Shown in pieces: positions 1 through 44,779 of a stretch of DNA of 44,779 nt. This DNA is from Nitrososphaerota archaeon (GTDB taxonomy: Archaea; Thermoproteota; Nitrososphaeria; Nitrososphaerales; Nitrosopumilaceae), in NCBI GenBank assembly GCA_016872015.1, contig VHBK01000009.1, forward strand, positions 1 through 44,779. The letters run 5' to 3'. The position numbers and the translations under genes were made by a program. How positions within the stretch are numbered: the stretch's first letter is position 1; each line of letters opens with the position of its first letter. The notes beneath the pieces are model-generated. The model ran no database searches. It saw only the letters and a list, made by a program, of their open reading frames with translations, and was not told the DNA's origin.

Positions 1-676
1 CCTTTTTTTGTGCCAGTTCTAGCTTTTGTGGCTTGCAATTTTCTATCTCTAGGTTTTTTTCTGCAATTTCTTTTTCTAATATCAAAATGTGGGTGTCATC
101 ATAGCCGAATTTTTGATAAATTGACTGTCGGAATGATTTTTGCGCCACTTTGAGATTCTCTGACGCCAAGTCGAGCTTGTCGATTCCAATTATCGCATTG
201 AGCAGTTCCTTGAACTCTTTTGGCTTTGCCTTGATTATGGAGCTCAGCTCGCCCTGCTGGACAATTGATGCTACCTTTAGCTTTTGAAAGTCTAGCCCCA
301 ATGTAGATTCTATTTCATGTGTTGTGGATTCACCAAACTGCTTGCGCTCACCGGCAGAGCGCAGTATTTCTTGGCCTCCTTGTAATTCGACAAACTGGGC
401 AGAAAGTGTTCCTTTGGAATCTATTTTACGTGTAGCTTCAAAGGTTCTGTTCTTTGAGGTAAACTTGACTTTGGCATAGGCCTGCGTATTTCCACGCCTA
501 ATGAGACTCTTGTTTGACTTGCGCGTGTGCTCGCCAAAGAGAGCAAATGTTATGGCGTCAATTATGCTTGATTTTCCAGCACCATTATGTCCTACAAATA
601 CAGTCACACCATCGTCAAAGTCCAGCTTTGTCTCTGAATGCGAGATGAAATTGCCGAGCTCTATTGTTTTTATCAT
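1..676 (-). CDS. rad50: DNA double-strand break repair ATPase Rad50 (N-terminal part)
   Basis: This is the N-terminal part of Rad50, the SMC-like ATPase that works with Mre11 in DNA end processing. Reading from the ATG at 676 the protein begins MIKTIELGNFISHSETKLDF and carries the P-loop GHNGAGKSS near residue 30. A Q-loop-like VQQGELSSIIKAKPKEFKELL lies near residue 145. Sequence rich in Lys and Glu follows as the coiled coil begins. The gene runs off the left edge, so the zinc hook, signature motif and Walker B are not visible. The start overlaps the mre11 stop by 3 nt in an ATGA arrangement, so translation is probably coupled. Very confident of family. Confidence 0.95.
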   Translation of the reverse strand, partial: MIKTIELGNFISHSETKLDFDDGVTVFVGHNGAGKSSIIDAITFALFGEHTRKSNKSLIRRGNTQAYAKVKFTSKNRTFEATRKIDSKGTLSAQFVELQGGQEILRSAGERKQFGESTTHEIESTLGLDFQKLKVASIVQQGELSSIIKAKPKEFKELLNAIIGIDKLDLASENLKVAQKSFRQSIYQKFGYDDTHILILEKEIAEKNLEIENCKPQKLELAQKK

Positions 677-1803
677 TTCTTGAACCTCTCAAATTCCTCT
701 AGAATTGCCTGCTCTGCTTCTTTTACCTTGTTTGCCGATAGTAATGGAAGTAATTCCTGTATTGCAAATGTCGCCTTTTCACTAGATCCCAAATAGTTTG
801 ATGCCAGTCTGAATAATTCGTCGTCAATGCTTGATGGTCTCTCTAGTAGTATAGTGCCGTTAGCGCCTTCCTCCTGCAGTATCTTCCAAGTGTAATGCAG
901 TGTGTGCGGTGCTAGTCTTGCTATTTGGGTCTGGATTATTTCCGATTCTATTTCCTTTCCGTGGATTTTTATCTCCACTATGGGTTTTTTTGCCAGAGTT
1001 GAAATTTTTTCTAAAATCTTGCTAATTGAATCTGATAATTTTTCAAATTCAACTTTTTCTGATAGTTGCTGGCGTGTGTCGAGTTTTATCCAGTTTGGCC
1101 TTGCTTCGCTTGTCGAAATATCAACGATGTAGAATCCTTTTTGTGTTTCCTTGATTCCCTCACTCGTTGTCATTTCTATTGACCCTGGATATGCAATTGG
1201 TCCTGACAAATGAGAGAATTGTTTTAGGAATTTGTCATGGAGGTGACCCATAGCATAATACGTGAAATTTTTTGGCAGATCCGTTGATGAAAGCTCGCCT
1301 GCAAACTGATTTACCTCTGCAATTCCCTGGTGCATTATCAGAATTTTGTGACCTGTATGTTGTGATGCAACTTTGTCCAGCTCGGAGAATCTGTCCAAAA
1401 ATTGGGGCATCTCTCCTCGCCTAATTTTGTCATAGCCCGCAATAAGAACATCCTTGTACACAAACGGCTTGCCCTGGCCGACATATCTTGAGAATTCCAA
1501 ATTATGGTACACATATGGAATTGGCGCAGAGCGAATCCTCGAAATGTCGTGCTCGCCTAGCACAAAAAATGAATCAATGTTGTTTTGTTTTAGGCGCTTG
1601 AGCGCATTTGCCATCTGCAAAATAGCAGTGCCGGTTGGATTTGGCACATGGAAAATGTCTCCTGCAAATATCACAAAGTCAACGTGATCCTTGATGGAGA
1701 CATCGACTGATTCGTTAAATACGGAATAGACATCGTCTTCGCGCTCTTGTAGGCCATACTGTGTCAAGCCCAAATGCGTATCGGAAATATGAGAAAAGAT
1801 CAT
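673..1803 (-). CDS. mre11: DNA double-strand break repair nuclease Mre11
   Basis: Mre11 is the Mn-dependent nuclease subunit of the Mre11-Rad50 complex. The 376-residue reading from ATG 1803 starts MIFSHISDTHLG. It shows the calcineurin-like phosphoesterase motifs in order: DTHLG, GDIFH near residue 48, GEHD near residue 80, the MHQG segment, and GHLHD. The third motif is normally GNHD; here Glu replaces Asn. A TTG at 1812 would add MTS and overlap herA by 8 nt; the ATG leaves a 1-nt gap to the herA stop and is preferred. It lies between herA and rad50 on the same strand, consistent with a resection operon. Confidence 0.95.
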   Translation of the reverse strand: MIFSHISDTHLGLTQYGLQEREDDVYSVFNESVDVSIKDHVDFVIFAGDIFHVPNPTGTAILQMANALKRLKQNNIDSFFVLGEHDISRIRSAPIPYVYHNLEFSRYVGQGKPFVYKDVLIAGYDKIRRGEMPQFLDRFSELDKVASQHTGHKILIMHQGIAEVNQFAGELSSTDLPKNFTYYAMGHLHDKFLKQFSHLSGPIAYPGSIEMTTSEGIKETQKGFYIVDISTSEARPNWIKLDTRQQLSEKVEFEKLSDSISKILEKISTLAKKPIVEIKIHGKEIESEIIQTQIARLAPHTLHYTWKILQEEGANGTILLERPSSIDDELFRLASNYLGSSEKATFAIQELLPLLSANKVKEAEQAILEEFERFKK

Positions 1804-1804
1804 A

Positions 1805-3331
1805 CTAGTCAAGCAACAGATCTTTTTGTATTAATTTTTGTGTGGACTCGGTTGCGATTTTCTCGAATTTTTTTGTAGACTTCCATTCCGATATGGCGTT
1901 TTTATCAGACCCAATCGGCTTGTCCTTTACCTCTTCAATGTGCACTATTGCAGGCAGATTCACCCATTGACCCACAAACACTGCATCACCTACGTTTAGC
2001 GATGTTAGCTGATTTATCAAGTCATGAGATATGGATTCAGCGGCTGCCGTTATTTGTCGCTGGTCGTCTTCTTGGACTATTTTCATTACTGCAAGTGAGC
2101 CCATCTGTGATAATACATTTGGATCAATGTTTCGAGGTCTCTGTGATACTATGCAAAGACCTAGGCCGAACTTGCGGCCCTCCCTTGCAATCTTGGCGGC
2201 CCAGTATTTTGTATGCGTGTCCTCTCCCTTTGGAATAAACACATGCGCTTCTTCAATTATTACAAAGACTGGAGACTCGAATCTGTATCTGTGTGATGAT
2301 TTGGTCTTTGCACTTTTTGCCAACAGTGCTGATTTTCTATCCGTGAGTAATTCTTGGAAATAATATGCCAGTGCGACATTTGCCTGTTTTTCTGATAATT
2401 CTGAGATGTTTAGCACATTTACCTTGCCTTCCTTTATGAGGCCTAATGGGTCCATGATGTCTGGGTCCAAAACATCGGCAAATCTGTGCCTGGCATCGTC
2501 TATTTTGTCGCGTACTCTGTCTGCAGAATGTCTGTCATCCTTTCGCTCTGGATTTGCGCCAATCATCTCCACATTGTGGTCTAGTGCGTCCCAGAAATTC
2601 TGCGATTCCTTGACATCTGGAGTAAATGCCAATCTCAAAATTCTTTGCTGAATGTCTGCGTTTTCTCTAATCTCTAAGACATCAGATAGCGTGTTTGCAT
2701 CCAATAGTCTTGGATTTATTTTTGCATCAATTACGTTAATTCCGGAAATGTGCAAGTCCGCATAGTCATTGTGGTAATCAAAAATTATCAAAGTTCCATT
2801 TACTGTGGAGATTTGTTTTGCTAGTAATGACACCAGGTTGCTTTTTCCCATTCCAGTCATTGCCAAAATTCCAAGGTGGCGCGAGACAATTTTATTCAAG
2901 TTTATTTTAGCTTCAATCTGAGAGTTTCTAAGCAGCGTGCCGACTCTGACCCATTCGTCTTTTTGTGGTGCAAAAATATTTCCAAGATCATCCTTGGTTG
3001 CAGACAAAATTCCGGTTCCGGGAATTGGTGGAATTGCAGGCAATACTACAACACTTTTTTGTAATTGCGCCAAATACCCCAAGATTCCAATCTTTGCAGT
3101 AAAGCTTTTGTCGCGTGAGTTGATATCTGCAATTTCTTTGCTTTCAATTGCCTCATCAAAATTGTGAATGTCAGTTAATGCTGCACTGGTTACAAATGAT
3201 CTTTCAACTAGGCCGAGTAGCTTACCATCCTGCGAATCAATTATGACATATTCTCCAACAGATAATGGCCGTGATGTTTGTGCAGTGATTGCAGTTGGCT
3301 TTGACTCACCAATTACTACTCCTAGCGTCAT
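1805..3331 (-). CDS. herA: HerA-type DNA translocase/helicase
   Basis: HerA is a hexameric bipolar helicase that works with NurA and Mre11-Rad50 in 3' end resection. The 508 residues start MTLGVVIGESKPTAITAQ, an N-terminal HAS-barrel segment. The FtsK/VirB4-like ATPase follows, with the P-loop MTGMGKSN near residue 157 and Walker B VFVIIEEAHVF. A downstream SQRPRN segment resembles the sensor region of the family. It is the first gene of the herA-mre11-rad50 run. An AT-rich box at 3377-3390 upstream probably drives all three genes. Confidence 0.94.
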   Translation of the reverse strand: MTLGVVIGESKPTAITAQTSRPLSVGEYVIIDSQDGKLLGLVERSFVTSAALTDIHNFDEAIESKEIADINSRDKSFTAKIGILGYLAQLQKSVVVLPAIPPIPGTGILSATKDDLGNIFAPQKDEWVRVGTLLRNSQIEAKINLNKIVSRHLGILAMTGMGKSNLVSLLAKQISTVNGTLIIFDYHNDYADLHISGINVIDAKINPRLLDANTLSDVLEIRENADIQQRILRLAFTPDVKESQNFWDALDHNVEMIGANPERKDDRHSADRVRDKIDDARHRFADVLDPDIMDPLGLIKEGKVNVLNISELSEKQANVALAYYFQELLTDRKSALLAKSAKTKSSHRYRFESPVFVIIEEAHVFIPKGEDTHTKYWAAKIAREGRKFGLGLCIVSQRPRNIDPNVLSQMGSLAVMKIVQEDDQRQITAAAESISHDLINQLTSLNVGDAVFVGQWVNLPAIVHIEEVKDKPIGSDKNAISEWKSTKKFEKIATESTQKLIQKDLLLD

Positions 3332-3376
3332 GGTGTCTCACCAAAAAATCTCATTTCAGAAAAACTAGCCAGGCCT

Positions 3377-3390
3377 GATAAATAAATTCC
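3377..3390 (-). promoter_or_regulatory. Probable TATA box for herA-mre11-rad50
   Basis: Read on the minus strand this is GGAATTTATTTATC, a good archaeal box A. It lies about 50 nt before the herA ATG, which would give a leader of about 25 nt. A GGTGA sequence just before the ATG could serve as a ribosome-binding site. Called by eye only. Confidence 0.45.
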
Positions 3391-3448
3391 AAGATTGATT
3401 CTGTATTGACCCAAATCCAACAGTAAATGCCTGAAAATTTACGCATGA

Positions 3449-3461
3449 TGTAAATTTTACA
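3449..3461. promoter_or_regulatory. Palindromic operator-like site 1 (TGTAA-N3-TTACA)
   Basis: The sequence TGTAAATTTTACA has perfect 5-bp arms around 3 nt, and the symmetry extends to ATGTAAA/TTTACAT. A sister site lies 53 bp to the right. Both sit upstream of the gene starting at 3569, the nearer one about 25 bp before its TATA box. Probably a repressor or activator site; the regulator is unknown. Confidence 0.5.
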
Positions 3462-3501
3462 TATTTCTACGGCTCTATGTTCGATTTTCGTAGCTCGATC
3501 A

Positions 3502-3514
3502 TGTAATTTTTACA
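3502..3514. promoter_or_regulatory. Palindromic operator-like site 2 (TGTAA-N3-TTACA)
   Basis: TGTAATTTTTACA has the same arms and spacer length as the site at 3449. The centre-to-centre distance of 53 bp is close to five helical turns, so two dimers could bind on the same DNA face. It ends about 25 bp before the probable TATA box of the gene at 3569. Confidence 0.5.
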
Positions 3515-3538
3515 AATCTTTTCTTTTTGAACAGATAA

Positions 3539-3549
3539 TCTTAAAAATA
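3539..3549 (+). promoter_or_regulatory. TATA box for the gene at 3569
   Basis: A TCTTAAAAATA box is centred about 25 nt before the GTG at 3569. That spacing predicts a leaderless mRNA and supports the GTG as the start codon. Confidence 0.5.
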
Positions 3550-3568
3550 TTGAATACGTACACTACTA

Positions 3569-4366
3569 GTGCTACACTATCCAGACACTATAGTTGCAAC
3601 AACAGTCGAAGAGAAGGTAGCAAAAAAGCTGTTCAAACATCTAGGCTCACTTGGCCTAGAGTGCAAGCTGATTCCGGATGGGACGATGGATTTTGAGTAT
3701 GATTACCCACGATCATCCCTTGATGGCCCAAATCCTGGAGTAGCGAGCAGAGGAGTGCTCAAGGTAACCGGAGATTTCGATTACATTGACCTGCTGAAGC
3801 GAAAAACAGTATCAAAAAGTGAGTTTGCCCCAGGAGGATTCTATGGAATGGGTATCGCGGAAGGCACAATGTGGAAGCTGCGATTCTTTTTGTCATTTCC
3901 ATCAGAATATGAACTAGGACCGCTGAACTTTGGAACTCTGACCAAAGTACTCAAAGGAAGATTCCACTCCAAAGTAGATGATTTCATCTGGAGTGGATAT
4001 GGCAAGCTCACAACACTTCCTCCTGGATTGATTGCCGACGATGTAATTGCGGTACTCAATGCAGACAAAAAACTGCATGATCTGATGATGCATGCATTAC
4101 TCAAGGAGCAAATCGTTACGGTGTCTGTTTACAAACCAAAGGCCAAAGTAAACTATGAGATGTCGCAAATAGTCAAAGATGACTCGTACTGGTACAAGTA
4201 CAAACCAAAAAAGGAATCACATGCAAAAATCCTGATCACATCGGAGTGGAAGACACAAAAAGACGTATTCCCAGACGCGCAGACGTTGGAGGCATATCAG
4301 AGAATTGCAGCAAACATCAAATCGACTGTAGAAAAACTACGATACCACCTAGCCAAACCAAGCTAG
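3569..4366 (+). CDS. Conserved protein of unknown function
   Basis: A 265-residue soluble protein with a GTG start (MLHYPDTIVATTVEEKVAKK). I do not recognise a characterised family. It has mixed alpha/beta composition, a Gly-rich GGFYGMGIAEGTMW segment near residue 90, and a Lys-rich C-terminal third with an SYWYKYKPKKES segment. There are no membrane segments and no Cys clusters. The GTG fits the upstream TATA box. Two palindromic sites upstream suggest it is regulated. It converges on the ATPase subunit gene, sharing a CTAG overlapping stop. Probably thaumarchaeal-specific, which is inference. Confidence 0.8.
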   Translation: MLHYPDTIVATTVEEKVAKKLFKHLGSLGLECKLIPDGTMDFEYDYPRSSLDGPNPGVASRGVLKVTGDFDYIDLLKRKTVSKSEFAPGGFYGMGIAEGTMWKLRFFLSFPSEYELGPLNFGTLTKVLKGRFHSKVDDFIWSGYGKLTTLPPGLIADDVIAVLNADKKLHDLMMHALLKEQIVTVSVYKPKAKVNYEMSQIVKDDSYWYKYKPKKESHAKILITSEWKTQKDVFPDAQTLEAYQRIAANIKSTVEKLRYHLAKPS

Positions 4367-5400
4367 GCTTCTTTTACAATTAACCTATCCATCACTGTCT
4401 GACTAGGAATATTTTGCTCCACTCCAAAAGCAATTGATGATAGGTTTCTGATTTCATAGTCCAGTAATCGTACAATTGCTATTACTGTGGAAAAGCTGAA
4501 AATACGCACAAATTGGGCGTTCATGGCGTCATAAATGCGGCGCTCAAATGCACGCTCGAATTTTACTATTGCGTCATTTTCGTCCTGTGGGACTAGATCC
4601 TTGTAGTGAGTTCCAAGGAGTTCATTTAACGCACCTTTAATGGAATCTGCGGAGATCATTCTAGTGAAAATCTCTTTTGACTCACTTGATGCGTTTGCGA
4701 CAATCAAATGCTGTAGCTGATTCTCATCTAGATTCCAAAACTTGCCCCTCAAAATGCTCATAATATTATAATAGTCAATTTCCATTCCGCACAAAGTATG
4801 TAATGAAAATTCGCCGGAACTCTTTACAGTTCTGCTAAGATTCTCATAGAATGATTTATCAAAATACAAATCAATTACTTGGATCTGTTTTTTCTCATTA
4901 TACAGCGAATATGCCTTTTCTACATCTTCACCAATTCCAATTGATTTGAGAACGCTTACTGCCTCCTCAATGTCTTTTGCAAGTAAGGCCTTGATCACAA
5001 CGTCGCGTTCTTTGATTAGTTCTTCTGGGTGTAAGCTCAGTGCAGCCTCTATTTCGCTTTGCGGCCTGCCAAGAATCTTCCCCTTGAGAATTATCTTGAG
5101 ATTTCGTAAAATGAATTTTAGATAATATGCAAACATTACGTTAGAGCCTCCAGATGCCTGCATCATGGTGTGGTGCAGATCCGTTTGTCGGTCACGTAAT
5201 GCAAGCTCTATTTTTTGGGCCGAAAATGGTTTTTGGATTTTGGATATTGTATCATTATATGATGTGTTCTTTAGACGAGTTACTAACTCATCTAGGTCAC
5301 GCGACTCTGATAATGTCTGCATATCTTTTTTTGTTAGGAGCTTGCCTTTGATACTGTATGATTTCACCCCTGCATACATCTGAAGCGATGGTGTAACCAT
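4363..5400 (-). CDS. atpC: A-type (V/A) ATP synthase subunit C
   Basis: This 345-residue protein matches the V-type ATPase subunit C/AC39 family, the central-stalk subunit linking the rotor to the A1 head. Visible features are the start MVTPSLQMYAGVKSYSIKG and the LTKKDMQTLSESRDLDELVTRLKNT-type segment. The AYYLKFILRNLKIILKGK stretch and the EIDYYNIMSILRGKFW helical motif are typical of the three-lobed all-helical fold. It stands alone here, away from other ATPase genes. An AT-rich box at about 5431-5441 lies roughly 30 nt before the ATG. Its stop codon overlaps that of the convergent neighbour. Confidence 0.85.
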   Translation of the reverse strand: MVTPSLQMYAGVKSYSIKGKLLTKKDMQTLSESRDLDELVTRLKNTSYNDTISKIQKPFSAQKIELALRDRQTDLHHTMMQASGGSNVMFAYYLKFILRNLKIILKGKILGRPQSEIEAALSLHPEELIKERDVVIKALLAKDIEEAVSVLKSIGIGEDVEKAYSLYNEKKQIQVIDLYFDKSFYENLSRTVKSSGEFSLHTLCGMEIDYYNIMSILRGKFWNLDENQLQHLIVANASSESKEIFTRMISADSIKGALNELLGTHYKDLVPQDENDAIVKFERAFERRIYDAMNAQFVRIFSFSTVIAIVRLLDYEIRNLSSIAFGVEQNIPSQTVMDRLIVKEA

Positions 5401-5513
5401 GACCCAAAGTGCAACTGCATGTTAATGTTCTTTATTAAAATGCGAAATTATGATCAAAAAATCTAATATTTTGATCTATTATTCATTAAATTATATCAAT
5501 TCTATTAGTTTTT

Positions 5514-5526
5514 TGTAATTTTTACC
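5514..5526. promoter_or_regulatory. Third TGTAA-N3-TTAC site (near-palindrome)
   Basis: TGTAATTTTTACC differs from the site at 3502 only in its last base. It lies in the 257-bp gap between the divergent starts of atpC (5400, minus) and the gene at 5658 (plus). It may belong to the same regulon as the two sites near 3.5 kb. The rest of this gap is AT-rich promoter DNA with no convincing ORF. Confidence 0.35.
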
Positions 5527-5657
5527 TCATGTGTAAATCTCCATGGCTAAATAACAAAACCGTAACTAGCATTTTGTTGAGTTTTGCCTTTGATCTAAAT
5601 TCAAAAAATACTATAATTACAAAATACTTTTTGTCTAGTTTTGCGTAATAGTATGGG

Positions 5658-6176
5658 TTGGCAAAAGCATATGTCCTAATAACATGTGAGAGTGGCTCTG
5701 AGGACTTTGTCCTGTCTTCCTTAAGATCAATTGACTCTGTCAAGCTTGCAACAGGGGTGTTTGGCACCTATGATATTCTAAGCAAACTAGAGGCGGGCTC
5801 TGAGGACTCTCTAAAGGATATCATAACAAAAAAGATCCGTAAGCTGCCAAGAATTAGAGCCACATACACTTTGATGGCAGACGACAAAAACGCCCTTGCC
5901 AAAAAAATCGACGGCAGAGATGTTTTGGATACCTACATGTCTCAGGCATACATTCTGCTTGACTGTGAAAAGGGAAAAGAAGTCGACACCATGCATAACT
6001 TGAGCAAAATTGCCGAGATAATTGACGGAGATGTTCTCTTTACGTCTCAGGTTATTTGCAACGTTGTGGCGCCAACATACAATGAAATATCTGATGTTGT
6101 GACAAAAAAGATTCGAAAGCTAGCCGGAATTAAAGGAACTACCACACTAAATGTGATCAATCACAAACCAAGATGA
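5658..6176 (+). CDS. Double Lrp/AsnC ligand-binding (RAM) domain protein, no DNA-binding domain
   Basis: The 172 residues contain two copies of the Lrp/AsnC effector domain. The first is AKAYVLITCESGSED to about residue 75. The second begins SQAYILLDCEKGKE near residue 94. Each ends with the KKIRKLxxIxxTxTL signature. There is no helix-turn-helix, so it is not a classical Lrp regulator. In this family RAM domains dimerise and bind amino acids or other small ligands. The start is a TTG; the ATG at 5653 is out of frame. It abuts nurA tail to tail with no gap. The ligand cannot be deduced from sequence. Confidence 0.85.
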   Translation: MAKAYVLITCESGSEDFVLSSLRSIDSVKLATGVFGTYDILSKLEAGSEDSLKDIITKKIRKLPRIRATYTLMADDKNALAKKIDGRDVLDTYMSQAYILLDCEKGKEVDTMHNLSKIAEIIDGDVLFTSQVICNVVAPTYNEISDVVTKKIRKLAGIKGTTTLNVINHKPR

Positions 6177-7016
6177 TTATTCTAAAACTTCGCGCGAGCC
6201 TATCTCATTTGATATGCCGTACAGACTGACAAGCTTTGCCAGATCTGCACTGCTAATTTTGCAGTTATTATGTGCAAGCTTTAGTGCATATGGATATCCA
6301 CCAACACTTGTCTTGTAGAGTCTGTCTAAGAGCAATTTTATCTCGTCTTCGGTGTGATTATTGCCAAACAATTCTATTTTGATTAGTGGTGTAGAGTCTG
6401 ATAGTCTTGCGTAAATTGAAGAGATTTGCTTATCACGACCAAATTCAGAATCGACAAAAATCTTGCTAAATCCAGGCGTTTTGGTCGCATGATTATAGTA
6501 GAAAATGTCTCCTGCCTGAGATCCCAAGTCCTTGAACTGGACGTTCGTATTTGATGTCTTTGCAATAAAGATGACATTGTTTTTGTGTGTCATTACTCGA
6601 ACAATTTCAGGTGTCAGGCCAGCTTGCCTTGTCATAAATTGCGAATATAGCGAGCCATCCATCATCACTATGTCTGATACTTCGACTGCCTTTTTGCAAA
6701 TGTCTACTTCCATTTCGCTTGCCATCTTTGAAATGTCAAGGCCAACTCTGCCCAAGCCTTGCCTGTGCAGATCATCGACTACTGTGCCGTCTGACTGTAT
6801 GGCAACTGCAGTCACAACCCATAACTCCATTCCCTGAAATTTTGTACTGTTAAAGCTAGAATCAATCCCACATAGTACAGCGTCTTGTTTTTTTGGTGCG
6901 TATTCTACCCAGTTTTGCCCCGCGCGCTCTACTATTTGCTCAAACTTGGGTCCCTTTAGAACTGAGAGAATCTTTTCGCGGTTTTTAATTGCCTCTTTGT
7001 AAACAGTGTTAAGCAT
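6177..7016 (-). CDS. nurA: NurA 5'-3' nuclease
   Basis: NurA is the nuclease partner of HerA in end resection. The 279-residue protein shows the NurA pattern of an acidic active-site strand CGIDSSFNSTKF near residue 50. A VMMDGSL strand lies near residue 120. A late ALKLAHNNCKIS segment supplies conserved basic and polar residues. In many archaea nurA sits in the herA-mre11-rad50 operon. Here it is about 2.9 kb upstream on the same strand, with three genes between. A TTTTATTTT box about 25 nt before the ATG suggests its own leaderless promoter. Confidence 0.88.
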   Translation of the reverse strand: MLNTVYKEAIKNREKILSVLKGPKFEQIVERAGQNWVEYAPKKQDAVLCGIDSSFNSTKFQGMELWVVTAVAIQSDGTVVDDLHRQGLGRVGLDISKMASEMEVDICKKAVEVSDIVMMDGSLYSQFMTRQAGLTPEIVRVMTHKNNVIFIAKTSNTNVQFKDLGSQAGDIFYYNHATKTPGFSKIFVDSEFGRDKQISSIYARLSDSTPLIKIELFGNNHTEDEIKLLLDRLYKTSVGGYPYALKLAHNNCKISSADLAKLVSLYGISNEIGSREVLE

Positions 7017-7090
7017 AGGTTACCTTCATTACAGAAAATAAAACCCTTGGTATGAAAGAACCGTTAACACGCAACTAGCTCCAAGCTGAT

Positions 7091-7165
7091 TTACTTTTTA
7101 CGCCATCTTCGGGCAGCTTTCTGATCTGCATATCTTTGGTGCTTGCCGCTTTTTCTTTTTGCCAT
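7091..7165 (-). CDS. Candidate 24-residue basic microprotein
   Basis: A short ORF starts ATG and reads MAKRKSGKHQRYADQKAARR followed by WRKK and a TAA stop. Of 24 residues, 11 are Lys or Arg. The composition resembles very small RNA-binding or ribosomal proteins such as eL41, but it is not that sequence. It occupies the gap between the divergent nurA and nadX genes. With so short an ORF chance occurrence is possible; the amphipathic, strongly basic sequence argues for a real product. Confidence 0.5.
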   Translation of the reverse strand: MAKRKSGKHQRYADQKAARRWRKK

Positions 7166-7247
7166 GATTGTGTCTCTATGTATTGACTAGTTAATTCTTC
7201 CTACTTTGAATTATTCGGCAATATGCCATAATTCATTTACTAGGTGC

Positions 7248-8081
7248 ATGATCGGCTTTGTGTTGAAGAAAATAGGGCTTTTGGGTTGTGGCGCTATTGG
7301 CACACAAATAGCACTCGCAATAGACTCTGGCAAAATCCCTGCAGAACTGACTCACATCTATGATTTTGATAATGCCAAAGCAGAAGCGCTTGTATCCAAG
7401 CTGACAAAAAAACCATTCATTGTGGCAAACCCGCACCTGTTATCATCAAATAATGTTGATATTATAGTAGAAGCAGCATCGCAAGATGCAGTAAAAAATC
7501 ACGCACTCAGTGTTCTACAAAACAGAAAGGACCTGATGATGATGAGTGTAGGTGCACTACTTGACGAGTCTGTATTTGATATTTTATTTGATGCATGCAA
7601 GGAATTTAAGAAAAAAATCTATCTGCCGTCTGGAGCAATTGCTGGCCTTGACGCAATAAAGTCAGTCAAAGACGAGCTAGAATCGGTCACACTAGTCACA
7701 ACAAAAAATCCAAAGGCACTAGCTGGCGCAAAATTCTTTGAGGCAAAAAAAATGGATGTAAATTCTATAACGCAAAAAACCACAATTTTTGAGGGTCCAG
7801 CAAAGGAGGCAGTAACACTATTTCCTGCAAACATCAATGTGGCGGCTTTGCTTAGCTTGGCAGGCTTGGGCAGCACAAAAACCTTGGTCAAAATAATGGC
7901 AGATCCTGCAACTGACAAGAACACCCACCAAATAGAAGCACGTGGAAAATTCGGCAAAATCGCCATTCAGGTTGAAAATGTCCCAGATCAGACGAACCCA
8001 AAGACCAGTAGACTTGCAATTCTGTCTGCAATTGAATGTCTGCGTGCGGCGTGTGTCGATGATATCAAAATAGGAACATAA
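7248..8081 (+). CDS. nadX: L-aspartate dehydrogenase
   Basis: NadX oxidises L-aspartate to iminoaspartate with NAD(P)+, the first step of de novo NAD synthesis in many archaea. The Rossmann motif GLLGCGAIGTQIA is at the N-terminus. EAASQDAVKNHA and SVGALLDESVF follow. The family motif SGAIAGLDAIKS is near residue 127. The ATG at 7248 gives 277 residues. GTG 7260 or TTG 7263 would give the more usual MKKIGLLGCG start, so the exact start is open. It is followed by nadA, whose product condenses iminoaspartate with dihydroxyacetone phosphate. Confidence 0.93.
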   Translation: MIGFVLKKIGLLGCGAIGTQIALAIDSGKIPAELTHIYDFDNAKAEALVSKLTKKPFIVANPHLLSSNNVDIIVEAASQDAVKNHALSVLQNRKDLMMMSVGALLDESVFDILFDACKEFKKKIYLPSGAIAGLDAIKSVKDELESVTLVTTKNPKALAGAKFFEAKKMDVNSITQKTTIFEGPAKEAVTLFPANINVAALLSLAGLGSTKTLVKIMADPATDKNTHQIEARGKFGKIAIQVENVPDQTNPKTSRLAILSAIECLRAACVDDIKIGT

Positions 8082-8139
8082 TTCTGGCAAAAATTACCGT
8101 AATCTGGGACAACTCTGTAAAATCGCACTATTATCCCAG

Positions 8140-8149
8140 TCTTTAAATC
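8140..8149 (+). promoter_or_regulatory. TATA box for nadA
   Basis: TCTTTAAATC is centred about 31 nt before the nadA ATG, predicting a very short leader. nadA therefore probably has its own promoter despite following nadX. A 6-bp inverted repeat CTGGGA/TCCCAG (8104-8109 and 8134-8139) lies immediately upstream. Confidence 0.55.
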
Positions 8150-8175
8150 AATAATTCCAATAATGGTATGATCGG

Positions 8176-9111
8176 ATGTTACAAGACAAAATAGCGCAAC
8201 TCAAAAAAGAAAAAGACGTAGTCATACTTGCTCACAATTACCAACTGCCAGAAGTACAGGATGTAGCAGACTTTGTTGGCGATTCACTAGGATTATCAAG
8301 ACAGGCGGCAAAAACTCCGCACAAGACCATTCTATTTTGTGGCGTTCACTTTATGGCAGAGACTGCCGCAATTATTTGCCCTGACAAAAAGGTACTCATT
8401 CCGGATTTGGCTGCTGGCTGCTCACTGGCAGACTCGATAACAGTTGACCAGCTAAGGGACTGGAAAAAGCAACACCAAGGAGCAATTACAGTGGGATATG
8501 TCAATACCTCTGCCGAAGTAAAGTCCGAGCTGGATTATTGTTGTACATCATCAAATGCAGTAAATGTAGTCAAAGCAATTCCTGAAAACCGGGATGTTTT
8601 GTTTTTGCCAGACATGTTCTTGGGCTCGTATGTGGCAAAGATGACTGGAAGAAAAAACATGTACATCTGGGCGGGTGAGTGTCACGTCCATGCAGGAATA
8701 CGATCAGACGACATACACAAACTTCTAGATTCACATGCAAACTCGGAATTGTTGGTTCATCCAGAATGTAGCTGCACATCGCAAATAATGTATGATGTTG
8801 CAGTGGGCGATTACAAGGGCCGCCAAGTCCAGATAATGTCAACTGAAGGCATGATGAACTATGCAAAACAATCTGCTGGGCAGAACTTTGTAGTTGCAAC
8901 AGAAACTGGCATCCTATACAGAATGCAGCAACAAAATCCGGGCAAGAATTTCATTCCTGCATCAAGAGGTGCAGTGTGCCAGTACATGAAAATGATCACA
9001 CTGGACAAGGTGTATTCCGCATTGCTTGAAGAAAAATACGAAGTACGAGTTCCAAAATCTACTGCAGACAAGGCAAGACTGGCTATTGAGCGAATGCTTG
9101 CTATTAGTTAA
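8176..9111 (+). CDS. nadA: Quinolinate synthase
   Basis: NadA is the 4Fe-4S enzyme that forms quinolinate from iminoaspartate and dihydroxyacetone phosphate. The 311 residues are typical in length for the compact archaeal type. Visible motifs are VILAHNYQLPEVQDVADFVGDS, FCGVHFMAETA, and three conserved cluster cysteines. These are in the LAAGCSLAD segment, the WAGECHVH segment and the VHPECSC segment near the C-terminal third. An MSTEGMMNYA motif contributes to the substrate site. It lies between nadX (same strand) and nadC (convergent, overlapping by 4 nt at TTAA), so all of de novo NAD synthesis to NaMN is here. Confidence 0.95.
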   Translation: MLQDKIAQLKKEKDVVILAHNYQLPEVQDVADFVGDSLGLSRQAAKTPHKTILFCGVHFMAETAAIICPDKKVLIPDLAAGCSLADSITVDQLRDWKKQHQGAITVGYVNTSAEVKSELDYCCTSSNAVNVVKAIPENRDVLFLPDMFLGSYVAKMTGRKNMYIWAGECHVHAGIRSDDIHKLLDSHANSELLVHPECSCTSQIMYDVAVGDYKGRQVQIMSTEGMMNYAKQSAGQNFVVATETGILYRMQQQNPGKNFIPASRGAVCQYMKMITLDKVYSALLEEKYEVRVPKSTADKARLAIERMLAIS

Positions 9112-9920
9112 ACTTCTAGACTAAAATCGATTGCTTTAGCAGAATTTGTAATACTGCCAACTGAAATCATGTCTACTCCAGTCTTTGCAAATTCCCTGAT
9201 GTTTTGAATGTTGATTCCACCTGATGCCTCAAGGCGAATGTTCTTTCGCAGGCGCATTCTTTCTAGCTGATTTATTGTCTTTTTTATTAACTCTGGAGAG
9301 AAATTATCTAGCATTATTATTGGAACGCCAAGCGTTGCAGCGAGTATGGCATCAGAGAATGTATCTACTTCAACTTCAAAGACTTTGGCTTTTTTCTTTG
9401 CACGCTTGATCAGCTCCACAATAGAGCCCTCTACGGCAATGTGATTGTCTTTGATCATTATCATGTCTGATAGGGTGACTCGGTGTTTTTTTCCTCCTCC
9501 AATTTCCACTGCCTCTTTGTCAAAAAAACGTAAGCCTGGAGCTGTCTTTCTTGTGGAATAGAGATCTGTTTTCTTGCTGACGCTTTTCACTTGTTTTACA
9601 AGTTGGTTCGTTGCAGTCGCAATTCCACTCATCCTAGATAAGAGATTCAATGCGGTTCGCTCACAGCTAAGAATTGATTTTGCAGGACCAGTAATTTGGA
9701 GTACGACATGATTTGCCTTGACTGACTGGCCATCCCCCCTCATTATTTGTACTCTGCATTTTTTCATTGCAAAGATCTCTTTGGCATATTTTACACCTGC
9801 GATAATTCCATCCTGTCGTGCAATTATTGTGGCAGTGATTTTTTTGTTTGATAAAATTGTACTGGTCACATCGCCTCGGCTAATGTCTTCTGCCAAAAAT
9901 CTGGCAAGTTCTCTATTCAA
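9108..9920 (-). CDS. nadC: Nicotinate-nucleotide pyrophosphorylase (quinolinate phosphoribosyltransferase)
   Basis: NadC converts quinolinate and PRPP to nicotinate mononucleotide, CO2 and PPi. The 270-residue sequence has LAEDISRGDVTS at the N-terminus. The active-site block STRKTAPGLRFFDKEAV is followed by GGGKKHR and IKDNHI. Near the C-terminus EASGGIN and TGVDMISVGSIT form the phosphate-binding end of the barrel. The start is TTG at 9920; the ATG three codons upstream is cut off by an in-frame TGA. The stop overlaps that of nadA, so the NAD genes converge rather than form one operon. Confidence 0.95.
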   Translation of the reverse strand: MNRELARFLAEDISRGDVTSTILSNKKITATIIARQDGIIAGVKYAKEIFAMKKCRVQIMRGDGQSVKANHVVLQITGPAKSILSCERTALNLLSRMSGIATATNQLVKQVKSVSKKTDLYSTRKTAPGLRFFDKEAVEIGGGKKHRVTLSDMIMIKDNHIAVEGSIVELIKRAKKKAKVFEVEVDTFSDAILAATLGVPIIMLDNFSPELIKKTINQLERMRLRKNIRLEASGGINIQNIREFAKTGVDMISVGSITNSAKAIDFSLEV

Positions 9921-9957
9921 TCACACCATGTGGTTTTGCGCCTAAATAGAACCTTTT

Positions 9958-10968
9958 CTATGCTGACTCGGTTTGAATTGCATCTTCGTTCTTGCTCAGG
10001 CTGTTCCACTCGGATTTTTTTGGAATCTTGATGGTAAAAGTTGTTCCCTTGCCGATCACACTAGTAACTGTAATTGTTCCTCCGTGTTGCTCTATGATGT
10101 TTTTGCAGCTGGACAAGCCAAGGCCTGTGCCTATCTGTTTTGTAGTAAATAACGGCTCGAAGATCTTTGAGAGTGTATCATCCGATATGCCAATTCCTGT
10201 GTCTGATACTTTGACTAGAACATTGTTGTTATCTTGTGGATCATCAAAAATTCCTATACTAACCATTCCTTTCTTATTCTCTGATGCCTGTATTGCGTTC
10301 ATTATCAAATTTACAAAAACAATTTCTAATTTTTCAGGATCACAAAATATCTCCTTGTCGTTTTCTGGCAAGTGAATTTCCACATTATCTGGCGTAACTA
10401 TTCTTTCTACTACGTCCTGTAATATCACGCACAATGAATAATCCTTCTTTTTGAGTGGAGATATTCTGACATAATCCATGACATCTTCTAGCTGATGTGA
10501 CATTCGGTATATTGCCCTATCAAGTCTAGTCCATTGCTCTCTTGCTTTATCATCCAGATTCGATTCTAATCTCATTTTCAAAATCTGCGACGTGTTTTGT
10601 ATTACGCTTAGTGGGTTTCTCAAGTCATGTGCCACTCTTGCCGAAAGATTTCCTATTGCAGAGAGCCGCTCTGATTTTAATAGTTCCTGAGTCTTGTTCA
10701 TAATTTCGATTTGTAGCTTGTCTCGTTGATTGGCAAGCTCGCGCTTTGCATTTTCCAATTCTGTCATCTTGACTTGCATTTTGTCTTTCTGGTCTGATAA
10801 TTCATCCTGTGCTTCTTCCAGTCTTGCCATGTTGTCTTGGAGTCTTGTGTTTAGCTCTTCTGCTTTTTCCTTGGATGCTCTGAGCTCTCTAACTTTGTTT
10901 ACTAGAATTTTGATTAACTCTTCACTGGAGAATTCTTTGATGAAAAAGTAGGGGCTATTATCCGACAA
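9958..10968 (-). CDS. Cytosolic coiled-coil sensor histidine kinase
   Basis: The 336-residue kinase lacks membrane segments. After a short helix, residues 25-100 form a coiled coil rich in Glu, Lys and Gln (EELNTRLQDNMARLEEAQDE). The HisKA dimerisation box SARVAHDLRNPLSVI carries the phospho-accepting His near residue 115. The HATPase_c domain has an N-box (NLIMNAIQA), G1 (VSDTGIGI), F-box (FEPLFTT) and G2 (GTGLGLSSCKNI). There is no PAS or other recognisable sensor domain and no adjacent response regulator, so it is an orphan. Start is TTG. It lies downstream of rpo7-spt4 in the same orientation and may be read through from them. Confidence 0.88.
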   Translation of the reverse strand: MSDNSPYFFIKEFSSEELIKILVNKVRELRASKEKAEELNTRLQDNMARLEEAQDELSDQKDKMQVKMTELENAKRELANQRDKLQIEIMNKTQELLKSERLSAIGNLSARVAHDLRNPLSVIQNTSQILKMRLESNLDDKAREQWTRLDRAIYRMSHQLEDVMDYVRISPLKKKDYSLCVILQDVVERIVTPDNVEIHLPENDKEIFCDPEKLEIVFVNLIMNAIQASENKKGMVSIGIFDDPQDNNNVLVKVSDTGIGISDDTLSKIFEPLFTTKQIGTGLGLSSCKNIIEQHGGTITVTSVIGKGTTFTIKIPKKSEWNSLSKNEDAIQTESA

Positions 10969-11034
10969 TACTATTTGGTATTTTTCTTGTTTTCACTAAG
11001 AGCTTGTGTGTGTTTTAAACAAACAAAATATTTC

Positions 11035-11223
11035 TTAGGCGATTTTTAATGCGTACTTGCCCTTCTGGGTAATTCCTAGAGTCTTGGCAATGTGTGAGTT
11101 TTCTGGGTCGCCAATTAGGACTACACCGGTCCAGTCTGGTGTCAGATCAGATGATTTGCAAACTGGACAGACTTTTCCAATAAAAACACACTTGCATTTT
11201 CTGCAAGCCATTTCTTTGACCAT
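11035..11223 (-). CDS. spt4: Transcription elongation factor Spt4 (RNA polymerase subunit E'')
   Basis: A 62-residue zinc-ribbon protein that pairs with Spt5 to raise RNA polymerase processivity. The zinc site is ACRKCKCVFIGKVCPVCKS, with two CxxC pairs, and the Spt4 core LTPDWTGVVLIGDPENSHIA follows. It is directly downstream of rpo7 with no gap (11223/11224), the usual archaeal rpoE-spt4 arrangement. Confidence 0.95.
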   Translation of the reverse strand: MVKEMACRKCKCVFIGKVCPVCKSSDLTPDWTGVVLIGDPENSHIAKTLGITQKGKYALKIA

Positions 11224-11829
11224 TTACTTTTTCACTTCAACTGGTTTCTTTTCTTTCTTTTCTGTTTCTCCGCCGTCTTTGCCAGATTTCTTTATCTCTT
11301 CTGCAATCCAATCTTCAGCGCCCAAAAACGGTTGTCTGCACGTGATTCCAATTTTACCCATTGTTGCTACTTTTCCTAGCGATACTGCGGTGATTCTGGA
11401 ACGAAGTGTAGAGCCGACCCTTAGTGTACGGTTGCTTTGCTTTGCAATGATCATGCCAGATTTTACATCAGATTGTAAATAGTCATCCATTACTTGTGAG
11501 AGATGCAATAGTGCATCGGTTGGACCAATTCTGACAAATGCTCCAAAGTCTGTAATGTCTACAATTTCTCCTAGAACAATTTCTTGTAGTTTTGGAGTAA
11601 ATGTCAATGCCTCAAATTCGACTCGATGGTATGTTCCGCCGTCTCCTGCAATCATTTTTCCCATTTCGTCTACTTTGGAATCCAAAATCATGATAATGTA
11701 ACCGAGTTCTGCGTTAATCATGGACTCGTATTTTTCCTTGAGAATAGCTATTGCTGCCTTTTTTAGAGATGCACCAAACATGCTTGGCGGGATCCTAACA
11801 ACATCCTCTAGGGTCGATATAGAAAACAA
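11224..11829 (-). CDS. rpo7: DNA-directed RNA polymerase subunit Rpo7 (E')
   Basis: Rpo7 forms the stalk of archaeal RNA polymerase with Rpo4. The start is placed at the TTG at 11829, giving 201 residues beginning MFSISTLEDVVRIPPSMFG, which matches the family start. The frame stays open for 42 codons upstream, but that part looks like non-coding DNA. Residues 1-80 form the RNP-like tip. Residues 82-165 form an S1/OB domain with GEIVDITDFGAFVRIGPTDA. A Lys/Glu-rich tail (EKKEKKPVEVKK) closes the protein. spt4 follows at once. Confidence 0.92.
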   Translation of the reverse strand: MFSISTLEDVVRIPPSMFGASLKKAAIAILKEKYESMINAELGYIIMILDSKVDEMGKMIAGDGGTYHRVEFEALTFTPKLQEIVLGEIVDITDFGAFVRIGPTDALLHLSQVMDDYLQSDVKSGMIIAKQSNRTLRVGSTLRSRITAVSLGKVATMGKIGITCRQPFLGAEDWIAEEIKKSGKDGGETEKKEKKPVEVKK

Positions 11830-12030
11830 CTGTGCGAAACTCCATGCGTAGAATTTATGAATCTTTGGGTAACTTTGCAATAATTTTTGTGAATCTTGGC
11901 AAGTAGCTGCCAGATATTGTGTGAATTTTGAATTGATTGGTTTTTGATTTGGCAAAAAATAATTTCCAATTAGGAATACCTAAGCTGTAATTATCTGCAA
12001 AATAATTTCGCTGTTTTGAAAATTGACCTA

Positions 12031-12040
12031 TCTTTAAATA
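12031..12040 (+). promoter_or_regulatory. TATA box for the mrp operon
   Basis: TCTTTAAATA lies with its centre about 27 nt before the ATG at 12063. This predicts leaderless transcription and favours that ATG over the TTG at 12057. Confidence 0.6.
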
Positions 12041-12062
12041 ATGTAAATCAAATTTTTTGTGC

Positions 12063-13142
12063 ATGGTTGGCATTGACCAAGTTCTCACCAAACTTGCTAC
12101 TGTAATTGATCCTGACCTCAAAAAAGACATTGTATCAATGGGCATGATAAAGGATTTAGAATTAAACGAAGGAAATCTCAAATTTACTTTGGAATTAACA
12201 ACCCCCGCATGCCCCTTCAATGACCAAATAGAGCAAGATGTTCGCCGCGCTGTAGGAGAACTGGACGGAATCAAAAATTCCGACATTAAAGTAACTGCCA
12301 AAGTCATGGAAGGACGTGCATTAGATGCAGACGAAGCAATGGCGTCTGTCAAAAACATCATTGGCGTTGCAAGTGGAAAAGGCGGGGTTGGCAAATCAAC
12401 AGTATCATTGAACTTGGCGTTGGCACTTGCCCAGTCTGGCGCAAAAGTCGGACTGCTTGATGCAGACATCTATGGCCCTAGCATTCCTTTGATGCTTGGA
12501 ATGCAAAAAGCGTTCATGGAAGTGGACAACAACAAGCTCCAGCCAGCAGAGATGAATGGCATCAAGGTTGTATCATTTGGTTTCTTTGCAGAACAAGAAC
12601 ACCAAGCTGCAATTTATCGTGGCCCGATTATATCTGGAATACTAAAACAATTTCTAGTTGACACAAACTGGTCAAATCTAGATTATCTAATTGTGGACTT
12701 GCCACCTGGCACTGGTGACATACCACTAACACTTGCACAAACAATTCCAATCACCGGCATACTGGTGGTTACCACCCCACAAGATGTTGCATCAAATGTT
12801 GCAACCAAAGCAATTGGCATGTTCAACAAGCTAAACGTTCCAATCATTGGCGTAATTGAAAACATGAGCTATTTTGTTTGCCCAAAATGCAGCGACAGAC
12901 ACTACATTTTTGGTGAAGGAGGAGCAAAGCGAATCAGCGAAAAATTCAACATTCCATTCATTGGAGAAATTCCACTCAACTCTGGTATAATGGAAGGCTC
13001 AGATAAGGGCAAGCCGGTGATTCTATCGCATCCGACATCTCCTTCCGCCGAAGCAATTCGCGCATCTGCAAAAAATGTCGCAGCCCAATGTAGTATTTTG
13101 GCAGCCAAGCTAAAAGAAGAAATGCAAGGCGCAACTGCATAA
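12063..13142 (+). CDS. Mrp/NBP35-type iron-sulfur cluster carrier ATPase with N-terminal MIP18 (DUF59) domain
   Basis: The protein (359 residues) delivers Fe-S clusters to apo-proteins in the cytosol. Residues 1-85 form a MIP18/DUF59 domain (MVGIDQVLTKLATVIDPDLK; TTPACPFNDQIEQDVR). The P-loop of the deviant Walker A type is GVASGKGGVGKSTVSLNLA near residue 105. LLDADIYGPSIPLMLG and YLIVDLPPGTGD follow. A CPKC pair near residue 277 is the metal/cluster-binding motif of Mrp proteins. The dephospho-CoA kinase gene begins 5 nt after its stop, so they are probably co-transcribed. Confidence 0.93.
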   Translation: MVGIDQVLTKLATVIDPDLKKDIVSMGMIKDLELNEGNLKFTLELTTPACPFNDQIEQDVRRAVGELDGIKNSDIKVTAKVMEGRALDADEAMASVKNIIGVASGKGGVGKSTVSLNLALALAQSGAKVGLLDADIYGPSIPLMLGMQKAFMEVDNNKLQPAEMNGIKVVSFGFFAEQEHQAAIYRGPIISGILKQFLVDTNWSNLDYLIVDLPPGTGDIPLTLAQTIPITGILVVTTPQDVASNVATKAIGMFNKLNVPIIGVIENMSYFVCPKCSDRHYIFGEGGAKRISEKFNIPFIGEIPLNSGIMEGSDKGKPVILSHPTSPSAEAIRASAKNVAAQCSILAAKLKEEMQGATA

Positions 13143-13147
13143 CATCA

Positions 13148-13633
13148 TTGAGATTACCTGATTCTCTTCGCGATGAACTAAAGGTCCCACTTGGATTTTT
13201 GCTCAGAGATACTACCAAAGAAAACATTGTAAAACACATTCCAAATGACTCGTACATCATAACCGTCGGAGATGCGACAACAGAAAAAATGCTGGCGTTT
13301 GGATTTGCACCATCGCTACAGGTAGTGGATGGATATGAAAAAAGGGGAAAAAGAATCCCACCGCAAAGCAACGCCACAAAACTATATTGTGATAATCCAG
13401 CAGCTCAGATAACACAACAAAGCATCGATATAATCAAACAAGCATTTTCCTCAAAGCCCCCAATCCAAATTCTGGTAAATGGGGAAGAAGACTTGCTTGT
13501 AATTCCTGTCTGCATTTTTGCCCCGCAAAACTCTATAGTATTGTACGGCCAGCCAAACGAAGGCCTAGTAATAGTGCCGGTAACACACGAAATTAGAAAT
13601 AAAACAAAAAATCTACTGGATCGTATGATCTAG
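13148..13633 (+). CDS. GTP-dependent dephospho-CoA kinase (DUF359 family)
   Basis: DUF359 proteins are the archaeal GTP-dependent dephospho-CoA kinases that complete CoA synthesis. In this 161-residue protein the family signatures are TVGDATTEKMLAFGFAPSLQ, VVDGYEKRGKR, the NGEEDLLVIPVCIFAP block, and VLYGQPNEGLVIVPV. The start is TTG at 13148, 5 nt after mrp. The putative acidic catalytic residues in VGDATTE, VDG and GEEDLL are all present. Length fits the family. Confidence 0.9.
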   Translation: MRLPDSLRDELKVPLGFLLRDTTKENIVKHIPNDSYIITVGDATTEKMLAFGFAPSLQVVDGYEKRGKRIPPQSNATKLYCDNPAAQITQQSIDIIKQAFSSKPPIQILVNGEEDLLVIPVCIFAPQNSIVLYGQPNEGLVIVPVTHEIRNKTKNLLDRMI

Positions 13634-13734
13634 GGGTATGATGAGACGGTGGCTGTATGATCAGTGATTACACACTACAAACTCTGACCCTTTAATCTCA
13701 AAGTATAGATTATTCCTGTTCTGGTGATTATACA

Positions 13735-14274
13735 ATGACAAAGAATTTCTGGCACGACATTGAAACTGGAATCGACATTCCAGAGATAATCAATGTCGTA
13801 GTGGAAATTCCAAAGGGCTCGCAAAACAAGTACGAATACGACAAAAAACATAACATGATAAAGCTGGACCGAGTCTTGTTCTCACCATTTCACTATCCTG
13901 GTGATTATGGTATTGTTCCGCAGACGTTATCTGATGATGGCGACCCACTAGATGCACTGGTGCTAGTGACAAATCCTACGTTTCCAGGCATACTGATCGA
14001 ATGCAGGCCAATTGGGCTGCTCAAGCTCAAAGACCAAGGCCAATCCGACGACAAAATAATCTGCGTATCTACTACGGATCCGCGATATCTTAATACAAAA
14101 AATGTCACTGATATAGAAGAGCATCACCTAAAGGAGATGGCGCACTTTTTCCAAGTCTACAAGGACTTGGAAGGAAAAAAAGTCGAGGTCCTAGGCTGGG
14201 GTTCTGCAGACACTGCCAAAACAGTAATAATTGAGGCAGTAAAAAACTACAAAAAAATTCTCTCCAAGTATTAA
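13735..14274 (+). CDS. ppa: Soluble inorganic pyrophosphatase (family I)
   Basis: A 179-residue family I PPase that hydrolyses PPi in the cytosol and pulls biosynthetic reactions forward. It has VVVEIPKGSQNKYEYDK, the SPFHYPGDYGIVPQTLSDDG segment, and the metal-binding signature DGDPLDALVL. Downstream acidic and Lys residues occur in the usual spacing. Start is ATG, preceded by an AT-rich stretch (CCTTTAATCTC about 40 nt upstream). A membrane pyrophosphatase gene lies 0.5 kb downstream. Confidence 0.95.
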   Translation: MTKNFWHDIETGIDIPEIINVVVEIPKGSQNKYEYDKKHNMIKLDRVLFSPFHYPGDYGIVPQTLSDDGDPLDALVLVTNPTFPGILIECRPIGLLKLKDQGQSDDKIICVSTTDPRYLNTKNVTDIEEHHLKEMAHFFQVYKDLEGKKVEVLGWGSADTAKTVIIEAVKNYKKILSKY

Positions 14275-14343
14275 GATCTTGAACCAATTTTTGCACAAGA
14301 ATTGACATTGTATGATTTAGTTTGATTCTAAAACAAAGACTGG

Positions 14344-14709
14344 ATGCACCTAGATGATGATCTGCGGCTTGGTATTTTGGAAAAAACTGGGATTTTTTCT
14401 AACAGACTGTCTATCCTAGAGCCAAAGGTACTGATGACATCTAAAGAAGTCCTAGAAATGCCAAAAGAAATGACAATGGGGAGGAGAACTACTGCCTACA
14501 AGTATTATGGGGTCTCTTACATGCAACACAATCTCATTTTTATCAACGTCAAAAAAATACCCGACGAAAAGGCACTGGATGATACCATAGCACACGAACT
14601 TGTGCATCAGAGATTTCCATATTTGGCACATGGCAAAAGATTCAACAAGCTAGTCCGCCAAGTCCTCAGGGGCAAAACCTTTCCACCATACAAAAAGAGA
14701 AAGTCCTAG
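14344..14709 (+). CDS. Small SprT/WLM-like zinc metalloprotease-type protein
   Basis: A 121-residue protein with an HExxH zinc motif, HELVHQRFP, near residue 83. HGKRFNKLVRQVL follows about 12 residues later, supplying the third His as in SprT/WLM gluzincin-like proteins. The N-terminal 75 residues hold a predicted strand/helix lead-in (TTAYKYYGVSYMQHN). There is no signal peptide or membrane span. SprT-like domains of eukaryotes act on DNA-protein crosslinks; whether this minimal protein does so is unknown. It lies between the two pyrophosphatase genes. Confidence 0.72.
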   Translation: MHLDDDLRLGILEKTGIFSNRLSILEPKVLMTSKEVLEMPKEMTMGRRTTAYKYYGVSYMQHNLIFINVKKIPDEKALDDTIAHELVHQRFPYLAHGKRFNKLVRQVLRGKTFPPYKKRKS

Positions 14710-14715
14710 TTTTAT

Positions 14716-14727
14716 GGTTTATATGCC
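14716..14727 (+). promoter_or_regulatory. TATA box for hppA
   Basis: GGTTTATATGCC is a strong archaeal box A centred about 32 nt before the hppA ATG, predicting a leader of only a few bases. Confidence 0.6.
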
Positions 14728-14752
14728 GTATTTTTAGGCAGGCAGTTATATC

Positions 14753-16792
14753 ATGGAACTGTCGCTAGAATTTCTAATTCCTATTATTGCGTCAATTGCC
14801 TCTTTTGCAGTTGCTGGCATCTATACTCTTTGGGTAACAAAACAAAATCCAGGCACAAAAGAAATGACAGACATCTCAGATGCAGTCCGAGTCGGGGCTG
14901 CAGCATTTCTAAGACGTGAGCTAAAAATCATCATCCCAATAGCAATTGGTCTTTCTCTAGTGATTGGTTACTTTATTGGATTCTCAAACGGAATAGCATT
15001 TGCAGTCGGAGCGGCGCTCTCTGCAGTTGCTGGCATTATCTCACTTAAAATCACAGTCAAGGCAGCAGTCAGGTCTGCAAACGCAACACACAGCGGCCTA
15101 GGAAAAACATTTGCTTTGGCATTTAGGGGTGGCGCAACAGTGGGTCTTGCGGTTCCGGCAATGGCGTTGTTGGTATTGGCAATTTTATTCATGGTGTTTC
15201 CAGATCCGATTACTATTGCGGGTGTGGGAATTGGAGCTAGTCTTATTGCATTATTTATCAGAATTGGCGGTGGTATCTTTACCAAGGCAGCCGACATGGG
15301 CGCAGACCTAGTAGGCAAAGTGGAAGCAAACATTCCAGAAGACGATCCAAGAAACCCCGCAACAATTGCCGACAATGTGGGAGATAACGTAGGCGATGCT
15401 GCAGGCATGGGCTCTGATGTCTATGAATCCTATATCGTTACAGTCCTGGCATCAATTCTAATTGGTGCATTAATTGGTCTGCCAAAGATTGCAACTTATC
15501 CAATTCTAATTGGTGCAGCCGGAATGATTGCATCTATTATCGGTACTGCAACAATTGGCTCAAAGACAAAAGACGATGTGATGAAGCCGCTTAATCGCTC
15601 GTTTTACATTTCTGCGGCAATCGCAATAGGGCTAAACTATGTATTTACAACAATGTTCCTAGGAAATGACCGACTGGCATACGCGTTATTTGGCTGCACA
15701 ATTGTGGGTGTAATTCTAGTTCCAGTAATACAGAGAATCACTGACCATTACACCAATTACAAGTACAAACCTGTCAGAGACATTACAGATTCTGCCAAAT
15801 GGGGGTACGCGTCCTTGACCCTAATGGGAATTATCAAAGGAATGCAATCAACCGGACCATTCATGATTGCACTGGTAGTAGCTATAGTAATTTCATTCTC
15901 AGTTGCATCTTCTGCCGCACCGGACCCATCACAAGCATTACTTTATGGAATCTTTGGCACATCGCTTACTGCAATGGCAATGCTAAGTCTTGCAGGAATT
16001 GTTTTGTCAATTGACGCATTTGGTCCTATCTCAGACAACGCAGGCGGAATTGTAGAGATGACTGGAATGGGTGAGGAGAACAGAAAGATCACAGATCAAA
16101 TCGATGCGGTTGGAAATACCACCAAGGCAGTTACCAAAGGATTTGCAATTGCCAGTGCAGGACTTGCGGCACTTGCGATGATCCAAGCATTCCAGTATGA
16201 AGCAGCCAAAGTTTTCTCACATACATTTGATTATGGCCTATCAAACCCAGGAGTCGTAATCGGATTGCTAGTAGGAGGATTAATTCCATTTATCATAACC
16301 GGACAGCTTATTGGCGGAGTATCTCGTGCCGCATCAAAAATGGTCGACGAAGTCAGGCGCCAGTTCAAGGCAGATCCAGAAATTCTCACAGGAAAATCCA
16401 AGCCGGATTATGCAAAATGCGTAGACATTGCGACTGTTGCATCGCTACGTGAATTATGGAAATCGGCATCAATTGCAATTGCCGCACCAATCGTTCTTGG
16501 AATTATCTTGGGCCCACCAGCAGTCGCAGGACTGTTAATGGGAGCAGTGGTGACTGGAATATTTTTGGCGTATCACCTTGCAAACACTGGTGGAGCGTGG
16601 GATAATGCCAAAAAGCTTGTCGAAATGCAGGGAAGAAAAGGAAGCGAAGAGCACAAAGTTACAGTGGTTGGCGACATCATTGGCGACCCATACAAAGACA
16701 CAGCAGGACCTGCTCTGAACACAGTAATCAAATTGTTAAACACAGTTGCAATTGTGTTCGTTGGTGCCTTTGTGGCAATCTTGGTTCTCTAA
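14753..16792 (+). CDS. hppA: K+-independent proton-pumping membrane pyrophosphatase
   Basis: This 679-residue integral membrane protein, with about 16 hydrophobic segments, couples PPi hydrolysis to H+ translocation. The catalytic loop near residue 185 reads ADMGADLVGKVEANIPEDD, followed by DNVGDNVGDAAGMGSDVYES. A second acidic site is DAFGPISDNAGGI and a third is GDIIGDPYKDTAGPALN near the C-terminus. In the GNTTKAVTKGF segment there is Lys at residue 458 and Thr at 461. In this family that Lys/Thr pair marks the K+-independent type, where K+-dependent enzymes have Ala. It probably recycles the PPi energy of biosynthesis. Confidence 0.95.
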   Translation: MELSLEFLIPIIASIASFAVAGIYTLWVTKQNPGTKEMTDISDAVRVGAAAFLRRELKIIIPIAIGLSLVIGYFIGFSNGIAFAVGAALSAVAGIISLKITVKAAVRSANATHSGLGKTFALAFRGGATVGLAVPAMALLVLAILFMVFPDPITIAGVGIGASLIALFIRIGGGIFTKAADMGADLVGKVEANIPEDDPRNPATIADNVGDNVGDAAGMGSDVYESYIVTVLASILIGALIGLPKIATYPILIGAAGMIASIIGTATIGSKTKDDVMKPLNRSFYISAAIAIGLNYVFTTMFLGNDRLAYALFGCTIVGVILVPVIQRITDHYTNYKYKPVRDITDSAKWGYASLTLMGIIKGMQSTGPFMIALVVAIVISFSVASSAAPDPSQALLYGIFGTSLTAMAMLSLAGIVLSIDAFGPISDNAGGIVEMTGMGEENRKITDQIDAVGNTTKAVTKGFAIASAGLAALAMIQAFQYEAAKVFSHTFDYGLSNPGVVIGLLVGGLIPFIITGQLIGGVSRAASKMVDEVRRQFKADPEILTGKSKPDYAKCVDIATVASLRELWKSASIAIAAPIVLGIILGPPAVAGLLMGAVVTGIFLAYHLANTGGAWDNAKKLVEMQGRKGSEEHKVTVVGDIIGDPYKDTAGPALNTVIKLLNTVAIVFVGAFVAILVL

Positions 16793-16794
16793 TA

Positions 16795-17121
16795 CTAGCT
16801 TTTATTTTTCATTGCCCACTTTACCAGAGCAGAACTGGCAACAATTAGGTCTATTCCACTTTTTGTAATGCTGTATTCTACAGTATATGGCGGAATTTTT
16901 CCATGCTTTGCACGCTTTACTAGGCCTTCCCTTTGAAGTGATCTGAGTACTTCGGACAGTGTGGATGGGGAGATTCCTTTTTGTGACTCTAGTATCTGGG
17001 AGTAGCGCATTTTTTTGTGGTTTCTTAACTCCCACAAGACCTGAATGTTCCATTTCTTTGCGCAAAACTTGGAGATCCTGGCAAGAAATGGACTTAGATA
17101 GTTGGTGCCAGAGTGGTTCAT
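16795..17121 (-). CDS. HxlR-type winged-helix transcriptional regulator
   Basis: A 108-residue regulator. The HxlR pattern is KWNIQVLWELRNHKKMRYSQ, followed by ISPSTLSEVLRSLQREGLVKR (recognition helix) and a PPYTVEYSITKSGIDL wing. There are two Cys (FCAKKW and none other close), so redox sensing by a single Cys is possible but unproven. A GTTTAAAGTA box lies about 25-30 nt before the ATG. It converges on hppA with only 2 nt between stops. Targets are unknown. Confidence 0.85.
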   Translation of the reverse strand: MNHSGTNYLSPFLARISKFCAKKWNIQVLWELRNHKKMRYSQILESQKGISPSTLSEVLRSLQREGLVKRAKHGKIPPYTVEYSITKSGIDLIVASSALVKWAMKNKS

Positions 17122-17215
17122 AAATTTTTGTCAGATTACTATACTTTAAACAAACTGGTGGATTTCAAAAACTGGAAGACCTAGTTAAAATAATTTTTAT
17201 TGCATACAAGTAATT

Positions 17216-17452
17216 TCAATTTTCTAATAGTTTTAGAAATTCTGCAATTTCTTTTTGTGTCGCCATCTTGTCTAGTTCTTTTTTGAAATCATCGATAATT
17301 CTTTGATAATCATTTGGATGTGCTTCCTTTATTACTGCACCATATTCAATTGGCAGATATTTGCAACATTTGTCAAACAAACGTTCTAGTATGATATTCA
17401 TACCACTTCGATTCTTCGAAGTTGATATCTTAAATAATTTTTCAGAAAACAT
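17216..17452 (-). CDS. Small protein of unknown function, divergent partner of a ribbon-helix-helix gene
   Basis: A 78-residue ORF (MFSEKLFKISTSKNRSGMNI). The C-terminal two thirds are helical and charged (YQRIIDDFKKELDKMATQKE), with a CC pair in the middle. An internal ATG at 17401 would give a 61-residue form lying downstream of the same TATA-like element that serves the plus-strand gene. No family is recognised. The first codons overlap the promoter and dyad of the divergent gene, so the shorter form may be the real one. Confidence 0.55.
   Translation of the reverse strand: MFSEKLFKISTSKNRSGMNIILERLFDKCCKYLPIEYGAVIKEAHPNDYQRIIDDFKKELDKMATQKEIAEFLKLLEN
17405..17422. promoter_or_regulatory. 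Inverted repeat next to the divergent TATA element
   Basis: ACTTCGA-TTCT-TCGAAGT has perfect 7-bp arms and a 4-nt spacer. It ends 7 bp before the TTAAATAATT element that can act as TATA box in both directions. Position and symmetry fit an operator, possibly for the ribbon-helix-helix protein encoded just downstream (autoregulation is inference). Confidence 0.45.
17429..17440 (+). promoter_or_regulatory. TATA box, probably bidirectional
   Basis: TCTTAAATAATT lies about 32 nt before the TTG at 17467. Read backwards, AATTATTTAAGA lies about 34 nt before the ATG at 17401 on the minus strand. Confidence 0.45.
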
Positions 17453-17466
17453 ATTGTGAGCAAGTC

Positions 17467-17643
17467 TTGGTAAAGAAAAGAATCACATTCACATTAGACG
17501 AGGATCTTGACAAAAAAATACGCACCCTTCAGGTTGACCTCATATCTAAGACGAACCATGGCTGGAGCTATTCATCTGTTTTATCCGTAATTATTGAAGA
17601 AGGCCTCAAGATACTTTCAGCAAAAAAGATAGCAAAAAGGTAG
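17467..17643 (+). CDS. Ribbon-helix-helix (Arc/CopG-like) DNA-binding protein
   Basis: A 58-residue protein from TTG 17467. It begins with the beta-strand pattern MVKKRITFTLDEDLDKKIRT. Helix A (DKKIRTLQVDLISK) and helix B (SYSSVLSVIIEEGLKILS) follow, the order and length of a ribbon-helix-helix fold. RHH proteins bind DNA as dimers through the strand; many are antitoxins or autorepressors. The upstream TATA box fits a leaderless message. It is divergent from the 78-residue ORF and separated from it by 14 bp. Confidence 0.7.
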   Translation: MVKKRITFTLDEDLDKKIRTLQVDLISKTNHGWSYSSVLSVIIEEGLKILSAKKIAKR

Positions 17644-17645
17644 AT

Positions 17646-17828
17646 CTATTCTACTACTCGCGTCATGTCCATCTCGTCAATTTGAGCTTCTATTGCCTTG
17701 TTTAGGGTGTTATTGTGTTCAGGACAGAACCAAAAATAACCATCAACTGTCTCAAAACAGCCGCAAATCCACTGGGTTTTCTTATCTCCTTCCACTGTTA
17801 GTTTGTGGTATTTTGCCTCTCCAGACAT
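17646..17828 (-). CDS. Small conserved-looking protein with Cys/His pattern, unknown function
   Basis: A 60-residue protein. The central part WICGCFETVDGYFWFCPEH has three Cys and one His spaced so that they could hold a metal ion. The C-terminal part is an acidic helix (AIEAQIDEMDMTRVVE). No family is recognised. It shares orientation with the DUF2024 gene 54 nt upstream and may be in the same transcript. Confidence 0.65.
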   Translation of the reverse strand: MSGEAKYHKLTVEGDKKTQWICGCFETVDGYFWFCPEHNNTLNKAIEAQIDEMDMTRVVE

Positions 17829-17882
17829 GGTATTGGGTTGTGAATTTGGAATTAAAATGTAATTAAAAATTAAAAAAAGGGC

Positions 17883-18143
17883 TTATGGACAGCCTTCCAT
17901 CTTTTGGATGAAGAATCCATTTGTTTTGATTGCGTCCTCTACTGGCTTTGGAGCACCCTGTGAGTGGCAAAACTGACATTCCTCAGTTGTCACTTGGGCT
18001 TCACCTTCGCCGATGGTTTTGAGCCATTGTTTTGCATATTGGATTGCCTTTCCATGGTCTTTTTCTGATGTGATGACATCAAAGTGCATGGTGTGGCCAT
18101 CCTTTGCTTCTACGTATGTGTCGTAGACGTGTATTTCCATCAT
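17883..18143 (-). CDS. DUF2024 family protein
   Basis: An 86-residue protein whose layout matches DUF2024: MEIHVYDTYVEAKDGHTMHF at the N-terminus, a central KAIQYAKQWLKTIGEG helix, and TEECQFCHSQGAP followed by GFFIQKMEGCP. The CxFCHS element and terminal Cys could bind metal. Function of the family is unknown. The start could be either of two adjacent ATGs. Confidence 0.85.
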   Translation of the reverse strand: MMEIHVYDTYVEAKDGHTMHFDVITSEKDHGKAIQYAKQWLKTIGEGEAQVTTEECQFCHSQGAPKPVEDAIKTNGFFIQKMEGCP

Positions 18144-18188
18144 GTTTTGCTTATGGAAAAAAGGGATATTTAATTCAAAGATGGTAAG

Positions 18189-18575
18189 GTGTCATTGAAG
18201 CATTGGATAATAGTTGAAATTCCAGACTCTGAGAATATTACACTAGAACTGGACGATGACTTGGCACCAAAAACCATATCTGCATTTTTGCAAAGCCTCC
18301 CCCTTACCATAAATGCAAACGTCTGGGGCAAAGAGATCTATACAGATCCTGTGCCGTTTTCGGTTGGGCTAGAGAATGCTAAAGATGTAGTGGATTTGTA
18401 TGATGTTGCATTTTGGCCTCCAGGCAATGCCGTTTGTCTTTTTTATGGCAACACACCACTTAGTGATTCGGAAATCAAGCCTTACTCTCCAGTAAATGTA
18501 ATTGGCAAAATACTGCACCCAAATACCTCTGTAATCAAAAAGGCATCAGACAAAAAACTAGTCTTTCATGCTTGA
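18189..18575 (+). CDS. Cyclophilin-like fold protein
   Basis: A 128-residue protein resembling the Cyclophil_like family: LAPKTISAFLQSLPLTINAN, WGKEIYTDPVPF, then DLYDVAFWPPGNAVCLFYG and a YSPVNVIGKI strand. Known members share the beta-barrel of cyclophilin but a peptidyl-prolyl isomerase activity is not established for this group. The start is GTG at 18189. Its 3' end overlaps the convergent JAMM protease gene by 10 nt. Confidence 0.78.
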   Translation: MSLKHWIIVEIPDSENITLELDDDLAPKTISAFLQSLPLTINANVWGKEIYTDPVPFSVGLENAKDVVDLYDVAFWPPGNAVCLFYGNTPLSDSEIKPYSPVNVIGKILHPNTSVIKKASDKKLVFHA

Positions 18576-18976
18576 ATTTTTATCAAAACTGGGGTTATCT
18601 CTGATTCCAGTACAAATGCATTTAGCTTGTCTTGCACATTTGAGAATATCACCCACACAACTGGATTTATCATCATGAATTTTTTGTCAGTAGAAGACGG
18701 ACTTGCTTCGGAATGTGGGTGTGAATGAAAGATTCCTATGATATCTAGCCCTTTTCTTTCCGCCTCTTGATATCCGCGCAACAGTTCCTCATTCGATATG
18801 TTAAAGTTTACGGGAGAATTCTTTGTATTTTCTGTTAGAAAAATCTCTTTTACTGTGGATACGTTGAATTCTTCTTTGCCAAAAAGCAGTGCACATGACT
18901 CGACAGGTGAGCATTTTTTTGCGTGATCTATTAGAATTTGTTTTTGGGATTGGCTTAGGATTATTGTTTTTTGCAA
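18566..18976 (-). CDS. JAMM/MPN+ domain metalloprotease
   Basis: A 136-residue stand-alone JAB1/MPN+ domain. The zinc site is complete: Glu in CSPVESCALLFG near residue 26, then HSHPHSEASPSSTD (the HxHPx(n)SxxD signature). Archaeal members cleave ubiquitin-like modifiers such as SAMPs from targets or process them. Start is TTG, one base after the stop of the membrane cupredoxin gene, so the two are almost certainly co-transcribed. That link to a copper protein has no obvious explanation. Confidence 0.88.
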   Translation of the reverse strand: MQKTIILSQSQKQILIDHAKKCSPVESCALLFGKEEFNVSTVKEIFLTENTKNSPVNFNISNEELLRGYQEAERKGLDIIGIFHSHPHSEASPSSTDKKFMMINPVVWVIFSNVQDKLNAFVLESEITPVLIKIQA

Positions 18977-18977
18977 G

Positions 18978-20531
18978 CTAACCTACGATTACCTTGCCCT
19001 TCATCCATGGGTGGACTATACAATAATAGTCGAATGTACCGGCCTCTTCAAATGTGTAGGAATATTCTGCGCCTGACATGACTATGCTAGAGTCGAACTT
19101 GGACTCCATTTCTGTTGCAGTATGTGCTGCAGTGTCTGAGTTTTTCCAAGTTACTGTTCCTCCAACTGTAACATGTGCTGTACTTGGAACAAAACACTCA
19201 TCACCACATTCAGTGTTTGATGCAGTGCCTGCTGCCATGTCCACTGTGACTAGTTCGGCTGGTGCGACTGCTACTTCTACTGGTGTTTCCTCAACTGGTA
19301 CTTCTTCTACTGGAGTCTCTGCGGGAACTACTGGTATTTCCTCGATTGGAGTCTCCTCGACTGGAATCTCAGCCGGCACTTCTTCTGGCGGTACGGAGTT
19401 TGGATCGGTTGCGGTTGCACCTTCTGCTAGTCGTTCTCCTGACGAGTCTACCAAGTCAAATGATGCTGTCATCCAAGGATGAACTATGCAGAGATAGTCG
19501 TATTTGCCAAGCTCAAGTGTTGATGTGTCGAGCTTGAATGTCTCGCCTGCATTAATTATTGATGAATCAAATTTTGGGGCGTCTCCAGCATGTGTGACTG
19601 TGTGCATTGTAGGGTCGTTGTTTGTCCAAACTATTGCATCTCCCTTGGTTACTTGGACTGTATCGGGATCATAGTCAGGGTTTCCCTGTATGGCCGAGTC
19701 CTTGAGAATTGAAATTTCTATTGTCGGTACTGCCGGTGCCTCTCCTCCGTACACAAATGATGCTGTCATCCACGGGTGTACAATACAAATGTACTCGTAT
19801 GTTCCTGGCTGCAGCTTGGATGTGTCAAGTAGATATTTTGCCCCGCCATTCATAATTCCAGAGTCAAACGTAGCACCAGCATCCACTGAGCTAGTGACTG
19901 TGTGTGTCACATCGTCGTCGTTTGTCCACTCGATATTGTTTCCAGCAGGCACTGTGGCCATGTCTGGCTCATAGTCAGGCGCTCCCTGGACTGCAGAGCC
20001 CTTGAGTATTGAAATTGAAGTTATTGGTGCAGTAGGTGCGGCCACTTTTTCCTCTTCTACTTCCTCTGGAGGTGGAACCAAATACTGCGACGGTCCATAC
20101 AATCCAAATCCAACATAGGCTGAAATTGCAGCTCCTGTGGCAATTACGAATATTAGCCCTACGGGCTTTGCATATTGCGGCATCTTCATTGACACATATG
20201 CCATCACTATTGCTGGAACTGTGATAATTAGCATGACACCGATGAATGTTGGGATGCTTGTTATGGAGTTGAAAATTAGTGCGGCAGCACCAAACGAAAG
20301 CGAAATTGCCAAAACAACCAAAGTCGTTGCCTTGGCTCTATTACTAGTTGAAACACCGCCGTCCAAAATTCCGGCACCCAAAAATATCAATCCTATAAAC
20401 ATGGTAAGGCCAGTCAGTGCGTGCATTCCATCAATGAATGTGTGTGCTATTCCTGCATAAGAAATGGTAACTCCTGCTAGGCCTATGGCAGTCAGACCCA
20501 TTCCTGGCATCATGAGGTCCCAATTACTCAT
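18978..20531 (-). CDS. Membrane-anchored three-domain cupredoxin (plastocyanin-like)
   Basis: A 517-residue copper protein. Residues 1-135 contain four hydrophobic segments that anchor it in the membrane. Three type-1 copper domains follow, each with a ligand His early (HTVT, HTVT, HTAT) and a C-[IL]-V-H-P-W-M site. The second and third are joined by a linker of repeated PVEE/PAE units rich in Glu and Pro. The third domain has an extra CGDECFVPS element not found in the first two. It probably carries electrons on the outer face of the membrane near ammonia oxidation or the terminal oxidase. It diverges from heme O synthase, and the JAMM gene follows directly. Confidence 0.9.
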   Translation of the reverse strand: MSNWDLMMPGMGLTAIGLAGVTISYAGIAHTFIDGMHALTGLTMFIGLIFLGAGILDGGVSTSNRAKATTLVVLAISLSFGAAALIFNSITSIPTFIGVMLIITVPAIVMAYVSMKMPQYAKPVGLIFVIATGAAISAYVGFGLYGPSQYLVPPPEEVEEEKVAAPTAPITSISILKGSAVQGAPDYEPDMATVPAGNNIEWTNDDDVTHTVTSSVDAGATFDSGIMNGGAKYLLDTSKLQPGTYEYICIVHPWMTASFVYGGEAPAVPTIEISILKDSAIQGNPDYDPDTVQVTKGDAIVWTNNDPTMHTVTHAGDAPKFDSSIINAGETFKLDTSTLELGKYDYLCIVHPWMTASFDLVDSSGERLAEGATATDPNSVPPEEVPAEIPVEETPIEEIPVVPAETPVEEVPVEETPVEVAVAPAELVTVDMAAGTASNTECGDECFVPSTAHVTVGGTVTWKNSDTAAHTATEMESKFDSSIVMSGAEYSYTFEEAGTFDYYCIVHPWMKGKVIVG

Positions 20532-20556
20532 TTGAGCTTGATGCCTAAAGTGAGGT

Positions 20557-20565
20557 ACTTATTCC
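20557..20565 (-). promoter_or_regulatory. TATA-like box for the three-domain cupredoxin
   Basis: On the minus strand GGAATAAGT lies about 30 nt before the ATG at 20531. It shares an 86-bp divergent promoter region with heme O synthase. Confidence 0.4.
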
Positions 20566-20589
20566 TTTTGTAGTGAAACTCGTCGAAGA

Positions 20590-20600
20590 AATTAAATGCC
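20590..20600 (+). promoter_or_regulatory. TATA box for ctaB
   Basis: AATTAAATGCC is centred about 24 nt before the GTG start at 20618, consistent with a leaderless mRNA. Confidence 0.5.
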
Positions 20601-20617
20601 TAGCTGGGCGTTTTTGA

Positions 20618-21511
20618 GTGAGTTTGGCAGCAAAAGAACTACTCGAAGTATCAAAACCAAGAATTGTGGTTTTACTAGTCATCACGGCAGTAACATCAAT
20701 GTATGCCGCATCAAAGCTAGTTGGCCCAGAACTTGATCTCTTGGGACTATTCCATATTATCATTGCCGGCGCTTTAGCATCAGCAGGTTCTAGTGCACTG
20801 AACCATTACTATGATCGCGACATTGATCCGCTAATGAAGCGAACCAGCGCCAGGCCGATTCCGTCTGGAAAAATAAAGGCACCAACTGTTTTGGCATATG
20901 GCCTGGCAGTGAGTGTGGCATCTGTTGTATATGCATATTTTACACTAAACTGGGTCTCGACATTTTTCATAGGGCTTGGCATATTCTTTTATGTCATAAT
21001 TTACACAGCGTGGCTTAAGAGAAAAAACTCGTCCAATATCGTAATTGGTGGCTTTGCAGGAAGTGCAGCCTCCATGGCTGGCTGGACTGCGGCAACCGGA
21101 TTTGTCCCACCTATGGGAATTGACTTGCTGGGATTCTTGGTTGGCTTTTTGGTCTTTGTGTGGACTCCGTCGCACTTTTGGTGCCTTGCCATGAAAATAC
21201 GAGACGATTACGCAGAGGCGCGAGTGCCAATGTTACCCGTGTTAATTGGAATGCAAAAAACATCCAAGTATATTTTGGCAAACACTACAATACTACTTCC
21301 ATATTCACTAGCACTGTATGCATTTGGCCTAGGCCTAGTCTATGTTGCAATAGCAGCAGTCAGCGGTGGTCTGATGCTTGTATATCACTACAAGCTGACA
21401 AAAAACCCAACATCGGACTTTGCATGGAAGGCGTACAAAGTCACTGCACCATATTTGACAATAATATTTGTAGCAGTAGCACTAGATGCGGCGTTTCACT
21501 TTAGGATTTAG
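20618..21511 (+). CDS. ctaB: Protoheme IX farnesyltransferase (heme O synthase)
   Basis: CtaB/CyoE attaches a farnesyl-type chain to heme B, making heme O for heme-copper oxidases. The 297-residue UbiA-fold membrane protein has about nine hydrophobic segments. Its N-terminal motif is LLEVSKPRIVVLLVITAVTS. The first Asp-rich prenyl diphosphate site is NHYYDRDIDPLMKRTSARP and the second is WTPSHFWCLAMKIRDDYAEA. Start is GTG. It diverges from the membrane cupredoxin, tying copper and heme parts of the respiratory chain together. The stop overlaps the convergent gene by 4 nt (TTAG). Confidence 0.95.
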   Translation: MSLAAKELLEVSKPRIVVLLVITAVTSMYAASKLVGPELDLLGLFHIIIAGALASAGSSALNHYYDRDIDPLMKRTSARPIPSGKIKAPTVLAYGLAVSVASVVYAYFTLNWVSTFFIGLGIFFYVIIYTAWLKRKNSSNIVIGGFAGSAASMAGWTAATGFVPPMGIDLLGFLVGFLVFVWTPSHFWCLAMKIRDDYAEARVPMLPVLIGMQKTSKYILANTTILLPYSLALYAFGLGLVYVAIAAVSGGLMLVYHYKLTKNPTSDFAWKAYKVTAPYLTIIFVAVALDAAFHFRI

Positions 21512-21810
21512 GAATCCTCAACGCCGGGAAAAGAAGCCTCGTAATCCTTTTCCATCATTTCCTTGTTTTGCTCATCATATTCGTCCTCTTCGACTTCTTG
21601 GACGGCAACTTCGACTCGACGTGTGTCCTTTGTGAGCCATGATACACGGATTAGGCCCATAATCTCCAAATCTAGCAAAATTTTGTTAAATTTGTCTTCT
21701 GCTAGTGGGTGACCTGCCTTGGTTAGCGCTTTTACAAGATCTACATCAGTAATTGATGTAACATCCTTGATTTTTTCAAATACAATGTTTTTGATTGGAA
21801 AGTCTGCCAT
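21508..21810 (-). CDS. Winged-helix-like protein linked to CDC48
   Basis: A 100-residue protein with a compact winged-helix-like core, including TDVDLVKALTKAGHPLAEDK, ILLDLEIMGLIRV and SWLTKDTRRVEV. An acidic tail of about 25 residues (EVEEDEYDEQNKEMMEKDYE) follows. It starts 3 nt after the cdc48 stop on the same strand, so it is probably co-translated and may act as an adaptor or substrate-recognition partner. This role is inference; the exact family is not recognised. Confidence 0.75.
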   Translation of the reverse strand: MADFPIKNIVFEKIKDVTSITDVDLVKALTKAGHPLAEDKFNKILLDLEIMGLIRVSWLTKDTRRVEVAVQEVEEDEYDEQNKEMMEKDYEASFPGVEDS

Positions 21811-21813
21811 GGT

Positions 21814-23985
21814 TTATCCGTAAAACGATCTGTCTATTGACTTTGGCACAACATTAGAAATAGTTTCCCTTATTGACAAATACCACTGGTCTACTTCTTT
21901 TGTAATTGATGGTCGAATCTTCTTGAGGGCTGCAGCAAAGTCTGCACTGTCTATTTTGTCAGAATTGTTTTGCATTGCGTGAACTCCGGCCTCTCTACAT
22001 AATGCTGACAAATCAGCACCAGTATAGTTTTGAGTGGAAACTGAGATCTCTTCTAGGTTTACGCTCTCTGATAGTGGCATCTTTTCTGTTAGAATTTTTA
22101 TTATCTCTAGTCTGCCCTTTTCGTCGGGTTGTTGTACGTATAGGACCGGCTCTAGTCTTCCTGGTCTGAGCAGTGAGCTATCTAGTAAATCAGGCCTGTT
22201 TGTGATTCCGATTACTATTACTCGTGACGGTCCACTCTCCTCCATTTCTGTGAGAAGCTGACTGAGTATTGTCTGGCCAATTCCTGCCTCTTCACCTGAC
22301 TTTATTCTGGCAAGAGAATCCATTTCATCAAAAATTATAATACATGGCGCAGATGTCTTTGCCTTTCTGAAAATCTCTCTTATTGCTTTTTCCGATTCGC
22401 CAACCCACTTTGATAGTATCTCTGGACCCCTGACTAGGATCATATTGCTTCCGCTTTCCGTTGCAACTGCACGTGCAAGCAGTGTCTTGCCGCATCCTGG
22501 TGGGCCGTACAATAAAATTCCGCGCGGCGGCTTGATTCCCATACTGTAAAATTTCTGCGGCTCTTTTAGTGCAACTATGATATTTTCTTGGAGTGATTTT
22601 TTGACTTCTTCTAGGCCGCCGACATTTTTCCAAAAGACTTTGGGTCGCTCTACGTAGAATTCTCTCATAGCGGTGGGTACTACTTCGTGTATTGCATCGT
22701 AAAAGTCTGATAGTGTGATTTCCATTGATTGCAATATTTCTGCAGATACTTTTTCTGTCTCTAGGTCGATTTCTGGTAAAAATCTCCTAATTGCCTTGAG
22801 TGCTGCCTCTCTGCACAATGACTTGATGTCTGCTCCAGTGTATCCGTGCAATTCAGCAGCAAGTCTTCTTAATTCGACGTCTTCGGCAATAGGCATGCCT
22901 CTTGTATGGATTTGCAAAATCTCTAGCCTTCCATCTACGTTTGGAACAGAGACCTCTATTTCCCTGTCAAATCTTCCAGGCCTTCGCAGTGCCGGGTCAA
23001 CACTGTCTGGCCTGTTTGTTGCGCCAAGAACAATGACGTTTCCCCTATCTGTGAGGCCGTCCATTAATGCAAGTAATTGCGCTACTACTCTTTTTTCGAC
23101 ATCTCCATATGCTTCTTCTCTTTTTGGGGCAATGGCGTCGATTTCATCAATGAATATTATGCTTGGAGAGTTGTCTTTTGCTTCCTTGAAAATGTCACGA
23201 AGTTTTGCTTCCGTTTCTCCGTAATACTTGTTCATTATCTCTGGACCATTAATTGAAAACATGTTTGCCTCTGACTCTGATGCCAAGACTTTGGCAATGA
23301 GTGTCTTGCCGCATCCTGGTGGGCCGTACAAGAGTATGCCACTGTGCGGCTCTATTCCTAGTCTGTCAAAGATTTCTGGGTGTCGTAGTGGCAGTTCGGC
23401 AATCTCTCTCATTATTTTTATTTCATTTTTGAGTCCACCTACTTCGTCGTATGTGACTCGAACCTTTTTGTCAATTGCCTTGTCTGCAGAAATTACAAAG
23501 TCTGTACTCTTGTCTATTGTTACAATTCCCTTTGGGGCAATCTTGCTTATTTTGAAATCCATTGGGTTGCCCAAAATCATGACTGATATTTCGTCTCCCT
23601 GGCAGAACGGCAATCCCTTGAGCCTGTTCTTTACAAAGTCGGTAAATTCCTTGTCTACTGTTACAACATCAGACACTGGCGTTAATACAATTGATTTTGC
23701 TATTTTGGCCGATGCCTTTTTGATTTTTATAATATCGTTTAGCGCGCTACCAATGTTTTTTCTTGTCTGGCCGTCGACGCGAACAACGTCTGGGAACTTG
23801 TCATCTTCATCTGTGGGCCATGCAACTGCACAACTTGCCTTTTTGCCAGTAATCTCTACAATATCGCCTGGATTTACTTTGAGAAAGTCCATAGCATCGG
23901 GCCCGATTCGCGCCCTTTTCTTGCCGACATCTCTCTGCTTTGCCTCTCCTACTCGCATTTGCAGAGGTTCGTCTTTTTTGGCCAC
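21814..23985 (-). CDS. cdc48: CDC48/VCP-type AAA+ ATPase
   Basis: A 723-residue archaeal CDC48/p97 homologue, a hexameric unfoldase that feeds proteins to the proteasome. Residues 1-185 form the CDC48 N domain (double-psi barrel: RVGEAKQRDVGKKRARI). AAA domain D1 has GPPGCGKT near residue 220 and FIDEIDAI. D2 has GPPGCGKT near residue 490 and IIFDEMDSL. Arg-finger segments RRPGRFDRE and LRPGRLEP are present. The C-terminal end SIDRSFYG lacks the usual HbYX motif. It is in a run with a zinc ribbon, EF-1beta and a winged-helix protein. Confidence 0.96.
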   Translation of the reverse strand: MAKKDEPLQMRVGEAKQRDVGKKRARIGPDAMDFLKVNPGDIVEITGKKASCAVAWPTDEDDKFPDVVRVDGQTRKNIGSALNDIIKIKKASAKIAKSIVLTPVSDVVTVDKEFTDFVKNRLKGLPFCQGDEISVMILGNPMDFKISKIAPKGIVTIDKSTDFVISADKAIDKKVRVTYDEVGGLKNEIKIMREIAELPLRHPEIFDRLGIEPHSGILLYGPPGCGKTLIAKVLASESEANMFSINGPEIMNKYYGETEAKLRDIFKEAKDNSPSIIFIDEIDAIAPKREEAYGDVEKRVVAQLLALMDGLTDRGNVIVLGATNRPDSVDPALRRPGRFDREIEVSVPNVDGRLEILQIHTRGMPIAEDVELRRLAAELHGYTGADIKSLCREAALKAIRRFLPEIDLETEKVSAEILQSMEITLSDFYDAIHEVVPTAMREFYVERPKVFWKNVGGLEEVKKSLQENIIVALKEPQKFYSMGIKPPRGILLYGPPGCGKTLLARAVATESGSNMILVRGPEILSKWVGESEKAIREIFRKAKTSAPCIIIFDEMDSLARIKSGEEAGIGQTILSQLLTEMEESGPSRVIVIGITNRPDLLDSSLLRPGRLEPVLYVQQPDEKGRLEIIKILTEKMPLSESVNLEEISVSTQNYTGADLSALCREAGVHAMQNNSDKIDSADFAAALKKIRPSITKEVDQWYLSIRETISNVVPKSIDRSFYG

Positions 23986-23989
23986 TGGA

Positions 23990-24271
23990 TCACTTCACAT
24001 CTACTGATTTACGGCTCATGTTGAGAACCTCAAATTCGCTTACTCCTGCGACTGATCTGATGGTGTTCTCTAGCATGTCCATCTGTCCTTCCTTGTCATC
24101 TAAATCGAACTCTGCCTTTAGAAAGAATAGGCCAAAAGCAAGAGGCTCTTTAGTGTATTTTCCCATAGTAATGCCGCCCTCGAGTTTTGCCGAGATGTTT
24201 TTTGCCAGATCGTCCAGATTGACTTCAGTACCTTCTGGGAGGATCTTGGTTATCAAAAGTAGTCTTGCCAT
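23990..24271 (-). CDS. ef1b: Translation elongation factor 1-beta (aEF-1beta)
   Basis: A 93-residue nucleotide-exchange factor for EF-1alpha. It has the expected [20 protein letters not shown] start, [20 protein letters not shown] and the C-terminal [15 protein letters not shown]. The size matches archaeal members. It lies between a zinc-ribbon gene (3 nt gap) and cdc48 (4 nt gap), all on the minus strand, so the three form an operon. Confidence 0.93.
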
Positions 24272-24274
24272 GTC

Positions 24275-24454
24275 TTATGGTCCTGAAAACTTGCAAGTAG
24301 GGCATGTGTATGTTCTTGCCGCCTCTCTGCAACTTTGACATCTCCATACCAAGACTGCGCCACATTCTGGGCACATGAATTTTACACACTTGTCGTTTGG
24401 CATGATGTGTTTGTTGCAACAGCTGCAGACTGGAAGAGTCAGTGATGTTGACAT
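24275..24454 (-). CDS. Small zinc-finger protein of the HVO_2753/COG2888 type
   Basis: A 59-residue protein starting MSTSLTLPVCSCCNKHIMPN. It contains four CxxC pairs (CSCC, CPEC, CQSC, CPTC), enough for two zinc sites, and ends in CKFSGP. This architecture matches the small archaeal zinc-finger/RNA-binding proteins often encoded next to aEF-1beta. It begins the operon with EF-1beta and cdc48. Likely linked to translation, but its exact role is not established. Confidence 0.85.
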   Translation of the reverse strand: MSTSLTLPVCSCCNKHIMPNDKCVKFMCPECGAVLVWRCQSCREAARTYTCPTCKFSGP

Positions 24455-24503
24455 GTGCTGTCTTTTTTAATATTCCATTTATAGCTTCCCAAGCGTTTTT
24501 TGT

Positions 24504-25640
24504 CTAGTTGAGCAGCTTGCGTATCTCGCCGCCAAAAATGGTCTGAGCAATTTTGAGCGATCCTCGCAGCCCTAGCATTTTGATGATTGCAGACGTATGA
24601 AAATCAAAATCGTCATTGCTGGAGATATCTGATATCATTTCTGGAGTTATTGTGGAAAATATCTTGTCTATAGTGGAATTGTCCAGTCGCTCTAGCATTT
24701 TTCTTGCAAAGAGCTGTTTTTCAAATTCCTTTCCAAACTTTTCAGTCCAGAGTTTTTGGTATGAATCAAGATCGTCTTTGTTGTGTGTTATCAAATAGTT
24801 TGAGATGGCGCGGCCTGCCAAAATTCCGCCTACTCCGCAAGAATAAATCCCACCCGCAGTAGTTGGCTTTGCCTGACCTGCAGCATCTCCTACAATCACG
24901 GTGTTTCCTTCGACAAAATTGCTAATTGGACCATTAATCCAGATTGGCGCAAAGACCTTGCGAATAATAGAGTGTTTTCCCTTTTGTTCTAGGAACTTTT
25001 CTATTGCAGAAATGGCGTTGATGCCTTTTCCTGCAACTCCGACCTTTCCCATTCCGTCTGATGCCGGTATTATCCAAGAAAAGAATCCGGGATATTTCTG
25101 CGAGTCGAAATTCACTTCGACTAGGCCTTTTTGAATCCAGTCTGCGTATATTTCGTATTGCGCAGATTGCAGGGTACCTGTACGGTCCCGCTGAATTATG
25201 GATGCGATTCCTCTTGCATCCACCAAAATTTTGCAATCAAATGTTCCAACACTTGTTACTGCCTGGTCTTGTCTGAATTCCTTGAGTGATGTCTTTACTT
25301 TGATCTCTGCTCCATTTTTTTGCGCTTGATGAGCAATCTGCTTGTCCAGCTCCCGCCTGTTGATTACAATGACGTTTTGCTTTTTTGCATCAATGTTTAG
25401 TGTTACTCCACCTGGAGACATCAGTTGCGCCTTTTGAATTGGAGAATCCAGAGTTTTGGTGGATGGTATAATTCCTAGGTCATGCAAGCCAGATGCCGAC
25501 ACCAGACCTCCACAATGCTCAGGCGTGCCTACCTCAAAGTCTTCTTCTAGCACCAAAACAGAATGGCCTGCCTTTGCTATTTCTCGTGCACAAAATAGGC
25601 CTGCCACGCTTGCTCCTGCGATTACCACATCGTATGACAA
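24504..25640 (-). CDS. Geranylgeranyl reductase family FAD oxidoreductase
   Basis: An FAD enzyme of the type that saturates archaeal isoprenoid lipid chains. The 378-residue reading from TTG 25640 starts MSYDVVIAGASVAGLFCA (GxGxxG-type FAD motif with Ser for the third Gly). It continues with HCGGLVSASGL, the NRRELDKQIA strand, VDARGIAS, and IVGDAAGQAKPTTAGGI. The frame stays open upstream to 25781, but that stretch lacks family similarity. A CCTTTAATTC sequence (25664-25673; on this strand GAATTAAAGG) lies about 28 nt upstream and supports the TTG. Confidence 0.88.
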   Translation of the reverse strand: MSYDVVIAGASVAGLFCAREIAKAGHSVLVLEEDFEVGTPEHCGGLVSASGLHDLGIIPSTKTLDSPIQKAQLMSPGGVTLNIDAKKQNVIVINRRELDKQIAHQAQKNGAEIKVKTSLKEFRQDQAVTSVGTFDCKILVDARGIASIIQRDRTGTLQSAQYEIYADWIQKGLVEVNFDSQKYPGFFSWIIPASDGMGKVGVAGKGINAISAIEKFLEQKGKHSIIRKVFAPIWINGPISNFVEGNTVIVGDAAGQAKPTTAGGIYSCGVGGILAGRAISNYLITHNKDDLDSYQKLWTEKFGKEFEKQLFARKMLERLDNSTIDKIFSTITPEMISDISSNDDFDFHTSAIIKMLGLRGSLKIAQTIFGGEIRKLLN

Positions 25641-25725
25641 TTTGCTGTCTTTTGGAATGATTTCCTTTAATTCATTTCGAAAATGATTTGCAAAGTTTTT
25701 CAATGTGATGTATGGCAAATAGTTA

Positions 25726-26076
25726 TTGGGACTAAAACAAGTCATAGTAGTACGGGCAGACCTTGGAATGGGAAAAGGCAAAATTGCAGCTCAAGTTGGG
25801 CATGCATGTGTGCTTGGTGCAGAAAATGTCCGCAAGTCGCACCCAGAGTGGTTTACCAAGTGGTGGCAAGGCCAGGCAAAAATAGTACTCAAGGTAAATT
25901 CCGAATCCGAACTTGAATCGGTAAAACAAGATGCAATAGAGATGGGTCTTCCATGGTCCGAAGTAACTGATGCAGGACACACACAAATCGCACCTGGCAC
26001 ATTTACCTGTATCTCAATTGGTCCTGCCCCAGAAGAGCAAATAGACAAGATAACAAGTGAGCTCAAGCTGCTCTGA
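25726..26076 (+). CDS. pth2: Peptidyl-tRNA hydrolase, archaeal/eukaryotic type
   Basis: A 116-residue Pth2 that recycles peptidyl-tRNAs dropped during translation. The family motifs are VVRADLGMGKGKIAAQVGHA at the N-terminus, KIVLKVNSESEL, and VTDAGHTQIAPGTFTCISIGP near the end. Start is TTG. It diverges from the reductase gene, with an 85-bp gap if the latter starts at 25640. Confidence 0.95.
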   Translation: MGLKQVIVVRADLGMGKGKIAAQVGHACVLGAENVRKSHPEWFTKWWQGQAKIVLKVNSESELESVKQDAIEMGLPWSEVTDAGHTQIAPGTFTCISIGPAPEEQIDKITSELKLL

Positions 26077-26116
26077 TGCCCAGAATAGATATAATGCGGA
26101 AGCAAAAACGTGACTT

Positions 26117-27673
26117 GTGAAGAAAAAGGGAATAGCAGTAGCAATATTTTTTGGAGTAATTCTAATCACATCAACACTCGCACTTGCACTAAATTCTAGT
26201 CCAAACCTGCAAAACCCATTAACAAAGACCACTATTACTGGAACTCCGGCAGACAACTTTCCAGATTTAGATAGACCCAAGTTTTGTGGCACAAGTGATG
26301 CAAAATCGAATCAATATGTCACAGAATACAGAATCCCAACTGACTGTACGCAACCACTAGCAATCACAACTGATGAATCTGGTGTGGTGTACTTTGCTCA
26401 AACTAATACTGGTAAAATCGCAAAATTTGATCCGGATACAGAATACTTTGTAGAATATCCAAATCCTGACTGGCCACAGGGTGGTCGCTCCATGATGTGG
26501 GGAATTGACTATTCGTTTGGCGATGTATGGTATACTGATGACTCGTTTGACTCTATTTGGAAATTTTCAACTACTGAAGAGAAGTATTCTCGTGTGGGCT
26601 TTCCAACACAGGAAGACTCTCTTCCACAACACCTCAAGGTGCTTGGCAACCAAATCATAGTAAATGACTTTTATGAAGGCAAAATCAGTCTGTATGATCG
26701 CACACAAACCTCTGAAGACAAAACATACACAAACATCCCAACTCCAATTCCTGGCTCTTTTGTTGGTGGATTTGATGTGGATTCTGCAGGAAACATTTGG
26801 TACACAAACTGGATGCTCAGGCAAGGCGGGGCACTGATCAAATTTGACTATACTTCTTTTGCAGACTTTGTGGCAGCAGATACTGGCAAAAATGTAACTG
26901 TGCTGGACTTTTCAGAGACATTCAACCTACCCCAATCGATTGCAGCACCAAATGGCCTTGCAGTAGACAAGCACGGTAATGTCTGGCTTGCAGACACTGC
27001 CAGCAGCAATTTTTACAAATTTACAGAATCAACTGAATCCTATACTAGATACACTACTCCAATTGCACCGCTTGCAACATATGGCAATGCGACAGGCATG
27101 ATCAAGACTCCTGTCAGCCAGCCTTATTGGGCGCAAATTGAAGGCGACAAATTATACTTTAATGAGCAGGCATCAAACGCACTGGCGGTCTTTGACATTG
27201 AGCAAGAATATCTGGTGGAATATCACGTGCCGTCAAGAAACCCGAACTGGGCCGACTGTGGCGACAAATCCGACTGTGGAATTGCGCAGGCATTTGGATT
27301 TGATGTGGCAGGAGACAAAATCTGGTTTACACAATGGGTTGAAAACAAAATTGGCAAAGTAGACCTTGCAAAACCGCTGTCACCTACCGTTTCTACCTCA
27401 AGCAAGCAAGTAACAATTCCAAAGGGGCAGACTGCATCAGTTGACGTAATGATATCTACAAACCAAAACACGGAAATCCTATCAAAGGCAACATCCGAGT
27501 TCTCCGACATTATAGTAAAAATCCCAATTTCAACAGTCTCTGAATCCCAGTCAATCCCAGTATCCATTGTGACTAGCCCGTCTGCTCTTCCTGGCACCTA
27601 CAAGGTCCTAGTTTCTGCAAGGACTGCGGATGTTACCGTGTCTGAATTTATCACAGTAACAATAACGCAGTGA
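26117..27673 (+). CDS. Secreted Vgb-like beta-propeller protein
   Basis: A 518-residue exported protein with a GTG start and an N-terminal signal/anchor (KKKGIAVAIFFGVILITSTL). Residues 65-440 contain repeated blades of the virginiamycin B lyase/NHL-like type, each with a G-x-[IV]-W-[FY]-[TA]-[DQN] pattern (GVVYFAQTNTGKIAKFDP, GNIWYTNW, GNVWLADTASSNFYKF, DKIWFTQWVENKIGKVD). An Ig-like domain of about 75 residues closes it. Vgb-like repeats are common in extracytoplasmic archaeal proteins; a lyase activity should not be assumed. Its stop overlaps the truD start in GTGA. Confidence 0.85.
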   Translation: MKKKGIAVAIFFGVILITSTLALALNSSPNLQNPLTKTTITGTPADNFPDLDRPKFCGTSDAKSNQYVTEYRIPTDCTQPLAITTDESGVVYFAQTNTGKIAKFDPDTEYFVEYPNPDWPQGGRSMMWGIDYSFGDVWYTDDSFDSIWKFSTTEEKYSRVGFPTQEDSLPQHLKVLGNQIIVNDFYEGKISLYDRTQTSEDKTYTNIPTPIPGSFVGGFDVDSAGNIWYTNWMLRQGGALIKFDYTSFADFVAADTGKNVTVLDFSETFNLPQSIAAPNGLAVDKHGNVWLADTASSNFYKFTESTESYTRYTTPIAPLATYGNATGMIKTPVSQPYWAQIEGDKLYFNEQASNALAVFDIEQEYLVEYHVPSRNPNWADCGDKSDCGIAQAFGFDVAGDKIWFTQWVENKIGKVDLAKPLSPTVSTSSKQVTIPKGQTASVDVMISTNQNTEILSKATSEFSDIIVKIPISTVSESQSIPVSIVTSPSALPGTYKVLVSARTADVTVSEFITVTITQ

Positions 27674-28863
27674 TTCCAAAAATAGACTCTGATATTGGAA
27701 TAGGGCTGTACACCACAAAATTTGCAGGCTGTGGTGGAAAGATTCGCACCAGGCTTGAAGATTTTTTAGTATCGGAGGTTCTAGGCAAAAAGACACTCGC
27801 ATCACTTTGTGATGACGGTTATGCCGTGTACAGACTGAAAAAATCTGGAATCGACACGAATCATGCGCTTGATCTAGTTTTCAAAAAAACTGGTGCAAGA
27901 CTCAAGGCACTGGGACTCAAGGACGCACATGCAGTAACTATACAATATGTGTGCTCTGTGGCGCAAGGAAAGGCAATTCCAAATTATTCTGATGGCAAAA
28001 TCACACTGGAACGAATCGGATTTGCAAAAAAACCACTCTCTGCAAAAGACATGACTGGGAATAACTTTGTCATACGAATAGATGGCGCAGATCAAACGCT
28101 GGCTAGTTTTGCAGAACAAGACAAAATTTTGAATTTTTATGGGTACCAAAGATTTGGCTCCAAGCGAGCTGTAACACACCTAATTGGCAAGGCAATAATC
28201 CAAAAAAGATTTGCAGACGCGGTAAATCTGTTGTTGTCGTTTACTTCGCAATATGACTCTCAGGAAAACACCAAGCTAAGGCAAGAAATGGCAGATCAAG
28301 CAAACTATTCCAAAATACTGAAAGTTATTCCACCGCAAATGGACCTGGAAAAAATCATTCTACAGGAAATGATAGATCATGGCGACCCACAAAAAGCGCT
28401 CCACGAGCTACCAATTGGGATTCGCAGGCTGTATGTTGAGGCATACCAGTCGTACTTGTTCAATCTCACACTAACTAGTGCGTATCAATATGGCGAGAAC
28501 CTCTTTGAACCGCAACAAGGCGATGTCTGCTTTGACAAAAACGCCAAACTTGGCAAATACCAAATGGACGACTCACAAAAGCTAGCAATTCCGATGGTTG
28601 GCTTTTCCTATTTCAAAAAGACCCGATTTGACTATCACATTTCCAAAATACTGGAGCAAGAACAAGTCAAGCCGTCTGATTTCTATCTAAAGGAAATGCA
28701 GGAATCATCCAACGAGGGCGGATTTAGAAGCGCTGCCATACAATGTGATGCCTTTGCAATAAACTCAGACACGGTAAGCTTTACACTTCAGCGCGGATCG
28801 TTTGCCACAATGATAATGCGCGAAATAATCAAGCCGCAGAGCCCACTTGAGGCTGGTTTTTAA
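27670..28863 (+). CDS. truD: tRNA pseudouridine synthase TruD
   Basis: A 397-residue TruD-family enzyme that makes pseudouridine 13 in tRNA. The family signatures are FLVSEVLGKKTLAS, KKSGIDTNHALDLVFKKTGA, and GLKDAHAVTIQ containing the catalytic Asp. NFYGYQRFGSKRAVTHLIGKA, AYQSYLFNLTLT and the C-terminal SFTLQRGSFATMIMREI are also present. The start is GTG at 27670, overlapping the beta-propeller stop by 4 nt, so the two are translationally coupled though functionally unrelated. Confidence 0.95.
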   Translation: MIPKIDSDIGIGLYTTKFAGCGGKIRTRLEDFLVSEVLGKKTLASLCDDGYAVYRLKKSGIDTNHALDLVFKKTGARLKALGLKDAHAVTIQYVCSVAQGKAIPNYSDGKITLERIGFAKKPLSAKDMTGNNFVIRIDGADQTLASFAEQDKILNFYGYQRFGSKRAVTHLIGKAIIQKRFADAVNLLLSFTSQYDSQENTKLRQEMADQANYSKILKVIPPQMDLEKIILQEMIDHGDPQKALHELPIGIRRLYVEAYQSYLFNLTLTSAYQYGENLFEPQQGDVCFDKNAKLGKYQMDDSQKLAIPMVGFSYFKKTRFDYHISKILEQEQVKPSDFYLKEMQESSNEGGFRSAAIQCDAFAINSDTVSFTLQRGSFATMIMREIIKPQSPLEAGF

Positions 28864-28933
28864 AGAATTTAGCTCATGCGTTAACTGATTTTAATAATCA
28901 TTTAATACTCTAAATCTTGGGCAAGAATCAATC

Positions 28934-30100
28934 ATGAAATATAGCGAGATCCCAAGTGGTACTCAGGTCTCTATTATCATTCCAACATATAATGAATCAC
29001 AAAACATTCTCAAAATTCTAAAATCGATTCAGGACAATTTACCAAAGAACACCAGAACACAAACAATAGTGGTCGATGACAATTCCCCAGACGGCACAGG
29101 CAAGCTAGTCGAAGAATACATGCAAAGCGTCAAAAAATTTGCAAATCACACAATAGAGGTAATACACAGAAAGACAAAAGACGGCTTGTCCTCGGCAATA
29201 CTAAAAGGAGTACAGATCGCTACTGGCAATACTATTGTTGTGATGGACAGCGACCTATCACACCCAGCAAGCCTTTTACCAAAAATGATTGATGCGCTAA
29301 AACATCCAAAATACGATATTGTTGTAGCATCTAGATATGTAAACGGCGGCTCTATTATAGGGTGGACAAGAAAGAGAAAGTTTCTCTCTAGACTTGCAAC
29401 ATTTATCGCCAAGCGCGGCCTTGGCGTGCGAACAAAAGACCCAATGTCTGGCTTTTTTGCATTCAAAAAGCCAGTGATTCAGGGCTTGAGTTTTGATGCA
29501 ATAGGCTACAAGATGCTGCTGGAAATTCTAGTCAAGGCAAAAAACGCAAGCGTCCTGGAAATCCCATACACCTTTACAAACCGGGAATTTGGCAAAAGCA
29601 AGCTAGATTCTAAAACAATATTTGATTATCTCAAGGCAGTCTGGAAGCTATATCGATACGGAAAGGAGGCAAACAAGGAAGAAGGACGCAAGTCTGTCAG
29701 CTTTTTATCAAAGGCCGGCAGGTTTTATTCAATTGGCGCAATTGGCCTTGCCATAAACTATGGGGTCTCCTCGCTCTTTACAGATGTGGTGTCTGATCTG
29801 TGGTATCTACACGCCACCATAATCGGCATTGCAGTATCGATGTCTAGCAACTTTATTCTCAACAAAGTATGGACATTTGAGGATCGCGACTTTGAGCCAA
29901 AACACGCATCAATCCAGTATGCCAAATTCATGGGTCTAAGCTCACTTGGTGCACTGGCTCAGCTTGCAATGGTGTATCTGCTAGTTGATCACAACAAAAT
30001 GGACTATCCAATAGCACTGGTACTGGCAGTTGCAACAAGCGCATTGTCCAATTTCGTGCTAAACAAAAAACTGACATTCAAAGAAAAAGTCTGGTCTTAA
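28934..30100 (+). CDS. Dolichol-phosphate mannosyltransferase-like GT2 fused to a GtrA domain
   Basis: A 388-residue fusion. Residues 1-240 are a GT2 glycosyltransferase: VSIIIPTYNESQNI, TIVVDDNSPDGTG, MDSDLSHP (metal-binding DxD) and DPMSGFFAFKK. Residues 258-385 form a GtrA-like membrane domain with four hydrophobic segments, in which NFILNKVWTFED and NFVLNKKLTFKE are internal repeats. Such proteins charge a polyprenyl phosphate with sugar for glycosylation of surface proteins such as S-layers. A CATTTAATACT box about 40 nt before the ATG is the likely promoter. Confidence 0.92.
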   Translation: MKYSEIPSGTQVSIIIPTYNESQNILKILKSIQDNLPKNTRTQTIVVDDNSPDGTGKLVEEYMQSVKKFANHTIEVIHRKTKDGLSSAILKGVQIATGNTIVVMDSDLSHPASLLPKMIDALKHPKYDIVVASRYVNGGSIIGWTRKRKFLSRLATFIAKRGLGVRTKDPMSGFFAFKKPVIQGLSFDAIGYKMLLEILVKAKNASVLEIPYTFTNREFGKSKLDSKTIFDYLKAVWKLYRYGKEANKEEGRKSVSFLSKAGRFYSIGAIGLAINYGVSSLFTDVVSDLWYLHATIIGIAVSMSSNFILNKVWTFEDRDFEPKHASIQYAKFMGLSSLGALAQLAMVYLLVDHNKMDYPIALVLAVATSALSNFVLNKKLTFKEKVWS

Positions 30101-30142
30101 TTTCAGAAAGCTAAAATACCTATCCCAGTTAACGCCAAATCG

Positions 30143-30409
30143 ATGATGGATCCAATCTTCATCGTAGCTATAGTATTTCTGGTACTTGGCGGAGCCTTTG
30201 GAGGCTATGTCGTGTATCACAAAGAGACCGTCATCAGACCACTGGAAATAGAAGAACACGATGCAGTGGAAACAATGTCATGCGATGAGCTGAGAATAAA
30301 ACATGAAGGGGGACAATACTGGTCATTTAACAACTGGAAGCTTGGCAACACCAAGATTTGCGGATGCCCCAACCCACCACCACAATGCACAGGTGGCGGC
30401 GGACACTAG
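30143..30409 (+). CDS. Small membrane protein with C-terminal Cys/Pro/Gly motif
   Basis: An 88-residue protein with one N-terminal membrane helix (PIFIVAIVFLVLGGAFGGYV). A soluble tail follows with MSCDELRIKH, WSFNNWKLGNTKICGC and PNPPPQCTGGGGH. Cys in SCDE, ICGC and QCTG, plus the terminal His, could form a disulfide or metal site. No characterised family is recognised. Two adjacent ATGs are possible starts. Confidence 0.7.
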   Translation: MMDPIFIVAIVFLVLGGAFGGYVVYHKETVIRPLEIEEHDAVETMSCDELRIKHEGGQYWSFNNWKLGNTKICGCPNPPPQCTGGGGH

Positions 30410-30444
30410 ATGATTTTTATTTTTGATTCATATTATTTCAAATA

Positions 30445-31923
30445 ATGTTTGGATTTTCCATATCAAAAACACCCGAGTTTCCGGAATTTGATTGGCTAAA
30501 CACCGATTCCAGTATTTCATTATCAAAGTTAAGGGGACATGTCGTAGTCTTAGACTTTTGGACATATTGCTGCATTAACTGCATGCATACGCTTCCCACA
30601 CTTGCCAAGCTAGAATACACATACAAAGACAAACCAGTTGTGTTCATAGGTGTTCACTCGGGCAAGTTTTTTAGTGAGCAAGAGACAAAAAATGTCCAAT
30701 CTGCTATTTTGCGATACGAAATAGAGCACCCTGTTATAGTGGACCAGCAAATGAAGATCTGGCAGAGCTTTGGCGTGAGGGCATGGCCTACCATAGTAAT
30801 ACTAGATCCTGCAGGAAATGTAGTGTATCACCAGTCAGGTGAGGGACAATACGATGTCATCTCTGATACAATTGATGTGTTGTTGCAAAAACATGAGCAA
30901 AAGGGGACTCTGGCAAGGGAGCCACTAAACATCAAGCCGTCTAGGCCAGCAAAAAACAACACACTGTCATTTCCAGGCAAACTATCCATTTCACAATCCG
31001 GCAAAATTGCAATTAGTGACTCTAATCACAATAGAATAGTAATTTTGGATGTTTCTGGCAATATTCTGAATGTTGTCGGAAGCGGAAAAATTGGACTCAA
31101 AGACGGTGACTTTGCTGTTGCAGAGTTTTTCAGACCGCAGGGAGTTGCATGGAATGGAGATGTGATATTTGTGGCAGACACCGAAAATCACGCATTACGC
31201 AAAATTGATTTTATGCAAAACAAAGTAGTGGCACTTGTAGGAACTGACAAGCAGGGACCATGGCGCTCGCAAGGAGGAAAAGGAATTACAACCGCAATCA
31301 GCTCGCCATGGGATGTTGCATGCAAGGGCAACACAATCTATGTTGCAATGGCGGGAAACCACCAAATCTGGACATTTGATATTATATCTGAGATGATGTT
31401 GCCATTTGCTGGCACTGGTCAGGAAGACATCATTGACGGTCCGGCAAAATCTGCACATCTAGCACAACCAAGTGGTCTATTCATTTCTGAAAATGTGTTG
31501 TATTTTGCAGACAGTGAAACCTCTGCAATCCGAAAAATCGACCTTGCAACAAACACCGTACAATCTTTGGTGGGCCATGGATTATTCGAGTTTGGCCACG
31601 AAGATGGTAATATTGACTCTGCACTGTTCCAGCACCCTCTTGGACTGTGCGTCACATCTGAGGCAATATTTGTTGCAGATACGTACAATTCTGCAATTCG
31701 AGTAATTGATCTAAAATCAAGCCAGGTTTACACGCTAATTGGCAAAACAGAAAAAGAGACCGTCTGCCTTCCGGAAAACCCGTCATGTAATATTCTGGCA
31801 CTCTATGAGCCTAGTGATGTGGAATTGTACAACGGACGACTGTATATTTCAGACACCAACAATCATCTAATTCGCGTCTTTGATCTAAAGACAAACACAT
31901 TATCCACACTGGAGATAAAATGA
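30445..31923 (+). CDS. Thioredoxin-like plus NHL-repeat protein (NHLRC2-like)
   Basis: A 492-residue protein with a thioredoxin-fold domain at residues 1-155: FWTYCCINCMHTLP holds a CxxC pair preceded by an extra Cys, as in NHLRC2, and the cis-Pro region is WPTIVIL. Residues 170-490 form an NHL beta-propeller with repeated VADTxNxAIRxID blades (for example FVADTENHALRKIDF, FADSETSAIRKIDL, FVADTYNSAIRVIDL). No signal peptide is seen, so it is probably cytosolic. The downstream RAM-domain gene overlaps its stop in ATGA, suggesting co-regulation. Confidence 0.9.
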   Translation: MFGFSISKTPEFPEFDWLNTDSSISLSKLRGHVVVLDFWTYCCINCMHTLPTLAKLEYTYKDKPVVFIGVHSGKFFSEQETKNVQSAILRYEIEHPVIVDQQMKIWQSFGVRAWPTIVILDPAGNVVYHQSGEGQYDVISDTIDVLLQKHEQKGTLAREPLNIKPSRPAKNNTLSFPGKLSISQSGKIAISDSNHNRIVILDVSGNILNVVGSGKIGLKDGDFAVAEFFRPQGVAWNGDVIFVADTENHALRKIDFMQNKVVALVGTDKQGPWRSQGGKGITTAISSPWDVACKGNTIYVAMAGNHQIWTFDIISEMMLPFAGTGQEDIIDGPAKSAHLAQPSGLFISENVLYFADSETSAIRKIDLATNTVQSLVGHGLFEFGHEDGNIDSALFQHPLGLCVTSEAIFVADTYNSAIRVIDLKSSQVYTLIGKTEKETVCLPENPSCNILALYEPSDVELYNGRLYISDTNNHLIRVFDLKTNTLSTLEIK

Positions 31924-32150
31924 CCCAGACCGCATATGTTCTGATTAGCTGCACAATGGGCCAAGAACATTCCACTTTGGAGCAAATCCGCGTAATTCCT
32001 CAGGTAAAAGCAGCAATGATAACATATGGTGAATATGACATTGTTGCAAAAATAGAGATAAACACTTCACAAGAGCTAGCAGAAATAATTTCCTTACAAA
32101 TAAGGCAAATCCAAAAAATTAGAAGCACTATAACCTTGCACGTAATTTAG
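31920..32150 (+). CDS. Stand-alone Lrp/AsnC ligand-binding (RAM) domain protein
   Basis: A 76-residue protein consisting only of an Lrp/AsnC effector domain: TQTAYVLISCTMGQEHSTLE, AAMITYGEYDIVAKIEI and the terminal LQIRQIQKIRSTITLHVI. No helix-turn-helix is present. It starts inside the stop of the thioredoxin-NHL gene (ATGA). Other members in this window lie at 5658 (two domains) and 42548. Confidence 0.85.
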   Translation: MTQTAYVLISCTMGQEHSTLEQIRVIPQVKAAMITYGEYDIVAKIEINTSQELAEIISLQIRQIQKIRSTITLHVI

Positions 32151-32343
32151 CTCGCAAATACAAAAACACACCACAACCACAAACTGCAACTCCAGACAAT
32201 GCGATTCCTATCCCATAATAGATCCAATCCTTGTTGTAATACATAAACGAGGATTCTGGTCCCACAATACCTCTTCCCTGATATTGGAACAATGCCCCAA
32301 AACAAATCATTGCAGCTCCAATCGCTGTGATGATTTTTTTCAT
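32128..32343 (-). CDS. Small two-helix membrane protein, unknown function
   Basis: A 71-residue protein with two hydrophobic helices, ITAIGAAMICFGALFQY and YYGIGIALSGVAVCGCGVFL, joined by a short loop and ending in a basic tail (LRAKLRARL). Its 3' end overlaps the RAM-domain gene by 23 nt on the opposite strand. No family recognised. Confidence 0.65.
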   Translation of the reverse strand: MKKIITAIGAAMICFGALFQYQGRGIVGPESSFMYYNKDWIYYGIGIALSGVAVCGCGVFLYLRAKLRARL

Positions 32344-32433
32344 TATGTTTTGATGGTATGGTATTTGTTAAATGCTTGCAAACCTGGTAATTGCCAAATT
32401 AGTTTTAATAGCATTTGATGTTTCATCAAAAGC

Positions 32434-32898
32434 ATGAAATCAACAATGATTCTTGCAGTTGCACTAGCAGCTGGCCTGCTTTTCATTGGAGCAAGCATTT
32501 CAAGCGTTGACGCAGTCAAATCAAGCGGAAACAAAAATCAACAGTTTGGTAAGTCCTCAAACATCCAAGTATGTGGGACGCATTTTTGCGCATCTGATCC
32601 GTCGTTGAATAAGCATGTTGATCATGAGAAAAACAAACCAACCCAAGACGACCTCCGGGCACTATTTAACAGAATGGACAAAATCCACAAACAACACCAA
32701 GACCAACTCTTAGACAAGTGGCGAGAAATGACAAATGCAGAGCGTGTCCAGTTCATAAAACAAATGAACAAGATGATGACAAAGATGGAGTCAATTGACA
32801 TGGCCACTCACATGCAGCAGATGCTTGGGGATCAGCATGACGCATCTCACACAAAAATGAAAGACCACGTCCACAAAAAGACAAACACAAGCAACTAA
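32434..32898 (+). CDS. Secreted Met/His-rich protein of unknown function
   Basis: A 154-residue protein with a clear signal peptide (MKSTMILAVALAAGLLFIGA, cleavage probably after SSVDA). The mature part begins with a CGTHFCASDPS element that could form a disulfide. A helical region with many Met and His residues follows (MDKIHKQHQDQ, MNKMMTKMESIDMATHMQQM, DQHDASHTKMKDHVHKK). Such composition is seen in periplasmic copper-binding proteins, which would fit a copper-dependent ammonia oxidiser, but this is inference. A T-rich stretch just after the stop is a likely terminator. Confidence 0.75.
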   Translation: MKSTMILAVALAAGLLFIGASISSVDAVKSSGNKNQQFGKSSNIQVCGTHFCASDPSLNKHVDHEKNKPTQDDLRALFNRMDKIHKQHQDQLLDKWREMTNAERVQFIKQMNKMMTKMESIDMATHMQQMLGDQHDASHTKMKDHVHKKTNTSN

Positions 32899-32990
32899 GC
32901 CTATCTTCTTTTTTTAATACACTAAAGTTGATAACAAGACCAAATGATTTTCCGTCATTTTCTTTAATCTGGTTTTGTTGAGGCTCAAAA

Positions 32991-33680
32991 ATGTACAATT
33001 GGAGCGCAGACGCGTACGGTGAGCGACGCTTTTCATTTGTTAACCTGATTATTTTTGCCTCGGCTGCATCAACTGCAATTCTGCTGTTCTTGGTGTTTGC
33101 ACCACAGATTCGTGAGCTGACACAAAACACTCCATATTTGATTGAGCTCGCATATTTTCCGACAATCTTTGTCGGATTTTTGTTTGGGCTAAAGCTAACA
33201 GAGCGCGCAATCAGCCCTGTAGAAACGCGTAGCCCAATCAAGCGAGGAATAATCAAGATTTTGCTATTCTTCTTTATTATAGGAGGCCTCTTCAGCTCGG
33301 TGAGCTTTGCATTAAATGGCGGAATTCATCTTCCAGAAAAATCATTGCTAGAACTAGGCTTGGCAGATTGGATTACGCAGTTTAGCTCACACAACGGCGG
33401 ACTGACATTTCTTATTGTAACTAGCATTTCGCTTATGGCAGTTGCCACAAAACGAATCATAGGATTACAAGGAATAGCAAACAGCATTTCGACGTTTTTT
33501 GGCACATTCATATTTTTTTCTATGGTTGCACTCAGTCTATCCCATACAGAGCCCTCGGCATCCCAAGTATACCTGTATACGTTTTACCATGCGGGAATAA
33601 TTGGTGGGGCACTATACAAAATGAACAAGCTCACATCAAACATGAACATGTGGGAAGACTTTGCTAATGGTTACAAGTAG
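32991..33680 (+). CDS. Integral membrane protein of unknown function
   Basis: A 229-residue protein with about six hydrophobic segments, including FVNLIIFASAASTAILLFLV, YFPTIFVGFLFGLKL, GIIKILLFFFIIGGLF, LTFLIVTSISLMAV and FFGTFIFFSMVAL. His residues occur in FSSHNGG and SLSHTE, and in FYHAG. It has no family I recognise. It ends exactly at the base before the convergent 88-residue gene begins its stop codon. Confidence 0.78.
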   Translation: MYNWSADAYGERRFSFVNLIIFASAASTAILLFLVFAPQIRELTQNTPYLIELAYFPTIFVGFLFGLKLTERAISPVETRSPIKRGIIKILLFFFIIGGLFSSVSFALNGGIHLPEKSLLELGLADWITQFSSHNGGLTFLIVTSISLMAVATKRIIGLQGIANSISTFFGTFIFFSMVALSLSHTEPSASQVYLYTFYHAGIIGGALYKMNKLTSNMNMWEDFANGYK

Positions 33681-33947
33681 CTAGGGATTTGATACTTCCA
33701 TTGATTCATCCAAGTTGACAGATAGATTGCGTCCCTCTGCAGCTTTTTCCTCTTCTTGCTTTAGCTTCATTTCCTCTAGGAATTGCTTGTACTCGAACTG
33801 CTTTTCCTTGCTTACTCTGTCAGAGTATAGTACATCGTCACCTATTGCTAGGTATAGCAAGGCAATCACTACTAGCGATGCGGCAACTAAAATCATGGAA
33901 TAGCCAACTGTTCTATAATTGTGAGGGTTCTTTTCCTTGCTTTCCAT
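33681..33947 (-). CDS. Single-pass membrane protein with coiled-coil tail
   Basis: An 88-residue protein with one helix (YSMILVAASLVVIALLYLAI) preceded by a basic cytosolic leader. A charged helix rich in Lys and Glu (YKQFLEEMKLKQEEEKAAEG) follows. No family is recognised. Upstream, a TATA-like GGATAAATC sits inside an inverted repeat GGGAT/ATCCC (33967-33971, 33977-33981). Confidence 0.68.
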   Translation of the reverse strand: MESKEKNPHNYRTVGYSMILVAASLVVIALLYLAIGDDVLYSDRVSKEKQFEYKQFLEEMKLKQEEEKAAEGRNLSVNLDESMEVSNP

Positions 33948-33994
33948 CGTTATTGCCTTGATTTTGGGGATGATTTATCCCTTTTTAGTTTTTT

Positions 33995-34136
33995 TGCGCA
34001 TTTTGGATCTGGGCCAGATGCGCATCGAATTGAACATACAGATCTTTATGGGCTAGTATCCCTACACTATAATTCCTGAAGGTCTTGCGGCACCTCTCCG
34101 GAGGTTCTTGTCCCGCACCTCCCTTCAGCTTTATTT
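33995..34136 (+). ncRNA. Candidate structured RNA or leader element
   Basis: The 227-bp gap between the divergent genes at 33947 and 34175 is full of dyads. The 5' part has TGCGCAT (33995-34001) pairing with ATGCGCA (34018-34024). An alternative inner dyad is ATCTGG-G-CCAGAT (34007-34019). The 3' part folds as a long hairpin: CTGAAGG/CCTTCAG (34076-34082, 34122-34128), TGCGG/CCGCA (34086-34090, 34113-34117) and ACCTC-TCCG-GAGGT (34092-34105), where c(UCCG)g is a stable UNCG tetraloop on the plus strand. CTTTATTT follows, as at a terminator. It could be a free small RNA or the leader of the 34175 gene. No known RNA family was recognised. Confidence 0.4.
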
Positions 34137-34174
34137 GCAAAAGGCACAAAACCGACCTGGTGTAATCCAATACC

Positions 34175-34510
34175 ATGACCATTCAGATCCTAAGCTACGA
34201 GTTTTTGGGACCAATCCAACTATCCGAGTGGGGCCCTCCAATGGAAGAAGTCCTGTATATTATTTTATCAAAAAACAAAGAAACGTTTCAGATTATTCAT
34301 GTGGGCGAGTCTGGCAAAACCGACGATGCTGGATTTTTCACAAAAAATATCCAGTTCAAGTGTTGGTTATCACATGCATCCGAGCAAAACCTACACCTGT
34401 GTATCTATCCGATGTGGGGCTCAGAGCCAGAGCAGCGACAAAAGATTGTACACAAAATTATAGAAAAATACAATCCGCCATGCAATTCAGATGACACAAA
34501 TATCGAATAA
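34175..34510 (+). CDS. Unknown protein, possibly GIY-YIG-like
   Basis: A 111-residue protein. EVLYIILSKNKETFQIIHVG followed by ES resembles the first strands of a GIY-YIG nuclease fold. The C-terminal EQRQKIVHKIIEKYNPPCN resembles the end of that fold. The canonical Tyr residues and catalytic Arg are not clearly present, so this is a weak structural guess. A TTTATTT stretch upstream, after the long hairpin, might be its TATA box. It lies directly before a 37-residue zinc ribbon. Confidence 0.6.
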   Translation: MTIQILSYEFLGPIQLSEWGPPMEEVLYIILSKNKETFQIIHVGESGKTDDAGFFTKNIQFKCWLSHASEQNLHLCIYPMWGSEPEQRQKIVHKIIEKYNPPCNSDDTNIE

Positions 34511-34519
34511 TTGTATTAC

Positions 34520-34633
34520 ATGGCGATGAACTGTCCTTGCTGTGGTGGTGTAATGGAAAAAGTCCAAGACTTGGACTCTAGTGTTTTGATGAAATGTAAA
34601 GAATGTGGTCTGTCTGATACAGTGCTAAAGTGA
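34520..34633 (+). CDS. 37-residue zinc-ribbon microprotein
   Basis: The ORF starts MAMNCPCCGGVMEKVQDLDS and ends VLMKCKECGLSDTVLK. It has two knuckles, CPCC and CKEC, separated by about 20 residues, the full pattern of a minimal zinc ribbon. It starts 9 nt after the preceding stop and is probably co-transcribed with it. Its last codons overlap the convergent gene at 34625. Confidence 0.7.
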   Translation: MAMNCPCCGGVMEKVQDLDSSVLMKCKECGLSDTVLK

Positions 34634-34861
34634 GTCGGTTTTGTTTTTGACTTCAAATATTTGTAATGTGAGTAGGTCTAGTGCTTTTTTTAGGTGGTCA
34701 AACTCGTTAATAGAGTGAATTTGGCCCTCTACTAGTCTGCGCAAAACCTTGACTACGCCCTTTTGGAACTCATCATGGGCAATTATCTCTAGTGCATTTA
34801 GCTTTGATAGCATGGCATCCAGCTCTTTTTTGATGTCATCTGGGGACTGGTGGTTGCCCAT
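34625..34861 (-). CDS. Small helical protein of unknown function
   Basis: A 78-residue protein predicted to be almost wholly helical (SPDDIKKELDAMLSKLNALE, VVKVLRRLVEGQ, LKKALDLLTLQIFEVK). No Cys, no membrane span. Family not recognised. It overlaps the zinc-ribbon ORF by 9 nt at the 3' ends and is followed upstream by another small minus-strand gene 30 nt away. Confidence 0.6.
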   Translation of the reverse strand: MGNHQSPDDIKKELDAMLSKLNALEIIAHDEFQKGVVKVLRRLVEGQIHSINEFDHLKKALDLLTLQIFEVKNKTDSL

Positions 34862-34891
34862 GGATTATTTTATTATAATTCTAAATATGAA

Positions 34892-35041
34892 TCACATGAG
34901 CTCTTCGTCTAGCTTTTCAATTGATTCTACAAATTGTTTGCAGGAGCAGCCAGGTATTGCGCACTTGCCAAGTTTTAGAAATGAATCGTTTTTTGACTCT
35001 TCGTGAATTTGTCTGACGTGGTGGCAGCGCTTGCAGTTCAC
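34892..35041 (-). CDS. 49-residue Cys-rich (zinc-binding) protein
   Basis: From a GTG at 35041 the product starts MNCKRCHHVRQIHEESKNDS and continues with LGKCAIPGCSCKQF and an acidic helix. CxxCHH plus CxxxxCxC can build a zinc site. A TTAAATAAA sequence about 20-25 nt upstream fits an archaeal TATA box. The alcohol dehydrogenase stop is 25 nt upstream on the same strand. Confidence 0.65.
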   Translation of the reverse strand: MNCKRCHHVRQIHEESKNDSFLKLGKCAIPGCSCKQFVESIEKLDEELM

Positions 35042-35066
35042 AAAAATAATTTTGGTTTTGGTTTAT

Positions 35067-36089
35067 TTAAGGCGTAAGAACCGCACGTGCTTCGATTCTA
35101 GAATATTTCAGATCTTCTAGGACAGAGTTTGCCTGCTCTAATGGGAATGACTTGAAGATTATTTTCATGTCGTTTTGTTCTGCCAGTCTTACTACGTCTG
35201 ACATGTCTGATCTAGAGCCAATCAGGGTTCCTCGCAGAGTTTTTTCCGTAAAGACGTCAAAGTTTGGAATGTTTGCCAGTACTCCAAGTACTATGGTTCC
35301 GCCCTTTTTGACGGAATTAATTGCCAAGTCAACTACTTTTTCCGATGGTGCAAACACAATCGCAGAATCAAGCAGTCCTTCTTCTTTTTTTAGAGTAGAT
35401 AGAAATTCGGCTTGATCAGTAAACTGGATGACATTGTCTGCTCCAACTTTTTTTGCCACATCCAAGTGGGTTTTGTTTCGTGCAACACCTACCACTCGCA
35501 TTCCTTCTAGTTTTGCAAATTCTACTGTTAGGTGGCCCACTCCGCCGACGCCAAAAATTCCAACTGTTTTTTGTCTTGCAGGCTCAGATGCTTTTACTGC
35601 CTTGTATGCAGTAATTCCTGCGCAAAAAAGAGGCGCGGCATATTCGGATTTCATAGAGTCTGGAATCGGCGTTGCAAAGTCTTCTGATACCGTGATGTAT
35701 TCCGCATACCCGCCAAGCATTGTCTCGCCTGTGATCTCTGCCTGGTCGCAGAGGTGTTCCTTGCCGGTTTTGCAGTAATCGCAATACATGCAAGAGCCGT
35801 GCAGTGGGGAGATTCCGATTCGCTGGCCCACTTTGAGGTTTTTTACATTGGGACCTATCTGTGTTATGGTGCCGACAATTTCATGTCCTGGAATGGTTGG
35901 CAGTGCAGGCGGAATTCCGTATTTTTGCCAGTCTCCTTCTATTCCGTGGAGCTGTGATCTGCAAACTCCACATGCTTCTATTTTGACTAGTACATCGCTG
36001 TTTCTTTTTATTTTATGAGTTTCAATTTCCCGTAATTGTAATGGCTTGCCCTCAATAGGCCCAAGCCTTTCTAGCACCATTGCGCGCAT
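35067..36089 (-). CDS. Zinc-dependent alcohol dehydrogenase (MDR family)
   Basis: A 340-residue medium-chain dehydrogenase/reductase, reading MRAMVLERLG from ATG 36089. The catalytic zinc residues are Cys in ACGVCRS and His-Glu in PGHEIVG. The structural zinc lobe CMYCDYCKTGKEHLC is complete, and GIFGVGGVGHLTVEFAK is the NAD(P)-binding Rossmann motif. It most resembles AdhP-like alcohol/aldehyde dehydrogenases; substrate is unknown. The frame is open upstream to a TTG at 36110, which would add seven residues. Confidence 0.92.
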   Translation of the reverse strand: MRAMVLERLGPIEGKPLQLREIETHKIKRNSDVLVKIEACGVCRSQLHGIEGDWQKYGIPPALPTIPGHEIVGTITQIGPNVKNLKVGQRIGISPLHGSCMYCDYCKTGKEHLCDQAEITGETMLGGYAEYITVSEDFATPIPDSMKSEYAAPLFCAGITAYKAVKASEPARQKTVGIFGVGGVGHLTVEFAKLEGMRVVGVARNKTHLDVAKKVGADNVIQFTDQAEFLSTLKKEEGLLDSAIVFAPSEKVVDLAINSVKKGGTIVLGVLANIPNFDVFTEKTLRGTLIGSRSDMSDVVRLAEQNDMKIIFKSFPLEQANSVLEDLKYSRIEARAVLTP

Positions 36090-36164
36090 TATGATGTCAA
36101 ATAATGCCAAGCTATTTCTTGCTTTAGATAAAAAATTAAACTCTGGGCTTTGTAATGTGGTGTA

Positions 36165-36389
36165 ATGCCAGAGATTGCACCGGACGACAAAAGAAGAATA
36201 GAACTATTGGAAACCGTCTCAAAAAAGGGACTCAAGACACTGTCTTTGGAGGATCTAAAGGAGCTGATCATTTTGGTGGAAAAAAAGGACTATTCTCACA
36301 ACAAAAAGGCACAAAAATCCAAAATGAAATTGTTGGCGCAAATCAATGCACGTGTTTATGACATTGAGGAAAAAACTTGGTTTAGATAA
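36165..36389 (+). CDS. Small charged protein of unknown function
   Basis: A 74-residue, Lys/Glu-rich, helical protein ([56 protein letters not shown]). It has no membrane span or Cys. It is transcribed with the DUF255 gene that begins 36 nt later, possibly as one unit. Family not recognised. Confidence 0.65.
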
Positions 36390-36424
36390 AAAACACAAAT
36401 ACTAAAACAAATTACGCATGTTCA

Positions 36425-38455
36425 TTGACAGAAAACAAACTCGTACACGAAACCAGTCCTTATCTTTTGCAGCATGCACACAATCCCGTAAACTGGTATC
36501 CGTGGGGAAAAGAGGCACTGGAAAAGGCTGTTAATGAAAACAAGCCAATTTTTCTCTCAGTTGGATATAGCTCGTGTCATTGGTGTCACGTAATGGAACA
36601 TGAATCATTTGAAAACGAAGAGATTGCCAAAATAATGAATGAGAATTTTATATCAATCAAAGTAGATAGAGAAGAGCGGCCTGATCTGGACGACATTTAC
36701 CAAAAGGTCTGCCAGATGGCAACAGGACAAGGAGGCTGGCCGCTAAGCGTGTTTTTGACACCTGACCAAAAGCCGTTCTATGTTGGGACATACTTTCCAA
36801 TTTTAGATAATTATGGCAGGCCTGGCTTTGGAAGCATATTGCTTCAGCTGGCACAAGCCTGGAAGGAAAAGCCAAATGACGTAAAAAAGGCATCCGAGAA
36901 TTTTATGCAAAACCTTCGCGGAGCGGAAATGGTAACGATTCCTGCGACACTAGAAAAGGCAATCCTTGATGAGGCAGCAATGAATCTTTTTCAGATTGCC
37001 GACAACACATATGGTGGATTTGGACAGGCACCAAAATTCCCGAACGCTGCAAATCTTTGCTTTTTGCTAAGATATGGGAAAATCTCTAAAATATCAAAAT
37101 TCTCGGAATTTGTATTCAAGACACTAAACAAGATGGGCAAAGGCGGAATCTTTGATCAAATTGGCGGAGGATTTCATCGTTATTCTACTGATGCACGCTG
37201 GCTTGTCCCTCACTTTGAAAAAATGCTATACGATAATGCGTTGTTGCCAATAGTATATGCCGAGGCGTACCAGCTAAGCAAGGATTCATTCTATTTGGGC
37301 ATAATTGACAAAACACTGGGATTTGTCTTGCGTGAGATGACCTCGCCAGAAGGAGGATTCTATTCAGCACTGGATGCCGACTCTGAGAGCGAAGAAGGAA
37401 AATTCTATGTCTGGAGCAAAAAAGAAATCTCAGAGATTTTGGGTAAAGACTCGGATGTATTTTGCTTGTATTATGACGTCACAGATGGCGGCAATTTTGA
37501 AGGCCATATGATACTGAACAATTCCATTGCAGCATCTGCGCTTGCATTTCATGCAGGAATCACCGAAGATGCAGTGAAGTCGATAATAGCGGAATCCTCA
37601 AAAAAACTCTTAGATGCACGCTCAAAGCGCATCCGACCAGGCCTTGATGACAAAATAATAACATCATGGAATGCATTGATGGTCTCTGCATTTGCCAAGG
37701 GGTACAGAGTAACTGATAATCCCGCATATTTGCAGGCAGCAGAAGGCTGTGTGACGTTCATTGAGAACCATCTCCTATCTGGCGATTCTCTTCTTAGGAC
37801 ATACAAAAACGGCAAAGCAAAACTGCTGGCATATCTTGAGGATTATGCATATCTAATCAATGCGCTAGTTGATCTCTTTGAGGTAAAGCCAGACGCAAAA
37901 TATCTTGTATTGGCAGAAAGACTTGCAAAGTATCTAGTTGAGCATTTCTGGGATGAGAAAAACTCTAGCTTTTACTTTACTGCTGACAATCATGAATCAC
38001 TTATTATTCGCCCAAAGAACAACTATGATCTGTCAATGCCATCTGGCAATTCTGTTGCTGCAAATGCATTACTGAAATTATACCATCTAACACAGAATAA
38101 AAAATTCCAAGAAGTATCTACTAAAACAATGGAGGCGTTTGCAATAATGGCCGCAGAAAACCCATTTGGATTTGGGTATTTGCTAAATACAATTTACTTG
38201 TATTTGCAAAATCCAACCGAAATAACATTGCTAAATCCACAAAACAAAACCCTTTACAATGATCTAACAAAACGATTCCTTCCGGAATCCATCCTAGTCA
38301 CAATACAAAACCAAGCTCAACTGCAAGCGCTTGAGAACTATCCGTACTTTGCAGGAAAAGAATTTGAAAATGAGACGACCGTATTTGTGTGCAAAAACTT
38401 TAGCTGCTCTCTGCCGCTAAAGACAGTACCGGAAATAGAAAAGCTACTTTTTTAG
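36425..38455 (+). CDS. DUF255/YyaL-type thioredoxin domain protein
   Basis: A 676-residue homologue of YyaL and of human SPATA20. Residues 1-165 form the thioredoxin-like DUF255 domain: [38 protein letters not shown] with a CxxC pair, and [19 protein letters not shown]. The rest is an (alpha/alpha)6 barrel related to mannose epimerases and cellulases ([61 protein letters not shown]). The family's function is not settled. Start is TTG. Its last 12 nt overlap the convergent gene. Confidence 0.93.
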
Positions 38456-38761
38456 AGTGATTTCTAATACTTCGCCTACTTGGGGCCTTCCAAGTCTTTC
38501 GTATCGAACCTTTGGCATTGTAATGGATATGGTGGTCTGATCATATGTCTTGATTTTGACTGTCGGCTGTGCTCCCAAAATTGCCTCCAGTAACGGCTGT
38601 ACTTGCTCCTTTAGTTCTGGGTCTAGCTTTTTTGCAACGGAATCTAGGATCATCTGTTTTTGTGAGATTGGCTCGGTTTGTACGTCTTCTGCAAGTGAAA
38701 CCTGCACTATTGCTCCATTATCTACAATTTGGTGAATTCGGTATTTTGTAATGTCTGCCAA
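38444..38761 (-). CDS. Conserved-looking small protein, unknown function
   Basis: A 105-residue soluble protein with beta-rich ends ([36 protein letters not shown]) around a helical centre ([20 protein letters not shown]). No motif identifies a function. It overlaps the DUF255 gene by 12 nt at the 3' end. Confidence 0.68.
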
Positions 38762-38802
38762 TATTGGTTCTCTTCTATAATGGGATTTAATCCATTCTAG
38801 CG

Positions 38803-39111
38803 TTATTCCAGTATTGCCTTTTTGATGAGTGCTGCTTTGTCTTTGATTAGTTTGTTGAATTCCTGCATGTCGTCCAGCTCGACTGGCCTTTTCTCATTCT
38901 CGTATGCTCTCAAAAACGCAGAATACACACATCCAGCTATAATTCCGAATGTGGCGTCTTCTATGGATGCTACCTCCGGGGAATAGTTTTGCATGATTTG
39001 TTTGAATGACTGGGCTTCGCTTATGTAATAGTCAATCTGGCTGTCAAGAAAATCGCGAGTGTATTTTGTTAGTGCCACTCTGTAATTTCTGGTTTGATGA
39101 TTTATTAACAT
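38803..39111 (-). CDS. Small helical protein, unknown function
   Basis: A 102-residue protein from ATG 39111 (MLINHQTRNYRVALTKYTRD); a TTG at 39120 is possible. Predicted all-helical (YYISEAQSFKQIMQNYS; GIIAGCVYSAFLRAYENE; LIKDKAALIKKAIL). Family not recognised. Its start lies only 20 bp from the divergent start at 39132, so the promoters must overlap. Confidence 0.65.
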   Translation of the reverse strand: MLINHQTRNYRVALTKYTRDFLDSQIDYYISEAQSFKQIMQNYSPEVASIEDATFGIIAGCVYSAFLRAYENEKRPVELDDMQEFNKLIKDKAALIKKAILE

Positions 39112-39131
39112 TGAGAGCAAAGTCAGCAGAC

Positions 39132-39584
39132 ATGTGGAAGTTAGACTTGGATTCGGATTTTTTTAGAATTTTGGACAAGGATCGTAAAATTGCCGGCTAT
39201 TTTTGGCCTGACTATGGGCAGATTCTGCCTGAAAACAAGTACGACGAAATTGTAGAAAAAATGCACAAAAACCATGATCCTATTCATGGCGGATTTGTTA
39301 CTGTGCCGATGGTAAAGTTTGGAATTTTTGATAACAACCAGGAAATGGATGTCATGCAATTATCAAGCAAAATCGATGACGTCCAAGCAAGATTGGATGT
39401 GTGGAAGGAATTTTTGCTCGAAAAACAAATGCAGCACTCTATTCAAATGTCTCACACAGACAATGATATGCTCAGTCTGAGCTTTCCAGTCAAATTTTCA
39501 CAGGGTGTGCCTCTTGAGAAGGAAAACCTGCTTGATGCGTTATCTTCAACACTAGATTTGTTATCTCAAAAAGGCTTACTCTAG
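39132..39584 (+). CDS. Soluble protein of unknown function
   Basis: A 150-residue protein starting at ATG 39132 (MWKLDLDSDFFRILDKDRKI). The open frame continues upstream, but that part is antisense to the neighbouring gene. It has an aromatic/acidic N-terminal half (GYFWPDYGQILPENKYDEIV) and a helical C-terminal half (VQARLDVWKEFLLEKQMQ). No family recognised. It ends in a CTAG shared with the convergent gene. Confidence 0.68.
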   Translation: MWKLDLDSDFFRILDKDRKIAGYFWPDYGQILPENKYDEIVEKMHKNHDPIHGGFVTVPMVKFGIFDNNQEMDVMQLSSKIDDVQARLDVWKEFLLEKQMQHSIQMSHTDNDMLSLSFPVKFSQGVPLEKENLLDALSSTLDLLSQKGLL

Positions 39585-40072
39585 TTTTGGCCTGCGTTAT
39601 TTTTTGCCTCATTAAACAAAACAAGGCCTGCCATCTCGTTTTCAAATGATTCCTGAAGCATTAGATCTGAGCGTATCTTGTGTGCAGTGTCGTTGGTTAC
39701 AATCCACTCTATGAGATATTGATCACTTTCAAGCTGTTTTTCCGTTGATGTTTTGAAAAGTTTTACTGATTTTACAAATGATTCTGGCGGGGAAAGTAAC
39801 TCGTAAGATTTGAGTATTTCTTGCATTTTCTTTGTATGGATTTCTCCAAATTCTAAAAATTCTTCCTTTTCTATGGTTCCTTCATCAAGCATTGTCTTCA
39901 TTGAATAAAATTCTGTTTGGGTTTCTTTTAATTCATCTTGGATTGTCTGAAGGCTGTCTCCAAATGCTTTGCCGCGATTTTTTGCCTGATCTGCTGAATA
40001 TGCAAAAAATATGGCCATCAGAATAATTATTGCGCCTCCTATACCTGCAATGTAGGTAGCTTTTGTTTTCAA
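39581..40072 (-). CDS. Membrane-anchored extracytoplasmic coiled-coil protein
   Basis: A 163-residue protein with an N-terminal membrane helix (ATYIAGIGGAIIILMAIFFA). A long charged helical region follows (SLQTIQDELKETQTEFYSMK; LEFGEIHTKKMQEILKSYEL). It recalls four-helix-bundle sensor-like domains but no kinase or methyl-accepting module is attached. Start is TTG. Function unknown. Confidence 0.68.
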   Translation of the reverse strand: MKTKATYIAGIGGAIIILMAIFFAYSADQAKNRGKAFGDSLQTIQDELKETQTEFYSMKTMLDEGTIEKEEFLEFGEIHTKKMQEILKSYELLSPPESFVKSVKLFKTSTEKQLESDQYLIEWIVTNDTAHKIRSDLMLQESFENEMAGLVLFNEAKNNAGQN

Positions 40073-40164
40073 ATTATTTGATACGTGCTCTGAGGCACGA
40101 TATTAATTGTTGGTCAAGTAAATCCTACCCAAGTATTATTAATCATAAAAATCAAAATCATATA

Positions 40165-40965
40165 ATGCGACTTCTGCTTCCGATTGCAATTTTTGGTGTA
40201 CTATCTGTAATGATTCCAGAGTCGTATGCAGACTCTGATTTTATTTTTGAAGGGAATGGATTTGGTAAAATAAATGATGCTGTGGATAAGGCATTTTTGC
40301 AATTATACGTACAAATTTCGGATTCAGGTCAGGTTGTTTTTGAAGAGGGGCAGTTATCTCTTGGTACTGATTTGTATGTAATTGACAAAGCAAATGTCTC
40401 ATTTTTCAATAATAAAAAATCAATCCGAATAAACGCAGAGGCCGGTACCAATACAATTTTTGCCTCTGGCAAACGAATTCTCTCAATTGGAGGTGACTCG
40501 ATTTACCAATTAAACGGCAAAACTTCTGCTGGTACCATATTCTCAATTTTTACCAAATTGCATCCGTCATTAGGTACAACAATATCGGACTTGCCAACTA
40601 CGACAAACAATGAGATTTTACTTCTTGTAAAACAAACCGAACGAATAGAATGGAAATCTCAATACAAGTTCACGATTAGGACGTTTGATCCAAAAGCAAA
40701 TCTGATGTCTGATTTTGCAAATACTTCTGGATATTTGGAGAAAATCAAAATCTCTGCTACAATAACAAACCCGATTGGTGATGTGATAAAAACATCAAAC
40801 GGTGAGACGCACAAGTTTGGCTATTATGATGACTCGATAATAATTCCAGACAATGCACGAACTGGAATATACAAACTGAGTGTCACTGCGTCTGGCGAAG
40901 GATATCAAAATGTAACGCGCGAGTTTACATTCGTTGTAAATCCGCTAAATACAAGACCGTCTTGA
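40165..40965 (+). CDS. Secreted protein with Ig-like C-terminal domain
   Basis: A 266-residue protein whose ATG at 40165 begins a signal peptide (MRLLLPIAIFGVLSVMIPES, cleavage after SYA). The mature part is beta-rich. The C-terminal third (KIKISATITNPIGDVIKTSN, IPDNARTGIYKLSVTAS, NVTREFTFVV) looks like an Ig/macroglobulin-type beta sandwich. No enzyme motif is present. Longer in-frame readings from 40063 overlap the divergent gene and are unlikely. Confidence 0.75.
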   Translation: MRLLLPIAIFGVLSVMIPESYADSDFIFEGNGFGKINDAVDKAFLQLYVQISDSGQVVFEEGQLSLGTDLYVIDKANVSFFNNKKSIRINAEAGTNTIFASGKRILSIGGDSIYQLNGKTSAGTIFSIFTKLHPSLGTTISDLPTTTNNEILLLVKQTERIEWKSQYKFTIRTFDPKANLMSDFANTSGYLEKIKISATITNPIGDVIKTSNGETHKFGYYDDSIIIPDNARTGIYKLSVTASGEGYQNVTREFTFVVNPLNTRPS

Positions 40966-41022
40966 TTGTGGAGAAATTCTGAACAATCTTAATATATCAA
41001 AAGTCGAGCTCGGTGATCAACA

Positions 41023-41667
41023 ATGAATACCAAACTACTTGCAAGTATTGCAGTATTTGTGTTACTAGCGGCAGTTGTTGGTCCTTCTTTGTCTAGTTCT
41101 GCATTTGCGGCCAATGATGCATTCATGAAAATTGATGGTGTCAAGGGTGAAGCAAAAGAAAAGAAAGCAGAAATGAAAGCAAAGAAAGACGACAAAAAGG
41201 CCGAACTAAAAGCAAAGAAAGACACCAAGAAAGCCGAAATGAAGGAAAAGAAAGACACCAAGAAAGCCGAAATGAAGGAAAAGAAAGACACCAAGAAAGC
41301 CGAAATGAAGGAAAAGAAAGACACCAAGAAAGCCGAAATGAAGGAAAAAAAGACTACAAAGCAAACAGCACCATCCGGTGAAGCATTAAAAGAAGTTACA
41401 GTAGACATGGTAAAAGGAACAGCATCGGACACCAATTGTGGTGATAAATGTTACATTCCAAGCGCTGTAACCGTCGCAGTCGGCGGCAAAGTCACATGGA
41501 AAAATGTAGACTCTGCAGCTCACACAGCTACTGCATCTGATGGCTCTTTTGACACTAGTCTTGTCAACGCAGGCGCATCTGCTTCTAACACATTCAACAC
41601 TGCGGGTTCATACCCATACATATGCATTCTCCACCCATGGATGAAAGGCACAGTCAACGTCCAATAA
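41023..41667 (+). CDS. Secreted cupredoxin with lysine-rich repeat linker
   Basis: A 214-residue blue copper protein. A signal peptide (MNTKLLASIAVFVLLAAVVG, ending near SSAFA) precedes a strongly basic linker with copies of the 11-residue unit KKAEMKEKKDT at residues 45-110. The cupredoxin domain, from about residue 120, has His in AAHTATAS and the site YICILHPWM with Cys, His and Met ligands. An extra NCGDKCYIPS element matches the third domain of the 517-residue membrane cupredoxin. A strong hairpin terminator overlaps the stop codon. Probably an extracytoplasmic electron carrier. Confidence 0.9.
   Translation: MNTKLLASIAVFVLLAAVVGPSLSSSAFAANDAFMKIDGVKGEAKEKKAEMKAKKDDKKAELKAKKDTKKAEMKEKKDTKKAEMKEKKDTKKAEMKEKKDTKKAEMKEKKTTKQTAPSGEALKEVTVDMVKGTASDTNCGDKCYIPSAVTVAVGGKVTWKNVDSAAHTATASDGSFDTSLVNAGASASNTFNTAGSYPYICILHPWMKGTVNVQ
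41188..41352 (+). repeat. 33-bp tandem repeats encoding the lysine-rich linker
   Basis: Four units (41221-41253, 41254-41286, 41287-41319, 41320-41352) are identical except for the last bases of the fourth. A diverged unit precedes them at 41188-41220. The unit begins GACACCAAGAAAGCCGAAAT and keeps the reading frame, coding DTKKAEMKEKK. Near-identity at DNA level implies recent duplication, and copy number is likely to vary between strains. Confidence 0.9.
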
Positions 41668-41694
41668 TCAGAAGAGATTCTGATTTTTCTTATT
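41666..41694 (+). terminator. Hairpin terminator of the secreted cupredoxin gene
   Basis: AATCAGAA-GAGA-TTCTGATT is a perfect 8-bp stem with a GNRA tetraloop. It is followed by a T-rich run (TTTTTCTTATTTT). The stem begins within the stop codon at 41665-41667. Archaeal genes usually end at T-tracts alone, so a bacterial-like hairpin is notable. Confidence 0.65.
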
Positions 41695-41755
41695 TTATTA
41701 TCTCTGATGAAATCATGAACAAAATTAATTAACTTATGATATTGCTCCCAAAATC

Positions 41756-42229
41756 ATGAACAAGACAATTCTTGCAAGTGTGGCGATCTTTGCATTACTT
41801 GGTGCCGTCCTAACGGTACCAATGATGCAACATGCAGATGCCGCAGAAAGCAAGGAAAAAAAGACTGTCAAAAAAGAGACAAAAAAGAAAGAAACAAAAA
41901 AATCAACTAAATCCACGGGCAAGGCCTCATCCGCAGTAACTGTAGAGATGGTAAAGGGTTCTGCAAACGAAGGATGTGAAAAAGGCAACAAGTGTTATTC
42001 TCCATTTGAGGCCAAAATTACAAAGGGCGGAACAATTACCTGGAAAAACGTAGACACTGCAGCTCACACTGCAACTAGTGGCAACATCAAGACGGGTCCT
42101 GACGGCAAATTCGACACTGGACTTGTGACTGCTGGAGGAACATTCTCACAAAAGTTTGACAAGGCTGGAAAATACGATTACTTTTGCATCATTCATCCAT
42201 GGATGACAGGCAAGGTAACTGTCAGCTAA
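41756..42229 (+). CDS. Secreted cupredoxin with short lysine-rich linker
   Basis: A 157-residue relative of the preceding gene. A signal peptide (MNKTILASVAIFALLGAVLT, ending near QHADA) is followed by a basic linker of about 30 residues (KEKKTVKKETKKKETKKSTK). The copper domain has His in AAHTATSG and the YFCIIHPWM site. The GCEKGNKCYSPF element corresponds to the CG-x-x-C motif of its neighbour. The pair most likely arose by duplication. A T-tract follows the stop. Confidence 0.9.
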   Translation: MNKTILASVAIFALLGAVLTVPMMQHADAAESKEKKTVKKETKKKETKKSTKSTGKASSAVTVEMVKGSANEGCEKGNKCYSPFEAKITKGGTITWKNVDTAAHTATSGNIKTGPDGKFDTGLVTAGGTFSQKFDKAGKYDYFCIIHPWMTGKVTVS

Positions 42230-42243
42230 ACTCTTTTTTTATT
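42230..42243 (+). terminator. T-tract terminator
   Basis: CTCTTTTTTTATTT follows the cupredoxin stop directly. The complementary A-rich strand lies just before the convergent gene stop, so termination on this side is probably for the plus-strand transcript only. Confidence 0.5.
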
Positions 42244-42244
42244 T

Positions 42245-42532
42245 TTAATCTATGTAATTTCCTTGTTCGTCCGTTCTCAGCTCAATTTGCATGACGGAGC
42301 CAGAAATGAATGATTCGTTTCGAATTGTTCGCACGCGCGCAACATCGATATGATAGGGCCACATCTCAACTACTATTTCGCCTACTTGGACATTTTCTGG
42401 GGCATCGGTAAGTCTGATATCTTCCTTTTTAATGCCATAGTCTTGTAGCTTTTTTAGGCAATGGGTGACTAGTGGCTCTGGGTTGTTGTGGTTTATTGCC
42501 CACACTATTCCAGAATATTGAATTTTTTCCAA
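42245..42532 (-). CDS. Conserved-looking small protein, unknown function
   Basis: A 95-residue soluble protein with a TTG start (MEKIQYSGIVWAINHNNPEP). The middle HCLKKLQDYGIKKEDIRLTD helix-strand and the WPYHIDVARVRTIRNES strand suggest an alpha/beta fold. No catalytic motif is recognised. It follows the RAM-domain gene by 15 nt on the same strand, so they may work together. Confidence 0.66.
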   Translation of the reverse strand: MEKIQYSGIVWAINHNNPEPLVTHCLKKLQDYGIKKEDIRLTDAPENVQVGEIVVEMWPYHIDVARVRTIRNESFISGSVMQIELRTDEQGNYID

Positions 42533-42547
42533 TTTTTATTACCTGAA

Positions 42548-42790
42548 TTATTTGGTCTTGCTTGCAAGAACCTTTAATGTCATTGTGCTCATGACCCTAG
42601 ATAATCTTCGGATTTTGTTGGATACCGTCTTGTCAAAGTCTTCTGGTGATTTTGCATGGATCTCAATTATGATGTCATATGCGCCAAATGTCAGGTATGC
42701 CTGCTTTACTTCTGGAATTTGCTTTATTTCATCTAATAGATATTCTTCTGCGCCAAGGTCGCAATTGAGTAAAACAAAACCTACTTCCAT
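42548..42790 (-). CDS. Stand-alone Lrp/AsnC ligand-binding (RAM) domain protein
   Basis: An 80-residue Lrp/AsnC effector domain without a DNA-binding part: VGFVLLNCDLGAEEYLLDEI, QAYLTFGAYDIIIEIHAKSP and SNKIRRLSRVMSTMTLKVL. It is 32 nt downstream of the DEAD-box helicase stop on the same strand and 15 nt upstream of the 95-residue gene. Confidence 0.85.
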   Translation of the reverse strand: MEVGFVLLNCDLGAEEYLLDEIKQIPEVKQAYLTFGAYDIIIEIHAKSPEDFDKTVSNKIRRLSRVMSTMTLKVLASKTK

Positions 42791-42822
42791 TGCATATCAC
42801 TACAACTCGAGTTTAAAAAAGA

Positions 42823-44331
42823 TTACCAGCGTCTTCTGTGGGCTGGTCGCTTTGGGGCATGTTGCCTTCTAAATCCGCCCTCAACTCTGGACTCACGCTT
42901 TTCTTCTCTTCTAAATCCAGAATCTCTTCGCTCTTCTCTACCAGAATCCCGTCTATCATAGTCGCGCCTTCCCCTGCTGAATCCGCCCCTAAATCCAGAA
43001 TCCCGTCTATCGTTATCTCTTCTAAATCCAGAATCTCTTCGCTCTTCTCTACCAGAATCCCGTCTATCATAATCTCGTCGTCCGCCAAATCCTCCACCCC
43101 TACCAAATCCTCCTCTTCCAAAGCTTCTTCCTCCACCTCTACCAAATCCTCCACCGCCACGACCAAATGTTCTGCGCGGTCCGACCTGTCTTTTTAGTGG
43201 GTCTGGAATGTCAACTTTGATTCCCATTTTTTCGTTAAGATCAGTCATCGGTGCTTTGACTTGTTGCTTTATGAGATTAAAATCGCCAACGGAAGAATAT
43301 GATACTAATGTGATTGCCCTGCCTTTTGCGCCTGCCCTTGCAGTTCTTCCAATTCGGTGGAAATAGACCATTTCTTGGTTTGGCACATCATAGTTTACCA
43401 CCAGTGCTACTTCTGGAACGTCGATTCCTCTTGCGGCCACGTCGGTTGCAACCAAAATGTCTGCCTGGCCTCGCCTGAACTGTGACATGGATATCTCGCG
43501 TCTGTGCTGTGACATGTCGCCTTCAATTGCTACTGCATTGTATCCTGCTTGACGCAATGCTCTTGCAACATCTCTAGTTCTGTTTTTAGTTGAGCAAAAT
43601 ACTACTGATTGGCCGCGCTTGTTTTCTTTGATAAATTGTACGAGATAGTCCATTTTTTCTCGGTCTTTGATAATCAAAAACGATTGGTCTATTCCTTCTC
43701 CTGAGAGGTCATCTGCTGATAAGAGGAATTGCTTTGGATTGTTTAGATATTCATCTGCCAGTCTTAGAATTTCTGGAGGCATTGTAGCAGAAAATAGTGA
43801 CATCACCTTGTTGACTGGAGTCATTTCCAAGATGAACCTGATATCATCAATGAAGCCCATGTCGAGCATCGTGTCTGCTTCATCTAGTACAACATACTTG
43901 AGGTCATTGAGCTCAATAGAGCCCTGCTTTAGGTGGTCAATTAGTCTGCCTGGAGTGGCGACAACTACTTCTACTCCATGTCTGAGTGCCTGGAGCTGTA
44001 CTCCCATTCCTTGTCCGCCATATATTGAAACTACGCGAATACCTGTATGTTTGGCAAATTTTTTGATCTCGTCTGTGATTTGTAGTGCCAATTCTCTGGT
44101 TGGTGCCAACACCAAGCCCTGGATGGTCTTGTTTGCATCAATTCCACTAAGCATTGATATGCCAAATGCCGCTGTTTTGCCAGTTCCTGTGTGTGCCTGG
44201 CCTATGACATCTCTGCCGGATAGCAAAACAGGTATAGTTGCCTCTTGGATTGGAAACGCCTCATCAAATCCTATGTCCTTTAGTCCATCTAGGATGGATT
44301 GTTTTATCCCTAATTCTTCAAATTTTGTCAA
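42823..44331 (-). CDS. DEAD-box RNA helicase with RGG/RD-rich tail
   Basis: A 502-residue ATP-dependent RNA helicase. The core (residues 1-375) has the Q motif (FDEAFPIQEATIP), motif I AHTGTGKTAA, Ia PTRELALQ, II VLDEADTMLD, III SATMP, V ATDVAARGID and VI HRIGRTARAGAKG. The tail from about residue 380 has GRGGGGFGRGGGRSFGRGGF-type RGG repeats, then RD-rich repeats with the pattern RRDYDRRDSGREERRDSGFR. Such tails bind RNA and can drive condensation, resembling bacterial cold-shock DEAD proteins. Start is TTG; a TATA-like CTATAAT lies about 55 nt upstream. Confidence 0.94.
   Translation of the reverse strand: MTKFEELGIKQSILDGLKDIGFDEAFPIQEATIPVLLSGRDVIGQAHTGTGKTAAFGISMLSGIDANKTIQGLVLAPTRELALQITDEIKKFAKHTGIRVVSIYGGQGMGVQLQALRHGVEVVVATPGRLIDHLKQGSIELNDLKYVVLDEADTMLDMGFIDDIRFILEMTPVNKVMSLFSATMPPEILRLADEYLNNPKQFLLSADDLSGEGIDQSFLIIKDREKMDYLVQFIKENKRGQSVVFCSTKNRTRDVARALRQAGYNAVAIEGDMSQHRREISMSQFRRGQADILVATDVAARGIDVPEVALVVNYDVPNQEMVYFHRIGRTARAGAKGRAITLVSYSSVGDFNLIKQQVKAPMTDLNEKMGIKVDIPDPLKRQVGPRRTFGRGGGGFGRGGGRSFGRGGFGRGGGFGGRRDYDRRDSGREERRDSGFRRDNDRRDSGFRGGFSRGRRDYDRRDSGREERRDSGFRREEKRESRVEGGFRRQHAPKRPAHRRRW
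42907..42960 (-). repeat. 54-bp direct repeat in the helicase tail, copy 1
   Basis: It is identical over 54 bp to 43018-43071, spaced 111 bp (37 codons) so the frame is kept. It codes the YDRRDSGREERRDSGFRR part of the tail. A shorter degenerate copy lies between them near 42988-43010. Confidence 0.85.
43018..43071 (-). repeat. 54-bp direct repeat in the helicase tail, copy 2
   Basis: Same 54 bp as 42907-42960. Exact identity at DNA level points to a recent in-frame duplication or conversion within the low-complexity tail. Confidence 0.85.
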
Positions 44332-44343
44332 TTTACTTTCCTA

Positions 44344-44372
44344 AGCAATGACAGACAAAGAAGCTCATTGCT
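44344..44372. promoter_or_regulatory. Inverted repeat upstream of the DEAD-box helicase
   Basis: AGCAATGA and TCATTGCT are perfect 8-bp arms separated by 13 nt. They lie 13 bp before the TTG start and about 10-15 bp after the TATA-like CTATAAT (on the minus strand, near 44384-44390). It spans the expected transcription start, so it could be an operator or a leader hairpin. Confidence 0.4.
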
Positions 44373-44394
44373 CATTTTCCGTCATTATAGCCTA

Positions 44395-44502
44395 ATGACT
44401 GCCAGAATTTCTGATCCTCTAATAAATCCTTGGAACAAGAAATTGGAAAAAGCCAATAAAGGGTTTGAGTCAAAAAATACTAATCCAAATAGAATTTGCT
44501 AA
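44395..44502 (+). CDS. Possible 35-residue ORF
   Basis: The ORF runs MTARISDPLINPWNKKLEKA to an NRIC end. Composition looks protein-like, but it has no motif and no clear promoter, and it is very short. It lies divergent to the helicase. Treat as a candidate only. Confidence 0.25.
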   Translation: MTARISDPLINPWNKKLEKANKGFESKNTNPNRIC

Positions 44503-44523
44503 TGTTCTCGTGCGTAAATGCTC

Positions 44524-44646
44524 TCAAAATGAAAATTCACTATCCATTTTTGGTATTATGATTGGCAAAAATAGAATCCCAATAACCGCAAGTACGCTAA
44601 CTACGAACATGTTGCTTTTATGTTCAATGAACCCTGTTAGTGACAA
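44524..44646 (-). CDS. 40-residue single-helix membrane protein
   Basis: From TTG 44646 the product starts MSLTGFIEHKSNMFVVSVLA, continues through VIGILFLPIIIPKM as one membrane helix, and ends DSEFSF. The upstream TATA box at 44670-44679 has the right spacing for a leaderless start at this TTG. A shorter form from the internal ATG at 44610 would hold only the helix. Function unknown. Confidence 0.55.
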   Translation of the reverse strand: MSLTGFIEHKSNMFVVSVLAVIGILFLPIIIPKMDSEFSF

Positions 44647-44669
44647 CTAGTAATATTGCCAAAATTTGA

Positions 44670-44679
44670 AATTTAAGGA
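44670..44679 (-). promoter_or_regulatory. TATA box for the 40-residue membrane protein
   Basis: On the minus strand this reads TCCTTAAATT, a good archaeal BRE/box A, centred about 27 nt before the TTG at 44646. Confidence 0.5.
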
Positions 44680-44693
44680 GACTGGTAGAACTA

Positions 44694-44720
44694 TCAAAAA
44701 TAAAGAAAAAGAGTGAACTT
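44694..44720 (-). terminator. T-rich tract after the gene entering from the right
   Basis: Reading the minus strand, runs of T (CTCTTTTTCTTTATTTTTGA) begin a few bases after the stop at 44725, as expected for archaeal T-tract termination. Confidence 0.45.
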
Positions 44721-44724
44721 TCCC

Positions 44725-44779
44725 TTATGGGAATGTGTATTGACCGCTGCTTGTAGGTCCAGGATTGGTATAGTTTCTT
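44725..44779 (-). CDS. C-terminal end of a gene entering from the right edge
   Basis: An open minus-strand frame reaches the edge and ends in RNYTNPGPTSSGQYTFP before a TAA. A polar, Pro/Gly/Ser/Thr-rich end like this is typical of extracytoplasmic proteins, but 17 residues are too few to assign a family. The following T-tract supports a genuine gene end. Confidence 0.5.
   Translation of the reverse strand, partial: RNYTNPGPTSSGQYTFP

Follow-up and report, generated by a model that had tools for sequence, protein, structure and literature searches.

The gap between a divergent minus-strand gene (88 aa) and a plus-strand gene (111 aa) at positions 33948-34174 (227 nt) of the window, as we call the whole 44,779-nt stretch of DNA analysed here, probably holds a small-RNA gene of the Nitrosotenuis lineage. 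We place this gene at 34019-34136, predict from it an RNA of about 60 nt, and give the reading a probability of roughly 0.58. On sequence comparison the element is real, constrained and lineage-restricted, and most likely encodes a small hairpin RNA that selection has preserved in a few near relatives. As such it would be ordinary in kind, an archaeal small RNA, and new as a member. If transcribed, it would be a concrete, short and testable small-RNA candidate in ammonia-oxidising archaea, and the covariance model R1 is at hand for finding it. An earlier note on this DNA had offered two interpretations: a small structured RNA, which is supported by the constraint on the hairpin, by a conserved block at fixed spacing and by a U-rich run in four of four carriers, and a structured leader of the downstream gene (the 34175 gene), which has become less likely.

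Table 1. Features of the divergent gap and of the genes that flank it
Feature	Position	Strand	Reading
Inverted repeat TGCGCA...TGCGCA with inner palindrome ATCTGGGCCAGAT	33995-34024		Candidate operator between divergent promoters, or a DNA or RNA stem
Upstream block TGCGCATCGAATTGAACATACAGATCTTTATGG	34019-34051	+	Probable promoter, made up of an upstream element and a weak BRE/TATA (ACAGATCTTTATGG, 34038-34051)
Probable small RNA, about 60 nt	34075-34136	+	Three-tier hairpin (34076-34128) plus U-rich tail
TCTTGTCCC stretch	34106-34114	+	3' side of the asymmetric internal loop plus first stem bases; candidate binding site
U-rich run CTTTATTT	34129-34136	+	Directly after the hairpin; candidate terminator
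A-rich element AAAAGGCACAAAACC	34139-34153	+	Promoter-position element belonging to the 34175 gene, at a fixed distance upstream
Downstream gene, 111 aa	34175-34510	+	GIY-YIG-like predicted fold
Divergent gene, 88 aa	33681-33947	-	One hydrophobic stretch by eye; shares the same gap

Folding of the hairpin and its rank among gaps

The hairpin has an outer helix CTGAAGG/CCTTCAG (34076-34082 with 34122-34128), a middle helix TGCGG/CCGCA (34086-34090 with 34113-34117) and an apical helix ACCTC-TCCG-GAGGT (34092-34105). Reading of the sequence, with which the predicted fold agrees, places the three tiers and the run that follows them where the earlier note had put them, and reading alone does the same for its two upstream dyads, TGCGCAT at 33995-34001 with ATGCGCA at 34018-34024, and ATCTGG-G-CCAGAT at 34007-34019. 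While dyads, hairpin and run were borne out, what had been said of the uniqueness of the hairpin, of its loop and of the first TATA-like element needed correction.

RNA folding of the 81 nt at 34060-34140 gave z = -3.1, with 1 of 200 shuffles equally stable, and folding of the whole 227-nt gap gave z = -1.96. The statement that nothing of this kind occurs in other gaps proved too strong when the 31 gaps of the window were scanned on both strands in 546 windows of 70 nt: the hairpin ranked 12th by z and 8th by energy on the plus strand, and the minus-strand window at the hairpin had the lowest energy of all 546. The folding strength of the hairpin is thus high without being unique, since a few per cent of the gap windows rank as high or higher. 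At 38754-39003, too, windows of either strand fold strongly (z to -4.55), and this stretch may be unrecognised coding sequence.

All four known homologues fold into hairpins (z of -2.6, -3.4, -2.0 and -4.3). The most stable, at -23.7 kcal/mol, is that of G003, which differs from the others mainly within loops and through changes of length that leave the stems untouched; in G012, 4 of the 17 pairs are broken (one outer, two middle and one apical) and the predicted fold differs. The UNCG tetraloop is not a constant feature, as UCCG is found in two of the four homologues (the window and G001), with UUCG lacking a closing pair in G012 and UUUU in G003. The best-kept letters of the hairpin are CUUGCGGC and CUUGUCC, and CTTGTCC is invariant in all four.

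Stem conservation and compensatory changes had been named as checks on the structure. Across the four sequences, 63 of 68 pair cells (92.6%) are standard pairs, as against 37-51% when partners are slid, in a count made on alignment A5, which was fitted to the structure of model R1 and so leans towards structure. Two-sided changes occur in 0 of 17 pairs of the hairpin, with only four sequences to compare, and two pairs vary on one side. Model R1 was itself built on alignment A3, which misplaces the first stem of G003.

Constraint on the hairpin sequence

Conservation, not folding strength, is the real evidence for the element. Compared with G003, the most distant carrier, the hairpin is identical at 45 of 54 positions (83%) and the 33-nt upstream block at 27 of 33 (82%), while the spacers around them reach 29/53, 7/18, 10/23 and 7/21 (33-55%; 53/115 in total). 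The 34175 gene in the same pair of genomes is identical at 60 of 109 third codon positions and at 16 of 29 fourfold-degenerate sites (55%). Between hairpin and spacers the difference has a Fisher p of 4e-6, for regions that were picked after looking. Identity of the hairpin is 93% with G001 and 81% with G012, where fourfold sites are identical at 17/33 and 18/31, respectively. Judged by these alignments, the hairpin is conserved well above neutral sites.

A promoter-like block at constant spacing and a U-rich run

In four of four carriers the TATA-like site of the upstream block begins 37 nt before the hairpin and its TTAT core lies 29 nt from it, across a linker that is only 43% identical with that of G003. 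A conserved block, a variable linker and a hairpin at constant spacing form the pattern expected of a promoter followed by a transcribed RNA. In 24 of 28 tRNA genes of the same genome, the promoter motif begins at -34 to -39. We built a position weight matrix from these promoters, using 28 of 35 tRNA matches (30 as loci; L095 and L112, at contig ends, were dropped), by which the block's TATA-like site in the window scores 3.4 bits, slightly over the 99% level there (2.9). At that offset the other three carriers score -1.4, -1.4 and -3.4 (best nearby, -0.1). The position of the block fits tRNA promoters and its letter match is weak; we read it as a probable promoter. Searched as a pattern in the 17 genus genomes, the block matched with zero mismatches in the four carriers only, and each of six other matches had three mismatches.

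Of the two TATA-like elements first proposed for the gap, the one at 34043-34050 falls within the weak core at 34038-34051. The one at 33972-33979, by position and sequence, reads better as a putative promoter of the minus-strand gene that starts at 33947. A TATA-like sequence in the linker, CTACACTATAATTC, scores 8.1 bits in the window, 0.2 in G001 and 2.7 in G012, and is outside the eight best sites of G003. It is disfavoured as a promoter because transcription from it would begin inside the hairpin.

Behind the hairpin each of the four carriers has a U-rich run, which reads CTTTTTTC, CTTTTTCA and CTTTTTTA in the relatives, and the window's own run is weak and imperfect (TTTATTT). According to one published account, poly-U stretches suffice for archaeal intrinsic termination, and the archaeal RNA polymerase needs no hairpin for it (PMC7289017).

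Distribution among genomes

Four of 17 Nitrosotenuis genomes (G000, G001, G012 and G003) have the hairpin, always at the same place, and it is single copy in the window's own genome, a 1.3-Mb assembly; a pattern search of viral contigs gave no match. By whole-gap DNA search, 6 of the 17 genus genomes were matched, G005 and G015 only over stretches before the hairpin. Model R1, which was built from the four carriers, recovered those four alone at E <= 0.01 in 250 family genomes, and the same four in a search of 400 genomes of the class, a set that overlaps the first. Weak relatives may be missed by both R1 searches, since they used Infernal's stricter filters. A match in G046 (20.9 bits, with an E of 0.067 per genome in the search of 250) lies at a different place, is low in G+C and has two first-helix mispairs, and was therefore taken as chance and omitted from the carrier counts.

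Upstream of the 34175 orthologue in nine genus genomes (G002, G004, G005, G006, G008, G009, G014, G015 and G016), both reading and an R1 scan found no hairpin, so that its absence there is more than missing data. In G008, the neighbouring protein is 80% identical to that of the window, as close as in G003, and the hairpin is absent. The gap there (L153, about 2830-2900) is largely gone and the divergent gene is without its usual start; deletion or an assembly fault has therefore removed the hairpin. A tree of the neighbour protein (17 of 30 fetched orthologues) is poorly resolved, needs three changes of carrier label, and does not settle the question of a single gain plus loss.

Relation to known RNA classes

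An Rfam scan, which the earlier note had suggested, found no Rfam 15 family at its gathering cut-off in the window; the best of four sub-threshold matches within 33900-34250 scored 17.5 bits, where 41 were needed. ARAGORN called no tRNA or tmRNA gene in the window. C/D guide RNAs carry a C box, RUGAUGA, and a D box, CUGA; H/ACA guide RNAs carry ACA 3' of a hairpin with a K-turn or K-loop near its apex. The candidate is like both in small size, and like the H/ACA kind in being a hairpin with an internal loop, but differs from them in having no ACA, RUGAUGA or K-turn by eye and no Rfam match. We rejected an H/ACA assignment, as CAGCTTT follows the hairpin in place of ACA and its apex, by eye in four sequences, is a simple tetraloop stem. 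A C/D assignment was rejected as well: the first stem contains CUGA, but no C box was seen by eye in 34075-34136.

Archaeal intergenic small RNAs, such as those of methanogens and haloarchaea, are short and have their own promoter, a hairpin and a U-rich end. The candidate is like them in its predicted short length, intergenic place, hairpin and U-rich end, and probably in having its own promoter; it differs in that no sequence or Rfam relation was found and in its restriction to a few Nitrosotenuis genomes. Intrinsic terminators and attenuators of the bacterial kind share with it a hairpin with a U-rich run behind it, placed ahead of a gene. The candidate is more elaborate than a terminator, with a three-tier, 53-nt hairpin and a conserved internal loop, and the 34175 gene seems to have its own promoter. 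The genus Nitrosotenuis has cultured or enriched members. A defined Nitrosotenuis small RNA did not appear in the titles and abstract openings of the literature searched, which lies mostly outside subscription journals. Mapped transcripts from the Red Sea cover marine Thaumarchaeota, and the part of that report consulted here holds no small RNA of this kind (PMC5069720).

Alternative readings of the element

Were transcription to start near 34075 and continue into the 34175 gene, the hairpin would belong to a structured 5' leader or attenuator of that gene, in which hairpin and U-run stop or pass the polymerase. We consider this unlikely. In its favour are the strand and promoter common to hairpin and gene, the 45-46 nt that separate hairpin and ATG in four of four carriers, the imperfect U-run of the window, and a TATA-like TTTCGCTTTATTTTG block that four sister genomes (G002, G006, G009 and G014) retain far ahead of the same gene. 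In the upstream regions of this sister clade (L027, L029, L030 and L033), variable sequence follows the block. However, the 34175 gene keeps an A-rich element of its own in relatives, most of them without the hairpin, and a separate RNA that ends at the U-run is therefore favoured over a leader. The A-rich motif, A-runs around G or C, is present upstream of 29 of the 30 orthologues compared. In 24 of the 30, 21-25 nt lie between its end and the start codon, with or without the hairpin, as against 91 of 1278 background tiles that hold it anywhere; the orthologues are related, which makes these counts non-independent, and the motif was defined once the sequences had been inspected. On a leaderless gene, TBP and TFB bind about 21-25 nt before the start codon, and an A-rich element at this position would be fitting for a leaderless start, with letters unlike the classical TATA box. 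Nor does the hairpin accompany the gene: a search of 200 family genomes found the gene in 130, as against 4 of 250 for the hairpin; even within the genus, only 4 of 14 genomes with a matched 34175 gene carry it.

The second alternative is an element that acts as DNA, in which dyads and hairpin would be protein-binding operators in a divergent control region and no RNA structure would form. The dyad at 33995-34024 lies roughly midway between the inferred RNA start and the start of the divergent gene, and in G012 its arms read TGCACA/TGTGCA, one two-sided G-C to A-T change that keeps the inverted repeat and agrees with an operator no less than with a stem. In G001 the inner palindrome is replaced by ACCTGATCAGGT, and the two dyads first reported, present in the window, are absent as such from G003. 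The gap of G003 does hold further dyads; it is longer (L012, about 1160-1330), and CCACTC-TGCG-GGAGTG and GATGG-TATT-CCATC appear as extra dyads in its fold. We nevertheless regard a purely DNA-level role as improbable: the outer arms of the hairpin are 39 nt apart around an asymmetric interior, which is unusual for an operator, and the conserved loop strand, the U-run and the fixed spacing to the promoter-like block point to RNA.

Least probable is a chance hairpin or relic conserved for an unrecognised cause such as a minus-strand small protein, for although its folding strength does no more than place it among the best few per cent of gap windows and a 65-aa minus-strand ORF runs across 33985-34182, conservation is well above neutral sites, and stops in G012 and frame-changing indels in G003, together with indels in the hairpin, argue against coding in that frame.

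A proposed course of expression and action

For the small-RNA reading, we propose that the weak TATA-like box at 34038-34051 would start transcription near 34073-34076, that the RNA would fold as a single three-tier hairpin, and that it would finish in the U-rich run, no later than about 34136 and immediately ahead of the promoter of the 34175 gene. An operator for a regulator of both the RNA and the divergent gene may lie in the 33995-34024 dyad, and the conserved CUUGUC(C) strand of the internal loop might be offered to a protein or a short target. Taken together, these steps would describe a lineage-specific, regulated Nitrosotenuis small RNA that has a promoter to itself, shares an operator and binds a protein or target RNA through its CUUGUC internal loop, and thus an undescribed trans-acting riboregulator; this fuller picture is tentative, and somewhat doubtful as a whole. 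The loop complement GGGACAAGNA occurs at 32 sites in the four genomes, as against 27 for the reversed control, and so is not enriched. Three of the 32 sites are the RNA gene itself, and a few occupy corresponding positions in two or three of the genomes, which gives no evidence of targets. Because enrichment is lacking, a role in protein binding would be as likely as an antisense one.

Flanking genes

Neither the 34175 protein nor the divergent protein has a Pfam or NCBIfam match over cut-off, and the neighbour proteins have no solved-structure match by sequence. For the 34175 protein, a GIY-YIG-like fold is predicted at a mean pLDDT of 78.8 from an alignment of 10 of the 30 orthologues. No Foldseek match reached an E of 1e-3 or lower, the best being 1yd3, the N-terminal domain of UvrC (E 2.9e-3). 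On its own, this predicted fold points to no role for the RNA. The A-rich element AAAAAGAAAAAA, at 34139-34153 and at the same place in L008-L037, is an unusual promoter-position motif found across the family.
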